Part shown: positions 1 through 64,000 of the stretch, piece after piece
Position numbering within the stretch: the first letter of the stretch is position 1
Layout of the letters: each line of letters begins with the position of its first letter
NCBI GenBank assembly: GCA_029721435.1
Contig: CM056592.1
Coordinates: 36,777,611-36,841,610 of the forward strand
From: Gymnothorax reevesii
Taxonomy: Eukaryota; Chordata; Actinopteri; Anguilliformes; Muraenidae
Reading direction: 5' to 3'
DNA length: 64,000 nt
Made by a program: the position numbers and the translations under genes
The notes under the pieces: generated by a model
Databases searched by the model: none
What the model was told of the DNA's origin: nothing
What the model saw: only the letters and a program-made list of their open reading frames with translations

Positions 1-1225
1 GACAATACGGTTGTGGTTCTTACTCCAGCTGCCCACATACTAAAGGTTCATTCAAAAATAGGCCTAATATCTGAATTATTGTGAAAACACATCTGTTCAA
101 ACAAGCACTGTGGCATAAAATGAAAAGAGTAGAGCATTGTCCTTAAGAGCCATGTTTGCTAAATGCATGAATGTAAAAAAACGTTTTAAGATTCCAATTT
201 AAAAAATAACGTGTTTTCAACTTTTCAACTAACCCTAAACCTTTTTTAATGACCGGGATGGTTCTCAGAAAATCAGGGTTCCTGCACTTCTTTTTTCCCA
301 CTTCAAGCACTGAGCATATGTATACGAAGGCTTTAGATTGTTGGTTAATTAATAAAAAACCAAGAACGTTGTCCCGATGAAGAAGCAGACTCCAATGTTC
401 GTAGCAAAAGCAGGAAAAAGTTTATTACACAGCCGGCCATGGGAACAACAGCGTGATGCAGAGTTCAAAATTCCTTAATTTTGTAAGAAACTTTATGCTG
501 AACATGTTAAAGTACAGACATTTGCATATGATTCCTTTAATGTCATCAGAAGTTGTTGCTGATTGGTTCCAGGGTTTACACATTGATAAAAAGCAATACT
601 CTACAATTGGGCCTCTCCTGAACCACCCAACTTAATTGGTTCAATAGATTCCCAACCCCTGGAAGTGAGCTCCATATATGGGCATACGTAACCTCCAACT
701 AAGAGGTGCTAGTGCCTATTGTCCTGTCGGAACTGAAGACAAACGGAGATCCCAGATGGAAGTCGCAAATAGGCGTTATGTCCTGTCGGACCTGACGGCT
801 TCTCTTTATCTCCTAATACACATTCATTACCCATTGATCAAACCGTCTGGCTCACCTCATATTGCCAACACCCCAAAAAATCCTGTTTCCCTACAAGATT
901 AAGACAGAGTTTTGAGTCCACTCTTTTAATATAATATTTTTCATAATGATATCAACACTGTGATATTATAATTGTGTGTATGTACAACATGAAACTGAAA
1001 TATTTTGTGATATATATATATATATAAATATATTGTGCATTTATAACAAAAATACAGTATGTTACATGTATATGTTTCACTAGTAATGAAAGTCGTGTAC
1101 TAGTTTGACTCATATGTTTGGTGCTGACACTGATATGTGCATTGTGTAAATTGTGGGTGGAACTATGGGCCGAATAGGCCTTACATGCCTGAATAAATGT
1201 TATTTATCATCATTATCATCAAAGA
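1..1225. other. No gene seen; possible decayed LTR or LINE tail
   Basis: No convincing coding sequence. A minus-strand AATAAA lies at about 421-426 within a 370-900 stretch that could be an old solo LTR, but no clear TG..CA ends or target duplication were found. A plus-strand AATAAA followed by ATC-rich simple sequence at about 1190-1220 resembles the 3' tail of a non-LTR element. A short (TA)n run lies at about 1012-1026. Confidence 0.25.
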
Positions 1226-1229
1226 AATG

Positions 1230-1430
1230 AAATATGAATGTAATTGTTAAAAATATTTGAAGCTGATAAATGAGCTAGTTACAATTATTGTAGTCTTGCA
1301 ATATGTAGCTCACCGCTTTTGTATAGTTCCCTAATCTGGCATATTATTAAACTAGCTAGTGACGCCTAACAAAACTCGATGAATATACAGTAAAAATAAC
1401 CAAGATTGCGTCAGTTTATTCTCGAAAATA
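1230..1430 (+). repeat. Left arm of long inverted repeat
   Basis: Pairs with 2905-3098 on the opposite strand. Similarity stops abruptly after the TCTCGAAAA block at the inner edge. Confidence 0.75.
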
Positions 1431-1479
1431 TATCCCATAAAAACTGCATTTTGTATTTACTCGGGTTATCATTGTCTTA

Positions 1480-1578
1480 TATAAAAATTAGTTTGATGAT
1501 CTGAAACATTTAAGTGTGAAAAACATGCAAAAAAGTAAGAAATCAGGAAGGGGGCAAATACCTTATCACAGCACTGTA
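1480..1578. mobile_element. Terminal fragment of a Tc1-like fish transposon
   Basis: The stretch containing AAATCAGGAAGGGGGCAAA and ending near CACAGCACTGTATG resembles a terminal inverted repeat common in fish Tc1-like elements. Only one end is present and no transposase belongs to it. Confidence 0.5.
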
Positions 1579-1594
1579 TGCACACTATGCATCT

Positions 1595-2466
1595 CTTCGC
1601 CCAGCTGGATCTGGCCAGAGAATTTAACCATCACAGGCGATATCCTCTTTGGCAAGACAAGGTCGAAAGATACGTCTTGAATGTCAAATCCATCCTTGCA
1701 CAGCCGCAGTGTCGATTTGGTCACAGGCCTCCTCCATGGCCTGAATGAGGGGTGCCTGAGCCTGGGGCCGCAGATCGTGAACTTTTCACTGTCCTGCTGA
1801 GAAAATCAATTCAATTGGGTTGAGAAAAGGAGAGTATAGTGGAAAGAATAGTACTGCAAACTGAGGATGGTGTTGAAACAAGCACTGGACCAAAGCAGGG
1901 CAGTGGAAAGACACATTGTCCCAGATGACTATGTATTGCATCTGGTCGATTTGTTTTCCTGCCTTGACGATGTTGAGCAGTCGGTCCAAAAGTGTGAGAA
2001 TGTGAGGTGTGTTGTAAGAGCCCATATTGGCATGATGGTGGAGGACCCCATTCTGTGTAATGGCAACGCAAATTGTGATGTTACCCCCACTTTGCCCTGG
2101 GACATTAATTATAGCCCTGTGGTCAATGATATTTCTGCCCCTTCTTCTTGCATTTGTGAGGTTAAACCCTGCCTCATCAATGTAAATGAAGTCGTGCAGG
2201 ATTTCCTCAGCATCAATTTGTAAAATTCTCTGAAATACAATGAAAGACAAGATTGTGTAGTTCAGCATTGGTCAAGTATACAGTCAATTTACATGTACAG
2301 TATATCTGCTAAGATTTGGCTGAACTCTTAGGGTCAATCTGTGGTTCACGACATGGTCAACTAGTGTGGCGCAAATTTCATTTGATAAATTTTTCCTCTT
2401 TTTCTTTGAGCTCCTCCTCCGATTCCTTCCATTTTGGCTGAAGACAGGTGAACTCACCTGCTGCAT
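1595..2466 (-). pseudogene. DDE transposase pseudogene (IS630/Tc1-like)
   Basis: The frame from 2268 to 1786 carries a DDE_3-type catalytic core: YIDEAGFNL (first Asp), VIWDNVSFH (second Asp) and LYSPFLNPIE (third acidic residue in the NPIE motif). A basic helix-turn-helix-like N-terminus lies in another frame at 2466-2284 (QNGRNRRRSSKKKRK). After a stop following FSAGQ, the C-terminal tail continues to about 1595, with AMEEACDQI and CLAKEDIACDG readable. The same tail occurs in the element at 49665-53380 (CQGWIKPAKRFF, AREDIRCDVDENMW), so both belong to one family. Frameshifts and stops make it inactive. The right terminal sequence (about 2755-2818, GTTACGGTTTTTTCCGATTG when inverted) resembles the TIR of the 49.7 kb copy; the left end is missing. 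Confidence 0.8.
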
Positions 2467-2904
2467 TTTTATAGTGCTTAAACCTGATTGGTGTGTCTAC
2501 AATTAAGCAATCGTGTTTCCGCACCTGATGGCTGTGTTTAACCAGTTGGCTCATAGGTGTGGTGATTTGATAGCCAGTGCTTTGGAATTGAAAGTTGAAA
2601 GTAAGTGGCATCATGATACACTTCTGTGTCTAATGTATGCAAGTGTGTTTAGTGTTTTGCAAATCACTGTGTGTATTGTTTCGCAAAAAGTGTGAGGCTG
2701 ACATTGTGCTTATAGTTGTGCACATCTGGGCCGATGTTTTGCTCCTTATATGTAAGGCTTTGATAATTGTGTAATACTTTTGATTTTAGTGTTTATGCAA
2801 TCGGAAAAAACCGTAACACCATTTGCCGACACCACTGCCAATATGTTTTTAAGGTTCAATAGCTCGGCTAGATAAAAATGATCTGTTCAGAGCATTCAAG
2901 TTTT

Positions 2905-3098
2905 CGAGAGTAAACTGACGCAATCTTGGTTATTTTTAGTCTGTATTCATCGGGTTTTGTTAGGAGTCACTATCAAGTTTATTAATATGCCAGAGTAGTG
3001 CAGTTTAAAAAAGGTGCGAGCTGCGTATTGATGGACTACATTGATTGTAACAAGCTCATTTACCGACTTCAAATATTTTTAAAAATTATATTCATCAC
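2905..3098 (-). repeat. Right arm of long inverted repeat
   Basis: Inverted counterpart of 1230-1430. Confidence 0.75.
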
Positions 3099-3409
3099 AA
3101 TTTACTAATCAAAATGGCAAGCTAGATAAATGATTTGGCCAAGAGTTATTCTGAGGGTCGGGCAGGCATTTACAATGTAATTGCAGTATTCCAAGCCTCG
3201 TACTTCAGTGCAAGGCCAGTCACTGTCTCAAGACACTCCTTCAGTGGTCCGTAACAAGGTCACTGATTGGCTGTATGCAAATTAGTTTCTGTAGGTGTAC
3301 GGAACTCTTGTGGGGGGAAAAAAAATTTGGTTCCTGCCGCAACAAACTGATTGACTCCTTATGTAACCACTCCCAGCATTTGGTACATTTCCTTTCCGTT
3401 AAAATTCAA

Positions 3410-3545
3410 TCGTTGAAATGTGTCTTGTAAATTTGTTTTCTAAAATACAAATTAGCTTTTTCCTTGGTAAAATTGTTTTGCTAATGTAATTTTGTTTTCT
3501 TAAAATGCAAAAATGTTTTCTAAAATGTAGATTTGTTTCAAGTTT
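3410..3545. repeat. Degenerate T-rich tandem repeat
   Basis: Several imperfect copies of a unit like AAATTTGTTTTCTAAAATGC in tandem. No coding potential; short frames here are low-complexity. Confidence 0.5.
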
Positions 3546-3549
3546 GTAA

Positions 3550-3745
3550 ATGTATTTTTTTAAAGATTTTTTTGGGGGGATTTTTTCCTTCATTTGACAG
3601 TTATATAGTGGAGATTTGGAGAAGTTGGGGGGAAGAATGGGAAAAACATGCGGCAAATGACCCAGGCTGGACTTGAACCCGGGTCGCTATGAGAAAGACA
3701 CAGTCTTTACGATGCGTGCAATTAGACTGATGAGCCACTGGGGCA
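3550..3745 (-). repeat. tRNA-derived SINE, copy 1
   Basis: Read on the minus strand, the head begins CCCCAGTGGCTCATCAGTC (A-box-like) and has GGGTTCAAGTCC (B box) about 45 bases on. It then runs through a body with CATGTTTTTCCCATTC and a T-rich tail. It lacks a normal tRNA cloverleaf end and CCA context. The copy at 6240-6405 shares the body and B box, supporting a dispersed SINE family. Confidence 0.75.
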
Positions 3746-4189
3746 CATTTTGCACTTCCCAGCCACCGTACAAACGCGCTGCAACTGCCTTTAACGCCCA
3801 ATAGGAGAAAAGCGCTACAAAAACAGAAACGATGCAAACTCAAAAACACGCAAACTCCAGAAGCAAATGAAAGAGAGAAATGCTGCATATCCACATCAAC
3901 ACAATAAAAGTACTCCCACGTGCTCTGGAGTGGGTCAACTAGAGCAGGTTTCACTTTTGACCTGAGCGAGACTAGCTAAGTTAGCTAAGTCAGCAAAAAG
4001 GCTATCTTGCTAGTTAGCTAGCTAGCGAACATTAGTTTGCTTGTTTAGCTAGCTACTTTGCTGGCCGAGTTGTATTTGGTGCAAGGAAGTCAATAGAAAA
4101 TAAATGAAGAGAAATTATCCATGATTTCGCTATCTCACTTAGCTTGAGTTGAACTGCGAGAGTTTATATCAAATCAAATAAAATTGTTG

Positions 4190-4785
4190 CCAACTTTTGT
4201 CTATGAGCCGTGGGCACCCAAGAGCTTGTCACCAGTTCATGATTTATCTTTTCTTGGACCTTTGGCAGTTGGTGCTCACCACTGCTGTTAGGAAGCACCC
4301 CAGAAGACTTGTTGCTTCTGAAATGCTCCAACCCAATTACCTGGATATAATGACTTGGTCCTCCTCAAAGTCGTTCATGTCCAATTTCTCCTGAATCCAA
4401 CACGTTAACTACAACAACCAACTGTTCACTCACCATCACAGATTTGTTCACAGACTTTGGCTTGCACCATTTTTGCGAGGTAATGCACACAAACACACAG
4501 CCCTTTCTAACTGACCTCCGCATGAATGCTCCGACCCAGGATTTCCAAGCAGGAGATTTGTCAGAATATCAAACACTCTAAACCAAGGTAGCTCTGTCCC
4601 ATAGTGCATCCCGGTGCCAGCTGTTCTCCAGGTAAACAGTGCACACATACCCCGCTGATAGATATGATGTAAAATAGAACCAGGCTCTTAGGACCTGGTG
4701 ACTTTATTCCATTGCTCCAAAGTCCAGTTCAGGCCATTAAGTGGGTCTAGTCATAATGTTTTGGCTCATCAGTGTTCGTACCCAA
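4190..4785. repeat. Dispersed vertebrate-type interspersed repeat
   Basis: Contains GGAAGCACCCCAGAAGACTTG, a run about AATGCTCCAACCCAA, and a terminal CATAATGTTTTGGCTCATCA. These resemble a repeat widely seen in fish and other vertebrates. No protein-coding frame. The middle (about 4440-4660) is a different, unplaced sequence. Transposon class not determined. Confidence 0.5.
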
Positions 4786-5028
4786 ACAACTCAGTTAATA
4801 ATGTTGTGTTTGATTGTTTAGGTAAAAATTATTTAGACAGTCATTGATGGGCGATAAATACTTAAAAATTTATCAAGATTGGTTTCCATATTGATTGAGG
4901 ATTTTTGTGTTTAGCTATTCTATAAAAGGATCAGTGCTAAAATGTCAGTGAGGAAAGTTTGAAGAAAATCACTCAGAGCTTTTTTCACAAAATATGGCTC
5001 ATATCTGACTTCCTTGGGACATTTTCAG

Positions 5029-5171
5029 GTATCAGGAAAATGGATTGTCATTGAAGCAGCCGTGGATCACCCTAAATATGAGGCATTACTCAGATCTGTG
5101 AGCAGCTCATGGGTGGAAGCTGTGGCTACTAATGACCGTGACACTGTCATCCTCCATAAGTCAAACATGAT
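5029..5171 (+). CDS. Lipocalin exon with G-x-W motif
   Basis: Preceded by TTTTCAG and followed by GTAAGT, a strong donor. Encodes 47 codons plus two bases, VSGKWIVIEA through HKSNM. The open start of the frame at the acceptor shows that an upstream exon is needed. Confidence 0.85.
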
Positions 5172-6986
5172 GTAAGTAGCGTCAGCTCAATATTGTAAGC
5201 ATGAATCTTTGAGCCTGTTTATGCCGATGTTATTCCATGTTCCTGCATTGATTCAACTCTTTCTCTCTCCAATTTGTGAAACCGAAAAAGGTTCATATTT
5301 TGGGTTCCTAAAGCATCAGTTTGAAATTTGGTGAAGCATCCGGTGATCTGGTTATGCCACCGGTGGTGCAGCAAAGTGAAGCATGACTCCAAACACTGGA
5401 GAGGAGAAAAGTTGAAAATCAGAGCTAGGTACATAAGGATCACAGTCTCAGATTTAGTGCACAAGAGTTAAAATAGCTTCTTCACGGACAGCTTGCAGTG
5501 CATTGTGTTTGTTGCCGTAAACAAAGTTCTGCTGTTGAACACCTCTTCTATCTTATTTCAGTAATGGAACATGTGTTTATTCAACGTCAAACCTTACTGT
5601 GTCTCAGAACACCATCCATTTTACCAGTAAGTAATAATACAACACTTGACTCCATTAAATATGTCTGTAATTTCCACAAAGTGTGTGCTGACTCAGAGCC
5701 AGTGGCATGGCCAGTGAGGGTGGTAAGACACGTCCCTTTTTGACTGCAATGAGTAGTTCTCAATCATTTTCCTTTATTGACATGTTTTCCAATTATCTTA
5801 ATTGGCAACTGAAGACACGGTTTCTCTCCATATGCGATCTAATGTAAGAGTGATGAAATCATGGGCTGAATTCAGTACAGAAAAATAATTTAGCTACTTA
5901 ATAGGCCAATGCTTCGCGAAGATTGAACTGGTCCGCATTCCAATGAATTGCGGACTTTTATTTTCGGTATTGTGTGGGTTTGGAAAAAAAAGTGGTACTC
6001 GGCAGTTAAATAGGCTATGAAAAGCCTGTGGCTGAGGCTATTTACATGAGAGTCGACAAGTATGCAGTTTTGAATGACGTTGATTTAAATGCAGCGAATA
6101 CGCGTCCAGATGAATGATTGCGATCTTACCTAATCAGGGAGAACAAGCAGCACCTGTTAAGTGGGGAGTCCTCCCGGAGTGAACCTTCTGTTAATTAAGA
6201 AAATGACTGAGAACAAGTCAGGACTAATAATAGTTTTGTTTTTAATTGGGGAATTTTTTTTACTTTATTAGATGGTTGAACAGAGGAGACAGACAGGAAG
6301 GTTGGGGAGATGAATGGGGAAGACATGCGGGAAATGATCTGAGCCGGAATCGAACCCGGGTCGCGGCGAGAAGGACACAGCCTTTATGGTGCACGCGTTT
6401 TGTGCAGCCCAATTCTCTGTTCTTGTTCCGCAACTGTACTGAATTTAGCCCATGATTTAATCCTTGTTAGATTGCAGACAAACTGTGTCTTCAGTAGTCA
6501 ATAGAGGAAAATAATGGAGAACCACTGTTTGCTGTCAAAAAGGGACGTGTCTTGACACCCCCGCTGGCCACGCCACTGCTCAGAGCCACATAAAGCTGTA
6601 GTCTACGATTTGAGAATCAGTTGAGAAAGATTGAGACGTAGAGAAGAATTAGAAAAAAGCATCTCGGCCCCACACACACACACACACACACACATCCTTG
6701 TACTTATAACTTAGTGAGGACATTATATTGACTTCCATTCATTCTTCCTGTGTCTCTACAGCCTTTCCCTAATCTTAATAATAAGCAATGTATGCCTAAC
6801 CCAAACCCTTACCCTAACCTTAACCTATCCCTAATTACAACCTTACCCCTAACCTTAACCAATAAGTCACAATTAGCCTTTGTAGTTGTGAGGACCGGCC
6901 AAAATGTCCTCACTTCCCAAAAATGTCCCCACTCTGTAGGAAAAGAACGCTTTTTGGTTCTCACTTTGTAGCAAGTACAAGAACAC

Positions 6987-7046
<60 letters not shown>

Positions 7047-9363
7047 CTCCCCCCTGTGCTCCCTGATCCCTCCCACCGATCACGTGTGGCCGTCCGCCTG
7101 GAGACTCCCAGACACACCCCCTCTACCAGAGCAACAAGCCGGCCGGTGCTCTGTCAAATTTTGCTCCTTTGTCAAAAAATGCTACCGTAATGTAAAATGA
7201 TCGTAAAGTCTTTGTTTTCGCCTTGATATTGCAATATGAGTCAGGTTACAATAGTTACTTTGTTATTTGTTAGCTTATTATAACAAAAGCAGATGTTATA
7301 ATGAGTTGGATAAGTTTGTTTGAAGATATATGTGCATATACGCCATTATCATCTAATTTTTGCATTTTCAGGAAAACTCAGCATGTACATGCAAATATAT
7401 GCATGATTGAGCGAGGAAACAGCCCAAGATTTTAGGTTCGCGCAATTTGTCAGAACACTGGCAGTAAACAGACACAGAGCCAGCCTTGAATGAAAATTTA
7501 CCATGTCGGATTTGCAGGTATAGCAACATTTAAATGCATGTTAAACCTAACGTAAATTACAATGTCAACAGCTGTCAACAGCTATAGTTTCTTCTTCATA
7601 TTACTACAATAGGCCTATCTCAATAACAAGCCCATGGTATTTAGTGAAGGCTGTCATGATAGTCATGAAAGTCTCGGTAATGATAAAACCACAACAGCTC
7701 CACAGGGCAATATTTATTCCACATAAATGAACAACAAGAACGTCAGGTCAAATATAAAATATTTACCTCTCTCAATCACCGGGATGTTAGTGGTGTGTTT
7801 TAGCTGGGGTTTCTGCTTCAGTAAGAGAGCGCACCGTTCACAAACGCCATGTTCACAATAACGTTCATCAATCGGAAATACATATCAACAAGTTCATGAG
7901 TTAATTGAATGCATTCAGTCACAACAATGATGATAGCAATGCTAAAAATAAACGGCTAACGTTCCGACGCCGTCTGTCGACAACCGGCAACCGGTGAGTT
8001 GTTTATGTAACAACTCACACAACAAAAGTCAAAAATTACCTACCTGTTCAACGAAAAGTCTGCCGTATCAGCATCAGTTTTCAGGCCCAAATCCTCCTGG
8101 AGCTTCCTCCAGCGGTGAATGGATGACCCGATGTTTACTCGGCTTTGAGTCCTGCGTTGCTCACATTTCCTCTTTGTCTCTGCCTTTTCCTCTGCAGACT
8201 TACGCTTTCTCACAACTTTTGCAGGTGGGGTAAGCAGGGGCCGCTCGCTGCTGTCCCTGTCTTTCTTTTCCATTCTTCTAGCCCTTGTTGCTAAGCTGCT
8301 ATTCAGCTACTTCTTGTTCTTCTTCTTTCATGTTTATTGGCAGTTTGCAAACACTTGGTGCATTACCGCCACCAGCTACTTGCTTGTTGCAGAAAGGTTT
8401 TAACGCGGAAGGGGGCGGGGACGAGGCGGAACGCGTAGCACGGGGAGTCAGAGCAAGCTCTCGGGGGAGTGTCAACTAGAGCGAGGGGATTGGATGAGAG
8501 TAGGAGAGAGACGTTGACCAATATAAGCCATCCGGCCGGTTCAAATTGTATACTACAGCTTTAAGATTACACCAGCCCACAGGACTTCTTCAATGTGTGC
8601 AGAAAAAAATATGTACAAAGTAATAGTAATTGCAGAGTAGAAAACACTCCGGCAAATAATTTTGAATAGATTTAAATTCTTTGATGAATTTTGAATGTTA
8701 AACAAAGCCGAAGAATAGAGTGTTGACCCCAGTCTGTACAGCTGGGGGCAGCACTGATCACTCCAGGAAAATAACCGCTTGCACACTTTTGAAAACCCGG
8801 AAGGAAAAACTGCTTGCCAAGGATCACAATTTATTTGTTGTTTTAAATCTGCAATGATGTCATATTTGAATTTTAATTGCATGTTTTTCTTTTTTTTTGC
8901 CTTAGTGGATGAAAATATGACTGGTAATAGTACAGCCACCCTTCTGCGAGCCAGCGCTGGCTATTTGGTCATGCCTGGCAACTCGTTCATCGATGGTGTC
9001 TGGGTGAAAACATTCCACTTATTTGGTTTGTCTACCATTCTGAGTTCTGAGTGGAGTGTTACACACTATTGGTCCAGACTTACGAAGAATATATTAAATC
9101 AATTTTTTTTTTCTATTTTAAATTTTAACAGGAAAAACTGGGAAAATAAGTAATTTCGATAGGGAAACATACGAAAGACAAAGGGAATGCCTGCATATAC
9201 CAAAGCCAACCTTCATTTATGATGGAGATCATAGTAAGTAAATACTGCCTCTCTGGTTCATTTAGATGGCACAACAATATTGTGAGCAATATTCCCCCTA
9301 GTTTAACATTACTTTTTTACAATCTCTTTTTCAGAACTTTGTCCTGATAAAAACAGCCACTAG
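5029..9363 (+). CDS. Alpha-1-acid glycoprotein-like lipocalin (orosomucoid / TBT-binding-protein type), 3' five exons
   Basis: Five exons (5029-5171, 5562-5626, 8906-9025, 9132-9233, 9335-9363) have AG/GT borders, join in one frame and encode about 152 residues up to TAG at 9363. The product would be a secreted plasma lipocalin that binds small hydrophobic ligands in a beta-barrel. Evidence for the family: VSGKW matches the lipocalin G-x-W motif at strand A; SSSWVE and DTVILHKSNM follow as in fish orosomucoid-like proteins; HLFGKTGK, ETYERQRECL and a final LCPD match the C-terminal pattern with its conserved cysteines. Four N-glycosylation sequons (NGT, NLT, NMT, NST) fit a heavily glycosylated acute-phase protein. 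The length implies one missing 5' exon with the signal peptide; I could not find it upstream. The intron at 5627-8905 is swollen by transposable elements. Fish orosomucoid, TBT-bp and saxitoxin/tetrodotoxin-binding proteins are close relatives, so the exact orthologue is uncertain. Confidence 0.85.
5562..5626 (+). CDS. Lipocalin exon, NGTC segment
   Basis: Acceptor TTATTTCAG, donor GTAAGT. The first base completes an Ile codon with the previous exon; the exon then encodes NGTCVYSTSNLTVSQNTIHF plus a Thr codon and one base. Contains a conserved Cys and two sequons. Confidence 0.85.
5700..6578. mobile_element. hAT-type foldback MITE in the lipocalin intron
   Basis: Perfect 8-bp duplications CTCAGAGC flank the element (5692-5699 and 6579-6586). 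Ends are CAGTGGCATGGCC and its inverse GGCCACGCCACTG. Inverted similarity continues for about 190 bp on each side (ACACGTCCCTTTTTGAC; ACTGAAGACAC; TCATGGGCT). No transposase. An 8-bp TSD and a CAG..CTG terminus fit hAT. A SINE lies inside at about 6240-6405. Confidence 0.9.
6240..6405 (-). repeat. tRNA-derived SINE, copy 2
   Basis: Minus-strand copy sharing with 3550-3745 the B-box region (GGGTTCGATTCC), the body (about CATGTCTTCCCCATTC) and a T-rich tail on the plus strand. Nested inside the hAT element 5700-6578, so it is younger, unless it was carried with it. Confidence 0.7.
6671..6693. repeat. (CA)n microsatellite
   Basis: Uninterrupted CA dinucleotide run. Confidence 0.95.
6700..6975. 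repeat. Dispersed repeat with telomere-like CCTAA runs
   Basis: Degenerate CCCTAACC-type motifs at about 6763-6865 are embedded in a fish-type repeat with the palindrome-like pair GTGAGGACCGGCC / GTCCTCACTTCCC. It is bounded on both sides by (CA)n. Not a real telomere: the hexamer register is irregular. Confidence 0.5.
6982..7044. repeat. (CA)n microsatellite
   Basis: About 60 bp of CA with one interruption (ACAAACAC). Frames through it encode spurious Cys-Val runs. Confidence 0.95.
8044..8273 (-). CDS. Candidate first exon, basic N-terminal domain of a multicopy fish protein
   Basis: Minus-strand ATG at 8273 opens a 76-codon exon, MEKKDRDSSERPLL through ADFSLN. It has a strongly basic stretch (VRKRKSAEEKAETKRK) and the segment RVNIGSSIHRWRKLQEDLG. 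It ends at a good donor, CAG|GTAGGT (8044/8043). This resembles an N-terminal module I recall from multicopy fish proteins (RVNIG..F.RW.EL), possibly of transposon origin. No downstream exon was found: candidate segments near 7767-7815 hit a stop in frame. It may be a solitary or decayed copy. Function unknown. Confidence 0.45.
8300..8385. repeat. Fragment of a common fish dispersed repeat
   Basis: TTTATTGGCAGTTTGCAAAC followed by CATTACCGCCACC resembles a frequent short fish interspersed repeat. No coding role seen. Confidence 0.4.
8906..9025 (+). CDS. Lipocalin exon, MDENMTGNST segment
   Basis: Acceptor follows a long T tract (TTGCCTTAG). Encodes MDENMTGNST through WVKTFHLF. The donor GTTTGT is weak, but the junction restores GKTGK, which fits the family. 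Confidence 0.8.
9132..9233 (+). CDS. Lipocalin exon, C-terminal helix
   Basis: Acceptor TTTTAACAG, donor GTAAGT. Encodes KTGKISNFDRETYERQREC through IYDGDH, the conserved C-terminal helix and Cys region. Confidence 0.8.
9335..9363 (+). CDS. Lipocalin terminal exon
   Basis: Acceptor CTTTTTCAG. Encodes KLCPDKNSH then TAG. The LCPD tail carries the last disulfide cysteine. Confidence 0.8.
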
Positions 9364-9445
9364 GAGGAGTCATCTGAGGGGAAACCACAGCAAGAAAAGT
9401 GTGTTTTACTCATACAGCACCACAAAATCAACTAGATGTATTCTA

Positions 9446-9451
9446 AATAAA
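9446..9451 (+). terminator. Polyadenylation signal of the lipocalin gene
   Basis: AATAAA about 83 bases after the stop codon at 9363, followed by A/T-rich sequence; a plausible 3' end near 9465. Confidence 0.6.
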
Positions 9452-9744
9452 GTTTGAAAAAGAAATATTTGAATATCCATAGATTGTCTTCAACTGCATG
9501 AAAAGGTGAAACATTAAATTTTTCATCTGGAACAACCTGAGGATAATGTGTGTAAGTAGGACCTGGTAAATTGCAATATATAAGTAAGATTATCTAAAAA
9601 ATATACTTATCATACAAAAAGGAATGCTTCAGAGGACTGAAACGTTCCTACACAAGCCTGAAGTATTGAAGTATAAGAAAGGTGCAAGAAAATGTGAGAG
9701 GGATTGCGGCATGCACTTCACAACCAAGAGTTTTTTTTTTTAAT

Positions 9745-9870
9745 TTACCCACCACCCCAACTCCAAAAAGTTGGGACAGTGTAAAAAATAAAAACAAATT
9801 AATGACCTGCAAATTTGCTCTGACCTGTATTCAGTTGAAATCAGTACACATACAAGATAATCAATGTTTT
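9745..9870. mobile_element. Single-ended Tc1-like terminal fragment
   Basis: CCCCAACTCCAAAAAGTTGG then GACAGTGTAAAAAATAAA matches the terminal style of Tc1-like fish elements such as the copy at 50397-51976 (AACCCCAATTCC..TTGGGACA). No transposase and no second end. Confidence 0.5.
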
Positions 9871-9945
9871 AAAGAGTAGCTCTTCCTGAAAAGCACAGAA
9901 TAAAAGTATTTATTGTCACAAAAACTAAATAATAATTTTAACAAT

Positions 9946-9952
9946 CACACGC

Positions 9953-9990
<38 letters not shown>
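9946..9990. repeat. (CA)n microsatellite
   Basis: CA run directly abutting a TATATATA tract in which the next Tc1-like element is inserted. Confidence 0.95.
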
Positions 9991-9992
<2 letters not shown>

Positions 9993-9999
9993 TATATAT

Positions 10000-11612
10000 A
10001 TACAAAACCCAAAACCAGTGAAGTTGGCACGTTATGTAAGACGTACATAAAAACAGAATACAATGATTTGCAAATCCTTTTCAACTTATATTCAATTGAA
10101 TACACTGCAAAGACAAGATGTTTAATGTTCAAACTGAGAAACTTCTTTTTTTTTTTTTTGCAAATAATCATTAACTTAGAATTTAAAAGCAGCAACACAT
10201 TGCAAAAAAGTTTGCACAGGGGCCTTTTTACACTGTTACATTGCCTTTCCTTTAAACGACACTCAGTAAACGTTTGGGAACTGAGGAGACCAATTTTTTA
10301 AGCTTTTCAGGTGGAACTCTTTCCCATTCTTGCTTGATGTACAGCTTAAGTTGTTCAACAGTCCGGGGTCTCCGTTGTCGTATTTTATGGTTCACAATGC
10401 GCCACACATTTTCAATGGGAGATAGGTCTGGACTACAGGCAGGCCAGTCTAGTACCCGTGCTCTTTTACTACGGAGCCATGCTGTTGTAACGCGTGCAGA
10501 ATGTGGCTCGGCATTGTCTTGCTGAAATAAGCAGGGGCTTCCATGAAAAAGACGTTGCTTGGATGGCAACATATGTTGCTCCAAAACCTGTATGTACCTT
10601 TCAGCATTAATGGTGCCTTCACTTATGTGTAAGTTGCCCATGCCTTGGGCACTAATACACCCCATACCATCACAGATGCTGGCTTTTGAACTTTGCGCCT
10701 ATAACAGTCAGGATGGTTCTTTTCCTCTTTGGTCCAGAGGACACGACGTCCACAGTTTCCAAAAACAATTTGAAATGTGGACTCGTCAGACCACAGAACA
10801 CTTTTCCACTTTGCATCAGTCCATCTTAGATGAGCTTGGGCCCAGCGAAGCCGGCGGCGTTTCTGGGTGCTGTTGATAAATGGCTTTCGCTTTGCATTGT
10901 AGAGTTTTAACTTGCACTTGCAGATGTAGCGACGAATTGTAGTTACTGACAGTGGTTTTCTGAAGTGTTCCTGAGCCTATGTGGTGATGTCCTTTACACA
11001 CTGATGTCGGTTTTTGATGCAGTACCGCCTGAGGTATCGAAGGTCACGGGCATTCAATGTTGATTTTCGGCCTTGTCGCTTATGTGCGGTGATTTCTCCA
11101 GATTCTCTGAACCTTTTGACGATATTACGGACCGTAGATGATGAAATCCCTAAATTTCTTGCAATAGCTCGTTGAGGAATGTTGTTTTAAAACTGTTCGA
11201 CAATCAGCTCACGCATTTGTTCACTAAGTGGTGACCCTCGCCCCATCCTTGTTTGTTAATGACTGAGCATTTCAGGGAAACTGTTTTTATACCCAATCAT
11301 GGCACCAACCTGTTCCCAATTAGCCCGTTCACCTGTGGGATGTTCCAAATAAGTGTTTGATGAGCATTCCTCAACTCTCTCAGTCTTTTTTGCCACTTGT
11401 GCCAGCTTTTTTGAAACATGTTGCAGGCTTCAAATTCCAAATGAGCTAATATTTGCAAAAAATTACAAAGTTTACCTGTTCGAACATTAAGTAACTTGTC
11501 TTTGCACTGTATTCAATTGAATATAGGTTGAAAAGGATTTGCAAATCATTGTATTCTGTTTTTATTTAGGATTTACACAACGTGCCAACTTCACTGGTTT
11601 TGGGTTTTGTAT
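10000..11612 (-). mobile_element. Tc1-like element, family A, copy 1
   Basis: Terminal inverted repeats of about 160 bp: TACAAAACCCAAAACCAGTG at the left and CACTGGTTTTGGGTTTTGTA at the right, with inner shared AGGATTTGCAAATC and TTCAATTGAATA. Inserted in a TA-rich tract, as expected for TA-targeting Tc1 elements. Encodes a degenerate minus-strand transposase. Same family as 20234-27828 and the fragment at 16250-16281. Confidence 0.9.
10213..11245 (-). pseudogene. Tc1-type transposase pseudogene, copy 1
   Basis: Starts at the minus-strand ATG at 11245 (MGRGSPLSEQ), the same start as copy 2. The longest clean frame is 10665-10252. It includes LFQQDNAEPHSARVTTAW (second Asp of the DDE triad), DWPACSPDLSPIENVW (third acidic residue) and KLKKLVSSVPKRLLSVV near the C-terminus. 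The N-terminal half is broken by frameshifts, so the protein cannot be made. Confidence 0.85.
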
Positions 11613-11652
11613 ATATATATATACATACATATATATATATATATATATACAC
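11613..11652. repeat. (TA)n microsatellite
   Basis: TATA-rich tract between two Tc1-like elements; probably the preferred TA target for both. Confidence 0.9.
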
Positions 11653-11654
11653 AC

Positions 11655-13100
11655 AGCGCCCTCAATAACTATTGGCACCCCTGGTTAAGATGTGTTAAAA
11701 GCCTTAAAATAAATTCAATTTTTATTGCAGGAGCATACTCTTACACTGAAAATTGTAGAAAAATGTAACCTTCAACTCAAGTGAATTTTAAGGGGAAAAA
11801 AAAATCCCTGACTAAGAAATAATTATCTTTCATAAAATCACCTGTTCCACAATTATTGGCACCCCTAGCAATTCCTAGGAATTAAATGTAATTGAAGTAT
11901 TTCTGTCATTTCTACCGTAGTTTACAAAGTTGATCACAGTATCTAGGAACATTTAATTAGTAATTCATCACTTCCTGTCTCCCTGGGGTATAAATATGAT
12001 GTGACACAGAGGCCATTTTTCTTATCCACTCTTCAACATGGGAAAGACAAAGGAACACACCATTCAAGTAAGGCAGATGTGTGTCGACCTTCACAAGTCA
12101 GGCAATGGCTACAAGAAAATAGCCAAAAATAGCTCACCTGCACCATCCCATATTTACTGTCAGAGGAATCATTAAGAAGTTTAAAACAACTGGAACAGTA
12201 GTAAACAAGCCTGGATGGCGACGCAAAGTTATTTTGCCACCACGCACAGTGAGGAGGATGGTAAGAGAAATAAAAAGTTCTCCAAAGCTCACTGTTAAAG
12301 AATTGTAACAAATGGTAGCATCTTGGGGTCACAAAGTCTCCAAAACAACCATCAGGTGATATCTACATGCCAACAAGCTGTTTGGGAGGCATGCACAGAA
12401 AAAACCTTTTCTCACTCACAATCATAAACGCAAATGTCTGGAGTTCGCTAAGCGATACTGGGACTTCAACTGGGACCGTGTGCTTTGATCAGATGAGACC
12501 AAGATAGAGCTTTTTGGCAACAAATACTCTAAGTGGGTCTGGCGGAACACAAAAGATGAGTATGCAGAAAAGCACCTCATGCCCACTGTGAAGTATGGGG
12601 GAGGATCAGTGATGCTGTGGGCCTGTTTCTCTTCCAGAGGCCCTGGGAACCTTGTTAGGGTGAACGCTTTGAAATACCAGGACATTTTAAATCAAAATCT
12701 GGTGGCCTCTGCCCGAAAGCTGAAGATGGGTCGTCACTGGGTCTTTCAGCAAGATAATGACCCTAAACATGTGGCCAAATCTACAAAGAAATGGTTCACC
12801 AGACACAGAATCACGCTCCTCCCATGGTCATCTCAGTCCCCAGACCTCAACCCCATTGAAAACCTGTGGAGTGAGCTGAAGAGGAGTGCAGAGGAGAGGA
12901 CCCAGGTCACTGGATGATTTAGAGAGATTGTGCAAAGTAGAATGGTCGAAAATGCCTCTTTGGTATTCTTCCATCTTGTGAAACATTATAGGAGAAAATT
13001 AGGTGCTGTTTTGTTGGCATAAGGGGTTGTACAAAGTATTAACATGAGGGGTGCTAATAATTGTGGCACACATGATTTGATGTAAAATAATTATTTCTTA
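11655..13100 (+). mobile_element. Tc1-like element, family B, right end truncated
   Basis: The left end has the IR/DR arrangement: CAGCGCCCTCAATAACTATT with GGCACCCCTGGTTAAG outside, and ATTATTGGCACCCCTAGCAA inside. On the right only the inner repeat survives (GGGTGCTAATAATTGTGGCA, about 13050-13070). The outer repeat is missing, replaced by (TTTA)n. Carries a broken plus-strand transposase. Confidence 0.85.
12038..13026 (+). pseudogene. Tc1-type transposase pseudogene, family B
   Basis: ATG at 12038 gives MGKTKEHTIQVRQMCVDLHK, a typical Tc1 N-terminal helix-turn-helix start, then breaks. The frame 12579-12917 carries GGGSVMLWACFSSRGPGN, HWVFQQDNDPKHVAKSTKKW and SPDLNPIENLWSELK, the DDE catalytic blocks. 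The C-terminal HYRRKLGAVLLA is readable before the stop. Several frameshifts and stops show it is dead. Confidence 0.88.
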
Positions 13101-13107
13101 ATGTGGG

Positions 13108-13130
13108 ATTATTTATTTATTTATTTATTT
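13108..13130. repeat. (TTTA)n microsatellite
   Basis: Tetranucleotide run at the truncated end of the family B element. Confidence 0.85.
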
Positions 13131-14529
13131 TGGTCAATAACAACAGTGCCACAGAGCCATTAAGCATCGTGGCTATCACTCTGTTGCAGGATGCCTCAGG
13201 ATGTCAGTTTCCTTGCTTGCAGCTATCTAATTTGCAACCTAATCCATCAGTACAACACCCAAAGTAATAGTTTCTGTGTGAATATGTACAGTATGATAAC
13301 CTTGCTACATTACCTAAGACAGGTGTAAATTGCCAAGTGCATAGCCGACTAGCTAGCCATCTGTTTTGTTATAATGTTGCATGAATTTTGAAACAACAAC
13401 ACAACCTAGCTAAACCTTTATGCTTAATGCATAGCAATATGTTGCAAATTTTATTTTTTAATTCACTATTCACCACAAAAGATTTGTCTCCACACATAAT
13501 CCATTTGTCACTTTATTTCTCTTCCTGTCAATGCACTGAAATGCTTGTAGAACGATGTAATCTTGCATTGAGGTGAGTGCTTTAAGCAGTGCTTGACTGC
13601 AGTTCTCCCCAGGCACACTAAATGGGGGTAAAAACATTGCAAATGTTGCCAAATCACGTTTCTTGCATCTTAATCCAATCAAATTAGATATATCTGTCAA
13701 TATACACTTATTCTATGTGTGATGCCTGCAGCCTATTCCAGAAAAGTTGGTACATCTCTTGCAAGCAATAACCGCAAGGCCTGAGCCTCTGGCTCAAAAA
13801 TGACATGCTCAAAATGAAACGATTACATCTCTGGAACTACTTGCTCCATTTGAATAATCTTGGTATCATAATAAAGGTAACACATTGGGGATTTTTGTCA
13901 TGGTGTAAAAATTAGTATATACTGTATGTCACTGAGTCAGAGTGAACGTAAATGGGACACATCTTCAATGAAAGATCTAATTTCTGCCTAACAAAATTAT
14001 ACTTTTATTCCTTTTAAAATTATTTAATTGCAGTTTGAAACCTCTCAAAAAGTATAGCACAGAATCTCACCATTATCTGCAAGTTTATTCTAATCAAGTA
14101 CATCAGGGCAAAATTAGAGTGCTTTTAGTCCTGGAATGTCGAGGCAGCATCTCTGAATTGGCAATTTGGGCGTCTTTTTGAGCACCGTGCCATTTGAAAT
14201 TTCTCAGGTACTAAACTTTAAAACTCATATAATTTCACTTGTATGATACTACAGTCATACATTCCATCTAAATACAACCGTTTTTATTTTTTAATTTTCT
14301 TAATGATTATCATTTCTTATTTCAGCCAGTCCTGTATACATTCTCCCATCCAAAGACAATACATACAAAGGAAATAAAGTTCAACTCCACTGGAGCAGAT
14401 TCATTTCCAATAATATTAGCAAATAAACATAATTATATATACAAAGATAATTAAAAAGGTTAAAATTGAAAAGAACAAACACCCCAGCAATTATTTATGC
14501 AAGATCTATGCTTCCACTGCATAAAAAGA
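13131..14529. other. A/T-rich interval, no gene seen
   Basis: Only short frames without recognisable domains. Nothing resembling a spliced exon or transposon terminus was identified. Confidence 0.5.
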
Positions 14530-14610
14530 ACTCACGCTAATTCGAGATTTGAACTCAGGTCTCCCATGGCAGCGCACAGCGCCTGAGCCACTATGCTAGC
14601 TGAATGAACT
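14530..14610 (-). repeat. tRNA-like sequence (SINE head or tRNA pseudogene)
   Basis: Minus strand reads GCTAGCATAGTGGCTCAGGC (A-box-like) then GAGTTCAAATCTCG (B box) with spacing close to a tRNA. The acceptor stem does not pair convincingly, so it is better taken as a tRNA-derived SINE head than a functional tRNA. Confidence 0.5.
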
Positions 14611-15424
14611 GCTCCTCTTCTGTCTCATTGCAAATATGAAGAGCGACTTAACAAAACTCATCATGCACCCCGATTTAGCGTTTGTGTTGCTGCGCTCTCT
14701 TAGTACTCAATCGCGCAAGGATTCTAGCTCACAAAACGACTTTGAAAAGGACTGTTGAATGTTTAGTGGATAATTATAGCAAAAATACTAAAAATAAACC
14801 AGTTAAAGGTATTCAATCTGTTCTTTTTCATATAATTTAATAGATATGACCAAAACAAAGGGGAATGTTGTAAGGAAGAATGTTGATTCAAGGCCAGGAC
14901 AAAAGGCCAAAGTGATCCCTGGCAAACTTTCAAAGCCAAGTTTTTAGATATTTGCAATGAGGATGTGGCCAAACTTTTGCTGGATACTTAAGTAAACTTA
15001 ATACCTGGTGCAAAATGCCAAATTTCCCCGTTTCCTAGCACTTTCAGATTGTTAATGTACTTGAAATCGTCCCATATTTGCAACTTGACATTTTTACAAT
15101 AATGAATTTCTCATGCATAAATGCAATTTATTTACTAGAAATCGAATCTGATGACTGATCTGACATGACTTCTCATGCAAATCACTAATGCGTATTAAAT
15201 AGTAGGCATGTCGAAATGGCTGCGGTCCAGCAGCTACGATGGCTGATCGTAACGGTCGTGTGACTGCAGAATTTATCCTTGTTAGGGGTCGAGGATGACA
15301 TTAAAACTTACACACAAATCTTTTTTATTGGAACCCCCTGGCAAATTTTGCAAAAAAAAAGTTGAGGAAAAGGAACGAATTGGTTACCTTTATACATTTA
15401 TATTTTTGCGCTCTTTGAGTACAA

Positions 15425-16075
15425 GTACATTCCCTTGAGGGCTCTCCTCACGTGTTCCGCATGTTCTTCGCATGTGGATGAGGATGTTGTCAAGGTAGGC
15501 GATGACGAATCTTCCCAATATCTCTCACAGCACATTGTCGTTGAAGGACTGGAATACAGAGGGGGCGTTTACAAGGGCACACGTCATTTCACAGAACTTG
15601 TCGTACCCAGAAGTGGTGCTTCAGGTTGTCTTCCACGCCTCTCCTTCCCTGATGCAGATGAGATTGTATGCGCTGCGGAGGTCAAGTTTAATGAAAATCT
15701 TCGCTCCTCAAAGTTGCTCCACAGCGCGGTAACCGGGGGAGTGGATATCAGTACTTCACCATGATGTCATTAAGTCCTCTGTAGTCTATGCAGGGGCGCA
15801 GACCTCCATCCTTCTTCTGGACAAGAAAGAAACTTGCAGATGCAGGTGAAGTGGAAGGACAAATGAAGCCCTGCTGTAGAGCTTCTTGCACATACTGCTC
15901 CATTGCTTGAGTTTCAGCCACCAACAGGGGGTATACATGGTTCCTGGGGGGTGAAGTGCCGGACAGGAGCTCAACGGCACAATGAGGAGGTTACTGGGTT
16001 GCTTTGGTCTTGCTGAATGTGATCTGCAGGTGCTAGTACTCTTTGGGAATCTCTGGCTGTTCTCCTTAGTCATGG
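15425..16075 (-). pseudogene. Gypsy-type pol fragment (start of reverse transcriptase)
   Basis: Minus-strand translation across frames gives [31 protein letters not shown], then [20 protein letters not shown], the classic Ty3/Gypsy reverse-transcriptase N-terminus. It continues, frameshifted, toward 15430. Stops and indels break every frame. With the gag remnant at 17320-17790 on the same strand it marks one decayed Gypsy element whose middle is deleted or replaced. Confidence 0.85.
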
Positions 16076-16249
16076 CTCTCGACGACCATGAAGGCAATGG
16101 AAATGCAGTCACAGTGCCAACGACAGGTGAATAACTGGAAGTGGAGATGTCTGGGTTGTGAGGAAATTGCGAGATTGCGCTGTAAAAGCCATGGAAGGCT
16201 AAGGATGTGTGGGTGGCTTGAGTTGTTGAGAAGTAGCAGCGGTATTGGA

Positions 16250-16281
16250 TGGTGCAACTTCACTGGTTTTGGGTTTTGTAG
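16250..16281. mobile_element. Solitary terminal stub of Tc1-like family A
   Basis: CAACTTCACTGGTTTTGGGT continuing to TTTTGTAG is the terminus of the elements at 10000-11612 and 20234-27828, but nothing else of the element is present. It lies between the pol and gag remnants of the decayed Gypsy element. Confidence 0.7.
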
Positions 16282-17319
16282 TAGCGGTGCAACTTTACAG
16301 ATTTAACTAGAGTGCTTGTTAGATAGTTAGTAATCTATATACATGGATTAGTTGTGTTAGCAGACTATGGTACAAAATACAAATGTTAGTTTTATTAGTA
16401 ATCAGAACAGAAAGATGAAGGAAGTAAACGAGAATTGAAGGAATATTTTAAACACTGGAATTCATTTAAATCATCGAAGTAAGTGGGCACGCAAACAAGG
16501 AAGATGGACTGAACCAACTAGATCCGCAATGGAACTGAGAAATGGAATGAACTAAAAACCTGAGTATGTCCAAAAAGAATAAATAAAAGACAAAATCATG
16601 AACACTGAACATGAACATATACATGACAAGGCAGAATCACAACAATTCCAGGCTATTTGTTTTCTTTCTGACTGCGTGGCCCGGTGTGTTTGCCAGCCTG
16701 CCTGTGCAGAGAAATCAGATAGGTTTGCTTATTGTACTGTGTCAGTTTGACTGAAAACTATTTCCACCATTCATGACTGACTTCAGTTCTCATTGGATGA
16801 ACGTTGAGGGTGTTATGAAGTTGACCACTCTTTAATTTGTTGTGGGTAGTAAATTTGTAGATAAACCTACAGTTTTTTTTTCCCGCCGTTTTTTTCCCAA
16901 AGCTTTTCAGCACCCTCTAGCATATCAGCTGTTTTTTCATTTTGATGGCCAGGAAGTGGGTCTGGCCAGCCTAGTCAACTTTGCGAACACTTCCCACTCA
17001 AGGATTGAGTGGCTGCTGCGGCCAGAGGAGAGGGGCAGGCTGAGGAGGAAGGGCGGAGAGATTTCATTGGTCTAGCCCAATGTCCTCCTAGAAAAGGGAC
17101 CAATGTGCCACTTTTCGTGTTTTAACTACCGTTGCGGTCGATAAAAATGATTTATAATATGCTGTTTTGTTTAAATTATGATCGCCATGGCCAAAAATGT
17201 GCATCGGCCCACCGGGCATTGCCCGGTATGCCAGATGGCCAGTCCATGCCTGCTGCAAAGGGTCACGTCATTGAAAGCCACCCTGACTGGGATCTTGAAA
17301 TATTGGCCAGTGATGGTGG

Positions 17320-17790
17320 TGGGTGACACTTATGCCTTTGGGGGCCTTTGTTTTCCTTCTTGACATTGAGTGCAGGGGCTGGTTCTCCTCCAGGAGTGAT
17401 GCTCCGATGGACGGGAGCACCCCAGTTCCATAGGCTTCGCCCCCTCTTTTGGTAGCTGAGTGGGGCCTCTGGGCTGGACCTGCCGTCTCTCCTGCACGAA
17501 CTGGTCCAGGCTGATGGCCACGCGGATGTAGGAGGGTGGCAACAGGTCTTGCTCGCTGCAGGCCATCACTGCCCGCAGCTCTGTACACAGCCCATTCCGA
17601 AAGGTCGTCAGCAGGGCAGGCTCATTCCAGCCGCTTGCTGTGTACAAAGTGCGGAACTGGAGAGCGTAGTCAGCTGCGGTCTTCGTTCCCTGGTGCAAGC
17701 CCAGCAGCTGGTCCCTAGCCTTCTTCCCAGGGTGGTCAAAAACTGAGTGGAAATGCTGGAGGAAGCTGGCATAGGTGGAAAAAGCGGAAA
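17320..17790 (-). pseudogene. Gypsy-type gag fragment
   Basis: The minus-strand frame 17698-17330 contains HQGTKTAADYALQFRTLYTA and SGWNEPALLTTFRNGL, a typical fish Gypsy Gag capsid segment. It ends in CTQCQEG, the beginning of a CCHC knuckle. Upstream (to about 17790) HPGKKARDQLLGL is readable in the same direction. Expected gag-then-pol order on the minus strand agrees with 15425-16075. Confidence 0.8.
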
Positions 17791-18349
17791 AACTGCTCAG
17801 GTATGGAGTAGCCTACCCTGCGAAGATGCTCATCACTTTCCGAGGCAAAACCCATGCCTTCACTGATGCTTTGGAGGGAATGAAATTCAACGAATCCACA
17901 ATCAAGCCCACCATATCTTGAACGGCGGGCTACATCCTCGCTGTCCCGAAGTGTTCCGTTTTCCTTTTTCTCGGATGACTACATTGGACAGTTTTGCGGA
18001 GGTTCACTGGTTTCGGTATGATGGGGCCCAGTGGATCCACATCATTGTCATCATTAATGTGGACTATCAGGACTGAAGCTGTCCCCTCTTACTCTACCAG
18101 TAAGCGATTGTCTACTTTATTTTATTTTATTAATGTCGTTACTATTATTATTATTTCATCCCCTCCCCCCGATCTGTGTGCCCGACCTCACTGAAAAAAG
18201 ACCGAGGGGGTCTTAAAGAGTAGGCAGATGTGTCGCGTGTACCTTGTCACAGCTCTGCTAGACGCAGCAGAGTTAAGGAAGTCAGAAGATGGCCACTTTG
18301 TTCCATGGGTCTGTCTTCGAGTGGGATGAGTATGGGGGTGGTGGTCATG

Positions 18350-18715
18350 ATGGTGAGTGGGGTGAGTATGCAGGTAAACAGGAGGGGTATTAGGGAGGGT
18401 GGGGTGAGTATGCAGGTAAACAGGAGGGGTATTAGGGAGGGTAGGGTGAGTATGCAGGTAAACAGGAGGGGTATGAGCTAGGGTGGGGTGAGTATGCAGG
18501 TAAACAGGAGGGGTATTAGGGAGGGTAGGGTGAGTATGCAGGTAAACAGGAGGGGTATTAGGGAGGGTGGGGTGAGTATGCAGGTAAACAGGAGGGGTAT
18601 TAGGGAGGGTGGGGTGAGTATGCAGGTAAACAGGGGTATGAGCGAGGGTGGGGTGAGTATGCAGGTAAACAGGAGGTGTATGAGCGAGGGTGGGATGAGT
18701 ATGGGGTGGGTGGGG
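18350..18715. repeat. 42-bp minisatellite, about 8 copies
   Basis: Tandem unit of 42 bp beginning GTATGCAGGTAAACAGGAGG and ending AGGGTGGGGTGA. One copy has a short deletion and others carry point changes. Because 42 is divisible by 3 it yields a repetitive frame (VSMQVNRRGIREGG). I take this as an artefact rather than a gene. Confidence 0.95.
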
Positions 18716-18846
18716 TAGGTATGGGGCAGGGGTGGGGAGTCATAGATGCTTATATGGGGACAGGGGTGGGTTTCAGGCTGAACATATTTAAATTAAAGTG
18801 TACATGTTATAATGTCTTCCCCCCCTTTATTTCTTTTTTCTGAACT

Positions 18847-20233
18847 ATGACTAAATTGAACATTTTTCCTTGGAATGCACGAGGATTTAACTCTGATCTG
18901 AAGATTGCTACTTCCCTTGATATTCTAAGTAGAAAAGGGATAGCTTTTGCAATTCTTCAGGAATTGCATGTTATGCAAAATAATATATATAAAGTGAAAA
19001 GTGATATTTATATTGTCATTGTCTCCTCATCATCTGTCAATAACAAGGTTAAAGGAGTTATCATACTAATGCGCAATTGTTTAAAATTTCATATCAAGGA
19101 AATGACCGAGATGGGAGAATTGCCTATGTGAAAGAAATTTTTGCTTGCGAGAATATTGTACTTATTACATCCTATTATGCCCCCAACTTCTAAGATTCTG
19201 CTTTTTTCTCATCCCAATCTAAAATCTTTGCAAAAGTGACTCGCTATCATATAATTTTAGGGGGTGATATGAATGCAGTTATAAACCCTTCACAAGACAG
19301 ATCCTCTCGCACTTTTTCCTCCTCATTGAGCAATTCTGCCTTAAATAATTTGATTTCTAATTTTTCACTGGTGGATGTCTGAAGACATCAACATCCAACA
19401 ACCAGAGAGTTTACTTTCTTTTCCACCAGACACCAATCCTTTTCAAGGATAGATTATATTTTTATCTCATCCGGAATGATTCCTGTTGTAATCTGAACCC
19501 GGAATCTGAAATTCAGTATATGTCCATGTCCGATCACCACACAAATACTTGCTGCCTTATCTTCCCTAAAGTTCCAATAAGAGCCTGTAGGTGGCGCCTA
19601 AATCTCAGTTTGCTGCAAAATAACGATGACACTGTTCAATATAAAGCTGGCTTTCAAGAGTTTCTGTCCTTTAATGAGGATTCAGTCAATGACACACGCT
19701 TTTTGTGGAGTGCGGTCAAAGGTTTCATACGTAATAAATCGATAGCATTCTCATCTCTTTTAAATGAGACTGATCAATTGAGTCAAGGGAGTTTCCTCAG
19801 GGACGTAAACACTGCCATTATTTCAATGTTGCTTAAAAAAGGGAAAGATTCTAATTTGTGTTCAAGCCACAGACCCTTGTCACTTAAATATGCAGATATC
19901 AAATTATACGCAAAGGTCTTAGCCCGTCGTCTTGAGTCAATTTTGCCTCTATTAATTCACTAAGATCAAACAGGTTTTGGAGAACACAGGCAGCTATCCT
20001 CAGATAATGTATTATTCATGACGCATCCAATCTGCAATCGCCATGTGCTGTAATGTCAGTTGATGCTGAAAAAGCTTTTGTCAGATTGGAATGGGTTTAC
20101 CTCTGGTACACAATGTATAATATGGGGTTTGGTGCTAACTTTATGGCAATGTTAAAAGTATTATATAACAATCCAACCGCAATGGTGCTAACAGGAAATC
20201 AGCTGTCAGCACAGTTCCCTATTGCACGCGGTA
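18847..20233 (+). pseudogene. L1-like ORF2 remnant, endonuclease and RT N-terminal part
   Basis: LNIFPWNARGFNSDLK and AFAILQELHV are the N-terminal blocks of an APE-type endonuclease. Further on, ILGGDMNAVINP and SRIDYIFISSG give the catalytic Asp/Asn and C-terminal endonuclease motifs. RT blocks follow: [63 protein letters not shown] and IARGT. Stops at about 19130, 19380 and 19963 and frame changes show decay. Between about 19760 and 19800 a large part of the linker between endonuclease and RT appears deleted. Confidence 0.85.
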
Positions 20234-20859
20234 CTACAAAACCCAAAACCAATGAAGTTGGCACCTTGTGTAAATCATAAATAAGAACAGAATACAATGA
20301 TTTGCAAATCCTTTTCAACCTATATTCAATTGAATACACTGCAAAGACAAGCTACTTAATGTTCAAACAGGTAAATTTTGTAATTTTTTGCAAATATTAG
20401 CTCATTTGGAATTTGATGCCTGCAACATGTTTCAAAAAAGCTGGCACAAGTGGCAAAAAAGACTGAGAGAGTTGAGGAATGCTCATCAAACACTTATTTG
20501 GAACATCCCACAGGTGAACGGGCTAATTGGGAACAGGTGGGTGCCATGATTGGGAGTAAAAGCAGCTTCCCTGAAATGCTCAGTCATTCACAAACAAGGA
20601 TGGGGCGAGGGTCACCACTTAGTGAACAAATGCGTGAGCTGATTGTCGAACAGTTTAAAAACAACATTCCTCAACGAGCTATAGCAAGAAATTTAGGGAT
20701 TTCATCATCTACGGTCTGTAATATTGTCAAAATGTTCAGAGAATCTGGAAAAATCACTGCACGTAAGCGACAAGGCCGAAAACCAACATTCAATGCCCGT
20801 GACCTTCGATCCCTCAGACAGTACTGCATCAAAAACTGACATCAGTGTGTAAAGGACAT

Positions 20860-21336
20860 TGTTATGGCCCCAATTTGTTATCACATTTACACACAACAGC
20901 AACAGCAAGGGATGACAGACACAGTTTTAAAAACCTCAACACATTTAATTAAACACAACAACTAACTAAACTGACCAAGATTGAATTATATACAAAACAT
21001 AAATATTTACAATCCCTTTTCGTGGGGTGGCTTGGTGATGTCCTGGATGATGAAAATGCTCAAACACAGGCAAAGAAATCCACAAAAGAAACGTCACAGG
21101 TCTTGAACAGAATGGCAGGTCTGGTCATCTTCTTGCAATTTCTCCTACTACTTTACTGTCTCAATTCTTTTCCTTATATACTCTTTTGCAGACCCCACCC
21201 ACATTTAGACCTCTTTTTTTTAATTTTCTGAGACTTGCCCCAGACATGTCCAGGACATGTCTAAACATGACTCCAGTCTGAGCTTAACAAAAAAAAAGGT
21301 AAATACTGCCATCTATTGGCCTATATTCACATTACA
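20860..21336 (-). repeat. 3' LTR of the Gmr1-type element
   Basis: 477 bp, almost identical to 26364-26839; differences seen are CTATTGG versus CTAGTGG and one extra A in an A-run. Confidence 0.95.
21231..21272. promoter_or_regulatory. Same half-site cluster in the 3' LTR
   Basis: Identical arrangement at 21231-21240, 21242-21251, 21253-21262 and 21263-21272. In this LTR the cluster would act on sequence outside the element. Confidence 0.5.
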
Positions 21337-21352
21337 CCTCCATTCCAAAGGG
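21337..21352 (-). other. Putative polypurine tract
   Basis: The minus strand immediately upstream of the 3' LTR reads TTTGGAATGGAGG, purine-rich and directly abutting the TG of the LTR. Confidence 0.5.
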
Positions 21353-21469
21353 CAAAAATTTTGACTCAAAAAGGCAAAATTTTTCTTTTCAATACAAAAT
21401 GGTTAAGTGAACACTTGTCTATATACACATATCATACAATATTCAAACACATGATATATATATACACAT

Positions 21470-24400
21470 TCAAACACGGGATAAGCAATCTGCAATTACA
21501 TTGTCTGTACCCTTCACATGCTTAATTTCCAAGTCAAACTCCTGTAAAATCAAACTCCAATTCAACAATCTCCGATTCTTGTTTTTCATCTTACTCAAAA
21601 ACATTAACGGATTGTGGTCAGTGTACACAATCATTGGCTTTTGTCCTGTACAAACATAAACCTCAAAGTGTTGTAAAGAAAGGACCAGAGCCAACAGTTC
21701 CTTCTCTATTGTGGAATAGTTCCTTTGGTGGCGATTGAACTTCCTGGAGAAGTATGCCACGGGATGCTCAATGTCATCAGAGTCACTTCTCTGTAGGAGC
21801 ACAGATCCACAAGCTTGGTCGCTAGCATCGACCGCGATGGAGAACGGTTTGTTGAAGTCAGGAGATTTGAGCACGGGGAAGTGACACAGCAGAGACTTCA
21901 GGTGATCGAAGGCTCTCTGGCATGCATCATCCCAGGAGAACTTTACGCCTTTCTTCAGTTGGTTAGTTAGACTGAGAGCAATCTCAGCAAAGTTCTTGCA
22001 GAACTTGCGGTAGTACCCGATCATTCCAAGGAAGCGGCGCAAAGCTTTTTTGTTGTCAGGAACTGGAAAGTCCATGATGGCTTGGACTTTAGCATTTATG
22101 GGTGCCACCTTACCCTGGCCTATGATGTAGCCAAGATAGGTGACAGTAGCACAACCAAAGTCACTCTTGCTCAGGTTAACAGTCAGGTTAGCCTGGGTCA
22201 GGCGCTGGAACAACGTCTCTACATCTTTTAGATGTTCTTCCCAGGAGTCACTCCATGTGATCAGGTCATCGATGTACGCACCCGTGTGTGGCAATCCGGC
22301 GATTGTAGACTGTATCATCCTTTGGAACGTGGCTGGGGCATTTTTCATGCCAAAGGGTAGGACTTCATACTGGTACAATCCAGATGGTGTGGCAAAAGCA
22401 GAGATGCTCTTGGCCCTCTCAGTTAAAGGCACACACCAATAACCCTTCAATAAATCAATCTTGGTCAGAAACTTTGCTTGCCCTACACTATCAATACAAT
22501 CATCAATCCTAGGTATTGGAAACACATCAGTTCTAGTTACAGCATTGACTTTGCGATAATCTGTACAGAATCTAGTACTTCCATCAGGTTTTGGAACTAG
22601 CACACAGGGTGAACTCCAATCGGAGTTGGAGGGTCTGATAATATCATGTTTTAACATGTACTCAACCTCTTTCTCAGCAATCTTTCTCTTTTCAGGATTC
22701 ATCCGGTATGGATGCTGTTTTATTGGTTTGGCATCACCAACATCTACATCATGAGAGGCTATAGTAACTCTCTTTGGAACATCAGGAAACAAATCCTCAT
22801 ATTTCTTGATCAACCTCTCAAACTGATCTCTCTGTGAGGGTTCTAAGTGCTGGAGTTTTACATCAAGATTTTGCAACACTTTAGTGTTTGACAATTTACA
22901 TGAAAGAACTTCAGCTTTAATTCTTGGTTCATCATCTTGAAACTCCCCCTCATCTTCACACGTTTTGACCATGGGAGAATCTGAAGTGACAGATGCAACC
23001 CTAGCATTTCTGTCATGATAAGGCTTCAGCATGTTAATGTGACACAATTGTTTTGGTTTTCTCCTATCTGGAGTCTTCACAATGTAATTGAGATCATTGA
23101 GTTTTGTCAGAATTTCATAAGGACCATGAAATCTAGCCTGCAATGGATTGGACTGCAAGGGAAACAACACAAGGACCTTGTCTCCTGGTTTAAACACACG
23201 GCTTCTAGCCTTATGATCATACCAAGTTTTCATTTTTCCCTGACTTGATTTCAAGTTCTCTTTGGCAAGGTCACAAGCTGCACGCAATCTTTCCTTGAAC
23301 TTGCCAACATAGTCTAACAGACTGATATGCGGCTCTTTCTCTTGCCATTGTTCACTCAATAATAGCAAAGGTCCTCTCACTTCATGACCAAACACTAGCT
23401 CAAATGGACTGAATCCAGTAGACTCCTGCACTGCTTCTCTAGCTGCAAACAACAGCAAATGAACCCCTTCATCCCAGTCTTTCTCATGGTCATAACAATA
23501 AGTCCTCATCATTGTCTTGAGAGTGGAATGAAACCGCTCTAAGGCACCCTGACTTTCTGGATGATAGGCACTAGAAAGAATCTGCTTTGCACCTAGTTCA
23601 TACACAACCTGCTGAAACAATCCTGAAGTGAAATTGCTACCCTGGTCTGACTGAATTTCCCTGGGAAGGCCAAACAACGTGAAGAACTTTATCAAAGCCT
23701 TCGAGATTGCAGTTGCCTTGATGTTACGTAGAGGTATGGCTTCGGGGAATCTGGTAGATGCACACATGATTGTCAACAAGTACTGATTTCCAGATCTAGT
23801 CTTGGGTAATGGACCAACGCAATCAACAATGACCCTAGAGAATGGCTCCCCAAATGCTGGGATAGGCTGCAATGGAGCTACAGGTGGGTCTAACTGGTGT
23901 TTTCCAACTACCTGACAAGTGTGACAGGTTTTGCAAAAGTTGGAAACGTCTTTCCGAAGCCCAGGCCAAAAGAAGTGTTTCATGATCTTATCAACAGTCT
24001 TGTTAACACCAAGATGACCTCCTAAAGGTAAACTATGAGCCATTGTTAATATCTCATTCCTATAGACCTTCGGAACAACAATTTGCCTGACCACTGCCCA
24101 ATCTGCATTGGCAGGGATATCAGGAGGGCGCCACTTCCGCATCAACACACCATCCTTGAGATAATACCCAACTGGAACTGCGTCTATTTCTTTATCAGGA
24201 AGGGCTCTCCTCTTTAGTACACAAATTTCAGGATCATTAGTTTGCTCCTCAATCAACCGCTTTCTGGACAGAGACAAGTCTCCAGACACATCAGAATCAC
24301 CAGACCCATCCGGCTGGCTGAATAGAGAACTGATAAAAGTATCTGATAAGTCCTCAAACGGAGAAACCATAGTAGGCCAATCAGAGTCATGAGGCGAACC

Positions 24401-25903
24401 ACCTGAGTCCTGACTATTCAATGTACTGGACGGCACCACATCATCTTCTTCTTTAGCCTTCTTGGCCATAGCACGAGTCACTGCGCAAGAAGGATACAGA
24501 GATGGGTCCTCATCCCCATCTTCAGTGCTCGGCTGTGAAGTAAGAGGTACAGGGGGAACTACTTTGCCCCCAGCCAGGTCATTGCCTAGCAACAGAGAAA
24601 CACCCTTTATAGGTAGACTTGACATAAGTCCCACCTTTACCTGTCCTGTAACTAAATCTGACTTCAAGAATATAGAGCGCAGGGGTACAGATACAGTCCT
24701 CCCTTCAATACCTTGTACAAGTATGAAATCCCCTGAAGCGGTCTCATCACGTAACTCCAAGGAGTCCATCAACAAAAGTGACTGAAAAGCTCCGGTATCC
24801 CTTAGGATATATATGGGGACAGGAGTAGTATGCTCATTCAGAGCCACAAATCCCTCTGACACAAATGGAAGAAATTCCTCCCTCACAAAGTCAGCTGTAT
24901 TAGGCTTTTTAGCCCCACAAGAAGCAGGCAATTTAGCAGATCGGTCATCTACTACAGGGGTTTCTAACCTTGTTTTCACAAAGGCATTTGGTTTGGTATC
25001 CTTTTCTTTTTCTTTCTTAGCTTTAAGGAACCAACAGTTAGTTGTAACATGACCAGATTTCTTGCAATAACTGCAAACTAGACCACTTTTGTCACTGTCA
25101 GCTTTCACACTTTGATCAGACCTGTTACTGGATTTCTGAGCACCATCACCAGATTTGTCTTTGTCTTTGGGTGAGGAATCTTGGGTATCACCGTAACCCT
25201 TTTTCTGAAATTGGGACCATCTGTTGTTACTGCTAGACTGAAATTTGGACTTATGTGTGAGAACATATTCATCTGCAAATTTGGCAGCTGATTGCAAATT
25301 CAGTGCTTGCTTCTCATTAAGGTAGGTCTTAATATCATCCTTAACACAGTTCTTGAATTCTTCAACTAACACCATCTCTTTTAGTGAGTTGAAATCATCC
25401 TTGACCTCCATAGAAGTACACCAGCGCTCAAAGCAAACCTTCTTCTCATTAGCAAATTCAACATAAGTCTGATTTTCAGATTTCTTCAGACCTCTGAATT
25501 TCTGTCGGTAAGCCTCTGGAACCAACTCATAAGCTCTCAAAATAACCTTTTTGACAATCTCATAATCAGAGGAATCATCGGCAGACAAAGCCGAATAGGC
25601 TTGTTGAGCTTTACCCTTGAGGACAGTTTGCAACATCAGAGGCCAGTGTTCCTTTGGCCACTGGCAACTCTTTGCTACCTTTTCAAAACACTGGAAATAG
25701 TTGTCAACATCCTTTTCCGAAAATGGAGGCACCAGTTTTACCTCCTGGCTAGCCCGAAATTTATTTTCAGTTTGAATTTTTATTTTTAGTTGCTCCATTT
25801 GGAGTCTTTCTTCTCTATCGAATTTCTCTAATTCAAAATCTCTCTGTCTTGCAAATTTTTCTAACTCAAATTCTCTTTGGTTTTTCTTTTTCTTCCCTCT
25901 CAA
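21470..25903 (-). CDS. Gmr1-type Gag-Pol polyprotein (Gag-PR-IN-RT-RH)
   Basis: 1477 codons without a stop. In order: coiled coil (1-45); SCAN-like Gag capsid region (about 55-205, with ILRAYELVPEAYRQKFR); CCHC zinc knuckle CSYCKKSGHVTTNC (about 276-290); aspartic protease with RDTGAF (about 368) and LLLGND; integrase with HHCC zinc finger (H-G-H..CKTCHTC, about 630-664), catalytic D (VDCVGPL, about 695), D (QSDQGSNF, about 753) and E (SQGALERFHS, about 788, D35E spacing); GPY/F motif (FHGPYEIL, about 928); reverse transcriptase with WSSPCVLVPKPDGSTRFCTD, LPFGMKNAPATFQR and YIDDL (about 1212); RNase H with VDASDQACGS (about 1359), TIEKELLAL and VYTDHNP. It ends at LSRV. All catalytic residues I can identify are present. 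It would encode every enzyme needed for copying and integration of the element; lack of a usable start because of the upstream shift is the doubt. Confidence 0.93.
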   Translation of the reverse strand: MRGKKKKNQREFELEKFARQRDFELEKFDREERLQMEQLKIKIQTENKFRASQEVKLVPPFSEKDVDNYFQCFEKVAKSCQWPKEHWPLMLQTVLKGKAQQAYSALSADDSSDYEIVKKVILRAYELVPEAYRQKFRGLKKSENQTYVEFANEKKVCFERWCTSMEVKDDFNSLKEMVLVEEFKNCVKDDIKTYLNEKQALNLQSAAKFADEYVLTHKSKFQSSSNNRWSQFQKKGYGDTQDSSPKDKDKSGDGAQKSSNRSDQSVKADSDKSGLVCSYCKKSGHVTTNCWFLKAKKEKEKDTKPNAFVKTRLETPVVDDRSAKLPASCGAKKPNTADFVREEFLPFVSEGFVALNEHTTPVPIYILRDTGAFQSLLLMDSLELRDETASGDFILVQGIEGRTVSVPLRSIFLKSDLVTGQVKVGLMSSLPIKGVSLLLGNDLAGGKVVPPVPLTSQPSTEDGDEDPSLYPSCAVTRAMAKKAKEEDDVVPSSTLNSQDSGGSPHDSDWPTMVSPFEDLSDTFISSLFSQPDGSGDSDVSGDLSLSRKRLIEEQTNDPEICVLKRRALPDKEIDAVPVGYYLKDGVLMRKWRPPDIPANADWAVVRQIVVPKVYRNEILTMAHSLPLGGHLGVNKTVDKIMKHFFWPGLRKDVSNFCKTCHTCQVVGKHQLDPPVAPLQPIPAFGEPFSRVIVDCVGPLPKTRSGNQYLLTIMCASTRFPEAIPLRNIKATAISKALIKFFTLFGLPREIQSDQGSNFTSGLFQQVVYELGAKQILSSAYHPESQGALERFHSTLKTMMRTYCYDHEKDWDEGVHLLLFAAREAVQESTGFSPFELVFGHEVRGPLLLLSEQWQEKEPHISLLDYVGKFKERLRAACDLAKENLKSSQGKMKTWYDHKARSRVFKPGDKVLVLFPLQSNPLQARFHGPYEILTKLNDLNYIVKTPDRRKPKQLCHINMLKPYHDRNARVASVTSDSPMVKTCEDEGEFQDDEPRIKAEVLSCKLSNTKVLQNLDVKLQHLEPSQRDQFERLIKKYEDLFPDVPKRVTIASHDVDVGDAKPIKQHPYRMNPEKRKIAEKEVEYMLKHDIIRPSNSDWSSPCVLVPKPDGSTRFCTDYRKVNAVTRTDVFPIPRIDDCIDSVGQAKFLTKIDLLKGYWCVPLTERAKSISAFATPSGLYQYEVLPFGMKNAPATFQRMIQSTIAGLPHTGAYIDDLITWSDSWEEHLKDVETLFQRLTQANLTVNLSKSDFGCATVTYLGYIIGQGKVAPINAKVQAIMDFPVPDNKKALRRFLGMIGYYRKFCKNFAEIALSLTNQLKKGVKFSWDDACQRAFDHLKSLLCHFPVLKSPDFNKPFSIAVDASDQACGSVLLQRSDSDDIEHPVAYFSRKFNRHQRNYSTIEKELLALVLSLQHFEVYVCTGQKPMIVYTDHNPLMFLSKMKNKNRRLLNWSLILQEFDLEIKHVKGTDNVIADCLSRV

Positions 25904-26273
25904 ATTCCCTTTCTTTTTCTCTTTCCTCCCTTTCTTTTTTCTCTTCTCTTGCTAATTTTTCCAACTCAAACTGCCTTTGTTTTTCTTTTTCTTCCCTTTC
26001 AATCTCTATCATTTTTAATTTAAGTTCCATTTCTATATTTGGATTTTCCACTGGAAACTGTTCCAGATCTCCTGGTGCAAACACATTTTCATCAATGTAA
26101 TATTCAACTATCTCTCTAGCCAGTCTTGCTTTTCGCATGGCTGGTTTCACCTCTGTCAGCTCTAAATGTCTGCAAATTTCTAGCAGTTCTGTCTTTTTAA
26201 AAGACTTCAAAACCCCTACGGTTGGTGATGCCAAGAAATCATCCATTGCTGTTGTCAATATATATGTATTCAA
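25866..26273 (-). CDS. Gmr1-type Gag leader frame (SAP-like plus Glu/Lys coiled coil)
   Basis: 135 codons starting MNTYILTTAMDDFLASP. Residues about 20-65 (VLKSFKKTELLEICRHLEL; RKARLAREIVEYYI) look like a SAP-type helix-turn-helix. Residues about 85-135 are an acidic/basic coiled coil with repeated REEKE, FELEKLAREEKKE-type units. The frame is left for the long frame at 25903 through a 38-bp overlap in low-complexity sequence. The long frame starts with the same FELEKF repeats, so one indel has probably split a single Gag-Pol frame; a programmed shift is less likely. This is the main defect in an otherwise intact element. Confidence 0.75.
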   Translation of the reverse strand: MNTYILTTAMDDFLASPTVGVLKSFKKTELLEICRHLELTEVKPAMRKARLAREIVEYYIDENVFAPGDLEQFPVENPNIEMELKLKMIEIEREEKEKQRQFELEKLAREEKKEREEREKEREFEREEKEKPKRI

Positions 26274-26344
26274 TTAAAAAAAAATCAATTTTACAATTTG
26301 AAATGTTAGATTTTCAATAAATTACTCACAAAATGGTCTATCCC

Positions 26345-26361
26345 GGACCTTGAGCCCCCAA
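26345..26361 (-). other. Putative primer binding site
   Basis: Two to three bases inside the 5' LTR the minus strand reads TGGGGGCTCAAGG, the usual TGG start of a tRNA-primer site. The matching tRNA was not identified. Confidence 0.45.
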
Positions 26362-26677
26362 TTTGTTATGGCCCCAATTTGTTATCACATTTACACACAA
26401 CAGCAACAGCAAGGGATGACAGACACAGTTTTAAAAACCTCAACACATTTAATTAAACACAACAACTAACTAAACTGACCAAGATTGAATTATATACAAA
26501 ACATAAATATTTACAATCCCTTTTCGTGGGGTGGCTTGGTGATGTCCTGGATGATGAAAATGCTCAAACACAGGCAAAGAAATCCACAAAAGAAACGTCA
26601 CAGGTCTTGAACAGAATGGCAGGTCTGGTCATCTTCTTGCAATTTCTCCTACTACTTTACTGTCTCAATTCTTTTCC

Positions 26678-26687
26678 TTATATACTC
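26678..26687 (-). promoter_or_regulatory. TATA box of the 5' LTR
   Basis: Minus strand reads AGTATATAAGG, a good TATA box about 155 bp into the LTR. The matching box in the 3' LTR is at about 21174-21183. Confidence 0.6.
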
Positions 26688-26734
26688 TTTTGCAGACCCC
26701 ACCCACATTTAGACCTCTTTTTTTTAATTTTCTG

Positions 26735-26776
26735 AGACTTGCCCCAGACATGTCCAGGACATGTCTAAACATGACT
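26735..26776. promoter_or_regulatory. Cluster of p53-type half-sites in the 5' LTR
   Basis: Four decamers against RRRCWWGYYY: AGACTTGCCC (perfect), 1-bp gap, AGACATGTCC (perfect), 1-bp gap, GGACATGTCT (perfect), then AAACATGACT (one mismatch). They lie 48-98 bp upstream of the TATA box in LTR sense. The motif match is seen directly; any p53-family binding is inference. Confidence 0.5.
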
Positions 26777-27828
26777 CCAGTCTGAGCTTAACAAAAAAAA
26801 GGTAAATACTGCCATCTAGTGGCCTATATTCACATTACAACATCACCACATGGGCTCAGGAACACTTCAGAAAATCACTGTCAGTAAATACAGTTCGTCG
26901 CTACATCTGGAAGTGCAAGTTAAAACTCTACAATGCAAAGCGAAAGCCATTTATCAACAGCACCCAGAAACGCCGCCGGCTTCGCTGGGCCCAAGCTCAT
27001 CTAAGATGGACTGATGCAAAGTGGAAAAGTGTTCTGTGGTCTGACGAATCCACATTTCAAATTGTTTTTGGAGACTGTGGACGTCGTGTCCTCCGGACCA
27101 AAGAGGAAAAGAACCATCCTGACTGTTATAGGCGCAAAGTTCAAAAGCCAGCATCTGTAATGGTATGGGGGTGTATTAGTGCCCAAGGCATGGGCAACTT
27201 TACACATATGTGAAGGCACCATTAATGCTGAAAGGTACATACAGGTTTTGGAGCAACATATGTTGCCATCCAAGAAACGTCTTTTTCATGGACGCCCTCG
27301 CTTATTTCAGCAAGACAATGCCAAGCCACATACTGCACGTGTTACAACAGCATGGTTCCGTAGTAAAAGAGTGCGAGTACTAGACTGGCCTGCCTGTAGT
27401 CCAGACCTGTCTCCCATTAAAAATGTGTGGTCCATTATGAAGCGTAAAATACGACAACAGAGACCCCGGACTGTTGAACATCTTTTTGTACATCGAGCAA
27501 GAATGGGAAAGAGTTCCACCTGAAAAGCTTCAAAAATTGTTCTCCTCAGTTCCCAAACGTTTACTGAGTGTTGTTAAAAGGAAAGGCGATGTAACACACT
27601 GGTAAAAAGGCCCCTGTGCCAACTTTTTTGCAATGTGTTGCTGCCTTTAAATTCTATGATAATGATTATTTGCAAAAAAAAAAAAAGTTTCTCAGTTTGA
27701 ACATTAAACATCTTGTCTTTGCAGTGTATTCAATTGAATATAAGTTGAAAAGGATTTGCAAATCATTGTATTCTGTTTTTATCTACAATTTACACAACGG
27801 GCCAACTTCACTGGTTTTGGGTTTTGTG

Positions 27829-28020
27829 GACAGGGCTGTCCTGGCTCTGCTTTACTCTTGGGCCCTTGGCACAGTCCTTGGCTTCATTGTGACTATCAGA
27901 AGGAGGAAGACCAATAACATTCAGGAAAACACATCATACACTATCCTTAAATGCTGATGATTTGTTATGCTATATGGACCAAGTGCCTTCACAACTACTT
28001 TGTGTTGTATAAGCCTATTT
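27829..28020 (+). pseudogene. L1-like RT palm segment, continued after the Tc1 insertion
   Basis: Begins with CAGGGCTGTCC = QGCPGSALLFSLALGTVLGF, the direct continuation of IARGT at 20233 (family motif RGTRQGCPLSPLLF). The catalytic box reads NADDLLCYM where YADD is usual, a substitution of the first residue. The frame then meets a SINE. Confidence 0.85.
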
Positions 28021-28024
28021 CGAG

Positions 28025-28320
28025 CCTTACGACCCATCGGCCCGGTGCTTAACCCGGTTTCTGTGGCATGAAGCGACTAGGAGTATTACTACTGCCCCTA
28101 GATGGGATGCCAGTCCATTGCAGGTACTCCCCTCAGCTTTTTTTTGTCAGGTTTCCCTGACTATTTGCTGGTACCCATTTATACACCTGGGTGGAGTGAG
28201 GCGTGGAGTGTGGGAGTGAAGTGTTTTGCCCAAGAACACACCGCGAGGGCCGTGGCCGGGGCTTGCACTCAGGACCTTACGGCCTCAAGTCAAGCCTACT
28301 TGACCACTGCACTACCTCTT
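28025..28320 (-). repeat. tRNA-derived SINE inserted in the LINE
   Basis: Minus-strand head GGTAGTGCAGTGGTCAAGT (A box) and TGAGTGCAAGCCCC (B-box-like), then a body containing TTCTTGGGCAAAACACTTC and a tail running to the CGAGCCTTACGACCC region at 28025. It interrupts the LINE between the NADD box and the thumb. No clear target duplication seen. Confidence 0.7.
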
Positions 28321-29035
28321 CCTTGACTTATTCACTCAATTTAGTGCCATTTCTGGTTATAAAATAAATCCTTTTAAGTCTCAACTCCTACCTCTAAATG
28401 CAGTAATGAAGGAACTGGATGTCGATGCTGAAATTCCTATTGTTAATTCTTTTAAATACTTAGGAATAGACATATATCCATCCCTGGATACAATCAGAAC
28501 ACATAATTATAAAAGCATGTATCTTTCCCTTAAGGCAACTATAGATAAATGGAGTAACTCAGCATTAACCTTAACCTATTTCAATCGTGAGAATGAATAT
28601 TTTTCCTAGAGTGAACTTCTTAGCTGGTATGATACCTCTCCCTCCTCCTGGGGGATTTTGGGACAAACTCCAAATTTTTGTTTCAAACTTCAGTAGGAAA
28701 GGACAGTATCCTAGAATAAGAACTACCATATTACGACACGATAGAGGATCTGGTGGTCTAAATATCCCAAACTTCAAATCGTATTACTACGCCTTAATGC
28801 TATCTCCCTTGAAGAATTGGTTCACTGAGGACATGGGTGGAAATTGAAAAACGCATTGTCTCACCCCCTTCACTCAAAGATGCTTTGAATTCGGCTCTAC
28901 CTAATCACTATTGTCTTAAACATTTTGGTCCTATTATTGCTCATTCAATTGATAGATGGAAGTGTGTCGAAAAATTGGGTGAGTGGAGACTGAACTGGCA
29001 AATTGAAACTCCTATATTCAAAAATAACTTTGAAC
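28320..29035 (+). pseudogene. L1-like ORF2 C-terminal part
   Basis: FSAISGYKINPFKSQLLPL and IPIVNSFKYLGIDIYPSL are the RT thumb/connection blocks that follow YADD in L1-type proteins. Later frames give RVNFLAGMIPLPPPG, GSGGLNIPNFKSYYYALML and DALNSALPNHY, typical of fish L1 C-termini. Frameshifts at about 28605 and 28845. Similarity ends at about 29035. Confidence 0.82.
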
Positions 29036-29249
29036 GAAAATAACTTCGAACGAACCAAAATTACATGACTTTTCGTCTTTAATCGCAAATCATTTTCGTG
29101 TTTCGTCAAAATGTAAACGATAACGTGTCTGTCCGCACCTCGCATTTCTGCCTGAGAAATGCCAACCACAGAATTGCGCAACCAATATCAGATAAACATG
29201 GCGGAAATCCGCCGATTGGCAGAACATTGCCATGCCTGTATTATGTTCC

Positions 29250-29727
29250 TGTTACGCCTGGGTACATGGACTCAGTAGGCAGGGACTGAGGCAGAGGCAT
29301 CTGACTGGGTACAGAGAGTTTATTGTTGTAGGCTAGACAGAGACACTGAAGAGGTTCGATGGAGCAGGGCTGGCAGGTGAATGATTCCAAAGAGGAGTAA
29401 GCTGGCTGGAGTCAGGGCGGAGAGTGAAACTGGTAATCCTGGACAGGGGAAACGGAAGGATCAGGAACTGACAAAAAATGGCAACTGAACAACAAACAGG
29501 AAAGCTGGATAAATGTAAAGAAAGCTGGAGCAGAAACTAACTGAGTCTATAATCCAGCGCTGACTGACTGTGGACCAGGAGCTTAAGTAGACAGGGGCTG
29601 ATGATCTGATGAGTGGCAGCTGTGTAGCTGAGGCCCTAACTCCAGCACAGCAGTTCCTGATTAGCCAATCAGTAAACTCACTCAAAACACACAGAAAGAG
29701 AAGGACTTGGAAGCAGAGGGCATGACA
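29250..29727 (-). repeat. Solo LTR (Gypsy-like), minus strand
   Basis: On the minus strand starts TGTCATGCCC and ends CAGGCGTAACA, 478 bp, with AATAAACTCTCTGTAC as poly(A) signal about 75 bp from the end. Flanks GTTCC and GTCCC are a 4/5 match for a 5-bp duplication. No internal region adjoins it. Confidence 0.7.
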
Positions 29728-29784
29728 GTCCCGTGGATTGGGGTAACAACTCACCTCCCCCCTGAAGAGGACAATCCACCTTTC

Positions 29785-30105
29785 TCTGGGAGAGAACCAT
29801 GCCCTCAGATTTGGAGGTGCTGATCCTCAATCAGCTCCACACTCAGCTGCGAACCGCTCCAGTAAGCGTTGGAGATCACAGCGTAATGATGCCAACAGGA
29901 CCACTTCATCTGTAAACCGCAGAGATGCAATCCTGAGGCCACCAAACTGGACTCCCTCCAAACCTCAGCTGCAGCTTGATATCCTGTCAGTGAAAATCAT
30001 GAACAGAATATGAAACAAGGCACAGCCAAGGCACACCTTTTGGCGTAATCCAACACCAACTGGAAACGAGTCTCACTTAATGCCAAGAATGCGGACACAA
30101 ATCCG
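29785..30105 (-). pseudogene. Non-LTR retrotransposon RT fragment
   Basis: Minus-strand frames give VGVGLRQ, MIFTDRISS, LEGVQFGGLRIASLRF, TDEVVLLASLRCDLQ and LLERFAAECGAD, ending RISTSKSEGMVLS. This matches the fish LINE pattern (LRQGCPLSP..FMDRISRRS..FADDVVLLAS). FTDEV replaces FADDV, so the catalytic pair is altered, and a stop follows ISSCS. Different LINE type from 18800-29035. Confidence 0.75.
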
Positions 30106-30249
30106 GCTTTAATTTTTTATGTTTCTGTTTTCGTTTTGGCACTCAGCTATCGCATTCTTTCCAGGTGTCTGCCTTACCAGAGCAGGTTAACCGATAATTC
30201 GCAGCACCATATATAATGTATGGTAACACTTTACTTGAATATTCAGCTT

Positions 30250-30855
30250 CAGGTACGGCGGCGGCTCATGAACTGGCAATCGGGGAAGCTCAAACAATCC
30301 CCTAAAATTAATGACTGGTCCTGACCTGTTTTCAATCATTCATTCATTTAAATTACCTAAACAGAAACTCCGAAAACTCTCTACCCTATCAGCTGTGGCC
30401 AGTTTTCATTTATAACGCATACTGATTACGACTCCAGACTTCTCTCGCTTTTATTTACTCAGGGGTTGGGGTTGGAAGCAATGCATTTGTTTCATGATTG
30501 TTTAAATTAAATAAGATGATTTGAAACGTCTTTATGCAATTCCATTGCTTCAAACTCCTCCACGCACAAGTAGGCTACTTAAATTCCACACGAAAATCTC
30601 GTACATACGCGTTGATTGAATAATTGCTGTCTACAGCAGAGGAACGTAAAAATGCCACTTAAACTCATGCCGAGTGCGTGAGAGTTGACAGGTATGCGTT
30701 ATTAATGAAAACTGGCCGCATCAGATAATGTTGAGTTTTCGGAGTTTCTGTTATTGTCATTTAAATGAATGATTGAAAACAGGTCATGAACAATCATTAA
30801 CTTTAAGGGATTGTTTGAGCTTCCCCTGTTGCCAATTCACGAGCCGCTACTGTTC
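30250..30855. mobile_element. Foldback element, ~170-bp arms
   Basis: The left arm (about 30254-30427) and right arm (about 30690-30852) are inverted copies. Shared blocks include GGGGAAGCTCAAACAATCCC, CCTGTTTTCAATCATTCATT and AACAGAAACTCCGAAAACTC. The 260-bp centre (GATTACGACTCCAGACTTC; TTTCATGATTGTTTAAATT; GATTGAATAATTGCTG) is homologous to the interior of 59564-60117. Confidence 0.85.
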
Positions 30856-31515
30856 AGATAGTAAATAGAGTAATTGTAATGTTTCAACAGCTCATGAGTT
30901 GGGATTCAACAAGACAACTGTTTCACTCTGTCTGTAGATGTGCTACAAATTGTCAACAGAGTATCTGCATACAGTCAACAGAGTAGGCATGTGCGGCAGT
31001 GGCACCCGCTCAGGGCTTGATTGTCTTCTGTGCCTGAGAACTGGTAACAGCTTGAGAATATTATCTCAAGGATTGTTTGCGGGGTCTTTGCGTCTGATGA
31101 GGAGATAATTTGTATTAGTTAATCTCCATAGTCTTTCCGTTTTTGTGGACCCCATTTAGGTGACGGTTGGGAGGGTTTTTCCCTTAGGAGGAGTATTCTT
31201 GTTTTCTTTAATCCTCTATCTCTATCGAGACCTTCAAGGCTGTTTTCCCTCATCATCCGAAAAACAAGTATTCCGGGTGCTTAATGCGCACATAGACATG
31301 CACACAAGTACACACCATACTGTGTAAAGAGGTGGAAAAGGTCAGAGAGTAAAAGTCCAGCCATGTTTTCCATCCACCCGTGAATTCATCCAGCTGATCT
31401 CTTTCATTAGTCCCACCACTTGGAGGAGGAATCGAGCTAAATGACAAATCCAACAAAATACTGGGGTGGATTTTTACTTTTAGAATCTGGATTTTCCACC
31501 TCAGACTGTGTAAAT

Positions 31516-31859
31516 CAGAGCTGGGTTCAAGTACTTTCAAGCATTTTTTTTTTAAAATACCAAAGTGTTTGCGCTTGTATCGGGGTACTTCCTATTAATT
31601 CCTAAAGTACTTGTGCTTGTATTCAAGTACTTTTAAAAGTTCTTGACCATTCTGTCTCCTAAGTGCTGACAGAGATTGGTCAATAATAAAATAATTATTA
31701 GGTATTATTAGGCATTAGGCTTAATAATATTATTTGGCCTAATGCTTAATATTTTGGATTATTAGGTAGTGCTGAGTTTCAAATACAAGCACTATGGTAT
31801 GTAAAAAAAGGTTGCATACAATTCTTAAAAGTGTTTAAAAGTACTTGGACCCAACTCTG
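31516..31859. mobile_element. hAT MITE, 344 bp
   Basis: Perfect 8-bp duplication GTGTAAAT (31508-31515 and 31860-31867). Ends CAGAGCTGGGTTCAAGTACT and, inverted, CAGAGTTGGGTCCAAGTACT. Interior A/T-rich, non-coding. Confidence 0.92.
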
Positions 31860-33560
31860 GTGTAAATGAGCTGTCAATTTATGCAATGAAAACATTTTTA
31901 AATTCAATGTGTTCAGAAAATAAAAAAATAAAAAATAAATTCCTCACAGTGCCTGATATAGAATCACTCATCGCACAGGGTGCTACCCGGCAAACAACAC
32001 ACTTATCAGATGTGCTGGTTTTACAACAGAGAGTCTGGACTGCTGATTTGTTTAACTGAAGAAGAAGAGCTGCAACTGCCCAGCTTTGTAGACTGCCTGT
32101 TCCGGGTCCTGAATGAAGTGGCTCAACAGCTCAGGAAAATAGCTTTAGGGTTATTTGAGTCAAGAATGTATCTATGCGCTTGGCAAAGACTGGTTTTTGG
32201 AACATACACATTGAGCAAGATATTTTATTTTTAATCCATGAGTTGTCATTAGGTAAAGCTGCTACGCTCCACCTGAAATGTGACTCATGTTTGCATTGTT
32301 CTCAGTCCATACCGGGCCTCACTATTGAGTGTTCCTGCATTCTATTCGGTCTTGTACAGCATACTCAATCTGTGACGCTGGCAAAGAGAAATTGCTCAAG
32401 AAATTGCGATAATGAATGATTCAGCGATGTTGTGTCATTGGTTTGCCCATCCTTGACATTGAATCCTCTTGTCATCTGTGTCTAACAACTTCACTGAAGA
32501 TTTAAAGTGGTCAGCAAAGGTGAGTAATTTAATTAGTAATTTGGTAATATCGTGACACACTATTTATCGAGGATAGAGAGGGAGTATGGGCCCAAGCACG
32601 GACAAAAATGAGACTAAAGAGCTGAAATTAAATTTTAAACAAAAAAGCAAAAGAAAACTGCAAGTTCAGTCACCCATAACTGAAGATCTGCCGGCATGGG
32701 AACAAACTGGAACACTGATAGGCAGGGGGAAATTTGCAGAGAAGAGTAATCCTGCCAGACATGGAGAATACACAGGGGTAAGAGGAACGTGCAGCGATGG
32801 AATATGGGAAGACAAAAATATTCACATAGCCTAAATGAACAGACACAAGAGGACCGCTGAAGCACAGCAGAGGAGGATCAGAAATGAGAACCTGAGGACA
32901 CCGAAACAATGAGAATAATGAGAGCTAATTAACGCTGACGACAGGAAGCAGGGAGAGAAGGAAAATAAACACGTGTGGACTGATGCACCGGAATCGAACT
33001 CACAGGAAACTCAAACCACAGAGAGAAAGCCAAAGTCGTAAAAACTATATATTTCTAAATATAAGGAATTCAGCGTACGGCTTCTGTCCGAAAAAGATGG
33101 GTCAACCAGAAAAATGCAAATAAAGAAGAGCAAGACTTGATCGTTCTTGTATTAAATTAACAACAGTGCAAAGACAAGATCGTTTTCCTTCCCTACTTTA
33201 TTGCTTTTCTCGGAAACAATGACCAAATTTTATGCCTGCTAAATCCTCCAGTAATGTCTAGTGAATTCAGACTATGGTGCTGAGTGATCCAATAGTAATG
33301 CAACTAGTAGTGTGAATATTTACTGTCAGCAGTGAGTAATTGAGTAAAGTAAGGGATGACTTTTTTTTTAAAGTAACTAGTAATGCGTAATAAATTACGT
33401 TTTTAGAGTAGCTACACTACTACCACTGGTCATGTCATGCCAACCACTTCAGACAACACCAGTGACCAGCAGGAGTTTGTCACTCTCGTACACAGCAGAG
33501 GTCCTCTTACAAATCCAGTGGACCAGACGGATAGAAGGAGGTGAAGAAAAGCTTGGAGAG

Positions 33561-33655
33561 GGACGGGGTATCCAATGGCATGGAAGCAGAGGGACGGGGT
33601 ATCCAATGGCATGGAAGCAGAGGGACGGGGTATCCAATGGCATGGAAGCAGAGCA
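33561..33655. repeat. 31-bp minisatellite, three copies
   Basis: Unit GGGACGGGGTATCCAATGGC followed by ATGGAAGCAGA, three nearly identical copies. Confidence 0.9.
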
Positions 33656-34392
33656 ACTCCCATGTTTTTGACGCAAGGCTTCCTTGGTGCATGGTACAGT
33701 CTTGCATTTAGATACAATGATGAGGTCTTTACGGGCAAAGATTTCCAAATCATTGCTTTCTTTTTTGCTCGCTTTAAGTTATCAATTAAGCGTCACCAAA
33801 AACCAGGGGACACAGGGGTTGTCCAGGACCCAGCTCAGAATGTTTGCAGCACCTTGAGTGCAAATCATAAAGAATTCAGGCTGTTCTGGGGGGTCCAGTA
33901 TAAGAAAGGAGTACCAAATTAAGCGGCCACTGGGTGTATATAAAGTCATGGAAAACTTGTGAATGTGTCTACTCATTGCAATGGTACTGGCGTCATCAAT
34001 CTGGTCATGATGCAAAGACAGCACTGAGTCAATTCTCCAACTGAAAGGAAGTGATTTAAAAGCAGAATCAAGACCGTACATTCACAATGTTTACTAAGAA
34101 TTGAATCAGCAAATTCAATAAGGGCCCAACACTATGTTAAAAATGGGTGGAAATGGGTCCTCACTGAATTCACCGATTCAATTAATTTCTGGACCAGTAA
34201 AGACCAGCCCTGACATCTGTGGGTGTTCAAGACTGAGTGAGCAAGTGAGAGAGTGACTGATGAAGTTACACCATTGGTTGGCCAGCTGAGTACACTTTCC
34301 CCACTGGTCCTCTGGAACTGATGTGCTGCAAAAAATTTTTATCACGTCACGAGAGGGGTTTACCAGCAAATCCACACAGCTCGACAGTTTTC

Positions 34393-35421
34393 TGCTATGA
34401 TTCTGCCCTTTCGTGTGTTGTCCCGTGCGTTTTTGTGCTTGTGATTTACTTTCGTCTCGTTTATTTTCCAGCCGGCTGATGATCCGCTTCCAATCTGCCT
34501 TCAGTGGTGTTGCGTGATTGCCTTCAGCATGCCTGTGTCTCGTCGTCCAATCACCTTTCTACTTTCGGTTTGGCTTTGGTATTTCATTCATTGCTTCCAG
34601 CTATGCTTAATTCCGGGTCTCGCAAACTGAGTGAATACGTTCTCTGATAGGACATTACTAACCCGTACTAATCTTCACATATTTAAGGGTGATTGTAAGT
34701 ACTTCGTCACTTAGTATTAACCTTGATTAACTCATTTAGCGAGCGTATGCGTTTCTGGCTTTTCTGCTTTCAGTCTGAACTTTCTGATTAACTGCTGTTT
34801 AAACCCTGTGCTTTCCCTTACTTTCTTTTATGGTGCTTTTTTTCTTGTCACGTTTAGATTGCCTTAATCTAAACCGTCTAGCTTGATTGCTCGTCTCAGC
34901 GTCTCGTCTCGAGTCATTAGTATTACCCGGTCCTCGTGTGATTGTTTATTAATCCCCATGTGTTTCTGTTTCAGTGTGATTGCATTTCGAGTCCCCGCCT
35001 CCTCTCCTGATCTTTAAATGTGGCAGTATTGGAAGCTTTTATCAGACGGATCCTTGTTTGACTCAGTCTACATGGTGATAGCTTTGCGCCTGCATTTTTC
35101 CCTGAGCATGTCCTGAGTCTTGCCTTTTGCAGCACCCCTGTCTTGTCTTCCTTTTCGTTCAGTCTCCCAGTGTGGTTCGTCAGTTAGGTTCAGTCTTTGT
35201 TTTTTAGTTTATCCACTCATTGAGTGTGTACCTCAGTTCTCCCCCTGCCTTTGGCAGTGTATTTCAGTTCTCCCTTCTGTTCAGTGCCTGTGCACGGTGT
35301 TTTATTTCTGGCGTGCCAGCCATATTCTCCCCCAAATGTTTTTGTGTTTAATAAACACTTCTGCATCCTGCGCCTGGTGTTTCCGGCTCCCTTCTTACAT
35401 TTTCAGCAATGTCCGGTAACA
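34393..35421 (+). repeat. Solo LTR, plus orientation (pair with 40934-41947)
   Basis: 1029 bp, starting TGCTATGATTCTGCC and ending CCGGTAACA, with AATAAA at 35350. Long blocks match the inverse of 40934-41947 (CGTCTCGAGTCATTA; TTTCGAGTCCCCGCCTC; ATTCATTGCTTCCA). No open frame of the retrotransposon adjoins it. Target duplication not evident. Confidence 0.82.
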
Positions 35422-35744
35422 AATTGTCCACAATATTGCGCATAGACCATAAACAGTCCAGCCATACACCAGGTTTTGACTTATTCTTGTGTAAATATTA
35501 ATGCTTGAATACTGAAAGGTTGTTTAGCATCACTGTTACTTTTTTTGCAGTTTGAGTCCTGTTTTTCCAGGTGCAGCTCAGAGGCCCTATTTGACGGATT
35601 TGTACTTCATTGGTTCATTGATTTGCACCGTTTTAGCTGACCGCTCTTCAAAACAAGCTGGAAGCCTCCAGCAGGCAGCTCTTAAACTTTTTCACACACA
35701 CTTTTGGCACTTTGGATCTTATCAGCTATGTAAACTGTTGGCAG

Positions 35745-35887
35745 GTAAAGGAGTTTGCAGATGGCGTACAGCACTTCCAGAGCATCATAGATAAGGAGAT
35801 GAATTTGTACTGGAATGATGTGAAGAGAAGCGTATGGAGAGTGAGAGAGACCAAATCATGATGCGAAACATTGATCACATCTATGAG
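35745..35887 (+). pseudogene. Frameshifted orphan exon, coiled-coil-like
   Basis: Preceded by TGTTGGCAG and followed by GTGAGG, both plausible splice signals. Translates as VKEFADGVQHFQSIIDKEMN then LYWNDVKR, and, one frame over, KRMESERDQIMMRNIDHIYE. A single missing base near 35826 separates the two halves. The composition looks like genuine helical protein, but I do not recognise the gene and found no neighbouring exons. Probably a decayed duplicate. Confidence 0.4.
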
Positions 35888-36050
35888 GTGAGGTGACATG
35901 TGGGTATATATGGCTGCTTGTCGAACTGGTTCCCTTGTATTTATGTTGTGGCTGCTGACAAAACAGCAGGTTGAATTCTGAATTATATTGGGCCATGTTA
36001 TCTGCTCAGATTCATATTCTGAATCTCATAGGGCCATAATATCTGCTCAA

Positions 36051-36360
36051 AGTGAGGTACGATTCAGGAACCACACGCGGGAATTGAAATGCCAATCTTC
36101 GTAAAACTTTATTCGTTCCAAGTCGTGACCAAAAAAGCACGGAGATTGCAGTACCGGAGGAATAATGAACAACCGTATAGTCGAGGGACAGGCAGGGGTC
36201 AAAGCCAAAGGATCAGAGTTCTCATGGTCAGGAAAAAATTTGAAATTAAAAAACAGGCAATGGTCATACATAGGGCCTCAGTAGAAGGAACCGTAGTCAA
36301 ACAGGCAGGGGTCAAAAAATCCAAAGTATCAAACAAACAAGGCCAGGAGTTTTAAAACTC
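36051..36360 (-). repeat. Possible LTR fragment
   Basis: Purine-rich sequence with GGACAGGCAGGGGTCAAAG and AACAGGCAGGGGTCAAAAAA internal repeats and a minus-strand AATAAA near 36108. Resembles fish solo LTRs read backwards. Ends not defined. Confidence 0.35.
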
Positions 36361-38155
36361 ATTAGATGGCACTTCACAATGCAGATGGACAATGACCCAG
36401 AGCATACTGCCAAAGCAAACTAATTACAAGCAGATGGGACTATTTGGTGTCCCTAACTTATGTGGAGGTATGTGTGAGTGATTTATTAGTATGTGCCTAC
36501 GTGCGTGCATATGTGTGTGCGTGTGTGCGTGTCCGTATTCCTACCTTTTCCCCAATGAATGTTGGCAAAGGTACAGCCCCTCCCCCCTGTGCAGTCCTGA
36601 TCAAAATAAAATATGATTGCAACTCGAGAATTCAAATTATGACCTCTACTTTCTTTCACTGTATTTTCTGACTTTTAGCTGCAATCATACATCATTGGAG
36701 TACATGTTATTCCCACAGTGATGGTGAACCAGTGCCCTTAAACATACAGTATCTCAAAAGGATAAGCAACTGACTCTGTGGTCAGATTAAGATAGTGTTT
36801 AAGGACAGATACATTTTGAAGGTCCAACCTCAACACGTCTTCTCTTACCACAAAGTCATCTGGTGTGAGTGTATATTTGCCTGCAGATAAAACTTTAAGG
36901 ACGCTTTTATTCCACACAGTCTCTGAAGCTTCTCCAGATAATTAGTTTGTATAATTCAATGAAGAAGCTCTCAGCATTCCTCTATTTTAAAAACCCAACA
37001 ACCACTTGTTGCTGAAGCAACAGGCGGAGGGATATGCAAGAAGGATCTTCAGGTGTCATTCAGAAGGCAAGCAATAAATAAAACCTCACTCATAAACCAG
37101 CTGGTCAAGTAGAACCATACCATCCTGACCCACATGAGTATAAACGATCCTTGAGTTGAGTGAAGCACAAGTACGCCAGTCTACGGAAGGAGGATGTTCG
37201 CTTATATTGGGTAAATATTTGTCAGATAAGAACCAGCAAGACAAAATAATATTTGGATAAATCCAAGATAAACACTGGAGAGCGCCACAATTATATGATT
37301 TCACTGTATGTACAGTACTATAAGCGTTTGCTTTGTGCATTGGCTCGGAGTGCACAAACAGTGGAATTGGACTCAGGTGCGAAGATGGTTCGGGTTTTTT
37401 ATGCCTTCTTGGCAATGTAGGAAGGCAAAGTCAAAGTATACTGACACAGTGAAAACGCAAAACCCATATTTAATAACCAAAAACAAGAAGCAACCAATGT
37501 TTTCTGATTCATTTTTAAACAAATAGACCAAGTATTTAATTGACCGTAAAACTGTGAAGTTTCATTACATTATCTCAAAAAATGTTTCCAATATACCACT
37601 GTGAATGCACAGACCCTCCACAAACTGTCAGTAGCAACTGTGTCCTCCCTGTGCTTGCACACGTGGTAAATGGCGAGGCATTGATTCGCGCAAATGTCGC
37701 ACAGTTGCTTGAGGAAAGTTCCTCCACTCCTCCTGTAGTACTGCTATGAACTCGGCGATGTTGCATAGTTGACGTTGATGCCGGCGCATACGACGAGCCC
37801 AGCGGCGTTCTTGAGGGGGGTAAACTAGGAATGATTCACAGGGCCCCTGACTATGGGGAGGGCCCCTGAGACCCCCTTTCAGTTTTTTGTTTTTTTTTTT
37901 AAATTTAATCATTACTTATTATTGTTATTATTTTCATAATGTTAATATATAGGCCTATTGCTAATTGATGCGAATTCATTGTTCTCTGGGAATAAATCAG
38001 TTGAAATGTATGACCCAGCCTGCAAATAGTAACTATAATCTATTCAGACACCCCCATTATCAGTGCGCATTGGTTTAGTCCGCCCTCTCGCGGACTTTTG
38101 ATTAAATGCTCAACGGATTTCAGGACACTCACTGATTCGGCATTAAATGCAGCAG

Positions 38156-38287
38156 ATGTCATCAAAAAGGAAGTCAGGTTTTCAGAAAAGAAACGAAAGG
38201 CAAGAAAGAAAGAGGAAACAGGATGAAGGACAGCAACTGCTGACTGATTTCTTTCCTAAGAAAGGCAAGCCCAAATGTGAACATTGA
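38156..38287 (+). pseudogene. hAT transposase N-terminal exon remnant
   Basis: ATG at 38156 encodes 43 residues, MSSKRKSGFQKRNERQER, then a lysine/arginine-rich stretch and LLTDFFPKKGK, the usual start of fish hAT transposases. A second piece before a GTGAGC donor at about 38585 (ECDDAPATTGVNLSQ) and one at about 39594 (EGQADKDVMEDEDVV) look like following exon parts. The hAT dimerisation/catalytic domain is absent. Confidence 0.55.
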
Positions 38288-38633
38288 CAGCCTGGTTATC
38301 CCACTCAGTTGCATACGATTGTGATAGTAGCCTAAGTCAATTAATTTGAAATAAAATAATCTTTCATTTTGTAGGCTAGGATACATAATTGTGATGGAAG
38401 CTTTATTCTTGTCTTAAATTTATTTTCATAATATATACGTATATAGATACAAGTGTCCCAAAAGCTTAGGCTATGAGATCATGTTGTTGTCCAAATGATA
38501 GCAAAGCTAATTTTGAAATAAATCCCACAAATGTCACAGAATGTGATGATGCTCCTGCCACGACAGGTGTCAACTTGAGCCAAGGTGAGCCTATTTTAGT
38601 CTATGCGATCTGAAGGGAAATCACACTGTAAAC

Positions 38634-39403
38634 CAATGTTTCTCAACTAGGGTTCGATGCCGCCCGCCCTCATCAGGAGTAGAATCATGTCATCACACAA
38701 ATGAAATTTAATCCAAACGATTTAGCCACCATCCTGGCCTACCAATGGCCTACCCATTATGTGGCCAAGAGATTGTCTTTTCCACATCAAATTTGTAGAT
38801 TCTGTCCTCGTTACGTTATGAATCTTAATCGACGTCCATCAGCTGCCATCTCCAGGCGGCGCTGAGAAAGGGAAGTGTAGCTGGGGAAAAAAACAAACTT
38901 TCAATCGTGAATCGATTCGTCCGTTTGATTTTATTCGCCTTCGGTTTAAACAGTAGGGCAGCAGGAAAGTTCCCTGGCCATCTCCAAGCGCCAGTTATTG
39001 CTGAAATGCGGGAATTCAATGGCGATTTTTGACGAGCCACCAGTAAGTTTTGAATGCCGTAAAGCCACTCATTATCTGCGCCAGAGATAAGAGCCTGTCT
39101 GCCCCGTGGCCGCACGTGAAAAGACAGGCAGAGAATATCCGTGCTGAGCAGATACAGTATCTGTGCTCTGTTTTGAGGAGTGTTCATGGAAATTATAGGT
39201 TACTGTGACATGTTTTGTATTTAAATGTGAAACATTTTTTAAACAATGATAATACATATTGCTAATAATGCATTCCAATAAATAAATAGTAATAAATAAA
39301 TAAATAAATAAAACGTTTCCAATATGGAACAAAATGAAAAGGGGGTAGTCCTATTCCTGTTAAGGCTGCCTTAACTTGCATGAAAAAATGTTGAGAAACA
39401 CTG
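38634..39403. mobile_element. hAT MITE nested in the hAT element
   Basis: Ends CAATGTTTCTCAAC and, inverted, CAGTGTTTCTCAAC. Flanks CTGTAAAC (38626-38633) and CTAAAAAC (39404-39411) agree at 6 of 8 positions, suggesting an aged 8-bp duplication. Interior non-coding; contains an (ATAA)n run at about 39281-39313. Confidence 0.75.
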
Positions 39404-39737
39404 CTAAAAACATGGATTTTCTAAATTTAAATAGGAATTATTTATTGATACCATTATGATGAAATGATTTTTAACCTATAAATACGATATATTTCATGAT
39501 ACAACTGTTAATATGATGTAGGAGGTTTTATTTTTAATTTTAAGTCTTAAGTCTTTTCTTTCGTATGAAATAAACTGCATACTTTTATCTGTAGAGGGCC
39601 AGGCAGATAAAGATGTGATGGAAGATGAGGATGTTGTGTTGTTTATTTAGGCCTAATATATTATGAGTAAATACAATGAAACAACAAACTGTGCATGTGC
39701 AATATTTGCTAAGGTATCAAGCAATGCAATTGCAATT

Positions 39738-39767
39738 GTGTGTGTGTGTGTGTGTGTGGGGGGGGGT
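39738..39767. repeat. (TG)n microsatellite with G run
   Basis: TG dinucleotides ending in GGGGGGG near the right end of the hAT element. Confidence 0.9.
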
Positions 39768-40749
39768 CCATGGAACTGGTTGTTCCTGGGGCCCCAAATT
39801 TGGTGTGACGCCCCTGGACGAGCCAGATCATCCCACGTGTTTAATGGGGCTAAGATCCAGTGAACTTGATGGCCACAGAAGAACATCGATCCCTGCTCGT
39901 TGGAGAAAGTCTCTGGTGCGGTGTGGAGAATGGGGACGGGCGTTGTCGTGTTGGAACGTGAACGGTAATCGTTGTTGCCCTCATTTGTTCAACAGTGGTT
40001 GGATAACTGGTCTTAAAATCTCATCCACATATTCTGTGCCATTAGACCTCCACGCATCACAACAGGTTCACTCCAAAATCCCACATTAATGGCAGCCCAG
40101 ACCATCACACAACCCCCATCAAACCCATTTCTCTCCAGAACACGCCGGTCTTGATGACGTTCATATTGCCTCCTGTAAATCCTTTGTCGACCATCAGCAA
40201 ATGCCACACAGAACCTCGATTTTGAAAAAAAAACCCAACGGTGGAAGACTCGTGGCGGCTCAAGATGATGACATTGAGCAAACTGGAGTCCGTTGTCTCT
40301 GTGACGTTGTGTCATGATGTTGCCTCGATACGGCCACCGGCACCTTGACCCCGCAGCTTGCGGTGACCAAATCACAGTCATGGCATAGATGGTGTGTCCA
40401 TGGTGTCCTATCATGTTCCGAGCCGTGTCTGCTGCTGTTTGGAACCGGTTCCTGAGACGATGTGCCGTTGTAACCGGAAGTTGTCCTGGTCAGGGGCGGT
40501 ATTGAACGCTTCCTGTCTGTTGGTAGCAATGCTCCAGTCTGTTGATGGTGGATGATGTGTTGATGTTCCCCCACGCAGCATCCCCAAAGCTCACTCCCTC
40601 TGCTGTTCTGTAAGCTGTGGCATCAGACACTGATGCTGATGGGGATGAAACTCTGTGCCTTTTAGGTGTCCAATGTCTTGCTTTGCACTTGCATGTCATG
40701 CATGTGATGCATTCAATCTGCTGCTAATGTCATGGCAAAGTTGCGTTTT

Positions 40750-40836
40750 GGAGAAGTGATCCCCTGACAGACACACAAACTGGGTTTGAACCCAGACTTA
40801 CACAAATTCCAGCTTTTAACCATCATACCACAATAT
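40750..40836 (-). repeat. tRNA-derived SINE head or tRNA pseudogene
   Basis: Minus strand GTGGTATGATGGTTAAAAGC (A box) and TGGGTTCAAACCCA (B box, with a perfect T-stem) at tRNA-like spacing. The rest of the cloverleaf is poor. An A-run lies at 40866-40886. Confidence 0.5.
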
Positions 40837-40933
40837 TTCTTCCGGAGTAATTTTGATGGCTTCCAAAAAAAAAAAAAAAAAAAAAAGGCTACAATTTACA
40901 AAAATTAGGCGTTGTATTTTCACTGTGCGTTTT

Positions 40934-41947
40934 TGTTAGGAAGTAGTCAGGGGGACACCAGATACAGGATTCAAACACTAGGAGAAAGTTGGCAAACAGG
41001 CCAGAAACAAAACACCATGCACATGCACTGAACAAATGGGAAAACTAAGGTACACTGCCCAAGGGGGAAACAGAAGTACTAACTCCAAGAGTGGCTAAAC
41101 TAGAAAAACAAAAACTGGACCTAACTAAACTGACGGACACACTGGGAGACTTCGACAAGGGGCAGTCAAGATGAGGGCGCTGCAAAATACAAGACTCACA
41201 AATAACACAAAGGAAATACTCAGAAGGCACAGGAGCCGAGATTTCACAATGCAGCGCTGAGTCTAACAAAGTTCCGTCTGACGGTCGCTCTCCTCTTCCC
41301 CACAGATATACGCATGGGATGAGGCGGGGACTCGGAACGCAATCTCAAATGGAAACAGAAACACGTGGGATTAATAAAACAATTACACGAGAACCGGGTA
41401 AACAATAATGACTCGAGACAAGACGCTGAGACAATCAATCAAGCTAGACAGTTTAGATTGAGGTAGTCTAAACGTGACGAGTATAAAGCACCGCGAGAGA
41501 AGCAAAGGGAAGCACAGCTTTAAACGCAGTTAATCAGGGAAAACTGAGGAAGGAATTACAAAAGCTAGAAATGCTCGCACTCACTAACGAGTTAATTAGG
41601 TTAATACTACGTGACGAAATATATACAATCACCCTAAAAATAAGTACTGGTTAGTACGGGTTAGTAATTCAGAGAACGCATTCACTCAGAGTTTAGCGAG
41701 ACCCACAATCAAGCACAGGTGGAAGCAATGAATGAAAAACCAGAGCCGAAACCGAGGAAGGAAACGTGATTGGACAACGAGATGCAGGCAACTGAAGGCT
41801 GTCACACGACATCACTGGAGTTTGGGCAAGAGAGAATCAATCATCAGACGGCAGAAATGAAAGCTGAAAAATAAAGCGAGAGTGAGGCACAGGTGAAGAA
41901 GCACGAGCACGAAGGCAATACAACACCCATGAGGCAGAACCATAACA
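40934..41947 (-). repeat. Solo LTR, minus orientation (pair with 34393-35421)
   Basis: Minus strand starts TGTTATGGTTCTGCCTCATG and ends ACTTCCTAACA; 1014 bp. Flanks GTTTT and GTTTC match at 4 of 5 bases. Homologous throughout to 34393-35421 in inverted orientation. Lies immediately beyond the right end of the Tc3-like element. Confidence 0.85.
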
Positions 41948-42233
41948 GTTTCAGTACACAAAGAAACAAGGAAACAAGGTCCCTGGATAATAATACAACT
42001 AATGCAGAGAATGACTAATGAAAGTGCTTAAGTATTACAAATATGAAGAAACAAGGAAACGAGGTCCCTGGTTACAAAGTAGAAGCACTGAACATGAACA
42101 TTAATCACAGCGCTTAATCAAGGAAGTTACAAACACGCAAACGTGTGAGGCTTAAGTCTACACAAGACTCTAGTTAAACTACAGGCTCATGAGGCTTACG
42201 AGACTTTGCATCAAATGAGTGCAAAGCTCTATC

Positions 42234-42579
42234 TAATGCCACCCTGACACTTGCAAAATTTTTGTTCCCGCATTGCCACGCAATGCGTTGTGGCAATGAT
42301 TAAAGTCTACGGGAACGAGCGCGAGGAGTGTGTGAAGGGTGCGGGGTGCGTGCCATGTCGTAGAGAGAATTTACAAATGTTCAAGAATTCGGCACGCATT
42401 CAGCATGCAATGTTCGTCTGTTCACACATTGCACAGACAGTGCGTAACTTATGTGAGTACAGTGCGCGAACAGGGTGCAAACAAGGCCCCGCTGCATACC
42501 ACCGAGATGCCACGCCTCGCCACGATGCATTGCGCGGCATTGCGGGGACAAAAATCGTGCAAGTGTCAGGGTGGCATTA
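42234..42579. mobile_element. MITE with ~65-bp terminal inverted repeats
   Basis: TAATGCCACCCTGACACTTG at the left is repeated inverted at the right (CAAGTGTCAGGGTGGCATTA). The arms continue through TTTTTGTCCCCGC-type and GCAATGC blocks. The interior is GC-richer than its surroundings and rich in GCATTGC motifs. No protein. Superfamily undetermined. Confidence 0.85.
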
Positions 42580-42913
42580 TATTGGGAAGCCCTATTGTAT
42601 GCAGACAATAGGGAACAGATGCAGGCAATGATTAGGAGTGTGGATCTCTCCTAAAAAAAGAGATTTCATTACAAGGAGGGTAGTGTTTTGCACTTCTGGC
42701 GTTAAATGTAAGAAGCTTGTGAGAAGGCCATGCCCTCTGCCATTCCTATGCTTGCTTTTTTTTTGGAAACGTTTGCATTACTTTATTCAGTTTCAGTATG
42801 AAATGATGCAGGAGAAACCAGTAAGTCCAGAGTAACAACAAAATCATTTTCCTTAAAAATTAGACTTACTAGCTTTTTCCATGAAATGCCAGACTTTCCA
42901 TCCATCCACTATA

Positions 42914-42914
42914 A

Positions 42915-42961
<47 letters not shown>
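42914..42961. repeat. (AAT)n microsatellite
   Basis: About 16 uninterrupted AAT units. Confidence 0.97.
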
Positions 42962-45840
42962 GCTTCTTACCACAACATGAACACAGATTAATAAATGATA
43001 AAGCATTATTGAAACTGGGCTGGAAAATCTTATGGTAGCTTTGTGAATGAAAACATTAGACAGGGCTCCAATAATTAATTTTGGTATGGCGGCGGCCACG
43101 CCATGAATGCTTGTGTATGGCACAATTGTTCAGCATTCAAATCAATGACCTGTTCTTAGTTAATTCAGATGTTCAAAATGAAATCAGTGAATTCCAGATT
43201 GAACACCATCGTATATTAATCGTCATATATGAGCCAAATTACACATACATGTTCTTAAAATGAGTCTACCAAAAATCTGGGAGAGATTTCAAAAATGCCG
43301 TATTTTTCGGTATCTGTTTCTTATAAGCTGCCTTGCTGTGTTTCACAGACAAAGTGCACCTGTAGGTGCTAGTAATGTGATGGCATGTGCTGCCACACTA
43401 TTGCATATGATGTTCCTGACAAATGTCATATATCATCATCACTTTTCTACAACTACTATTGTTACATTCTTTGTTTTTACTGAATGCTGCCACGATGACA
43501 TGTGATGTTCTGCAGTTACTCTTTCTGCGGTAGCTTCTGTCATGTGTAGGGTTCTGTGAGGCTAACAGGTCATTACCATATTTCTGCTACCTTTATTTCT
43601 GTTATTGAGTCTCCAACTTCCTTCTGCCTGACTGCACTAAAAATGAACTGCTGTAATCTGTTATATGACTCTCTCTCTCTCACACACACTCCCCCCCTCC
43701 CTCCCTCCCTCCCTACTCGACAAGGAATTGGAGATGAAAGAGATATTGCTTCACATAAATTACCAGTTGAAAAGTTAACTACTAAGTCTATTCCCTGTCG
43801 AAAAAAATAAGTAAATGAATTACATGTAAGTGGAGATTCTGGTTTCGAATCAACTCCTGCAGGAGGTTTTGAATAATATGTCAGTGCTTTGGGATATATG
43901 CTCAGACTTGCTTAGGCCTGCTCTAGCAAAATCACATGGGAATGAATCTGTTGCCACGGGGAACCAGGCAAATCATGTCAGATTAAAGCCATTGCAGACA
44001 GATAGACTCCCATTAGTATAAAGTGAAAAGATACTGCTTTATTTTCAAAGTCAGGGTCACCACGTCACCAAATATTATTCAAACTCCAACACATGATGCC
44101 CTGACAATAACCAAGGCCTTGGTAGAACATATCTTCTCAAGGTTGTCGCAGGATCCATTTTACCTCAATGGATAGCGCCTGACAGAATCAAGTTTAATAA
44201 AATACTCACTGCAACTGTTATAAACTGACTAAATTCAGCAGTTAAATGAACGCATTGTTTCCAGATTATTTTAACAGTAAGTAGAGACGTGTGCACATTT
44301 AACTGTGGTTCACACTTAACAAACACGGAACTCTGTTTAAACTTATTGTAAAATTACAGTTAAAATAACTAGCAACAAAAGTGCCAGTTAAATTAACAGG
44401 CAAAAAAAGGTGCAAGTTTATAACAGTGTGTAAAAGTGAGTTGGTGCAGCAAATTAATGAAAAACTTAAAGAAAAAAACTAAGAAGGGATAATTACACTG
44501 TTCCGACAACACACCCGCAAGAATGGAAAAAATCAAATGATATATACAAAAGAAAAATCACAAATTTAGTATCGATGGAATAAAGGGGGAAAAAAACTTT
44601 ACGTCACCCAATTCTAAAGGTGGAGCCACACGTGCAAAGTGGGAACATTAAACAAATTGCGCTCGATTCATTCCAATGAACATTTGTTCATCACGAATGT
44701 GGTATTTTTTTTTAGTCCTGTTCATTGGAACGAATGGAGCCTGACGTTTACATGGGCCAACTTCAAACCTTTGTCACCAGGCCAATAAGCCAATAGTTCA
44801 ATCTCAAGTCGTGAAAAATGTTACATTTCTCAGAAGATTCTGGAAGGTGTCCCAGGGGGAGAGAGCTTCCAAGCCCGACTCAATGGAGGAATTGAATAGG
44901 TGACATAAAAAGAGCAGAAATTGTTAAGCAAATTAATGCTGGACAAGTACGTGAAACCCACAGGTTCCATAGCTTGTTTGAACTGAGTTTTCAGGCAATG
45001 CTTTGTGCTTAAGTCTACCTTTTACATAACCAGTTGTGCCAGTTTGCCTGTAATATGTTTGGCCTTCTGTCAACTGCTGTGCAGGCAGGAGAGTAACATC
45101 ATCCCACACTGCCGAGCGAGAAGCTTAGGCCCCGCCCCAATATAACAGACCTGCGCCTCAGGTAGAGCGAGTCCCAGAGAGTCGTGCAAGCATGGGTGAA
45201 AAAGAAAGATTAATTACTGGATTGTGGTGGATTGCCGATATATAACTGACCAATTAAATATCAAGAATTTAGCAGAAAAAGGAAAGAACTAGAAAAATAC
45301 ATCCCTGAAGTACAAGGAGATAAAAAGGAACCTGAAGAGGGAGTCCAGCTGAGTACAAGTTCAATCAAACTGGATGTAATTTAAAGGACGTTAGATATAA
45401 TGTTTCAGTTCAATCTGAACCCGACCCACTGGAGTTATTAGCTTTTCTCAAGATGTCCTTTAACTTAGGAAGGATCACATAAGTTGTGACACTCATGTCC
45501 ATTCAAAGTCACACTATTCCTTGTAGCACAATAGATTACATTGATGCATTTGCGGCAAAAACATTCAGGGCATTTGCTGCTCAATTGCAGCCAAACCTTA
45601 TTCAGTATAATAAGCATGAAAGTATGAAGTAAATCGAGCACAAGCCCCCTTAAAGTCTATGTTTTTGTACTTTTGCTCTTACCACACACCAAAACAAACA
45701 TTTGCACTGAGCCATAATCAGCACTAAGCATTATAAATGTCAGCTATTTCATAAAACTAACCACAGATGTTGCAATTATATGTGTAATTACATCAAGATG
45801 ATGGTGCACTTAGTGCAGACATCCCTCAGAGAAGTCTGGT
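42962..45840. other. Interval without recognisable gene
   Basis: Short unconvincing frames only. Contains a CT/CCCT-rich tract at 43668-43715 and a small inverted repeat at about 44663-44742 (TTCCAATGAACA against TGTTCATTGGAA). Confidence 0.45.
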
Positions 45841-45849
45841 GCAGAGTAT

Positions 45850-47762
45850 AGGAGTCTGGTGCAGAATATCAGAATTCCTAAACAAATTAGTGACAAAAAG
45901 CTGTATATACTTGGCAATAATCAAACATTAAGAACTTCTGGAATGCTGATAAACATGCCAGAAAGAGGAAACAAGGGCATGTTTTCCCCAAAGACTGTGC
46001 AAAAGATGGTAAGGGAGGCATCTAAAAACTCAAGGGCCGTGGTTATAAAATTACCACAGCAAGGTTATTATAGTTTAGAAATTTTCATTAGTTTTTATTT
46101 TTATTTTGTTTTACAATTCGCTTTTTTATTTCACTTTAGTTTTAGTTAGCTGAACAAGTGATTAAGCAGTTTTAGTTTAGTTTTTATTTTGAGGAATTCA
46201 CTAGTTTTAGTCTTTCAGCTATTAGGAGGAAGGCCTTAATTTTTAGAAGCTGACAAGGATAAAAGAATGTATGACAGCAAATATGTTTTTACCAAGTCCT
46301 TTATTAATCCTCTATTCTTTAACCATCATCTTTCTAAACATGTGACACTGATGATACTAATATAACTGGGGAAAAAAAACCAATCCATCTCACCCCATAC
46401 AGTCACCATGCTCAGTTATTTCCGCAGCTTTTGCCATGTTTGAGAGCTAACCATCTTCTTCACTGAATGTGCGGAGGGCAGTTGCTTGGAATTCTGGGGC
46501 CCCTGACAGAATATCGGTGTGGGCCCCCGCCCCCGACTTTTCATTGCCAATCTTTAACGACAATGTATCATGATGTTATTCTTTATTTTTCTGTATCTCA
46601 GTGTTCTTGACAGTGCCTGATGCAATACACCTAATTTTTCCATTTTTAAAATTAACCACTCAACAAAGAGAGTATCATTATGTGAATTATGAAATAATAG
46701 TTGACTTATTCACTAATTTACTCACCATCAAAAACATATTCAGACTGCTGGTGGTGAGGATCTATTGCTGGGTCAGGTTCAGATGAAGTGACTACAGCTG
46801 ATTCTGAAGTAGCACTGCATAAAGGTTTAATTGTTCTATTTCATATTACTTTCGTAAACATTTATGGTTATGTTCCAAGGAACAACTGATGAAGAACTAA
46901 CCTACCGAGTCTTGGAATAAACAGAATCTAAACGGGCTTCCCAGTACCATAGCTCTAAGCACCCAGCTTCATTTTGCTATTGTTAAGAGGGCAAGCTCTG
47001 CAAAATTACCTCCCACGTGAGCAAGACTTATGTAAACAGGTTAAAGTAGCAGTTTAGTTTTAGTAAACACTTAAGTAATGTCAGCCTTGACAAGCAATTA
47101 TTTAAGTTACACCTAAGGTTACCACACTGACTGCATGTAGTTCGCTAGCCAAACCTAGCCTGTACATTCACTTACAGCTAGAGAGAGCTGAATATGTAGT
47201 AACCACTCAAAATAAGAACGGAGGAACGTGTCCTAGGCTGCTGCTACCAAATTTTTTGACGGCATATTATGATGGCTGGCGAATGATAACCTTACCAATT
47301 TCTGAGGATGATACCATTAATAACTGAGTAATGTCATTCTTGTCAGGCTATTATTTATCTGGAAGCAACCGGTGAACTCTGACTGAACAGGACTGTAATC
47401 GAGGGAGAAAACGAAACTATCAACGAAAACGAAGGTAATTTCATCAGCAATTCAGTTTAGTTTTAGTTAGTTTTGTATTGTCCATTGTAGTTTTTACTTA
47501 GTTTTCGTTTTTTTTTAAATTGACATTCTTATTTTTATTTCAGTTAACTAAATTATTTTTTCACAGCTAGTTTTAGTCTTAGTTTTCGTTAACTATAATA
47601 ACCCTGTACCACAGTCAGTCGCATTTTGTGGGTACTGCTTGCCAAAAACAACAATGCCACCGCCAATTTGGCAATGCTGCAAGAAGAAAGCCCTCATTGA
47701 ACACAGGAAAAAACCCAAACGTCTGGTGCAGTTCAAATATAAAAACCACAACCAGATGAGAG
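45850..47762 (+). pseudogene. Tc1-like transposase N-terminal fragment, split by a hAT element
   Basis: Left part (to 46059): NIRIPKQISD, then FSPKTVQKMVREASKNSRA and VVIKLPQ. Right part (from 47615) continues SVAFCGYC..KTTMPP, as expected for Tc1 proteins (REA..NPRA..ELQQSVA..G..VSKTTIRR). Only the helix-turn-helix region survives; the catalytic part is lost beyond 47762, where an LTR-like sequence begins. Confidence 0.75.
46060..47606. mobile_element. hAT-type element with perfect 8-bp TSD
   Basis: TACCACAG at 46052-46059 and 47607-47614. Ends CAAGGTTATTATAG and inverted CAGGGTTATTATAG. Subterminal regions rich in TTTTAGTT repeats on both sides (46080-46210 and 47450-47595). 1547 bp without a transposase frame. 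A GGGGCCCCTGAC patch at about 46495 recalls the other hAT element's subterminal sequence. Confidence 0.93.
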
Positions 47763-48190
47763 TGTTGCTATAATGATCCAGATCAGGAATCAAGTGTGGA
47801 GGCAGAGTACAATCCAATAGCAAGGTTTATTGATAGTAATACAGTAACAATGGGATGGAATCCAGAAATGGAAGGCACAGGTCAATACAGATGTATTGGG
47901 CGAAGATGAGGAGGCATTGCAAATTGACGACTAGAGATCAAACCCCCCCCCCACCAACATAAAGAGGAGTGTACCAAACACAAACGGGGAACCAACTAAA
48001 GCTACCTTCCCGAATAGGGAGAAACTAAGCTATAGATACTTAAGGGAATCTAGTAAAGTAAAAGGAAACAGATGAACATAATTAAGGTTGAGGGAAACTG
48101 AGATAATTGATTGATTAGCGCAGGGCAGGTAGCCAGACAATGGAATGCCAGAGAGGAGAAGAAGAGAAGTACCTTCTTCTGTTATATTGT
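47763..48190 (-). repeat. Probable solo LTR, minus strand
   Basis: Left boundary TGTTGCTATAATGATCC abuts the broken Tc1-like frame; minus-strand AATAAACC near 47825. Purine-rich style typical of fish LTRs. The right boundary is not clear. Confidence 0.55.
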
Positions 48191-49180
48191 CGATTGGAAA
48201 ACAAGTTTAGTCTTCATATCCCTTGGCTTGAGTGCTCAAATAGCACTTTGTATTTCCATAGAAAACTCCTTATTACAAAAAGCATAATGCCAGAGTAACT
48301 TACATATATAATTACAATGTAAAACGATGACAGATTGGCAAGGATGGAAGTAGATTTTCACCTACATTCGAGCGGGTTCACTTTATTTCAGATTGTGAGC
48401 ATGCACTGTAATCATGACACAGCTTCTTTAATATGTTGTCAATATAGCCCATCGGCGATCCCAGTCATTTCTTAATAATTTCTCAAACATTACAGGCATT
48501 ATAATCATTAAATATTGGTCTTCATTTTTTAGTTACTAAATTGGTTGATATTAATCAGGTGATGTTAAGCAGAAACAGCTTGAAAGCAGTTATGCGTTAA
48601 AGAGTCAGAGGCAGATGGCACGCCATTGAAAATCCTGATGCACCAGCGATACAGCTCAGCGGTCATTAGGGTTTAAGACATGATTTAAGATGTAAATATG
48701 GGCAAATATCCTAAATATGAGGGTTTCTTTCAAACAATGACAGGAAACCGGTAAAACAGTCATTTGAATTGGCATTTATTCTTATCGTAATATGATGTGT
48801 AGCCATTCATTTTAACTTCAAAATGTGATCGAGCTAAGGTAGGCTATCCAATGTCATAAGCCGCGAATGTGAAGCTCTCATAGATGTAAAAAACCCCTTG
48901 GATGATTATTTTGGTCCATGCATACTGGCAACTCATGACAGGCAAAAATGGAAAACATCATTCTAGTTCTTGCATTTGGTATAAAAATGTTACCTCTCAT
49001 TCACTTTGACATTACTAAAATCAAACGATGAGCGGTATGTCATTCAGAGGCCAATGCTTTTTAGCTTTTAAAAATTTTGGTTAAAAAATGATCCAGTGCT
49101 TCAGCGGATAATATAAAGCCCTCATTCTTTCCGTTAGAATGCAGAAGCATAAAACAGCGTTGCTGATTTAGCTTTCAGGT
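48191..49180. other. Interval without recognisable feature
   Basis: A/T-rich; no coding exon, transposon end or RNA gene identified. Confidence 0.4.
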
Positions 49181-49289
49181 CCCAGATAGCAAGCACCTCC
49201 GCTCCGAATCTGCCCCGGCTCGAAGCCGGATCAACTGGAGTCGGCGCAGAGCTGGGGCAGATCCGGAGTGGAGGTGCTTGCTATCTGGG
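49181..49289. repeat. Palindromic MITE, 109 bp
   Basis: CCCAGATAGCAAGCACCTCC..CTGCCCC is matched inverted by GGGGCAG..GGAGGTGCTTGCTATCTGGG. Arms of about 36 bp are over 90% identical and could form a stable hairpin. GC-rich relative to the flanks. Confidence 0.9.
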
Positions 49290-49338
49290 TAATGACCAAC
49301 AAATATCAAAGCCATGCAGTGCTGGTGTAGTGAAAACA

Positions 49339-49631
49339 ATGTCTTAAAAATTGAGTAATAAAGCTTAAATTACAGCAACAAGCTGCAAAACATTTGAGTT
49401 TGCACAACTTGAGTTTTTGAGTTTGCAATAACTAATTTTTGAAAGTGCCGTGTTGCACTTCCCAAAAGCATAGTAGCAACTTAGATAATTCGTCCATTCA
49501 CAGTCAATGGTTCCAACTAGGTAAGTCAGCATCGGTGATTTCGGGAAACATACCCCTGGAAGCTGAGCCAACTCAAAAGTGCTTTGCAGCTGGTTGCCTT
49601 ACTTTGAGTCAACTTTTTACTTTTTACAGTG
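49339..49631. mobile_element. Foldback MITE (GCTGCAAAGCA type), copy 1
   Basis: Inner arms AAGCTGCAAAACATTTGAGT and, inverted, CCAGCTGCAAAGCACTTTTG; right end ..TTTTTACTTTTTACAGTG. Homologous to 53527-53734. Confidence 0.65.
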
Positions 49632-50360
49632 TTTGATTGGCCATGGTCATCTCAGCCTCTTGAGTTACAGTTTTTTACGATCGCTATGACCCATTTTTCA
49701 ATACTTCGAACACTTTTTCAAAACTCTTCACACAGTTAGCACAACATCAGCCTGTGTGGGCTATACATTTAACACATTTAATGTTCTTTTGACACAAAAT
49801 ACCTACATTTAACACAATTTAAAAAAATGTTTTCACTTCTTTTACGTACAAGCTCAATCAAGGCCAAAACAATAGACTTTAACTGCTAGATTTTCAATTG
49901 CTTTCATACTGTATGTCAAAATAGAAAGCTTAATGTTCTAATCCTAAATATAGACTAAAGCTGAAGTGAACAGGAGTACATTGTAGGTTGAAACAAATTT
50001 CCTGTTTTTTCATCATCGCTATTGAGAAACACCAGATTGAAGTTACATCAATCACATCTGATTCCCATCTCACCAGCTCAGGTGTTGGGCGTCTTTCAAT
50101 CACATCACCTATTTGGGAAGATCTTGTGAGAAAAAAACAACAAAAACAAGACCAGGGACAAGGTGGAGGACTTGCACAAGACAAGAGAGAGAAATGCTTA
50201 GAGGTAGAGGAAGAGTTAGAAAAGTTAAAGTCCTTTTGAAAGGAACGGTGAGCACGTCAAGAAACTCCGTCACCAGTATGTCCAGGTACAGTAAGGTTGT
50301 TCAATCCAAAATACACTGGACTATATATTGTGTGTTTTGCAGTAAACTACACTATGAACC

Positions 50361-50388
<28 letters not shown>
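50361..50388. repeat. (TA)n microsatellite
   Basis: TA run next to the insertion point of the Tc1-like element at 50397. Confidence 0.95.
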
Positions 50389-50393
<5 letters not shown>

Positions 50394-50396
50394 CAC

Positions 50397-51976
50397 AACC
50401 CCAATTCCAAAATACTTGGGACAAAGTGTAAATTGTGAATAAAATCAAAATGCAATAACTTTCAGATCACATGAGCCAATATGTTATTTACAGTAGAACA
50501 CAGGTGACATTTCAGATGTTAAAATTGAGACATTTTAAATTTTTATCCACAAAATGAGCTTCTTTCAAATTTTCTGGCAGCAACAGGTCTCAAAACAGTT
50601 GGGTCACAGGAAAAAAAGGGCTGAAAAAGCTATTAATATATAAGAGAATCAGCTGAAAGAACATTTAGAAAGTAATTAAGTTAACTGGCATCAGGTGTGT
50701 AACATGATTGACTATGAAAGGGATGTCTGAGAGTGGCTGAGTCTCTCAGAAGTAAAGATGGCCAGAGGCTCTCCAACCTGTGAAGACTTGCGTAAAAAAA
50801 TTGTGGAAAACTTTAAAAACAATGTTCCTCAACATCAAATTGCAAAGGCTTTGAAGGTCTCATCACCCACAGTGCATAACATCAAAGGATTCAGAGAAAC
50901 TGGAAAAATCTCTGTGCGTAAGGGACAAGGCCGAAGACCTTTACTGGATGCCCATGATCTTCGGGCCCTCAGACGCCACTGCATCACTCACCGGCATGAT
51001 TCTGTCATTGACATTACTAAATGGGCCCAGGAATACTTTAAGAAACCACTGTCTGTAAACACAGTCAACCGTGCCATCCACAGATGCCACCTAAAACTCT
51101 ATCATGCAAAAAAGAAGCCATTGTTGAGCATGATCCAGAAGCGCCGCCGTGTTCTGCGAGCCAAGGCTCATTTAAAATGGAGTCACTCCGGTGGTCAGAC
51201 GAGTCCAAATTTAACATTCTAGTTGGAAATCATGGGCGTTGTGTTCTCTGGACTAAAGAGGAGAAAGACCACCCCTCCTGTTGTCAGTGTTCAGTTCAAA
51301 AGCCAGCATCTCTGATGGTATTGGGATGCATTAGTGCATATGGTGTGGGACACTTGCATGTTTTAAAAAGCACCATGAATGCTGAAAGGTATATAAAGGT
51401 TTTAGAGCAACATATGCTCTCCTCCAGACAACATCTATTCCAAGAAAGGCCTTGTGTATTTCAACAGGACAATGCAAAACCACATACTGCAGCTGTTAGA
51501 ACAACAGCATGGCTTCATAATAGAAGAGTCCGTGTACTGAAATGGCCTGTCTGCAGTCTTGATCTTTCACCGATTGAAAGCATTTGGCGCATAATTAAAC
51601 AAAAAGTCTGTCAAAGAAGACCCAAAACTCTCTAGCAGCTAGAAGCCTGTACTAAACAAGGGTGGGATCAAATTCCAATGGCTGAACTCAAGAAATGTGT
51701 CTCCTCAATGCCTAGAAGCCTCCACTCTGTGTTAAAACGAAGAGGGGATGCTACACCGTGGTAAACAGGCCCCTGTCCCAACTTTTTTGAGACCCGTAGC
51801 AGCTATCAAATTTGAAATGAGGTCACTTTGTGGGTAAAAATGTAAAATGTCTCAGTTCCAACATTTGAAATGTTATCTATGTTCTATTGTAAATAGCATA
51901 TTGGCTCATGTGATCTACAACTTTCAGATTTTATTCACAATTTACACGTTGTCCCAACTCTTTCGGAATTGGGGTT
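50397..51976 (+). mobile_element. Tc1-like element, family C, nearly full length
   Basis: Terminal repeats AACCCCAATTCC..TTGGGACAA and inverse GGAATTGGGGTT, about 200 bp each, with internal GTTGGGACAGG-type direct repeats (IR/DR arrangement). Inserted in the DDE element 49665-53380 beside a (TA)n tract. Confidence 0.93.
50758..51764 (+). pseudogene. Tc1-type transposase, recently inactivated
   Basis: Starts MARGSPTCEDLRKKIVENFK. Helix-turn-helix VPQHQIAKALKVSSPTVHNI, second DNA-binding part RKGQGRRPLLDAHDLRALRR, then [13 protein letters not shown] (first Asp), [30 protein letters not shown] (second Asp) and [18 protein letters not shown] (third, Glu retained). It ends KRRGDATPW then TAA. About 335 codons with one frameshift near 51185 and one stop near 51633: an almost complete protein of typical Tc1 length. 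Confidence 0.9.
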
Positions 51977-53526
51977 TACTTTATATAACTAAATTATTTA
52001 GACACATTTTATTTGATTGCTTACAGAGAGTCATGGAGTTGGACGCCAATCAAGTCCCACATGACTGATCTACATTGATGAGACTGGCTTCAACTTGGCC
52101 AAAAATGTTGGAGAGGCAGAAACATAATTGGTAAAAGAGCCACAGGTGCTGTGCCAGGCCAGAGAGGAGCCAACATCACCATGTGTGCAGCATCTCCAAC
52201 AATGGTGTGCTCCTGCATAAATGTCAAACTGGCCCCTGCAACAGCGACCGCCTTCTTCTGTTTTTAGATGAGCTGTGTGATAGACTGGTGCCTGAGGGAG
52301 AAGGGGGACAGGGTGAGTTTGGGGGTAACTTGCCAACATATGTGGTCAGCTGGGACAATGTGGCATCCCAGCATGCACGTGCAGTCACAGCTGGGTTTAA
52401 CGCCCATCCCAGGATGATGTCCCTTTTCCTTGCCCCTTATCCCCTTTCCTCAACCCTATTGAGGAGTGTTTTTCAGCCTGGAGGTGGAAGGTATTGGATC
52501 ATCATCCACATGACCAAATGTCCCTCCTGGATGCAATGGGTGCTGCATGCCAGGACATCACAGCTGAACACTGCCAGGGATGGATAAAGCCTGCGAAAAG
52601 ATTTTTCCTGAGATCCCTGGCCAGAGAAGATATCAGGTGTGATGTTGACGAAAATATGTGGCCCAATGCTGAAGCCTGAGCAGATGAGCTTTTTTATTAT
52701 TAGTTTTTTACAGTAATGTCTTCTGCTCCTTTTTCTTTTTGTATATTTGACAATAGTGACTGACAGCTAAATGCTGATTTTTTTCCCCTTTACTGTCAGT
52801 AATTTTCATTTGCAAAGTGTTAAAATAAAAGTAAAATAAAGTGTTTACTGCAAAAATCCTGTCATTTACTGTATTCTTCTTTCATAAACTTTATATTCTG
52901 CAAAGCTGCTCTGAAATGGGTCCTTCACTTCTTGTACTGAGTGTTTGCAAAAAAATAAAAGCAAAATTCAGACCCAACAAAAGAGAAATGAAGAGAGGTT
53001 AAAAAAACTACAGCAAGAACATCAATTTATGATCATACAATAATCTGTTGATTGTAAAACCGTAGAGCTGACGCATGTAAAGTGATTCAGTTTGTGTTGT
53101 TCCATGAGTTGTTAGTGTTTTTTATGACATTGTGTTGTGACTGACTAAATGTGTCTGTTAGAAGACAGCATGTGTTTGTGTTTTGATAGATTTGGTGAAT
53201 TGTGTCAGTGTATTATTGTATTTTGTAAATGTGTTTCTGTAATTAGTTTGCACTAAGAGATCCTGATCATGGAATTAACTATTTTGGTCATGATGTGTTT
53301 TTGGTGTGATGTGCGTTAAGAGTTTGAAAAGTGTTTGAAGTATTGAAGAACGGGTCATTGCGATCCTAAAAAAACTGTAAATCCCATTAAGAACCTGCGG
53401 TCTGATTGGTGAGGGTAGTCCACGCGAGCAAACACAAGACTATCAATGACAAAATCTCTGAATGAAGGAGTGATCAAATATCCCTCCATATGTGATCTGT
53501 AACCATTCATGAAAAGACTCATAGCT

Positions 53527-53734
53527 CACGGTAAAAAAAAAAAAAAGCTCCCTAAACTTAAAAAGGTGAGACAATCAGCTGCAAAGCATTTTTAGGTTTG
53601 CTGAACTTCAGCTCCCAAAGGTTGCACTTGCTCATTTTTAAAGAACTTGGAGCTTGAAGTTGAACAAACTCAAAAATGCTTTGCAGCTGGTGGAATAACA
53701 GCTAGTGGAGTCAACTTTTTATTTATTTACAGTA
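53527..53734. mobile_element. Foldback MITE (GCTGCAAAGCA type), copy 2
   Basis: Arms CAGCTGCAAAGCATTTTTAG and, inverted, CCAGCTGCAAAGCATTTTTG. GGAGCT..AAGTTGAAC in the centre pairs with GTTTGCTGAACTTCAGCTCC. Ends CACGGTAAAAAA and inverted TACTGTAAATAA. Confidence 0.75.
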
Positions 53735-54393
53735 CTGTCACTTTTGCCGCGAATGTGCGCACTGAGTACAAAACCAAGGGCGGTGATGATTTTGACGCCT
53801 ATAATTTTCCAGAGAATCAAGATCAGTGAATATAAACGCTGAAATATGAGAATATATCAACTGAAATGAAAACAGTAGAGATTAAGTTGAACATTACATT
53901 CAAAAGGAAAACAAAATTATTTGGTGAATAGGCTGTTGACTTCATGTATTATTTACAACAAGTTGCCAATTAAACCTGAAAGAAATGAACAGAAATTTAA
54001 CCAGTGCTTGATCTGCTCGACGTCGACGTGTTTCTTCAAGTACACTGAATATTTAGGGCAGGGCTCTAAGCCACATGTGAGAACATGATCCCGATGAGCT
54101 AATGTAAATGTGGAGGTATACGTTTTCTGCGACTTTCCGTTTATGACCGCCTGGATATACATATTCCTTTTTTGGACTGCCAATAAACGCACAGGTGTGA
54201 AGGAATTGCGCTTTATTAAAAGACAAAAATCTGATCAGAGATAGAAAATTTGGGACTGATTGGCTCACAGAGAAAGGAAAATTTTTACTCATGATTCGGA
54301 TTTTCAAGCCTATTTCGAAGACGAAAAGTCATTAAGCGACCTCGATAACTACACTGTGACTAGTTCAAGCGTTTCTTTTTCCCCCTGTTAAAT

Positions 54394-54491
54394 ATGATTC
54401 CCCGGAAACTTATACGCCCGCTAATCGCCGTTGGGGTATGCGTCTTTTTTTACGCCTTTATATGGACAAATGTACCAATTGAAAAATTCAG
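54394..54491 (+). CDS. Candidate first exon with signal anchor (type II membrane protein)
   Basis: ATG at 54394 with A at -3. Encodes MIPRKLIRPLIAVGVCVFFY, AFIWTNVPIEKF and two bases of the next codon, then GTAAGA, a strong donor. A short basic N-terminus followed by a 17-20 residue hydrophobic helix is the layout of Golgi glycosyltransferases and sulfotransferases. The family cannot be told from this exon alone. The following intron would contain the 55-62 kb repeats; a possible partner exon lies near 62920. Confidence 0.5.
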
Positions 54492-55443
54492 GTAAGATTA
54501 CCCAAAACCTTTTAATGTTGGATGATGTCAAATTGCTTTGTGCTTATTTTGTCGCATATAAACTATTTGAATATTAGGACATAGGCCAAGTTGTCATCGC
54601 TTTGTCATAATGACAAAGCTTTCATTGTTTCTTATTAGCGTGAAAATTATATCTGGCAGATCATAGCTTAATGACACTTTCAGTTGGCTTGACTCCATTC
54701 AGCAAGTCCAACTGCGTAACGGAATACAATTCTGCTCAGTGGAAAATAGAATTAAGCAATGCATAGCTTGCATTATGACAATCCCGTCTATAGTTTCATT
54801 TCAGTTTATTTAGATCTATTTTTTGTTACGCCAACAAGGTAGTTAGCAGTAGTTACCTCAGGTCCTGATAAGGCGCCGCTTCCAGGTAAACATTTTTGTG
54901 ACGAAAATTGACAGAAAAGCCATCGAGGGGGCCAGATGGAGACACGACTAGGTTGAGCGGTGGCGAGGCTACATCCGTATAAACACTTGGAATTATCCTT
55001 ATTCTTCTATGAGGAAATGTCCCTTCACCTGGATATCCACTGTTCGGTGCAAGCCTAGATTCAGGTGATACACAATAACTGATAACCACTCAAAATGCCT
55101 GTCGCTGGAGGTCGCTGTTTAGCAATTTCAGAAATTCAGGCTGTATTTCATTCCGTGGGGTAAATCCCAACGCCCCACACCCTGCAAAGTCACTTCCCTT
55201 CGTAGTGTAAACTCTGAAGGGCAGATGGCAGTGGGATTCCCAAATAACAGTCGTTTGGAATGCCCCTCGACGCATTTTGGAGCTTCCGCATTCCGTTAAA
55301 GTAAGGGTAAACAAAAGCAGCCTGTTCACGAGAGATTTGCTTTCACTGGCCATTCAACGGTTTCACTGAAGCTTTATTAAAAACCGTTCTTTCAAAACGC
55401 AAAAAATTGTCTGCGGTAAAAAAATAAATAAACAAATAACAAT

Positions 55444-57300
55444 TAAAGCTGCAAGCAGCGTTGAAAGGGCCCTCGCACCCCTCGAGCACTTTGGGGTGGC
55501 GGCAAGATCTTGATGGGTGCAGGTGTCCATTCAGAGCCATTGGACACTGCGGGACCGCGTACAATGTGGTTTCCTGAGGGGAGTGCAAAAATTTTCTGGA
55601 GGGCGCTATGATACCATTTTGACATGCCAAACACCCCTCCCCCTCCCCTACCTGCCCTGAGACCAAGCAGCTCAAATTACACAATGACTGCTGCTGCAGC
55701 ACTCACTGTAATCTTTACATCATATCTCATAAACCGTTTGACGAAATCAAACGCCGTTTGGTACACTTCACCAACACAATACAGGGAACATTATTACCAA
55801 GTTTGGTAGAATTTGAATGTAAACTTTTGGCAATATTATTATGTTATGACTGTATATATTGAAAAATTTTGAGGGACAGACTTCAAAACACAGTATGGGA
55901 TGCAGTGTACGAAAGTTTCGCCTCGGTCTGCTTGTTTACTTGTCAAAGTTTCAGCTCATTTGGACTTTCTGGTGAATTTTGGGAATTTTTTTTCATCCAC
56001 TTCCTCTATCACTTCCTCTATCACGGCGCCACCTAAAATTTGATGGGCCGCCACGACCCACGTTTTACGAAAGCGCACAATATTCGCAGCACTTCATCTG
56101 CAAGACCTTAAGGCTAATAAAACACAGGGGGGCGCCAGGACCGAATTTGAGAACTGCTGCCGTAAAACATGCCATTTCCTGTCGCCAGCAGGTGGCGCTG
56201 TGACTTCTAACAAATGTTGACATACAGACATCTTCAGGGTGCGACTGTCATCATATGTAGGAAGTTTCGGGCGAATACGATTATGTATGGCCGAGTTATA
56301 ACAACATATGTCTTATGGCGAACATCAAAGTTTACCACACCCCCACGGCCACGCCCTAAGACTGTAGTACACGTCTTACGCAACTTTTGCTCTCACAGGT
56401 CTTATGAAGGGAAAGAGCGAATTTGAAGTCGATCGCATTAAATGTCTAGGAGGAGTTCGTTAAAATACGACACCTGCAAATTGCCCCAACATGACCATAA
56501 AATTCAAAATGGCTGACTTCCTGTTGGTTTAACGATATCGCTCCAAGAGGCCTTTTTGTACATCTTGACCCCCTACAGGTGACTGGCGATTTTCATTCTT
56601 GTAAGTGAAACGGTACGCGGGGGCTGCTTCATTGAAACACTATTGGCAGTGCCTAGGGGGCGCCATTCAGCCAATTTGCCACGCCCATGCCCGCAACCCC
56701 CCTCAAAAATCAAGTATTGTACCTTACAACATATGTGCCACGTATCATGCGTCTACAAGCTATCTTACATCTGTAATACCATAAAATGCATTAGGAGGCG
56801 CTACAGAGCTGATCTGCCATGCCCGTAGCCAGCTGTAATGTATATGAAATTGCATTAGGATTCACACATATGTGCAAAGTTTCGTAGGTTTTCGCAGATC
56901 CTAAAGGCCTCAAAACTGCAATCGTATATTGAAAATTTCCGCAGGAAATGGTCCACGGCTGACTTCCTGTTGGGCAAAAAAAAATTTTTTAAATCTCATG
57001 ACATTGTACTAAGGGGACCGATGATGTCACCGAATTTCGTGCACCTCCGACGAAATATGCTCAAAAACGGCCCTACGTTTGGGGGCGCTTTTGAGCCCCC
57101 TGACCACGCCCACGCCCAGTCACTTCAGAAAATGTTGAGTTTCGCCAGGTTTGAGGTCTGTGCCAAATTTGGTGCGGCTCGCACTGCAGGAAAGGCCTCA
57201 AAACGGGTCGTAAAGCCGCAGAAGTATAATAATAATAATCTCTACAAAAACAATAGGTTCCTCGCAACTTCGTCGCCCGGGCCCTAATAATAATAATAAT
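55444..57300. repeat. Large dispersed fish repeat (GGGCCC-ended)
   Basis: Begins AAAGCTGCAAGCAGCGTTGA with GGGCCCTCGCACCC and ends CGTCGCCCGGGCCCTAATAA followed by (TAA)n. The body is non-coding, with repeated CCACGCCCACGCC-like and GGGGGCGC motifs. I recognise the opening sequence as a very common fish interspersed repeat, but its transposon class is unclear to me. Confidence 0.65.
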
Positions 57301-57318
57301 AAAAACGCCCCTATATAG

Positions 57319-57381
57319 CTACCCAGTCAGCAAACTGGTGCTGGCGCGACGCTGGGCCGAAGTCGCAGGCTGTCTGGGTAG
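57319..57381. repeat. Small palindromic MITE
   Basis: CTACCCAGTCAGC and its near-inverse GGCTGTCTGGGTAG bound a 63-bp GC-rich sequence. Terminal CCAGAYAGC resembles the element at 49181-49289, so the two may be related. Confidence 0.6.
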
Positions 57382-58368
57382 TGTCAGCCATTCGACGATA
57401 GTAAGCAATCTGGCTAGGTTTGTTTGCTTTCTGTGCGTTTTTGTCATTTTCCTGTATGTCGCGGAGACACACACTTCACTGGGCTAGGCCCTATTAGGTA
57501 GTATGTAAAAATGGAAAAACAAAAACAGTAGTTGGATGTAACGGTCATAATATGTGGCTGCTGGATTTGATGAGGTGGCTGAATTACTAGTCAGTCATTA
57601 GACTGCTTATTTTATTTCAAAAATAAATAAGTTTATTTCTCTATCGTGACCGGTTCGCTCTACGTTACGGTTTGCTTATTACGCGGATACTCACAAAAAA
57701 AAAAAAAAATCAAAAGCTTGGCATAAAATGTCAATCGAAATAGGATTTTATTGATTTACAAAAGTTTCCATCGCTTCTACTTGAAAAAAAAATAGTCCGC
57801 TGCTTGAAAAAGTAATCCATTCATTTCTACGGTTGGAACTGTAACTGTAACCGCCAGAGTCGACCAGAGGCGTCCATAGCAACGGTCTACTATACAGAAA
57901 TAACAGACCTTATAATGTTGTAATTGACCAATAAGGATCGAGCATTTGACAGTGGTTTTCGTGACAACCAGTCAGAGAGTTGTAGTGTTACTGCATTTTT
58001 ACGAGTCTTTTGAAATGGCTGAAGAATGTAAAGCATAAAAATATAGCATATACAGTAGGCTTTATATTATATAATGAGCTATACTGTCAGTTCAGAAAAA
58101 GTAAGATGTTAGCTGCTGGAGAGTAGATGTCACTAATCGACACAGCTAATTTGCAATTGCAATGGACCACGTCGGAGTTAGCTTTAATACCCATTATCCA
58201 TTGCGCGTGATGTCACGCATTTTCGGCTGGGGGTATAGACCCATTTACAGCCGACGTCAGCAAAAAGATGCGTGCTCATCTTGGCAACGGAAGTAGCGGT
58301 CTCCCCAATTCAGTCTGACGAGTTATGAATCTGCAAACATTGAATTAGATATTTTACCAGCACCGAAA
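57382..58368. other. Interval without recognisable gene
   Basis: No exon-like or transposon-coding sequence seen. Confidence 0.4.
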
Positions 58369-58600
58369 TGTCTGGTTGTTGCGTGTACGGCTGTAAGAAT
58401 TGATATTTCATTGGTGGATTCACGTTTTACAGGATTCCGAGAGGATCACATCCGTATAACGCCCACTGGCCGCAAGCAAAGCATCAAGTCAAACTCCGAA
58501 CGCTGCCTTGATGCTTTTAAAAGCCCACTGGAAGAGTCAGCCGCATCAACATTGACAGCTGTCAACACGACTGAGAAGCCATGAGTGTCACTCTCAAAAT
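58369..58600 (+). pseudogene. THAP-domain N-terminal fragment
   Basis: ATG at 58369: MSGCCVYGCKN then stop. Continuing in frame, FIGGFTFYRIPRGSHPYN and HWPQAKHQVKLRTLP. C-x4-C spacing near the start and the F-x-R-I-P motif fit a C2CH THAP zinc finger, as in P-element-derived fish sequences. Premature stop and loss of the rest indicate a pseudogene or transposon relic. Confidence 0.5.
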
Positions 58601-59563
58601 ATTGAACAAGATGACGTTTAATTTTGAAAACACCTACCGATAAAGCTTATTTTAAGTCATGAAAAAGTGCAACGTTCAGGCTACTGCGCACTGTATGTTA
58701 TATCCCAGCATAATTTTCCTCCTAAATTTATCTGTCTAGTAAATTAAGATTATGATTCACTTTACTTCACCCAGCAGCAAATTAACTAGCTAGCTAACTT
58801 AGCAGTGCTAAATTCTTACCATCGTACCTTGAATTAGATTCTGTATAACTTTCGATAGCTTGATAATTTAAATGCGCACAAAATAATGGATTTCCTCTCA
58901 AAACTGCGACTTGGTTTAAAAGTAGGTTTATCGGTTTCGACAACAGCATGTGAGGTTGTGGGTGCCCTATCTGTACCCCCTGCCTGATCGGTTCTGCGTA
59001 TGCGCAAACATTCTGCGCATGTGCATTATTTAACTCATATTTACGACACTGCCCGATGTGTTCTACGCATGCGTAAAGTTAAGCGAACGAAATGGGCTGC
59101 GTCTCAAGTCACTTAAATTGCATCCTAGTTCCCCGAGGATGCATGGAGGAGACAGGTGAAAGAACAGATGAAACGAAGTCATATGTTTTAAGCGACATGA
59201 GATGTCCTTTCCCCAGCTGCGTTAGATGAAGCGACGCTCTTTTCTGATGACGGACTCGGCTGGATCTGTTGGAATACGATCTGCGGGAATTGGCACACAT
59301 GTAAACCGTGAATTATTCGCAAATTTTAAAAATCAAAGTATCAAAATACGTCTCACGGTTACAGACATGAATTGAAATATGTGAGAATAATGGTAAACCG
59401 AAGCAGATTTCATGTTTGCATGACAACTACGCTGTCAAACTCGTTGGCTAGCAAGCCAACAATAGCTACAAAGTAATACTTAGCCTGTCATGCAGGTAGG
59501 GTACAATTAGCTGTCAGGACGTAGTTTTCTGTTTATTTATTATTATAAACCATGCGTCATACA
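58601..59563. other. Interval without recognisable gene
   Basis: Short frames only; none with a recognisable motif. Confidence 0.4.
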
Positions 59564-60117
59564 CAGAGATGCCAAGTCTCGCGCATACGGCGTAGGTCTT
59601 ACGTATTTTTAGGCTTATTCACCGTAGTCCGTAATTATTCATTGAATGCTTAATGAGATTCGAATGCGGAATTATATTCCTTGTGCATTGAAGTTTCCAT
59701 TTCACTTGCGTAAAGATGGACCTCATCACAAGTAACATGGAAAGCGATTATGACTCCGGACTTCCCGTGCTTCTCTTTACTCAGGGATTGGAAATAATGT
59801 ATGTGTTTCATGATTGTTTAAATTGTTTCAACGAAATAAGACCATTTGAAACGTTTCTATGCTATTCCATTGCTTTCAATCCCTCAGTAAAGACAAGCCT
59901 GAGAATTCCCGAGTCATAATCGATTTCCGTGTCATTAGATGGGAAATCCGCCATAATGTACGTGAAACTGATTAACTCCATGCTCAATGACTTAAATTCC
60001 GCGAGTGAATTTCTTCAGTGCGCGCTGATTGAATAATTGCCGACTAAGGCTACGGCACAGAGACGTGAATGCCACCAAGAGGAGAAATTCACGCCTAAGA
60101 CGTAATGGCATCTCTGC
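59564..60117. mobile_element. Non-autonomous element with 11-bp TIR and 6-bp TSD
   Basis: Exact terminal repeats CAGAGATGCCA and TGGCATCTCTG, flanked by CATACA at 59558-59563 and 60118-60123. Its interior (GATTATGACTCCGGACTTC; TTTCATGATTGTTTAAATT; GATTGAATAATTGCCG) is homologous to the centre of the foldback element at 30250-30855. Confidence 0.85.
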
Positions 60118-60628
60118 ATACATGGCGGTTTTATGCCCTTGTGCTTGACCAGGAAGGACTTCTGATTTCGAGACAAAAAACTCCAAGTCTGTCGTGGTAT
60201 TTAACATTCTGCTTATATGTCCGCAGATAACGCAGTCATAAGCATCCAGTCACTTGTATGCTCGTAGTTCCTCCCCAGTGTACACGGGGTAGGTATTTCG
60301 ATCAAATGGGTATATATACATCAGGCCACGGAAAACTGGGCCACTAAGCAACGTCATATCCCCCCTCACCGATACCACACGGATCTGGAAATTGGTTGCC
60401 ATTTTTCAAAGTTAATTCGTTTAGGTAGAATTCGCGATCTACAAGCTATTATGGTCCGCCGTGCATCCGTTGCCACGATGCGCGCGCAGCCTGTTTTGTT
60501 TGAAAACAGTAAATGTTCTATGAACTGCACCGTATTTCATCGATTCCCATTGACAGCCAGCCACGCAACATTCATTCTTGCCAGTTATACGCGATATTAA
60601 CTCACTTTTGTCATAAGTTGCGGAGCTA

Positions 60629-60801
60629 AAAGCCGCTTTCATACTGGAAGCAAAACTAATTTTTCGCGCGACAGATTACATTCAAAGTCAATGCAAAGAC
60701 TCGAATGCACGCGAAAGAAGTGCATTCGCATCTTTGCACTGACTTTGAATGCAATATGTTGAGCGAAAAATTTGCTTTGCCTCTGGGGTGAAAGCAGCTT
60801 T
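60629..60801. repeat. Palindromic MITE, ~80-bp arms
   Basis: AAAGCCGCTTTCA..ATTTTTCGC..CATTCAAAGTCAATGCAAAG is matched inverted by CTTTGCACTGACTTTGAATG..GCGAAAAAT..GAAAGCAGCTTT. It could form a hairpin. Confidence 0.85.
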
Positions 60802-61779
60802 ATTTTCCCATACAACAGTCACAAGTGCAGCAATCAAACAAACATGGCGTCTTCTATTTGCCATAAACATGTGATACGCTTCCGCGTGAACTGTAAAAGG
60901 TAAAACGTAGTACAGGCTACTAACTCAGTCGGCTCCATGGTAACACAAACTTCCCGTTGGATTGTTGACAAATATCTAAGTGCGGAAGAAAGAGCGAGGG
61001 TTGTTCCAATCCAATTTCCCTCAACCCTTCCCCGAAGTCCCCTCTATTGCCCTCCCTCGCACTGGAAGGGCTTACTCACCTGCTACGTCATTTGGAGGGC
61101 TCACTCGAGAGGAGGGAAGAAGTGAAGGGAGTGTCTTATTTCGGATTGGAATGCAGCCCAGGTGTATTCCTACCCCCTTGTGTGTGACAACTTAGTACTG
61201 GATTGTGGAGGGGGAGGGGGTGGTATCGGGGGAATGCTTTGACGTGTATTAAGAGGTTGTCACTTTGTTATCTACTAGTTGTTTGCAGTGTCGCACCTCT
61301 TTGATAACTATGGATTGTGAGGTTTCATAGGAGATTTAATGTTTGTCCACGTTTAGCTCATTTATCCCTTTTTAGCCATGTGCATGTGTGCAATAGCGTG
61401 GGTTGGCTAACGTGGGGTGTGCTTTGGCTTCGTGCTTAATGAACTGTAGCCTTCTTTTTGAAATTGGCAGAGATGAGCCGTTCTGGTAATTTAATGAATT
61501 CAACTTGTGGTTAAACAATAAAGAATGTCGTAGTGCATTTCTGTGTTCTGGTTTTTTGTGGAAGTTGTGGACGACTTCTGGACCAGACTGGTTTAAAAAA
61601 GGTGGTGGCAGCCTTTACTATTAGATTATTCGGTTTTGTCATATTACGATATTGTTTACTCTGGCACGAACATTAGTAACAGTAACTTAGCTACGTTAGT
61701 CGCAGTGCTGCAGCCACATTCAACAGGCTATAAAGTTAGGTAGGCTTATGCAGTAAAGCAACACAAAATGGTAAAACGT

Positions 61780-62520
61780 ACAGCTTCCGTGTCTGTGAGT
61801 CCCAGACAGTTGGTACCAATCCAGACTTTATCTTCAGATATTTTACAAAGCCTGCACTTGAGGCTAGTCGTTTGTGCTAACTATTGTTAGTTGTCCCGCT
61901 AGCTAACCCGTGTTAGCTTCACTTACATTATTTGCTGTTATACCGATACTTACAGCTTGTGGCTTCAAGCGCTTGGTCGATACAACTGCTCCAGGTTTGA
62001 GATGCAGCTGAGATGAATAGCCAGCGTTGAATTATCCTTTATTGACAAAGCTGTCTTAGGTGAAATGCCGAGCACAAATAGTTAACATTCTCTTTGAGTG
62101 TGGCTGTTTGCCGCCAGCAAACAAAAAGTTTCCCCCTGATGGGAAGAGAAAATAGCTTTCCTTTTTTTCACATCCAAAAAAACAAGTACAAACAGCTTTG
62201 GGAGACATAATGATCAATCATGTTAAATGATTTGGGCTTGTTTGTGTCTGATAGAATAAATTCCGACATGAGCAGGTCCAGTGCCGTGATTGGCTCTGGA
62301 CAGGTCTGTCCTGATTGGGCGGAATAACTTGATGTCAGGTTTTGCCCAGATCTCGTGAAGATCTCAGGACGAGCTGTTCAGAGAGGAAATCACGTTCTCG
62401 GATTACGGCAAAGCCCCCGTATCTTATGTTTAGAAACTTTGCAGAGGTTGAGTATGGACATCCAACATTATAACTCATATGTATTAAAAGAAGGATCAGC
62501 GTAATAGGGGACCTTTAAAG
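61780..62520. repeat. Probable fish dispersed repeat
   Basis: Ends near TAATAGGGGACCTTTAAAG, with ATAACTCATATGTATTAAAA and a regulatory-looking but non-coding body. Resembles frequent fish repeats that end in GGGGACCTTTAA. Left boundary uncertain. Confidence 0.4.
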
Positions 62521-62602
62521 AATAAAGAGAAGTGTGGGAGGAACGTAAGTGTACTGGCTTACACATTTTCTACACAGGCTAATACACTGTATTAAATAAA
62601 GT

Positions 62603-62631
<29 letters not shown>
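62603..62631. repeat. (TA)n microsatellite
   Basis: Uninterrupted TA run. Confidence 0.95.
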
Positions 62632-62634
<3 letters not shown>

Positions 62635-62912
62635 TTTGAAAGGGTGAGAGATGCTTGAAACATACCTTGGCAATTAATTGCAACTTTCTATTTGTAAGGG
62701 TTTGTGGAAAAATATGGGCCCAATGTTTGTTAATTTTTATGGAGACAATGGATGATTTTTTTTTTTTTTTGTCGATTAGAGACTCACTTCAGACCAGATT
62801 TGTGCCAATTCTGGCCCTCAGTCTGCTACATTACAAGCATTATTGCAATGAGCTAAATGCTATGTAATCTTGTTTTTGTTAATTGTATATTTTGTTTATG
62901 TGTATTTCAGTG

Positions 62913-63065
62913 CAGAAAGAAATGCACTCGGAGTATAATATCAGTTCATCAAAGCACTTTGCTCACGGCGAAATGCGGTTTACTGGAAAACCCGAAGGAC
63001 AATATAGACCGATATATATGGATGATCAGATGAGCCTAGAGCATATCATGTACTATGATCGGTGA
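62913..63065 (+). CDS. Possible exon of unknown gene
   Basis: Follows TATTTCAG (acceptor-like at about 62910). Two frames look protein-like. One gives EMHSEYNISSSKHFAHGEMR to MYYDR then TGA at 63063. The other, joined in phase to the signal-anchor exon at 54394-54491 through the alternative acceptor TGCAG, reads RKKCTRSIISVHQSTLLTAK to about YIWMIR before a stop. Neither can be assigned to a family; may be chance. Confidence 0.25.
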   Translation, partial: QKEMHSEYNISSSKHFAHGEMRFTGKPEGQYRPIYMDDQMSLEHIMYYDR

Positions 63066-64000
63066 CAAGAAAATGGTTAATAATTGAGCTGATGTTTTGT
63101 TTTTTTGTTTTTTTTAATAATATATCTTACTGTCTTGTGATTGCATTTTTGTAGCGAGATTGATTCAATGCGTTTGTGTTTGTCTCACTGCTTCAAGTAC
63201 AGACACCTTCAAAATAACCATTTAAAAAATTCCACTTTTGATTTGATGGTGATTTGTCTTTGATTATATATGGCCGATGTGTGCCCATTTACAAATGAAG
63301 AAAGTCAGTGGTCAGCACTGTGCAGACTGGTCCACTTAACTTAGTTAATTTATATAAGTCAATTTATGAACAGAACCTTCACTCAGAAATCTAAGTGCGC
63401 ATTTAGCCCGGGATATGGAAAATTACACCCTTACTGATTGGCTGCGAACTTGGTGACATATTAGGAGTCACAATCGATTTAAGTCTGGGTCACCTTGTAA
63501 AAATATATTATATGATGCGAACAGGAATATTTCACCTTTACTTGTACATCATGCGTAGAGAAAATGAAGTTTAACTTAATATTTTAATCAAAATTTTTTT
63601 TATACGTGTTGGCTCAGATGTAACTTTGGGCTTTGATTACTGCTACTGAGCTATCAATATGAGAGCTAACTTGTTACATAGTTCGGTTAATTGTATGTGC
63701 AGGTGGAGCTGGGATATAGTTTAGATACTGGCCCACAAATTTAGCTAAAGACTCAGTAAAATTGTAAATTTTACATTTTGTCTTAACAAAATACGCTAAT
63801 TCTCGGCCTGACAAACTGGATTTTTCTCACTAGAAGGAACCAATTACAGTAGCGCTTTTATAGCCTGTTCAGCGCATGCTTTCTCTAACCCTAACTGGTT
63901 TGGGCAGTTCAGAAAAGTGTGATGATAGTGATACAATAAAAGGGGGATTTGAACCCATGGACTCATGTTTATGTTGTCATTGTGACAGCAGCTATTCAAC
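63066..64000. other. Window end, no gene seen
   Basis: A/T-rich sequence without coding, RNA or transposon signatures that I could support. Confidence 0.4.

What the first reader, a model, noticed from the sequence alone, without database searches (positions are those of the whole stretch)
20860..26839. Young Gmr1-type retrotransposon with integrase upstream of reverse transcriptase
The 1477-codon frame has integrase (HHCC and D,D35E, about residues 630-790) before reverse transcriptase (YIDD about 1212) and RNase H (about 1360), reversed from standard Ty3/Gypsy. This order is known for the Gmr1 clade. All catalytic residues I can identify are present, and the two LTRs differ by about one substitution and one indel, so the copy is recent and possibly still copied in trans.
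Basis: partly seen in the sequence, partly recalled or inferred. Interest (0 to 1): 0.75.

Follow-up and report, generated by a model that had tools for sequence, protein, structure and literature searches.

The report
Recent Gmr1 retrotransposon with bulged primer site
The window holds a recent copy of a known kind of jumping gene (a Gmr1 retrotransposon, with its integrase before its reverse transcriptase), one of thousands in this genome, and a three-letter insertion in its primer-binding site appears to be overwritten from the host tRNA in about a fifth of the copies, which yeast relatives are reported not to do.

Summary
A 5,980-bp LTR retrotransposon lies on the minus strand at 20860-26839, with a 4-bp target duplication, LTRs differing by one substitution and one indel, and order Gag(SCAN)-protease-integrase-RT-RNase H. 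The order is no artefact: 29 other copies at 98-99% protein identity were fetched, the 120 listed database relatives share it, and integrase-first elements separate cleanly in RT and integrase trees. Order plus SCAN-type Gag fit Gmr1; no named Gmr1 reference could be compared. The copy sits inside a Tc1-like transposon; its Gag start is out of frame with the rest.

New here is the primer-binding site. It matches tRNA-Pro but for a 3-nt insertion (AAG). Genome-wide, 4,239 exact places carry AAG and 1,103 the uninterrupted tRNA complement. The allele is unlinked to a SNP 15-18 nt away (T in 32/100 and 34/100 listed places), whereas SNP pairs within 60 nt are strongly linked. I read this as rewriting from tRNA-Pro in about one insertion in five. 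Ty1 and Ty3 are reported not to inherit primer-tRNA sequence (PMC5371799, section read). Why AAG persists is inference.

The parts
26840..26843 (.). target-site duplication, ACAT on + strand (ATGT in element sense), 5' side
   Evidence: 4-bp duplication in 28 of 30 copies
26364..26839 (-). 5' LTR, 476 bp, TGTA...AACA
26340..26360 (-). primer-binding site: 18-nt complement of tRNA-Pro 3' end interrupted by AAG at 26349-26351
25866..26273 (-). N-terminal Gag ORF (ATG at 26246): predicted small helical domain, then a long charged helix; frame differs from the next ORF
21470..25903 (-). 1,477-aa frame: rest of Gag, protease, integrase, RT, RNase H
25247..25519 (-). SCAN-family capsid region of Gag
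   Evidence: Pfam PF02023, E 7.5e-11
25034..25075 (-). CCHC-type zinc knuckle motif
   Evidence: read in sequence; Pfam only weak
24791..24799 (-). protease DTG motif
   Evidence: region conserved in 104 of 120 relatives
23906..24076 (-). integrase zinc-binding HHCC domain
   Evidence: Pfam PF17921
23558..23845 (-). integrase core as matched by Pfam rve; catalytic E789 lies just past the match
   Evidence: Pfam PF00665, D-D35E read
22121..22597 (-). reverse transcriptase, YIDD at 22265-22276
   Evidence: Pfam PF00078
21536..21934 (-). RNase H
   Evidence: Pfam PF17919 and PF17917
21337..21346 (-). polypurine tract next to 3' LTR (GGAATGGAGG)
20860..21336 (-). 3' LTR, 477 bp
20856..20859 (.). 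target-site duplication, other side
20236..27827 (.). interrupted host transposon of Tc1 type: inverted arms 20236-20448 and 27615-27827, transposase pieces 20450-20839 and 27179-27523 on +
   Evidence: HTH_23, DDE_3

Best explanation
A recently inserted Ty3/gypsy-type LTR retrotransposon of the Gmr1 kind (order Gag-PR-IN-RT-RH), one of a very large young family that carries a bipartite primer-binding site: two 9-nt blocks complementary to tRNA-Pro separated by AAG. The element is transcribed from its LTR, primed by tRNA-Pro with a 3-nt bulge, reverse transcribed and integrated with a 4-bp duplication. In most insertions the PBS comes from the element RNA (AAG kept). In about one in five it is replaced by a copy of the primer tRNA (exact 18-nt complement). 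Shown: anatomy, order, copy number, youth, the two alleles and their independence from a neighbouring SNP. Inferred: that tRNA-Pro primes, that the exact allele comes from copying the tRNA, and the rate per insertion.
For: Anatomy. Clade: 120 of 120 listed relatives integrase-first; split of 119 integrase-first from 98 RT-first with SH support 1.0 in both RT-RH and IN trees; an RT-first element from the same genome as contrast. Youth and abundance: 14 of 30 copies have identical LTRs, pooled LTR divergence 22 of 14,684 sites; 5,671 LTR-PBS junctions. Coding selection: median pairwise dN/dS 0.21 over all pairs of the 30 copies. PBS: AAG 4,239 and exact 1,103 places; the exact form is the full 18-nt complement of a tRNA-Pro(AGG) gene of this genome; no gene-like place with the AAG-bearing tRNA end, up to 2 mismatches. 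Allele versus SNP at +33: T in 32/100 exact and 34/100 AAG places (Fisher p 0.88), while 0 of 56 SNP pairs within 60 nt had r2 below 0.01 and the median r2 was 0.80.
Against: Only the first 100 places on one contig were listed for each allele, over different stretches of it. On the 30-copy tree the exact allele takes 5 steps, but 777 of 1,000 shuffles also give 5 and many ordinary SNPs are homoplastic, so the tree adds nothing. Against SNPs at -24, 80 and 90 the allele shows |D'| of 1, though r2 stays at or below 0.073. 4 of the 5 exact copies carry one LTR type, 12 of 30 copies, a possible link on the upstream side. Four exact tRNA-end places were scanned and only one was called tRNA-Pro. No named Gmr1 sequence was compared.
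Confidence: 0.72

Rival explanations
1. Two PBS subfamilies (exact and AAG) inherited from the RNA, mixed by recombination between co-packaged RNAs.
For: Recombination is extensive: median r2 falls from 0.80 within 60 nt to 0.03-0.04 beyond 200 nt. 4 of 5 exact copies share one LTR type.
Against: The nearest informative SNP is only 15-18 nt away and unlinked in 200 listed places, while SNP pairs within 60 nt keep strong linkage. The exact allele's share is about equal on both SNP backgrounds by these samples.
Confidence: 0.2
2. The exact site arises by repeated deletion of AAG without the tRNA.
For: Other length forms exist: of the 100 places listed, 71 AAG, 21 exact, 5 with AA, 2 with a GTC duplication, 1 other.
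Against: The exact tRNA complement is about four times as common as the AA form, although the AA form needs only one base lost from a GG run; AAG itself is not a repeat unit there (read from sequence).
Confidence: 0.08
3. An ordinary RT-first gypsy element that looks reversed because of assembly error.
For: None found.
Against: 29 further copies on many contigs, 120 of 120 listed relatives, separate branch in two trees.
Confidence: 0.01
4. AAG is encoded in a host tRNA-Pro variant and both alleles are tRNA copies.
For: Would explain why AAG persists.
Against: No place within 2 mismatches of the 26-nt variant end in the genome. That pattern assumes one T-arm sequence, so a more divergent variant would be missed.
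Confidence: 0.04

Closest known systems
Gmr1 clade of Ty3/gypsy retrotransposons (cod Gmr1; Gmr elements of Tetraodontiformes, PMC11117352; LGF3 of Lamellibrachia, PMC8220671)
   Same: Integrase upstream of RT, SCAN-related Gag, single gag-pol frame in most copies examined. Tetraodontiform Gmr1 is listed at 6,465 bp, LTR 518 bp, gag-pol 1,634 aa (passages of PMC11117352); here 5,980-6,125 bp, LTR 473-505, frames of 1,592-1,648 aa in uninterrupted copies.
   Different: PBS with an internal 3-nt insertion in most copies; very high copy number. Whether other Gmr1 elements have this PBS was not tested.
Mouse ETn/MusD/IAP endogenous retroviruses with imperfect common PBS (Cullen and Schorn 2020, PMC7472051)
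   Same: Commonest PBS is imperfect, perfect PBS scattered among close relatives; the authors speculate that the tRNA copy is inherited 50:50 and that imperfect sites escape tRNA-fragment silencing (section 13 read).
   Different: Those are retroviral elements in mouse; this is a gypsy-type element with an insertion, thousands of copies and a linkage test. The share of exact sites is near 21%, not 50%.
Yeast Ty3 and Ty1
   Same: RT-RNase H matches Ty3 best in the PDB sequence set (7q5b, E 1.3e-124). Bipartite PBS is reported for both (passages of PMC5371799).
   Different: Domain order; and in Ty1/Ty3 the PBS is reported not to be copied from the primer tRNA (section 6 read).

Membership tests
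Gmr1 clade | integrase upstream of reverse transcriptase in a gypsy-type element | tested here: met
   shared by 120 of 120 listed relatives
Gmr1 clade | Gag capsid related to the SCAN domain | tested here: met
   Pfam SCAN E 7.5e-11; origin of SCAN from a Gmr1-like element as stated in passages of PMC3406341
Gmr1 clade | integrase-first elements form a branch apart from RT-first gypsy elements | tested here: met
   217 of 242 sequences used (4 without both domains, 21 with short domains dropped); perfect split in both trees. RT-first side sampled from one query only
Gmr1 clade | groups with named Gmr1 references rather than Mag, Barthez or CsRn1 | not tested
   no named reference sequences at hand
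Ty3/gypsy | RT-RNase H closest to Ty3 among solved structures | tested here: met
Ty1/copia | copia-type RT (Pfam RVT_2) | tested here: not met
   one search lists RVT_1 and no RVT_2
retrovirus | env gene between pol and 3' LTR | tested here: not met
   pol frame ends 133-136 nt before the 3' LTR; no further frame of 90 aa or more there

The most novel reading that the evidence does not exclude
Gmr1-type elements use a mixed mode of PBS inheritance unlike Ty1/Ty3: about a fifth of insertions take the primer tRNA's own sequence. The AAG allele that bulges the primer duplex is kept by selection (for example escape from tRNA-derived fragments or from PBS-directed silencing), while tRNA-rewritten copies are mostly dead ends. 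Without such selection AAG should have decayed, because rewriting runs one way.
Probability: 0.3. Interest if true: 0.75.

Novelty: new variant of a known kind. Interest (0 to 1): 0.5.

Why it matters
Whether gypsy-type elements ever inherit the primer tRNA sequence has rested on yeast Ty1 and Ty3, reported not to. A natural 3-nt tag in thousands of young copies makes the question countable in any genome of this lineage, and offers a test of the idea that imperfect primer sites are favoured because they dodge silencing. The element itself is an ordinary Gmr1.

Tried and rejected
Assembly artefact for the domain order: rejected. PBS allele as a phylogenetic character on the 30-copy tree: uninformative, because shuffles and ordinary SNPs are as scattered. 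Relatives in viral contigs: none (104 stretches matched a pattern, none confirmed). Pairing RT and integrase hits of the family lists by coordinates: by eye I found no shared places between the two capped lists (150 scored of 56,849 and of 19,805 candidates). AAG-bearing PBS in other sequence contexts: 9 places only, not followed up. N-terminal Gag domain: no Pfam hit at E up to 1 ahead of SCAN in 5 relatives and none for the window ORF at E up to 0.1; structure model pLDDT 91.6; no PDB fold match with E at or below 0.001 among 57. Literature: searches in an open-access library listed no paper that I recognised as describing tRNA-copied PBS in Gmr1; this is not proof of absence. Goodwin and Poulter 2002 and Lauermann and Boeke 1994 were seen only as citations.

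Full report
What is there. The window belongs to a 2.17-Gb genome. On the minus strand, 20860-26839 is a complete LTR retrotransposon: 476- and 477-bp LTRs with TG...CA ends, a PBS 3 nt inside the 5' LTR, a polypurine tract at the 3' LTR and a 4-bp duplication of the target. It sits inside a Tc1-like transposon, between pieces of its transposase (HTH_23 and DDE_3) within 213-nt inverted arms that are 84% complementary.

Domain order. Pfam places a SCAN-type capsid region, integrase (H2C2, rve, p58_C), RT and RNase H in that order; the zinc-knuckle and protease DTG motifs and the D,D35E triad were read in the sequence. The order is not a quirk of this copy: 32 matches including this one were scored in the genome at 98-100% identity over nearly the whole query (44,257 candidates, capped). 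Among the 120 best-listed database relatives (of 2,633 hits) integrase precedes RT in 120 of 120. With 120 listed relatives of an RT-first element of this genome, 217 of 242 sequences could be used; the 119 integrase-first ones separate from the 98 RT-first ones without exception in the RT-RNase H tree and in the integrase tree, SH support 1.0. The same split in both trees fits one old change of domain order in the common ancestor of the group (inference).

Membership. Passages of PMC8220671 give the integrase-upstream order as the mark of Gmr1, and PMC3406341 derives the SCAN domain from a Gmr1-like capsid. Both features are met. Placement against named references was not possible.

Age and activity. 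Of the 30 full copies read (this one included, chosen by protein similarity to it), 14 have identical LTRs, 28 have a 4-bp duplication, and pooled LTR divergence is 22 substitutions in 14,684 sites. The copy here has 1 substitution and 1 indel, so it is recent though not among the youngest. Its internal region differs by 1.01% from the nearest of the other 29 and pairwise dN/dS against them has a median of 0.28 (range 0.18-0.46; all pairs 0.21), so most coding differences arose while the lineages were still replicating under selection, not after insertion (inference). Gag starts in another frame than the rest of the protein in this copy and in 4 others; 6 have in-frame stops and 19 are uninterrupted. 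So this copy would need proteins from other copies; that is inferred.

The primer-binding site. After 5' LTR + AAT comes TGGGGGCTC AAG GTCCGGGAT. Without AAG this is the exact 18-nt complement of the 3' end of tRNA-Pro(AGG), a gene found in this genome. Predicted duplex energies are -41.8 kcal/mol for the exact site and -36.2 with the 3-nt bulge. Counts: 5,671 LTR-PBS junctions with up to 24 nt between the two halves; of 5,705 places with up to 3 nt between the halves and the downstream context, 4,239 carry AAG and 1,103 are exact, which leaves 363 of other forms or with another letter at the SNP. The exact share of the two main forms is 20.6%. Of the first 100 places, 71 are AAG, 21 exact, 5 AA, 2 a GTC duplication and 1 other (counted by eye).

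Linkage. In the 30 copies the PBS allele (5 exact) has r2 of 0.003, 0.076, 0.05 and 0.004 with SNPs at +33, +41, +49 and +63, whereas those SNPs among themselves, in pairs up to 30 nt apart, have r2 of 0.30-0.86 with |D'| of 1. For three other SNPs (-24, 80, 90) |D'| with the PBS allele is 1, with r2 at most 0.073. In the wider internal region the median r2 is 0.80 within 60 nt (56 pairs, none below 0.01), 0.16 at 61-200 nt, and 0.03-0.04 beyond: the family recombines heavily, yet close sites stay linked. In the genome listings the SNP at +33 is T in 32 of 100 exact and 34 of 100 AAG places (counted by eye). Both samples are the first 100 places on contig C1 (0-175 Mb and 0-64 Mb). In the smaller joint listing it is T in 4 of 20 exact and 26 of 78 AAG places (p 0.29). 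On the upstream side the evidence is thin: 4 of 5 exact copies carry one LTR type, found in 12 of 30 copies.

Reading. The exact allele behaves like something stamped on single insertions, not like an inherited haplotype. The obvious stamp is the primer tRNA, whose copying in retroviruses leaves its sequence on one strand of the new DNA. Ty1 and Ty3 are reported to avoid this by repeated plus-strand priming (PMC5371799, section 6), and PMC7472051 (section 13) states that they strictly inherit their PBS. A mixed mode, about one in five, would be new for a gypsy-type element as far as I saw in the searches named under Tried and rejected.

Why AAG stays. Rewriting from the tRNA can only remove AAG, since no AAG-bearing tRNA end was found. 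If exact copies were equally good sources, AAG would fall by about a fifth per round and could not still make up four fifths of copies that differ by 0.5-1.7%. Hence exact copies probably rarely act as sources. The escape from tRNA-fragment silencing proposed for mouse ERVs (PMC7472051) is one cause; a few AAG master copies are another. This step is inference and was not tested. The tree of 30 copies cannot decide it.

Verdict. The PBS polymorphism is what deserves attention.

Noticed in passing
window 25877-26039 and the same stretch in other copies: 33-nt repeats in Gag encode an 11-residue charged repeat, predicted as one long helix (residues 78-130 of the ORF); uninterrupted gag-pol frames vary from 1,592 to 1,648 aa, and 5 of 30 copies lose frame in this stretch.
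   Followed up: partly
window 26034-26246 (Gag N terminus): Small conserved helical domain before the long helix, no Pfam hit; model with high confidence; weak PDB matches (all E above 1) include Rho, Ku70, Tho1, DEK, FAN1 and 3'hExo, which I recall as carrying SAP or SAP-like domains.
   Followed up: partly
5' LTR end and PBS start, window 26353-26387: The last LTR bases repeat the LTR-PBS junction (ATAACAAATTGGGG occurs inside the LTR end and again across the junction; sequence printed).
   Followed up: no
G000:C1 45626130/45631622, 13483155/13488679, 70002557/70008421: Pairs of LTR-PBS junctions 5.5-5.9 kb apart on one strand with the same PBS form, as expected of tandem elements sharing an LTR.
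   Followed up: no
G000:C1 33-48 Mb: All 5 AA-form PBS places among the 100 listed lie in this stretch, none in the first 33 Mb; could be chance or a local duplication.
   Followed up: no
30 copies, internal region: Linkage between SNPs decays to background within about 200 nt, a sign of frequent template switching between element RNAs.
   Followed up: partly
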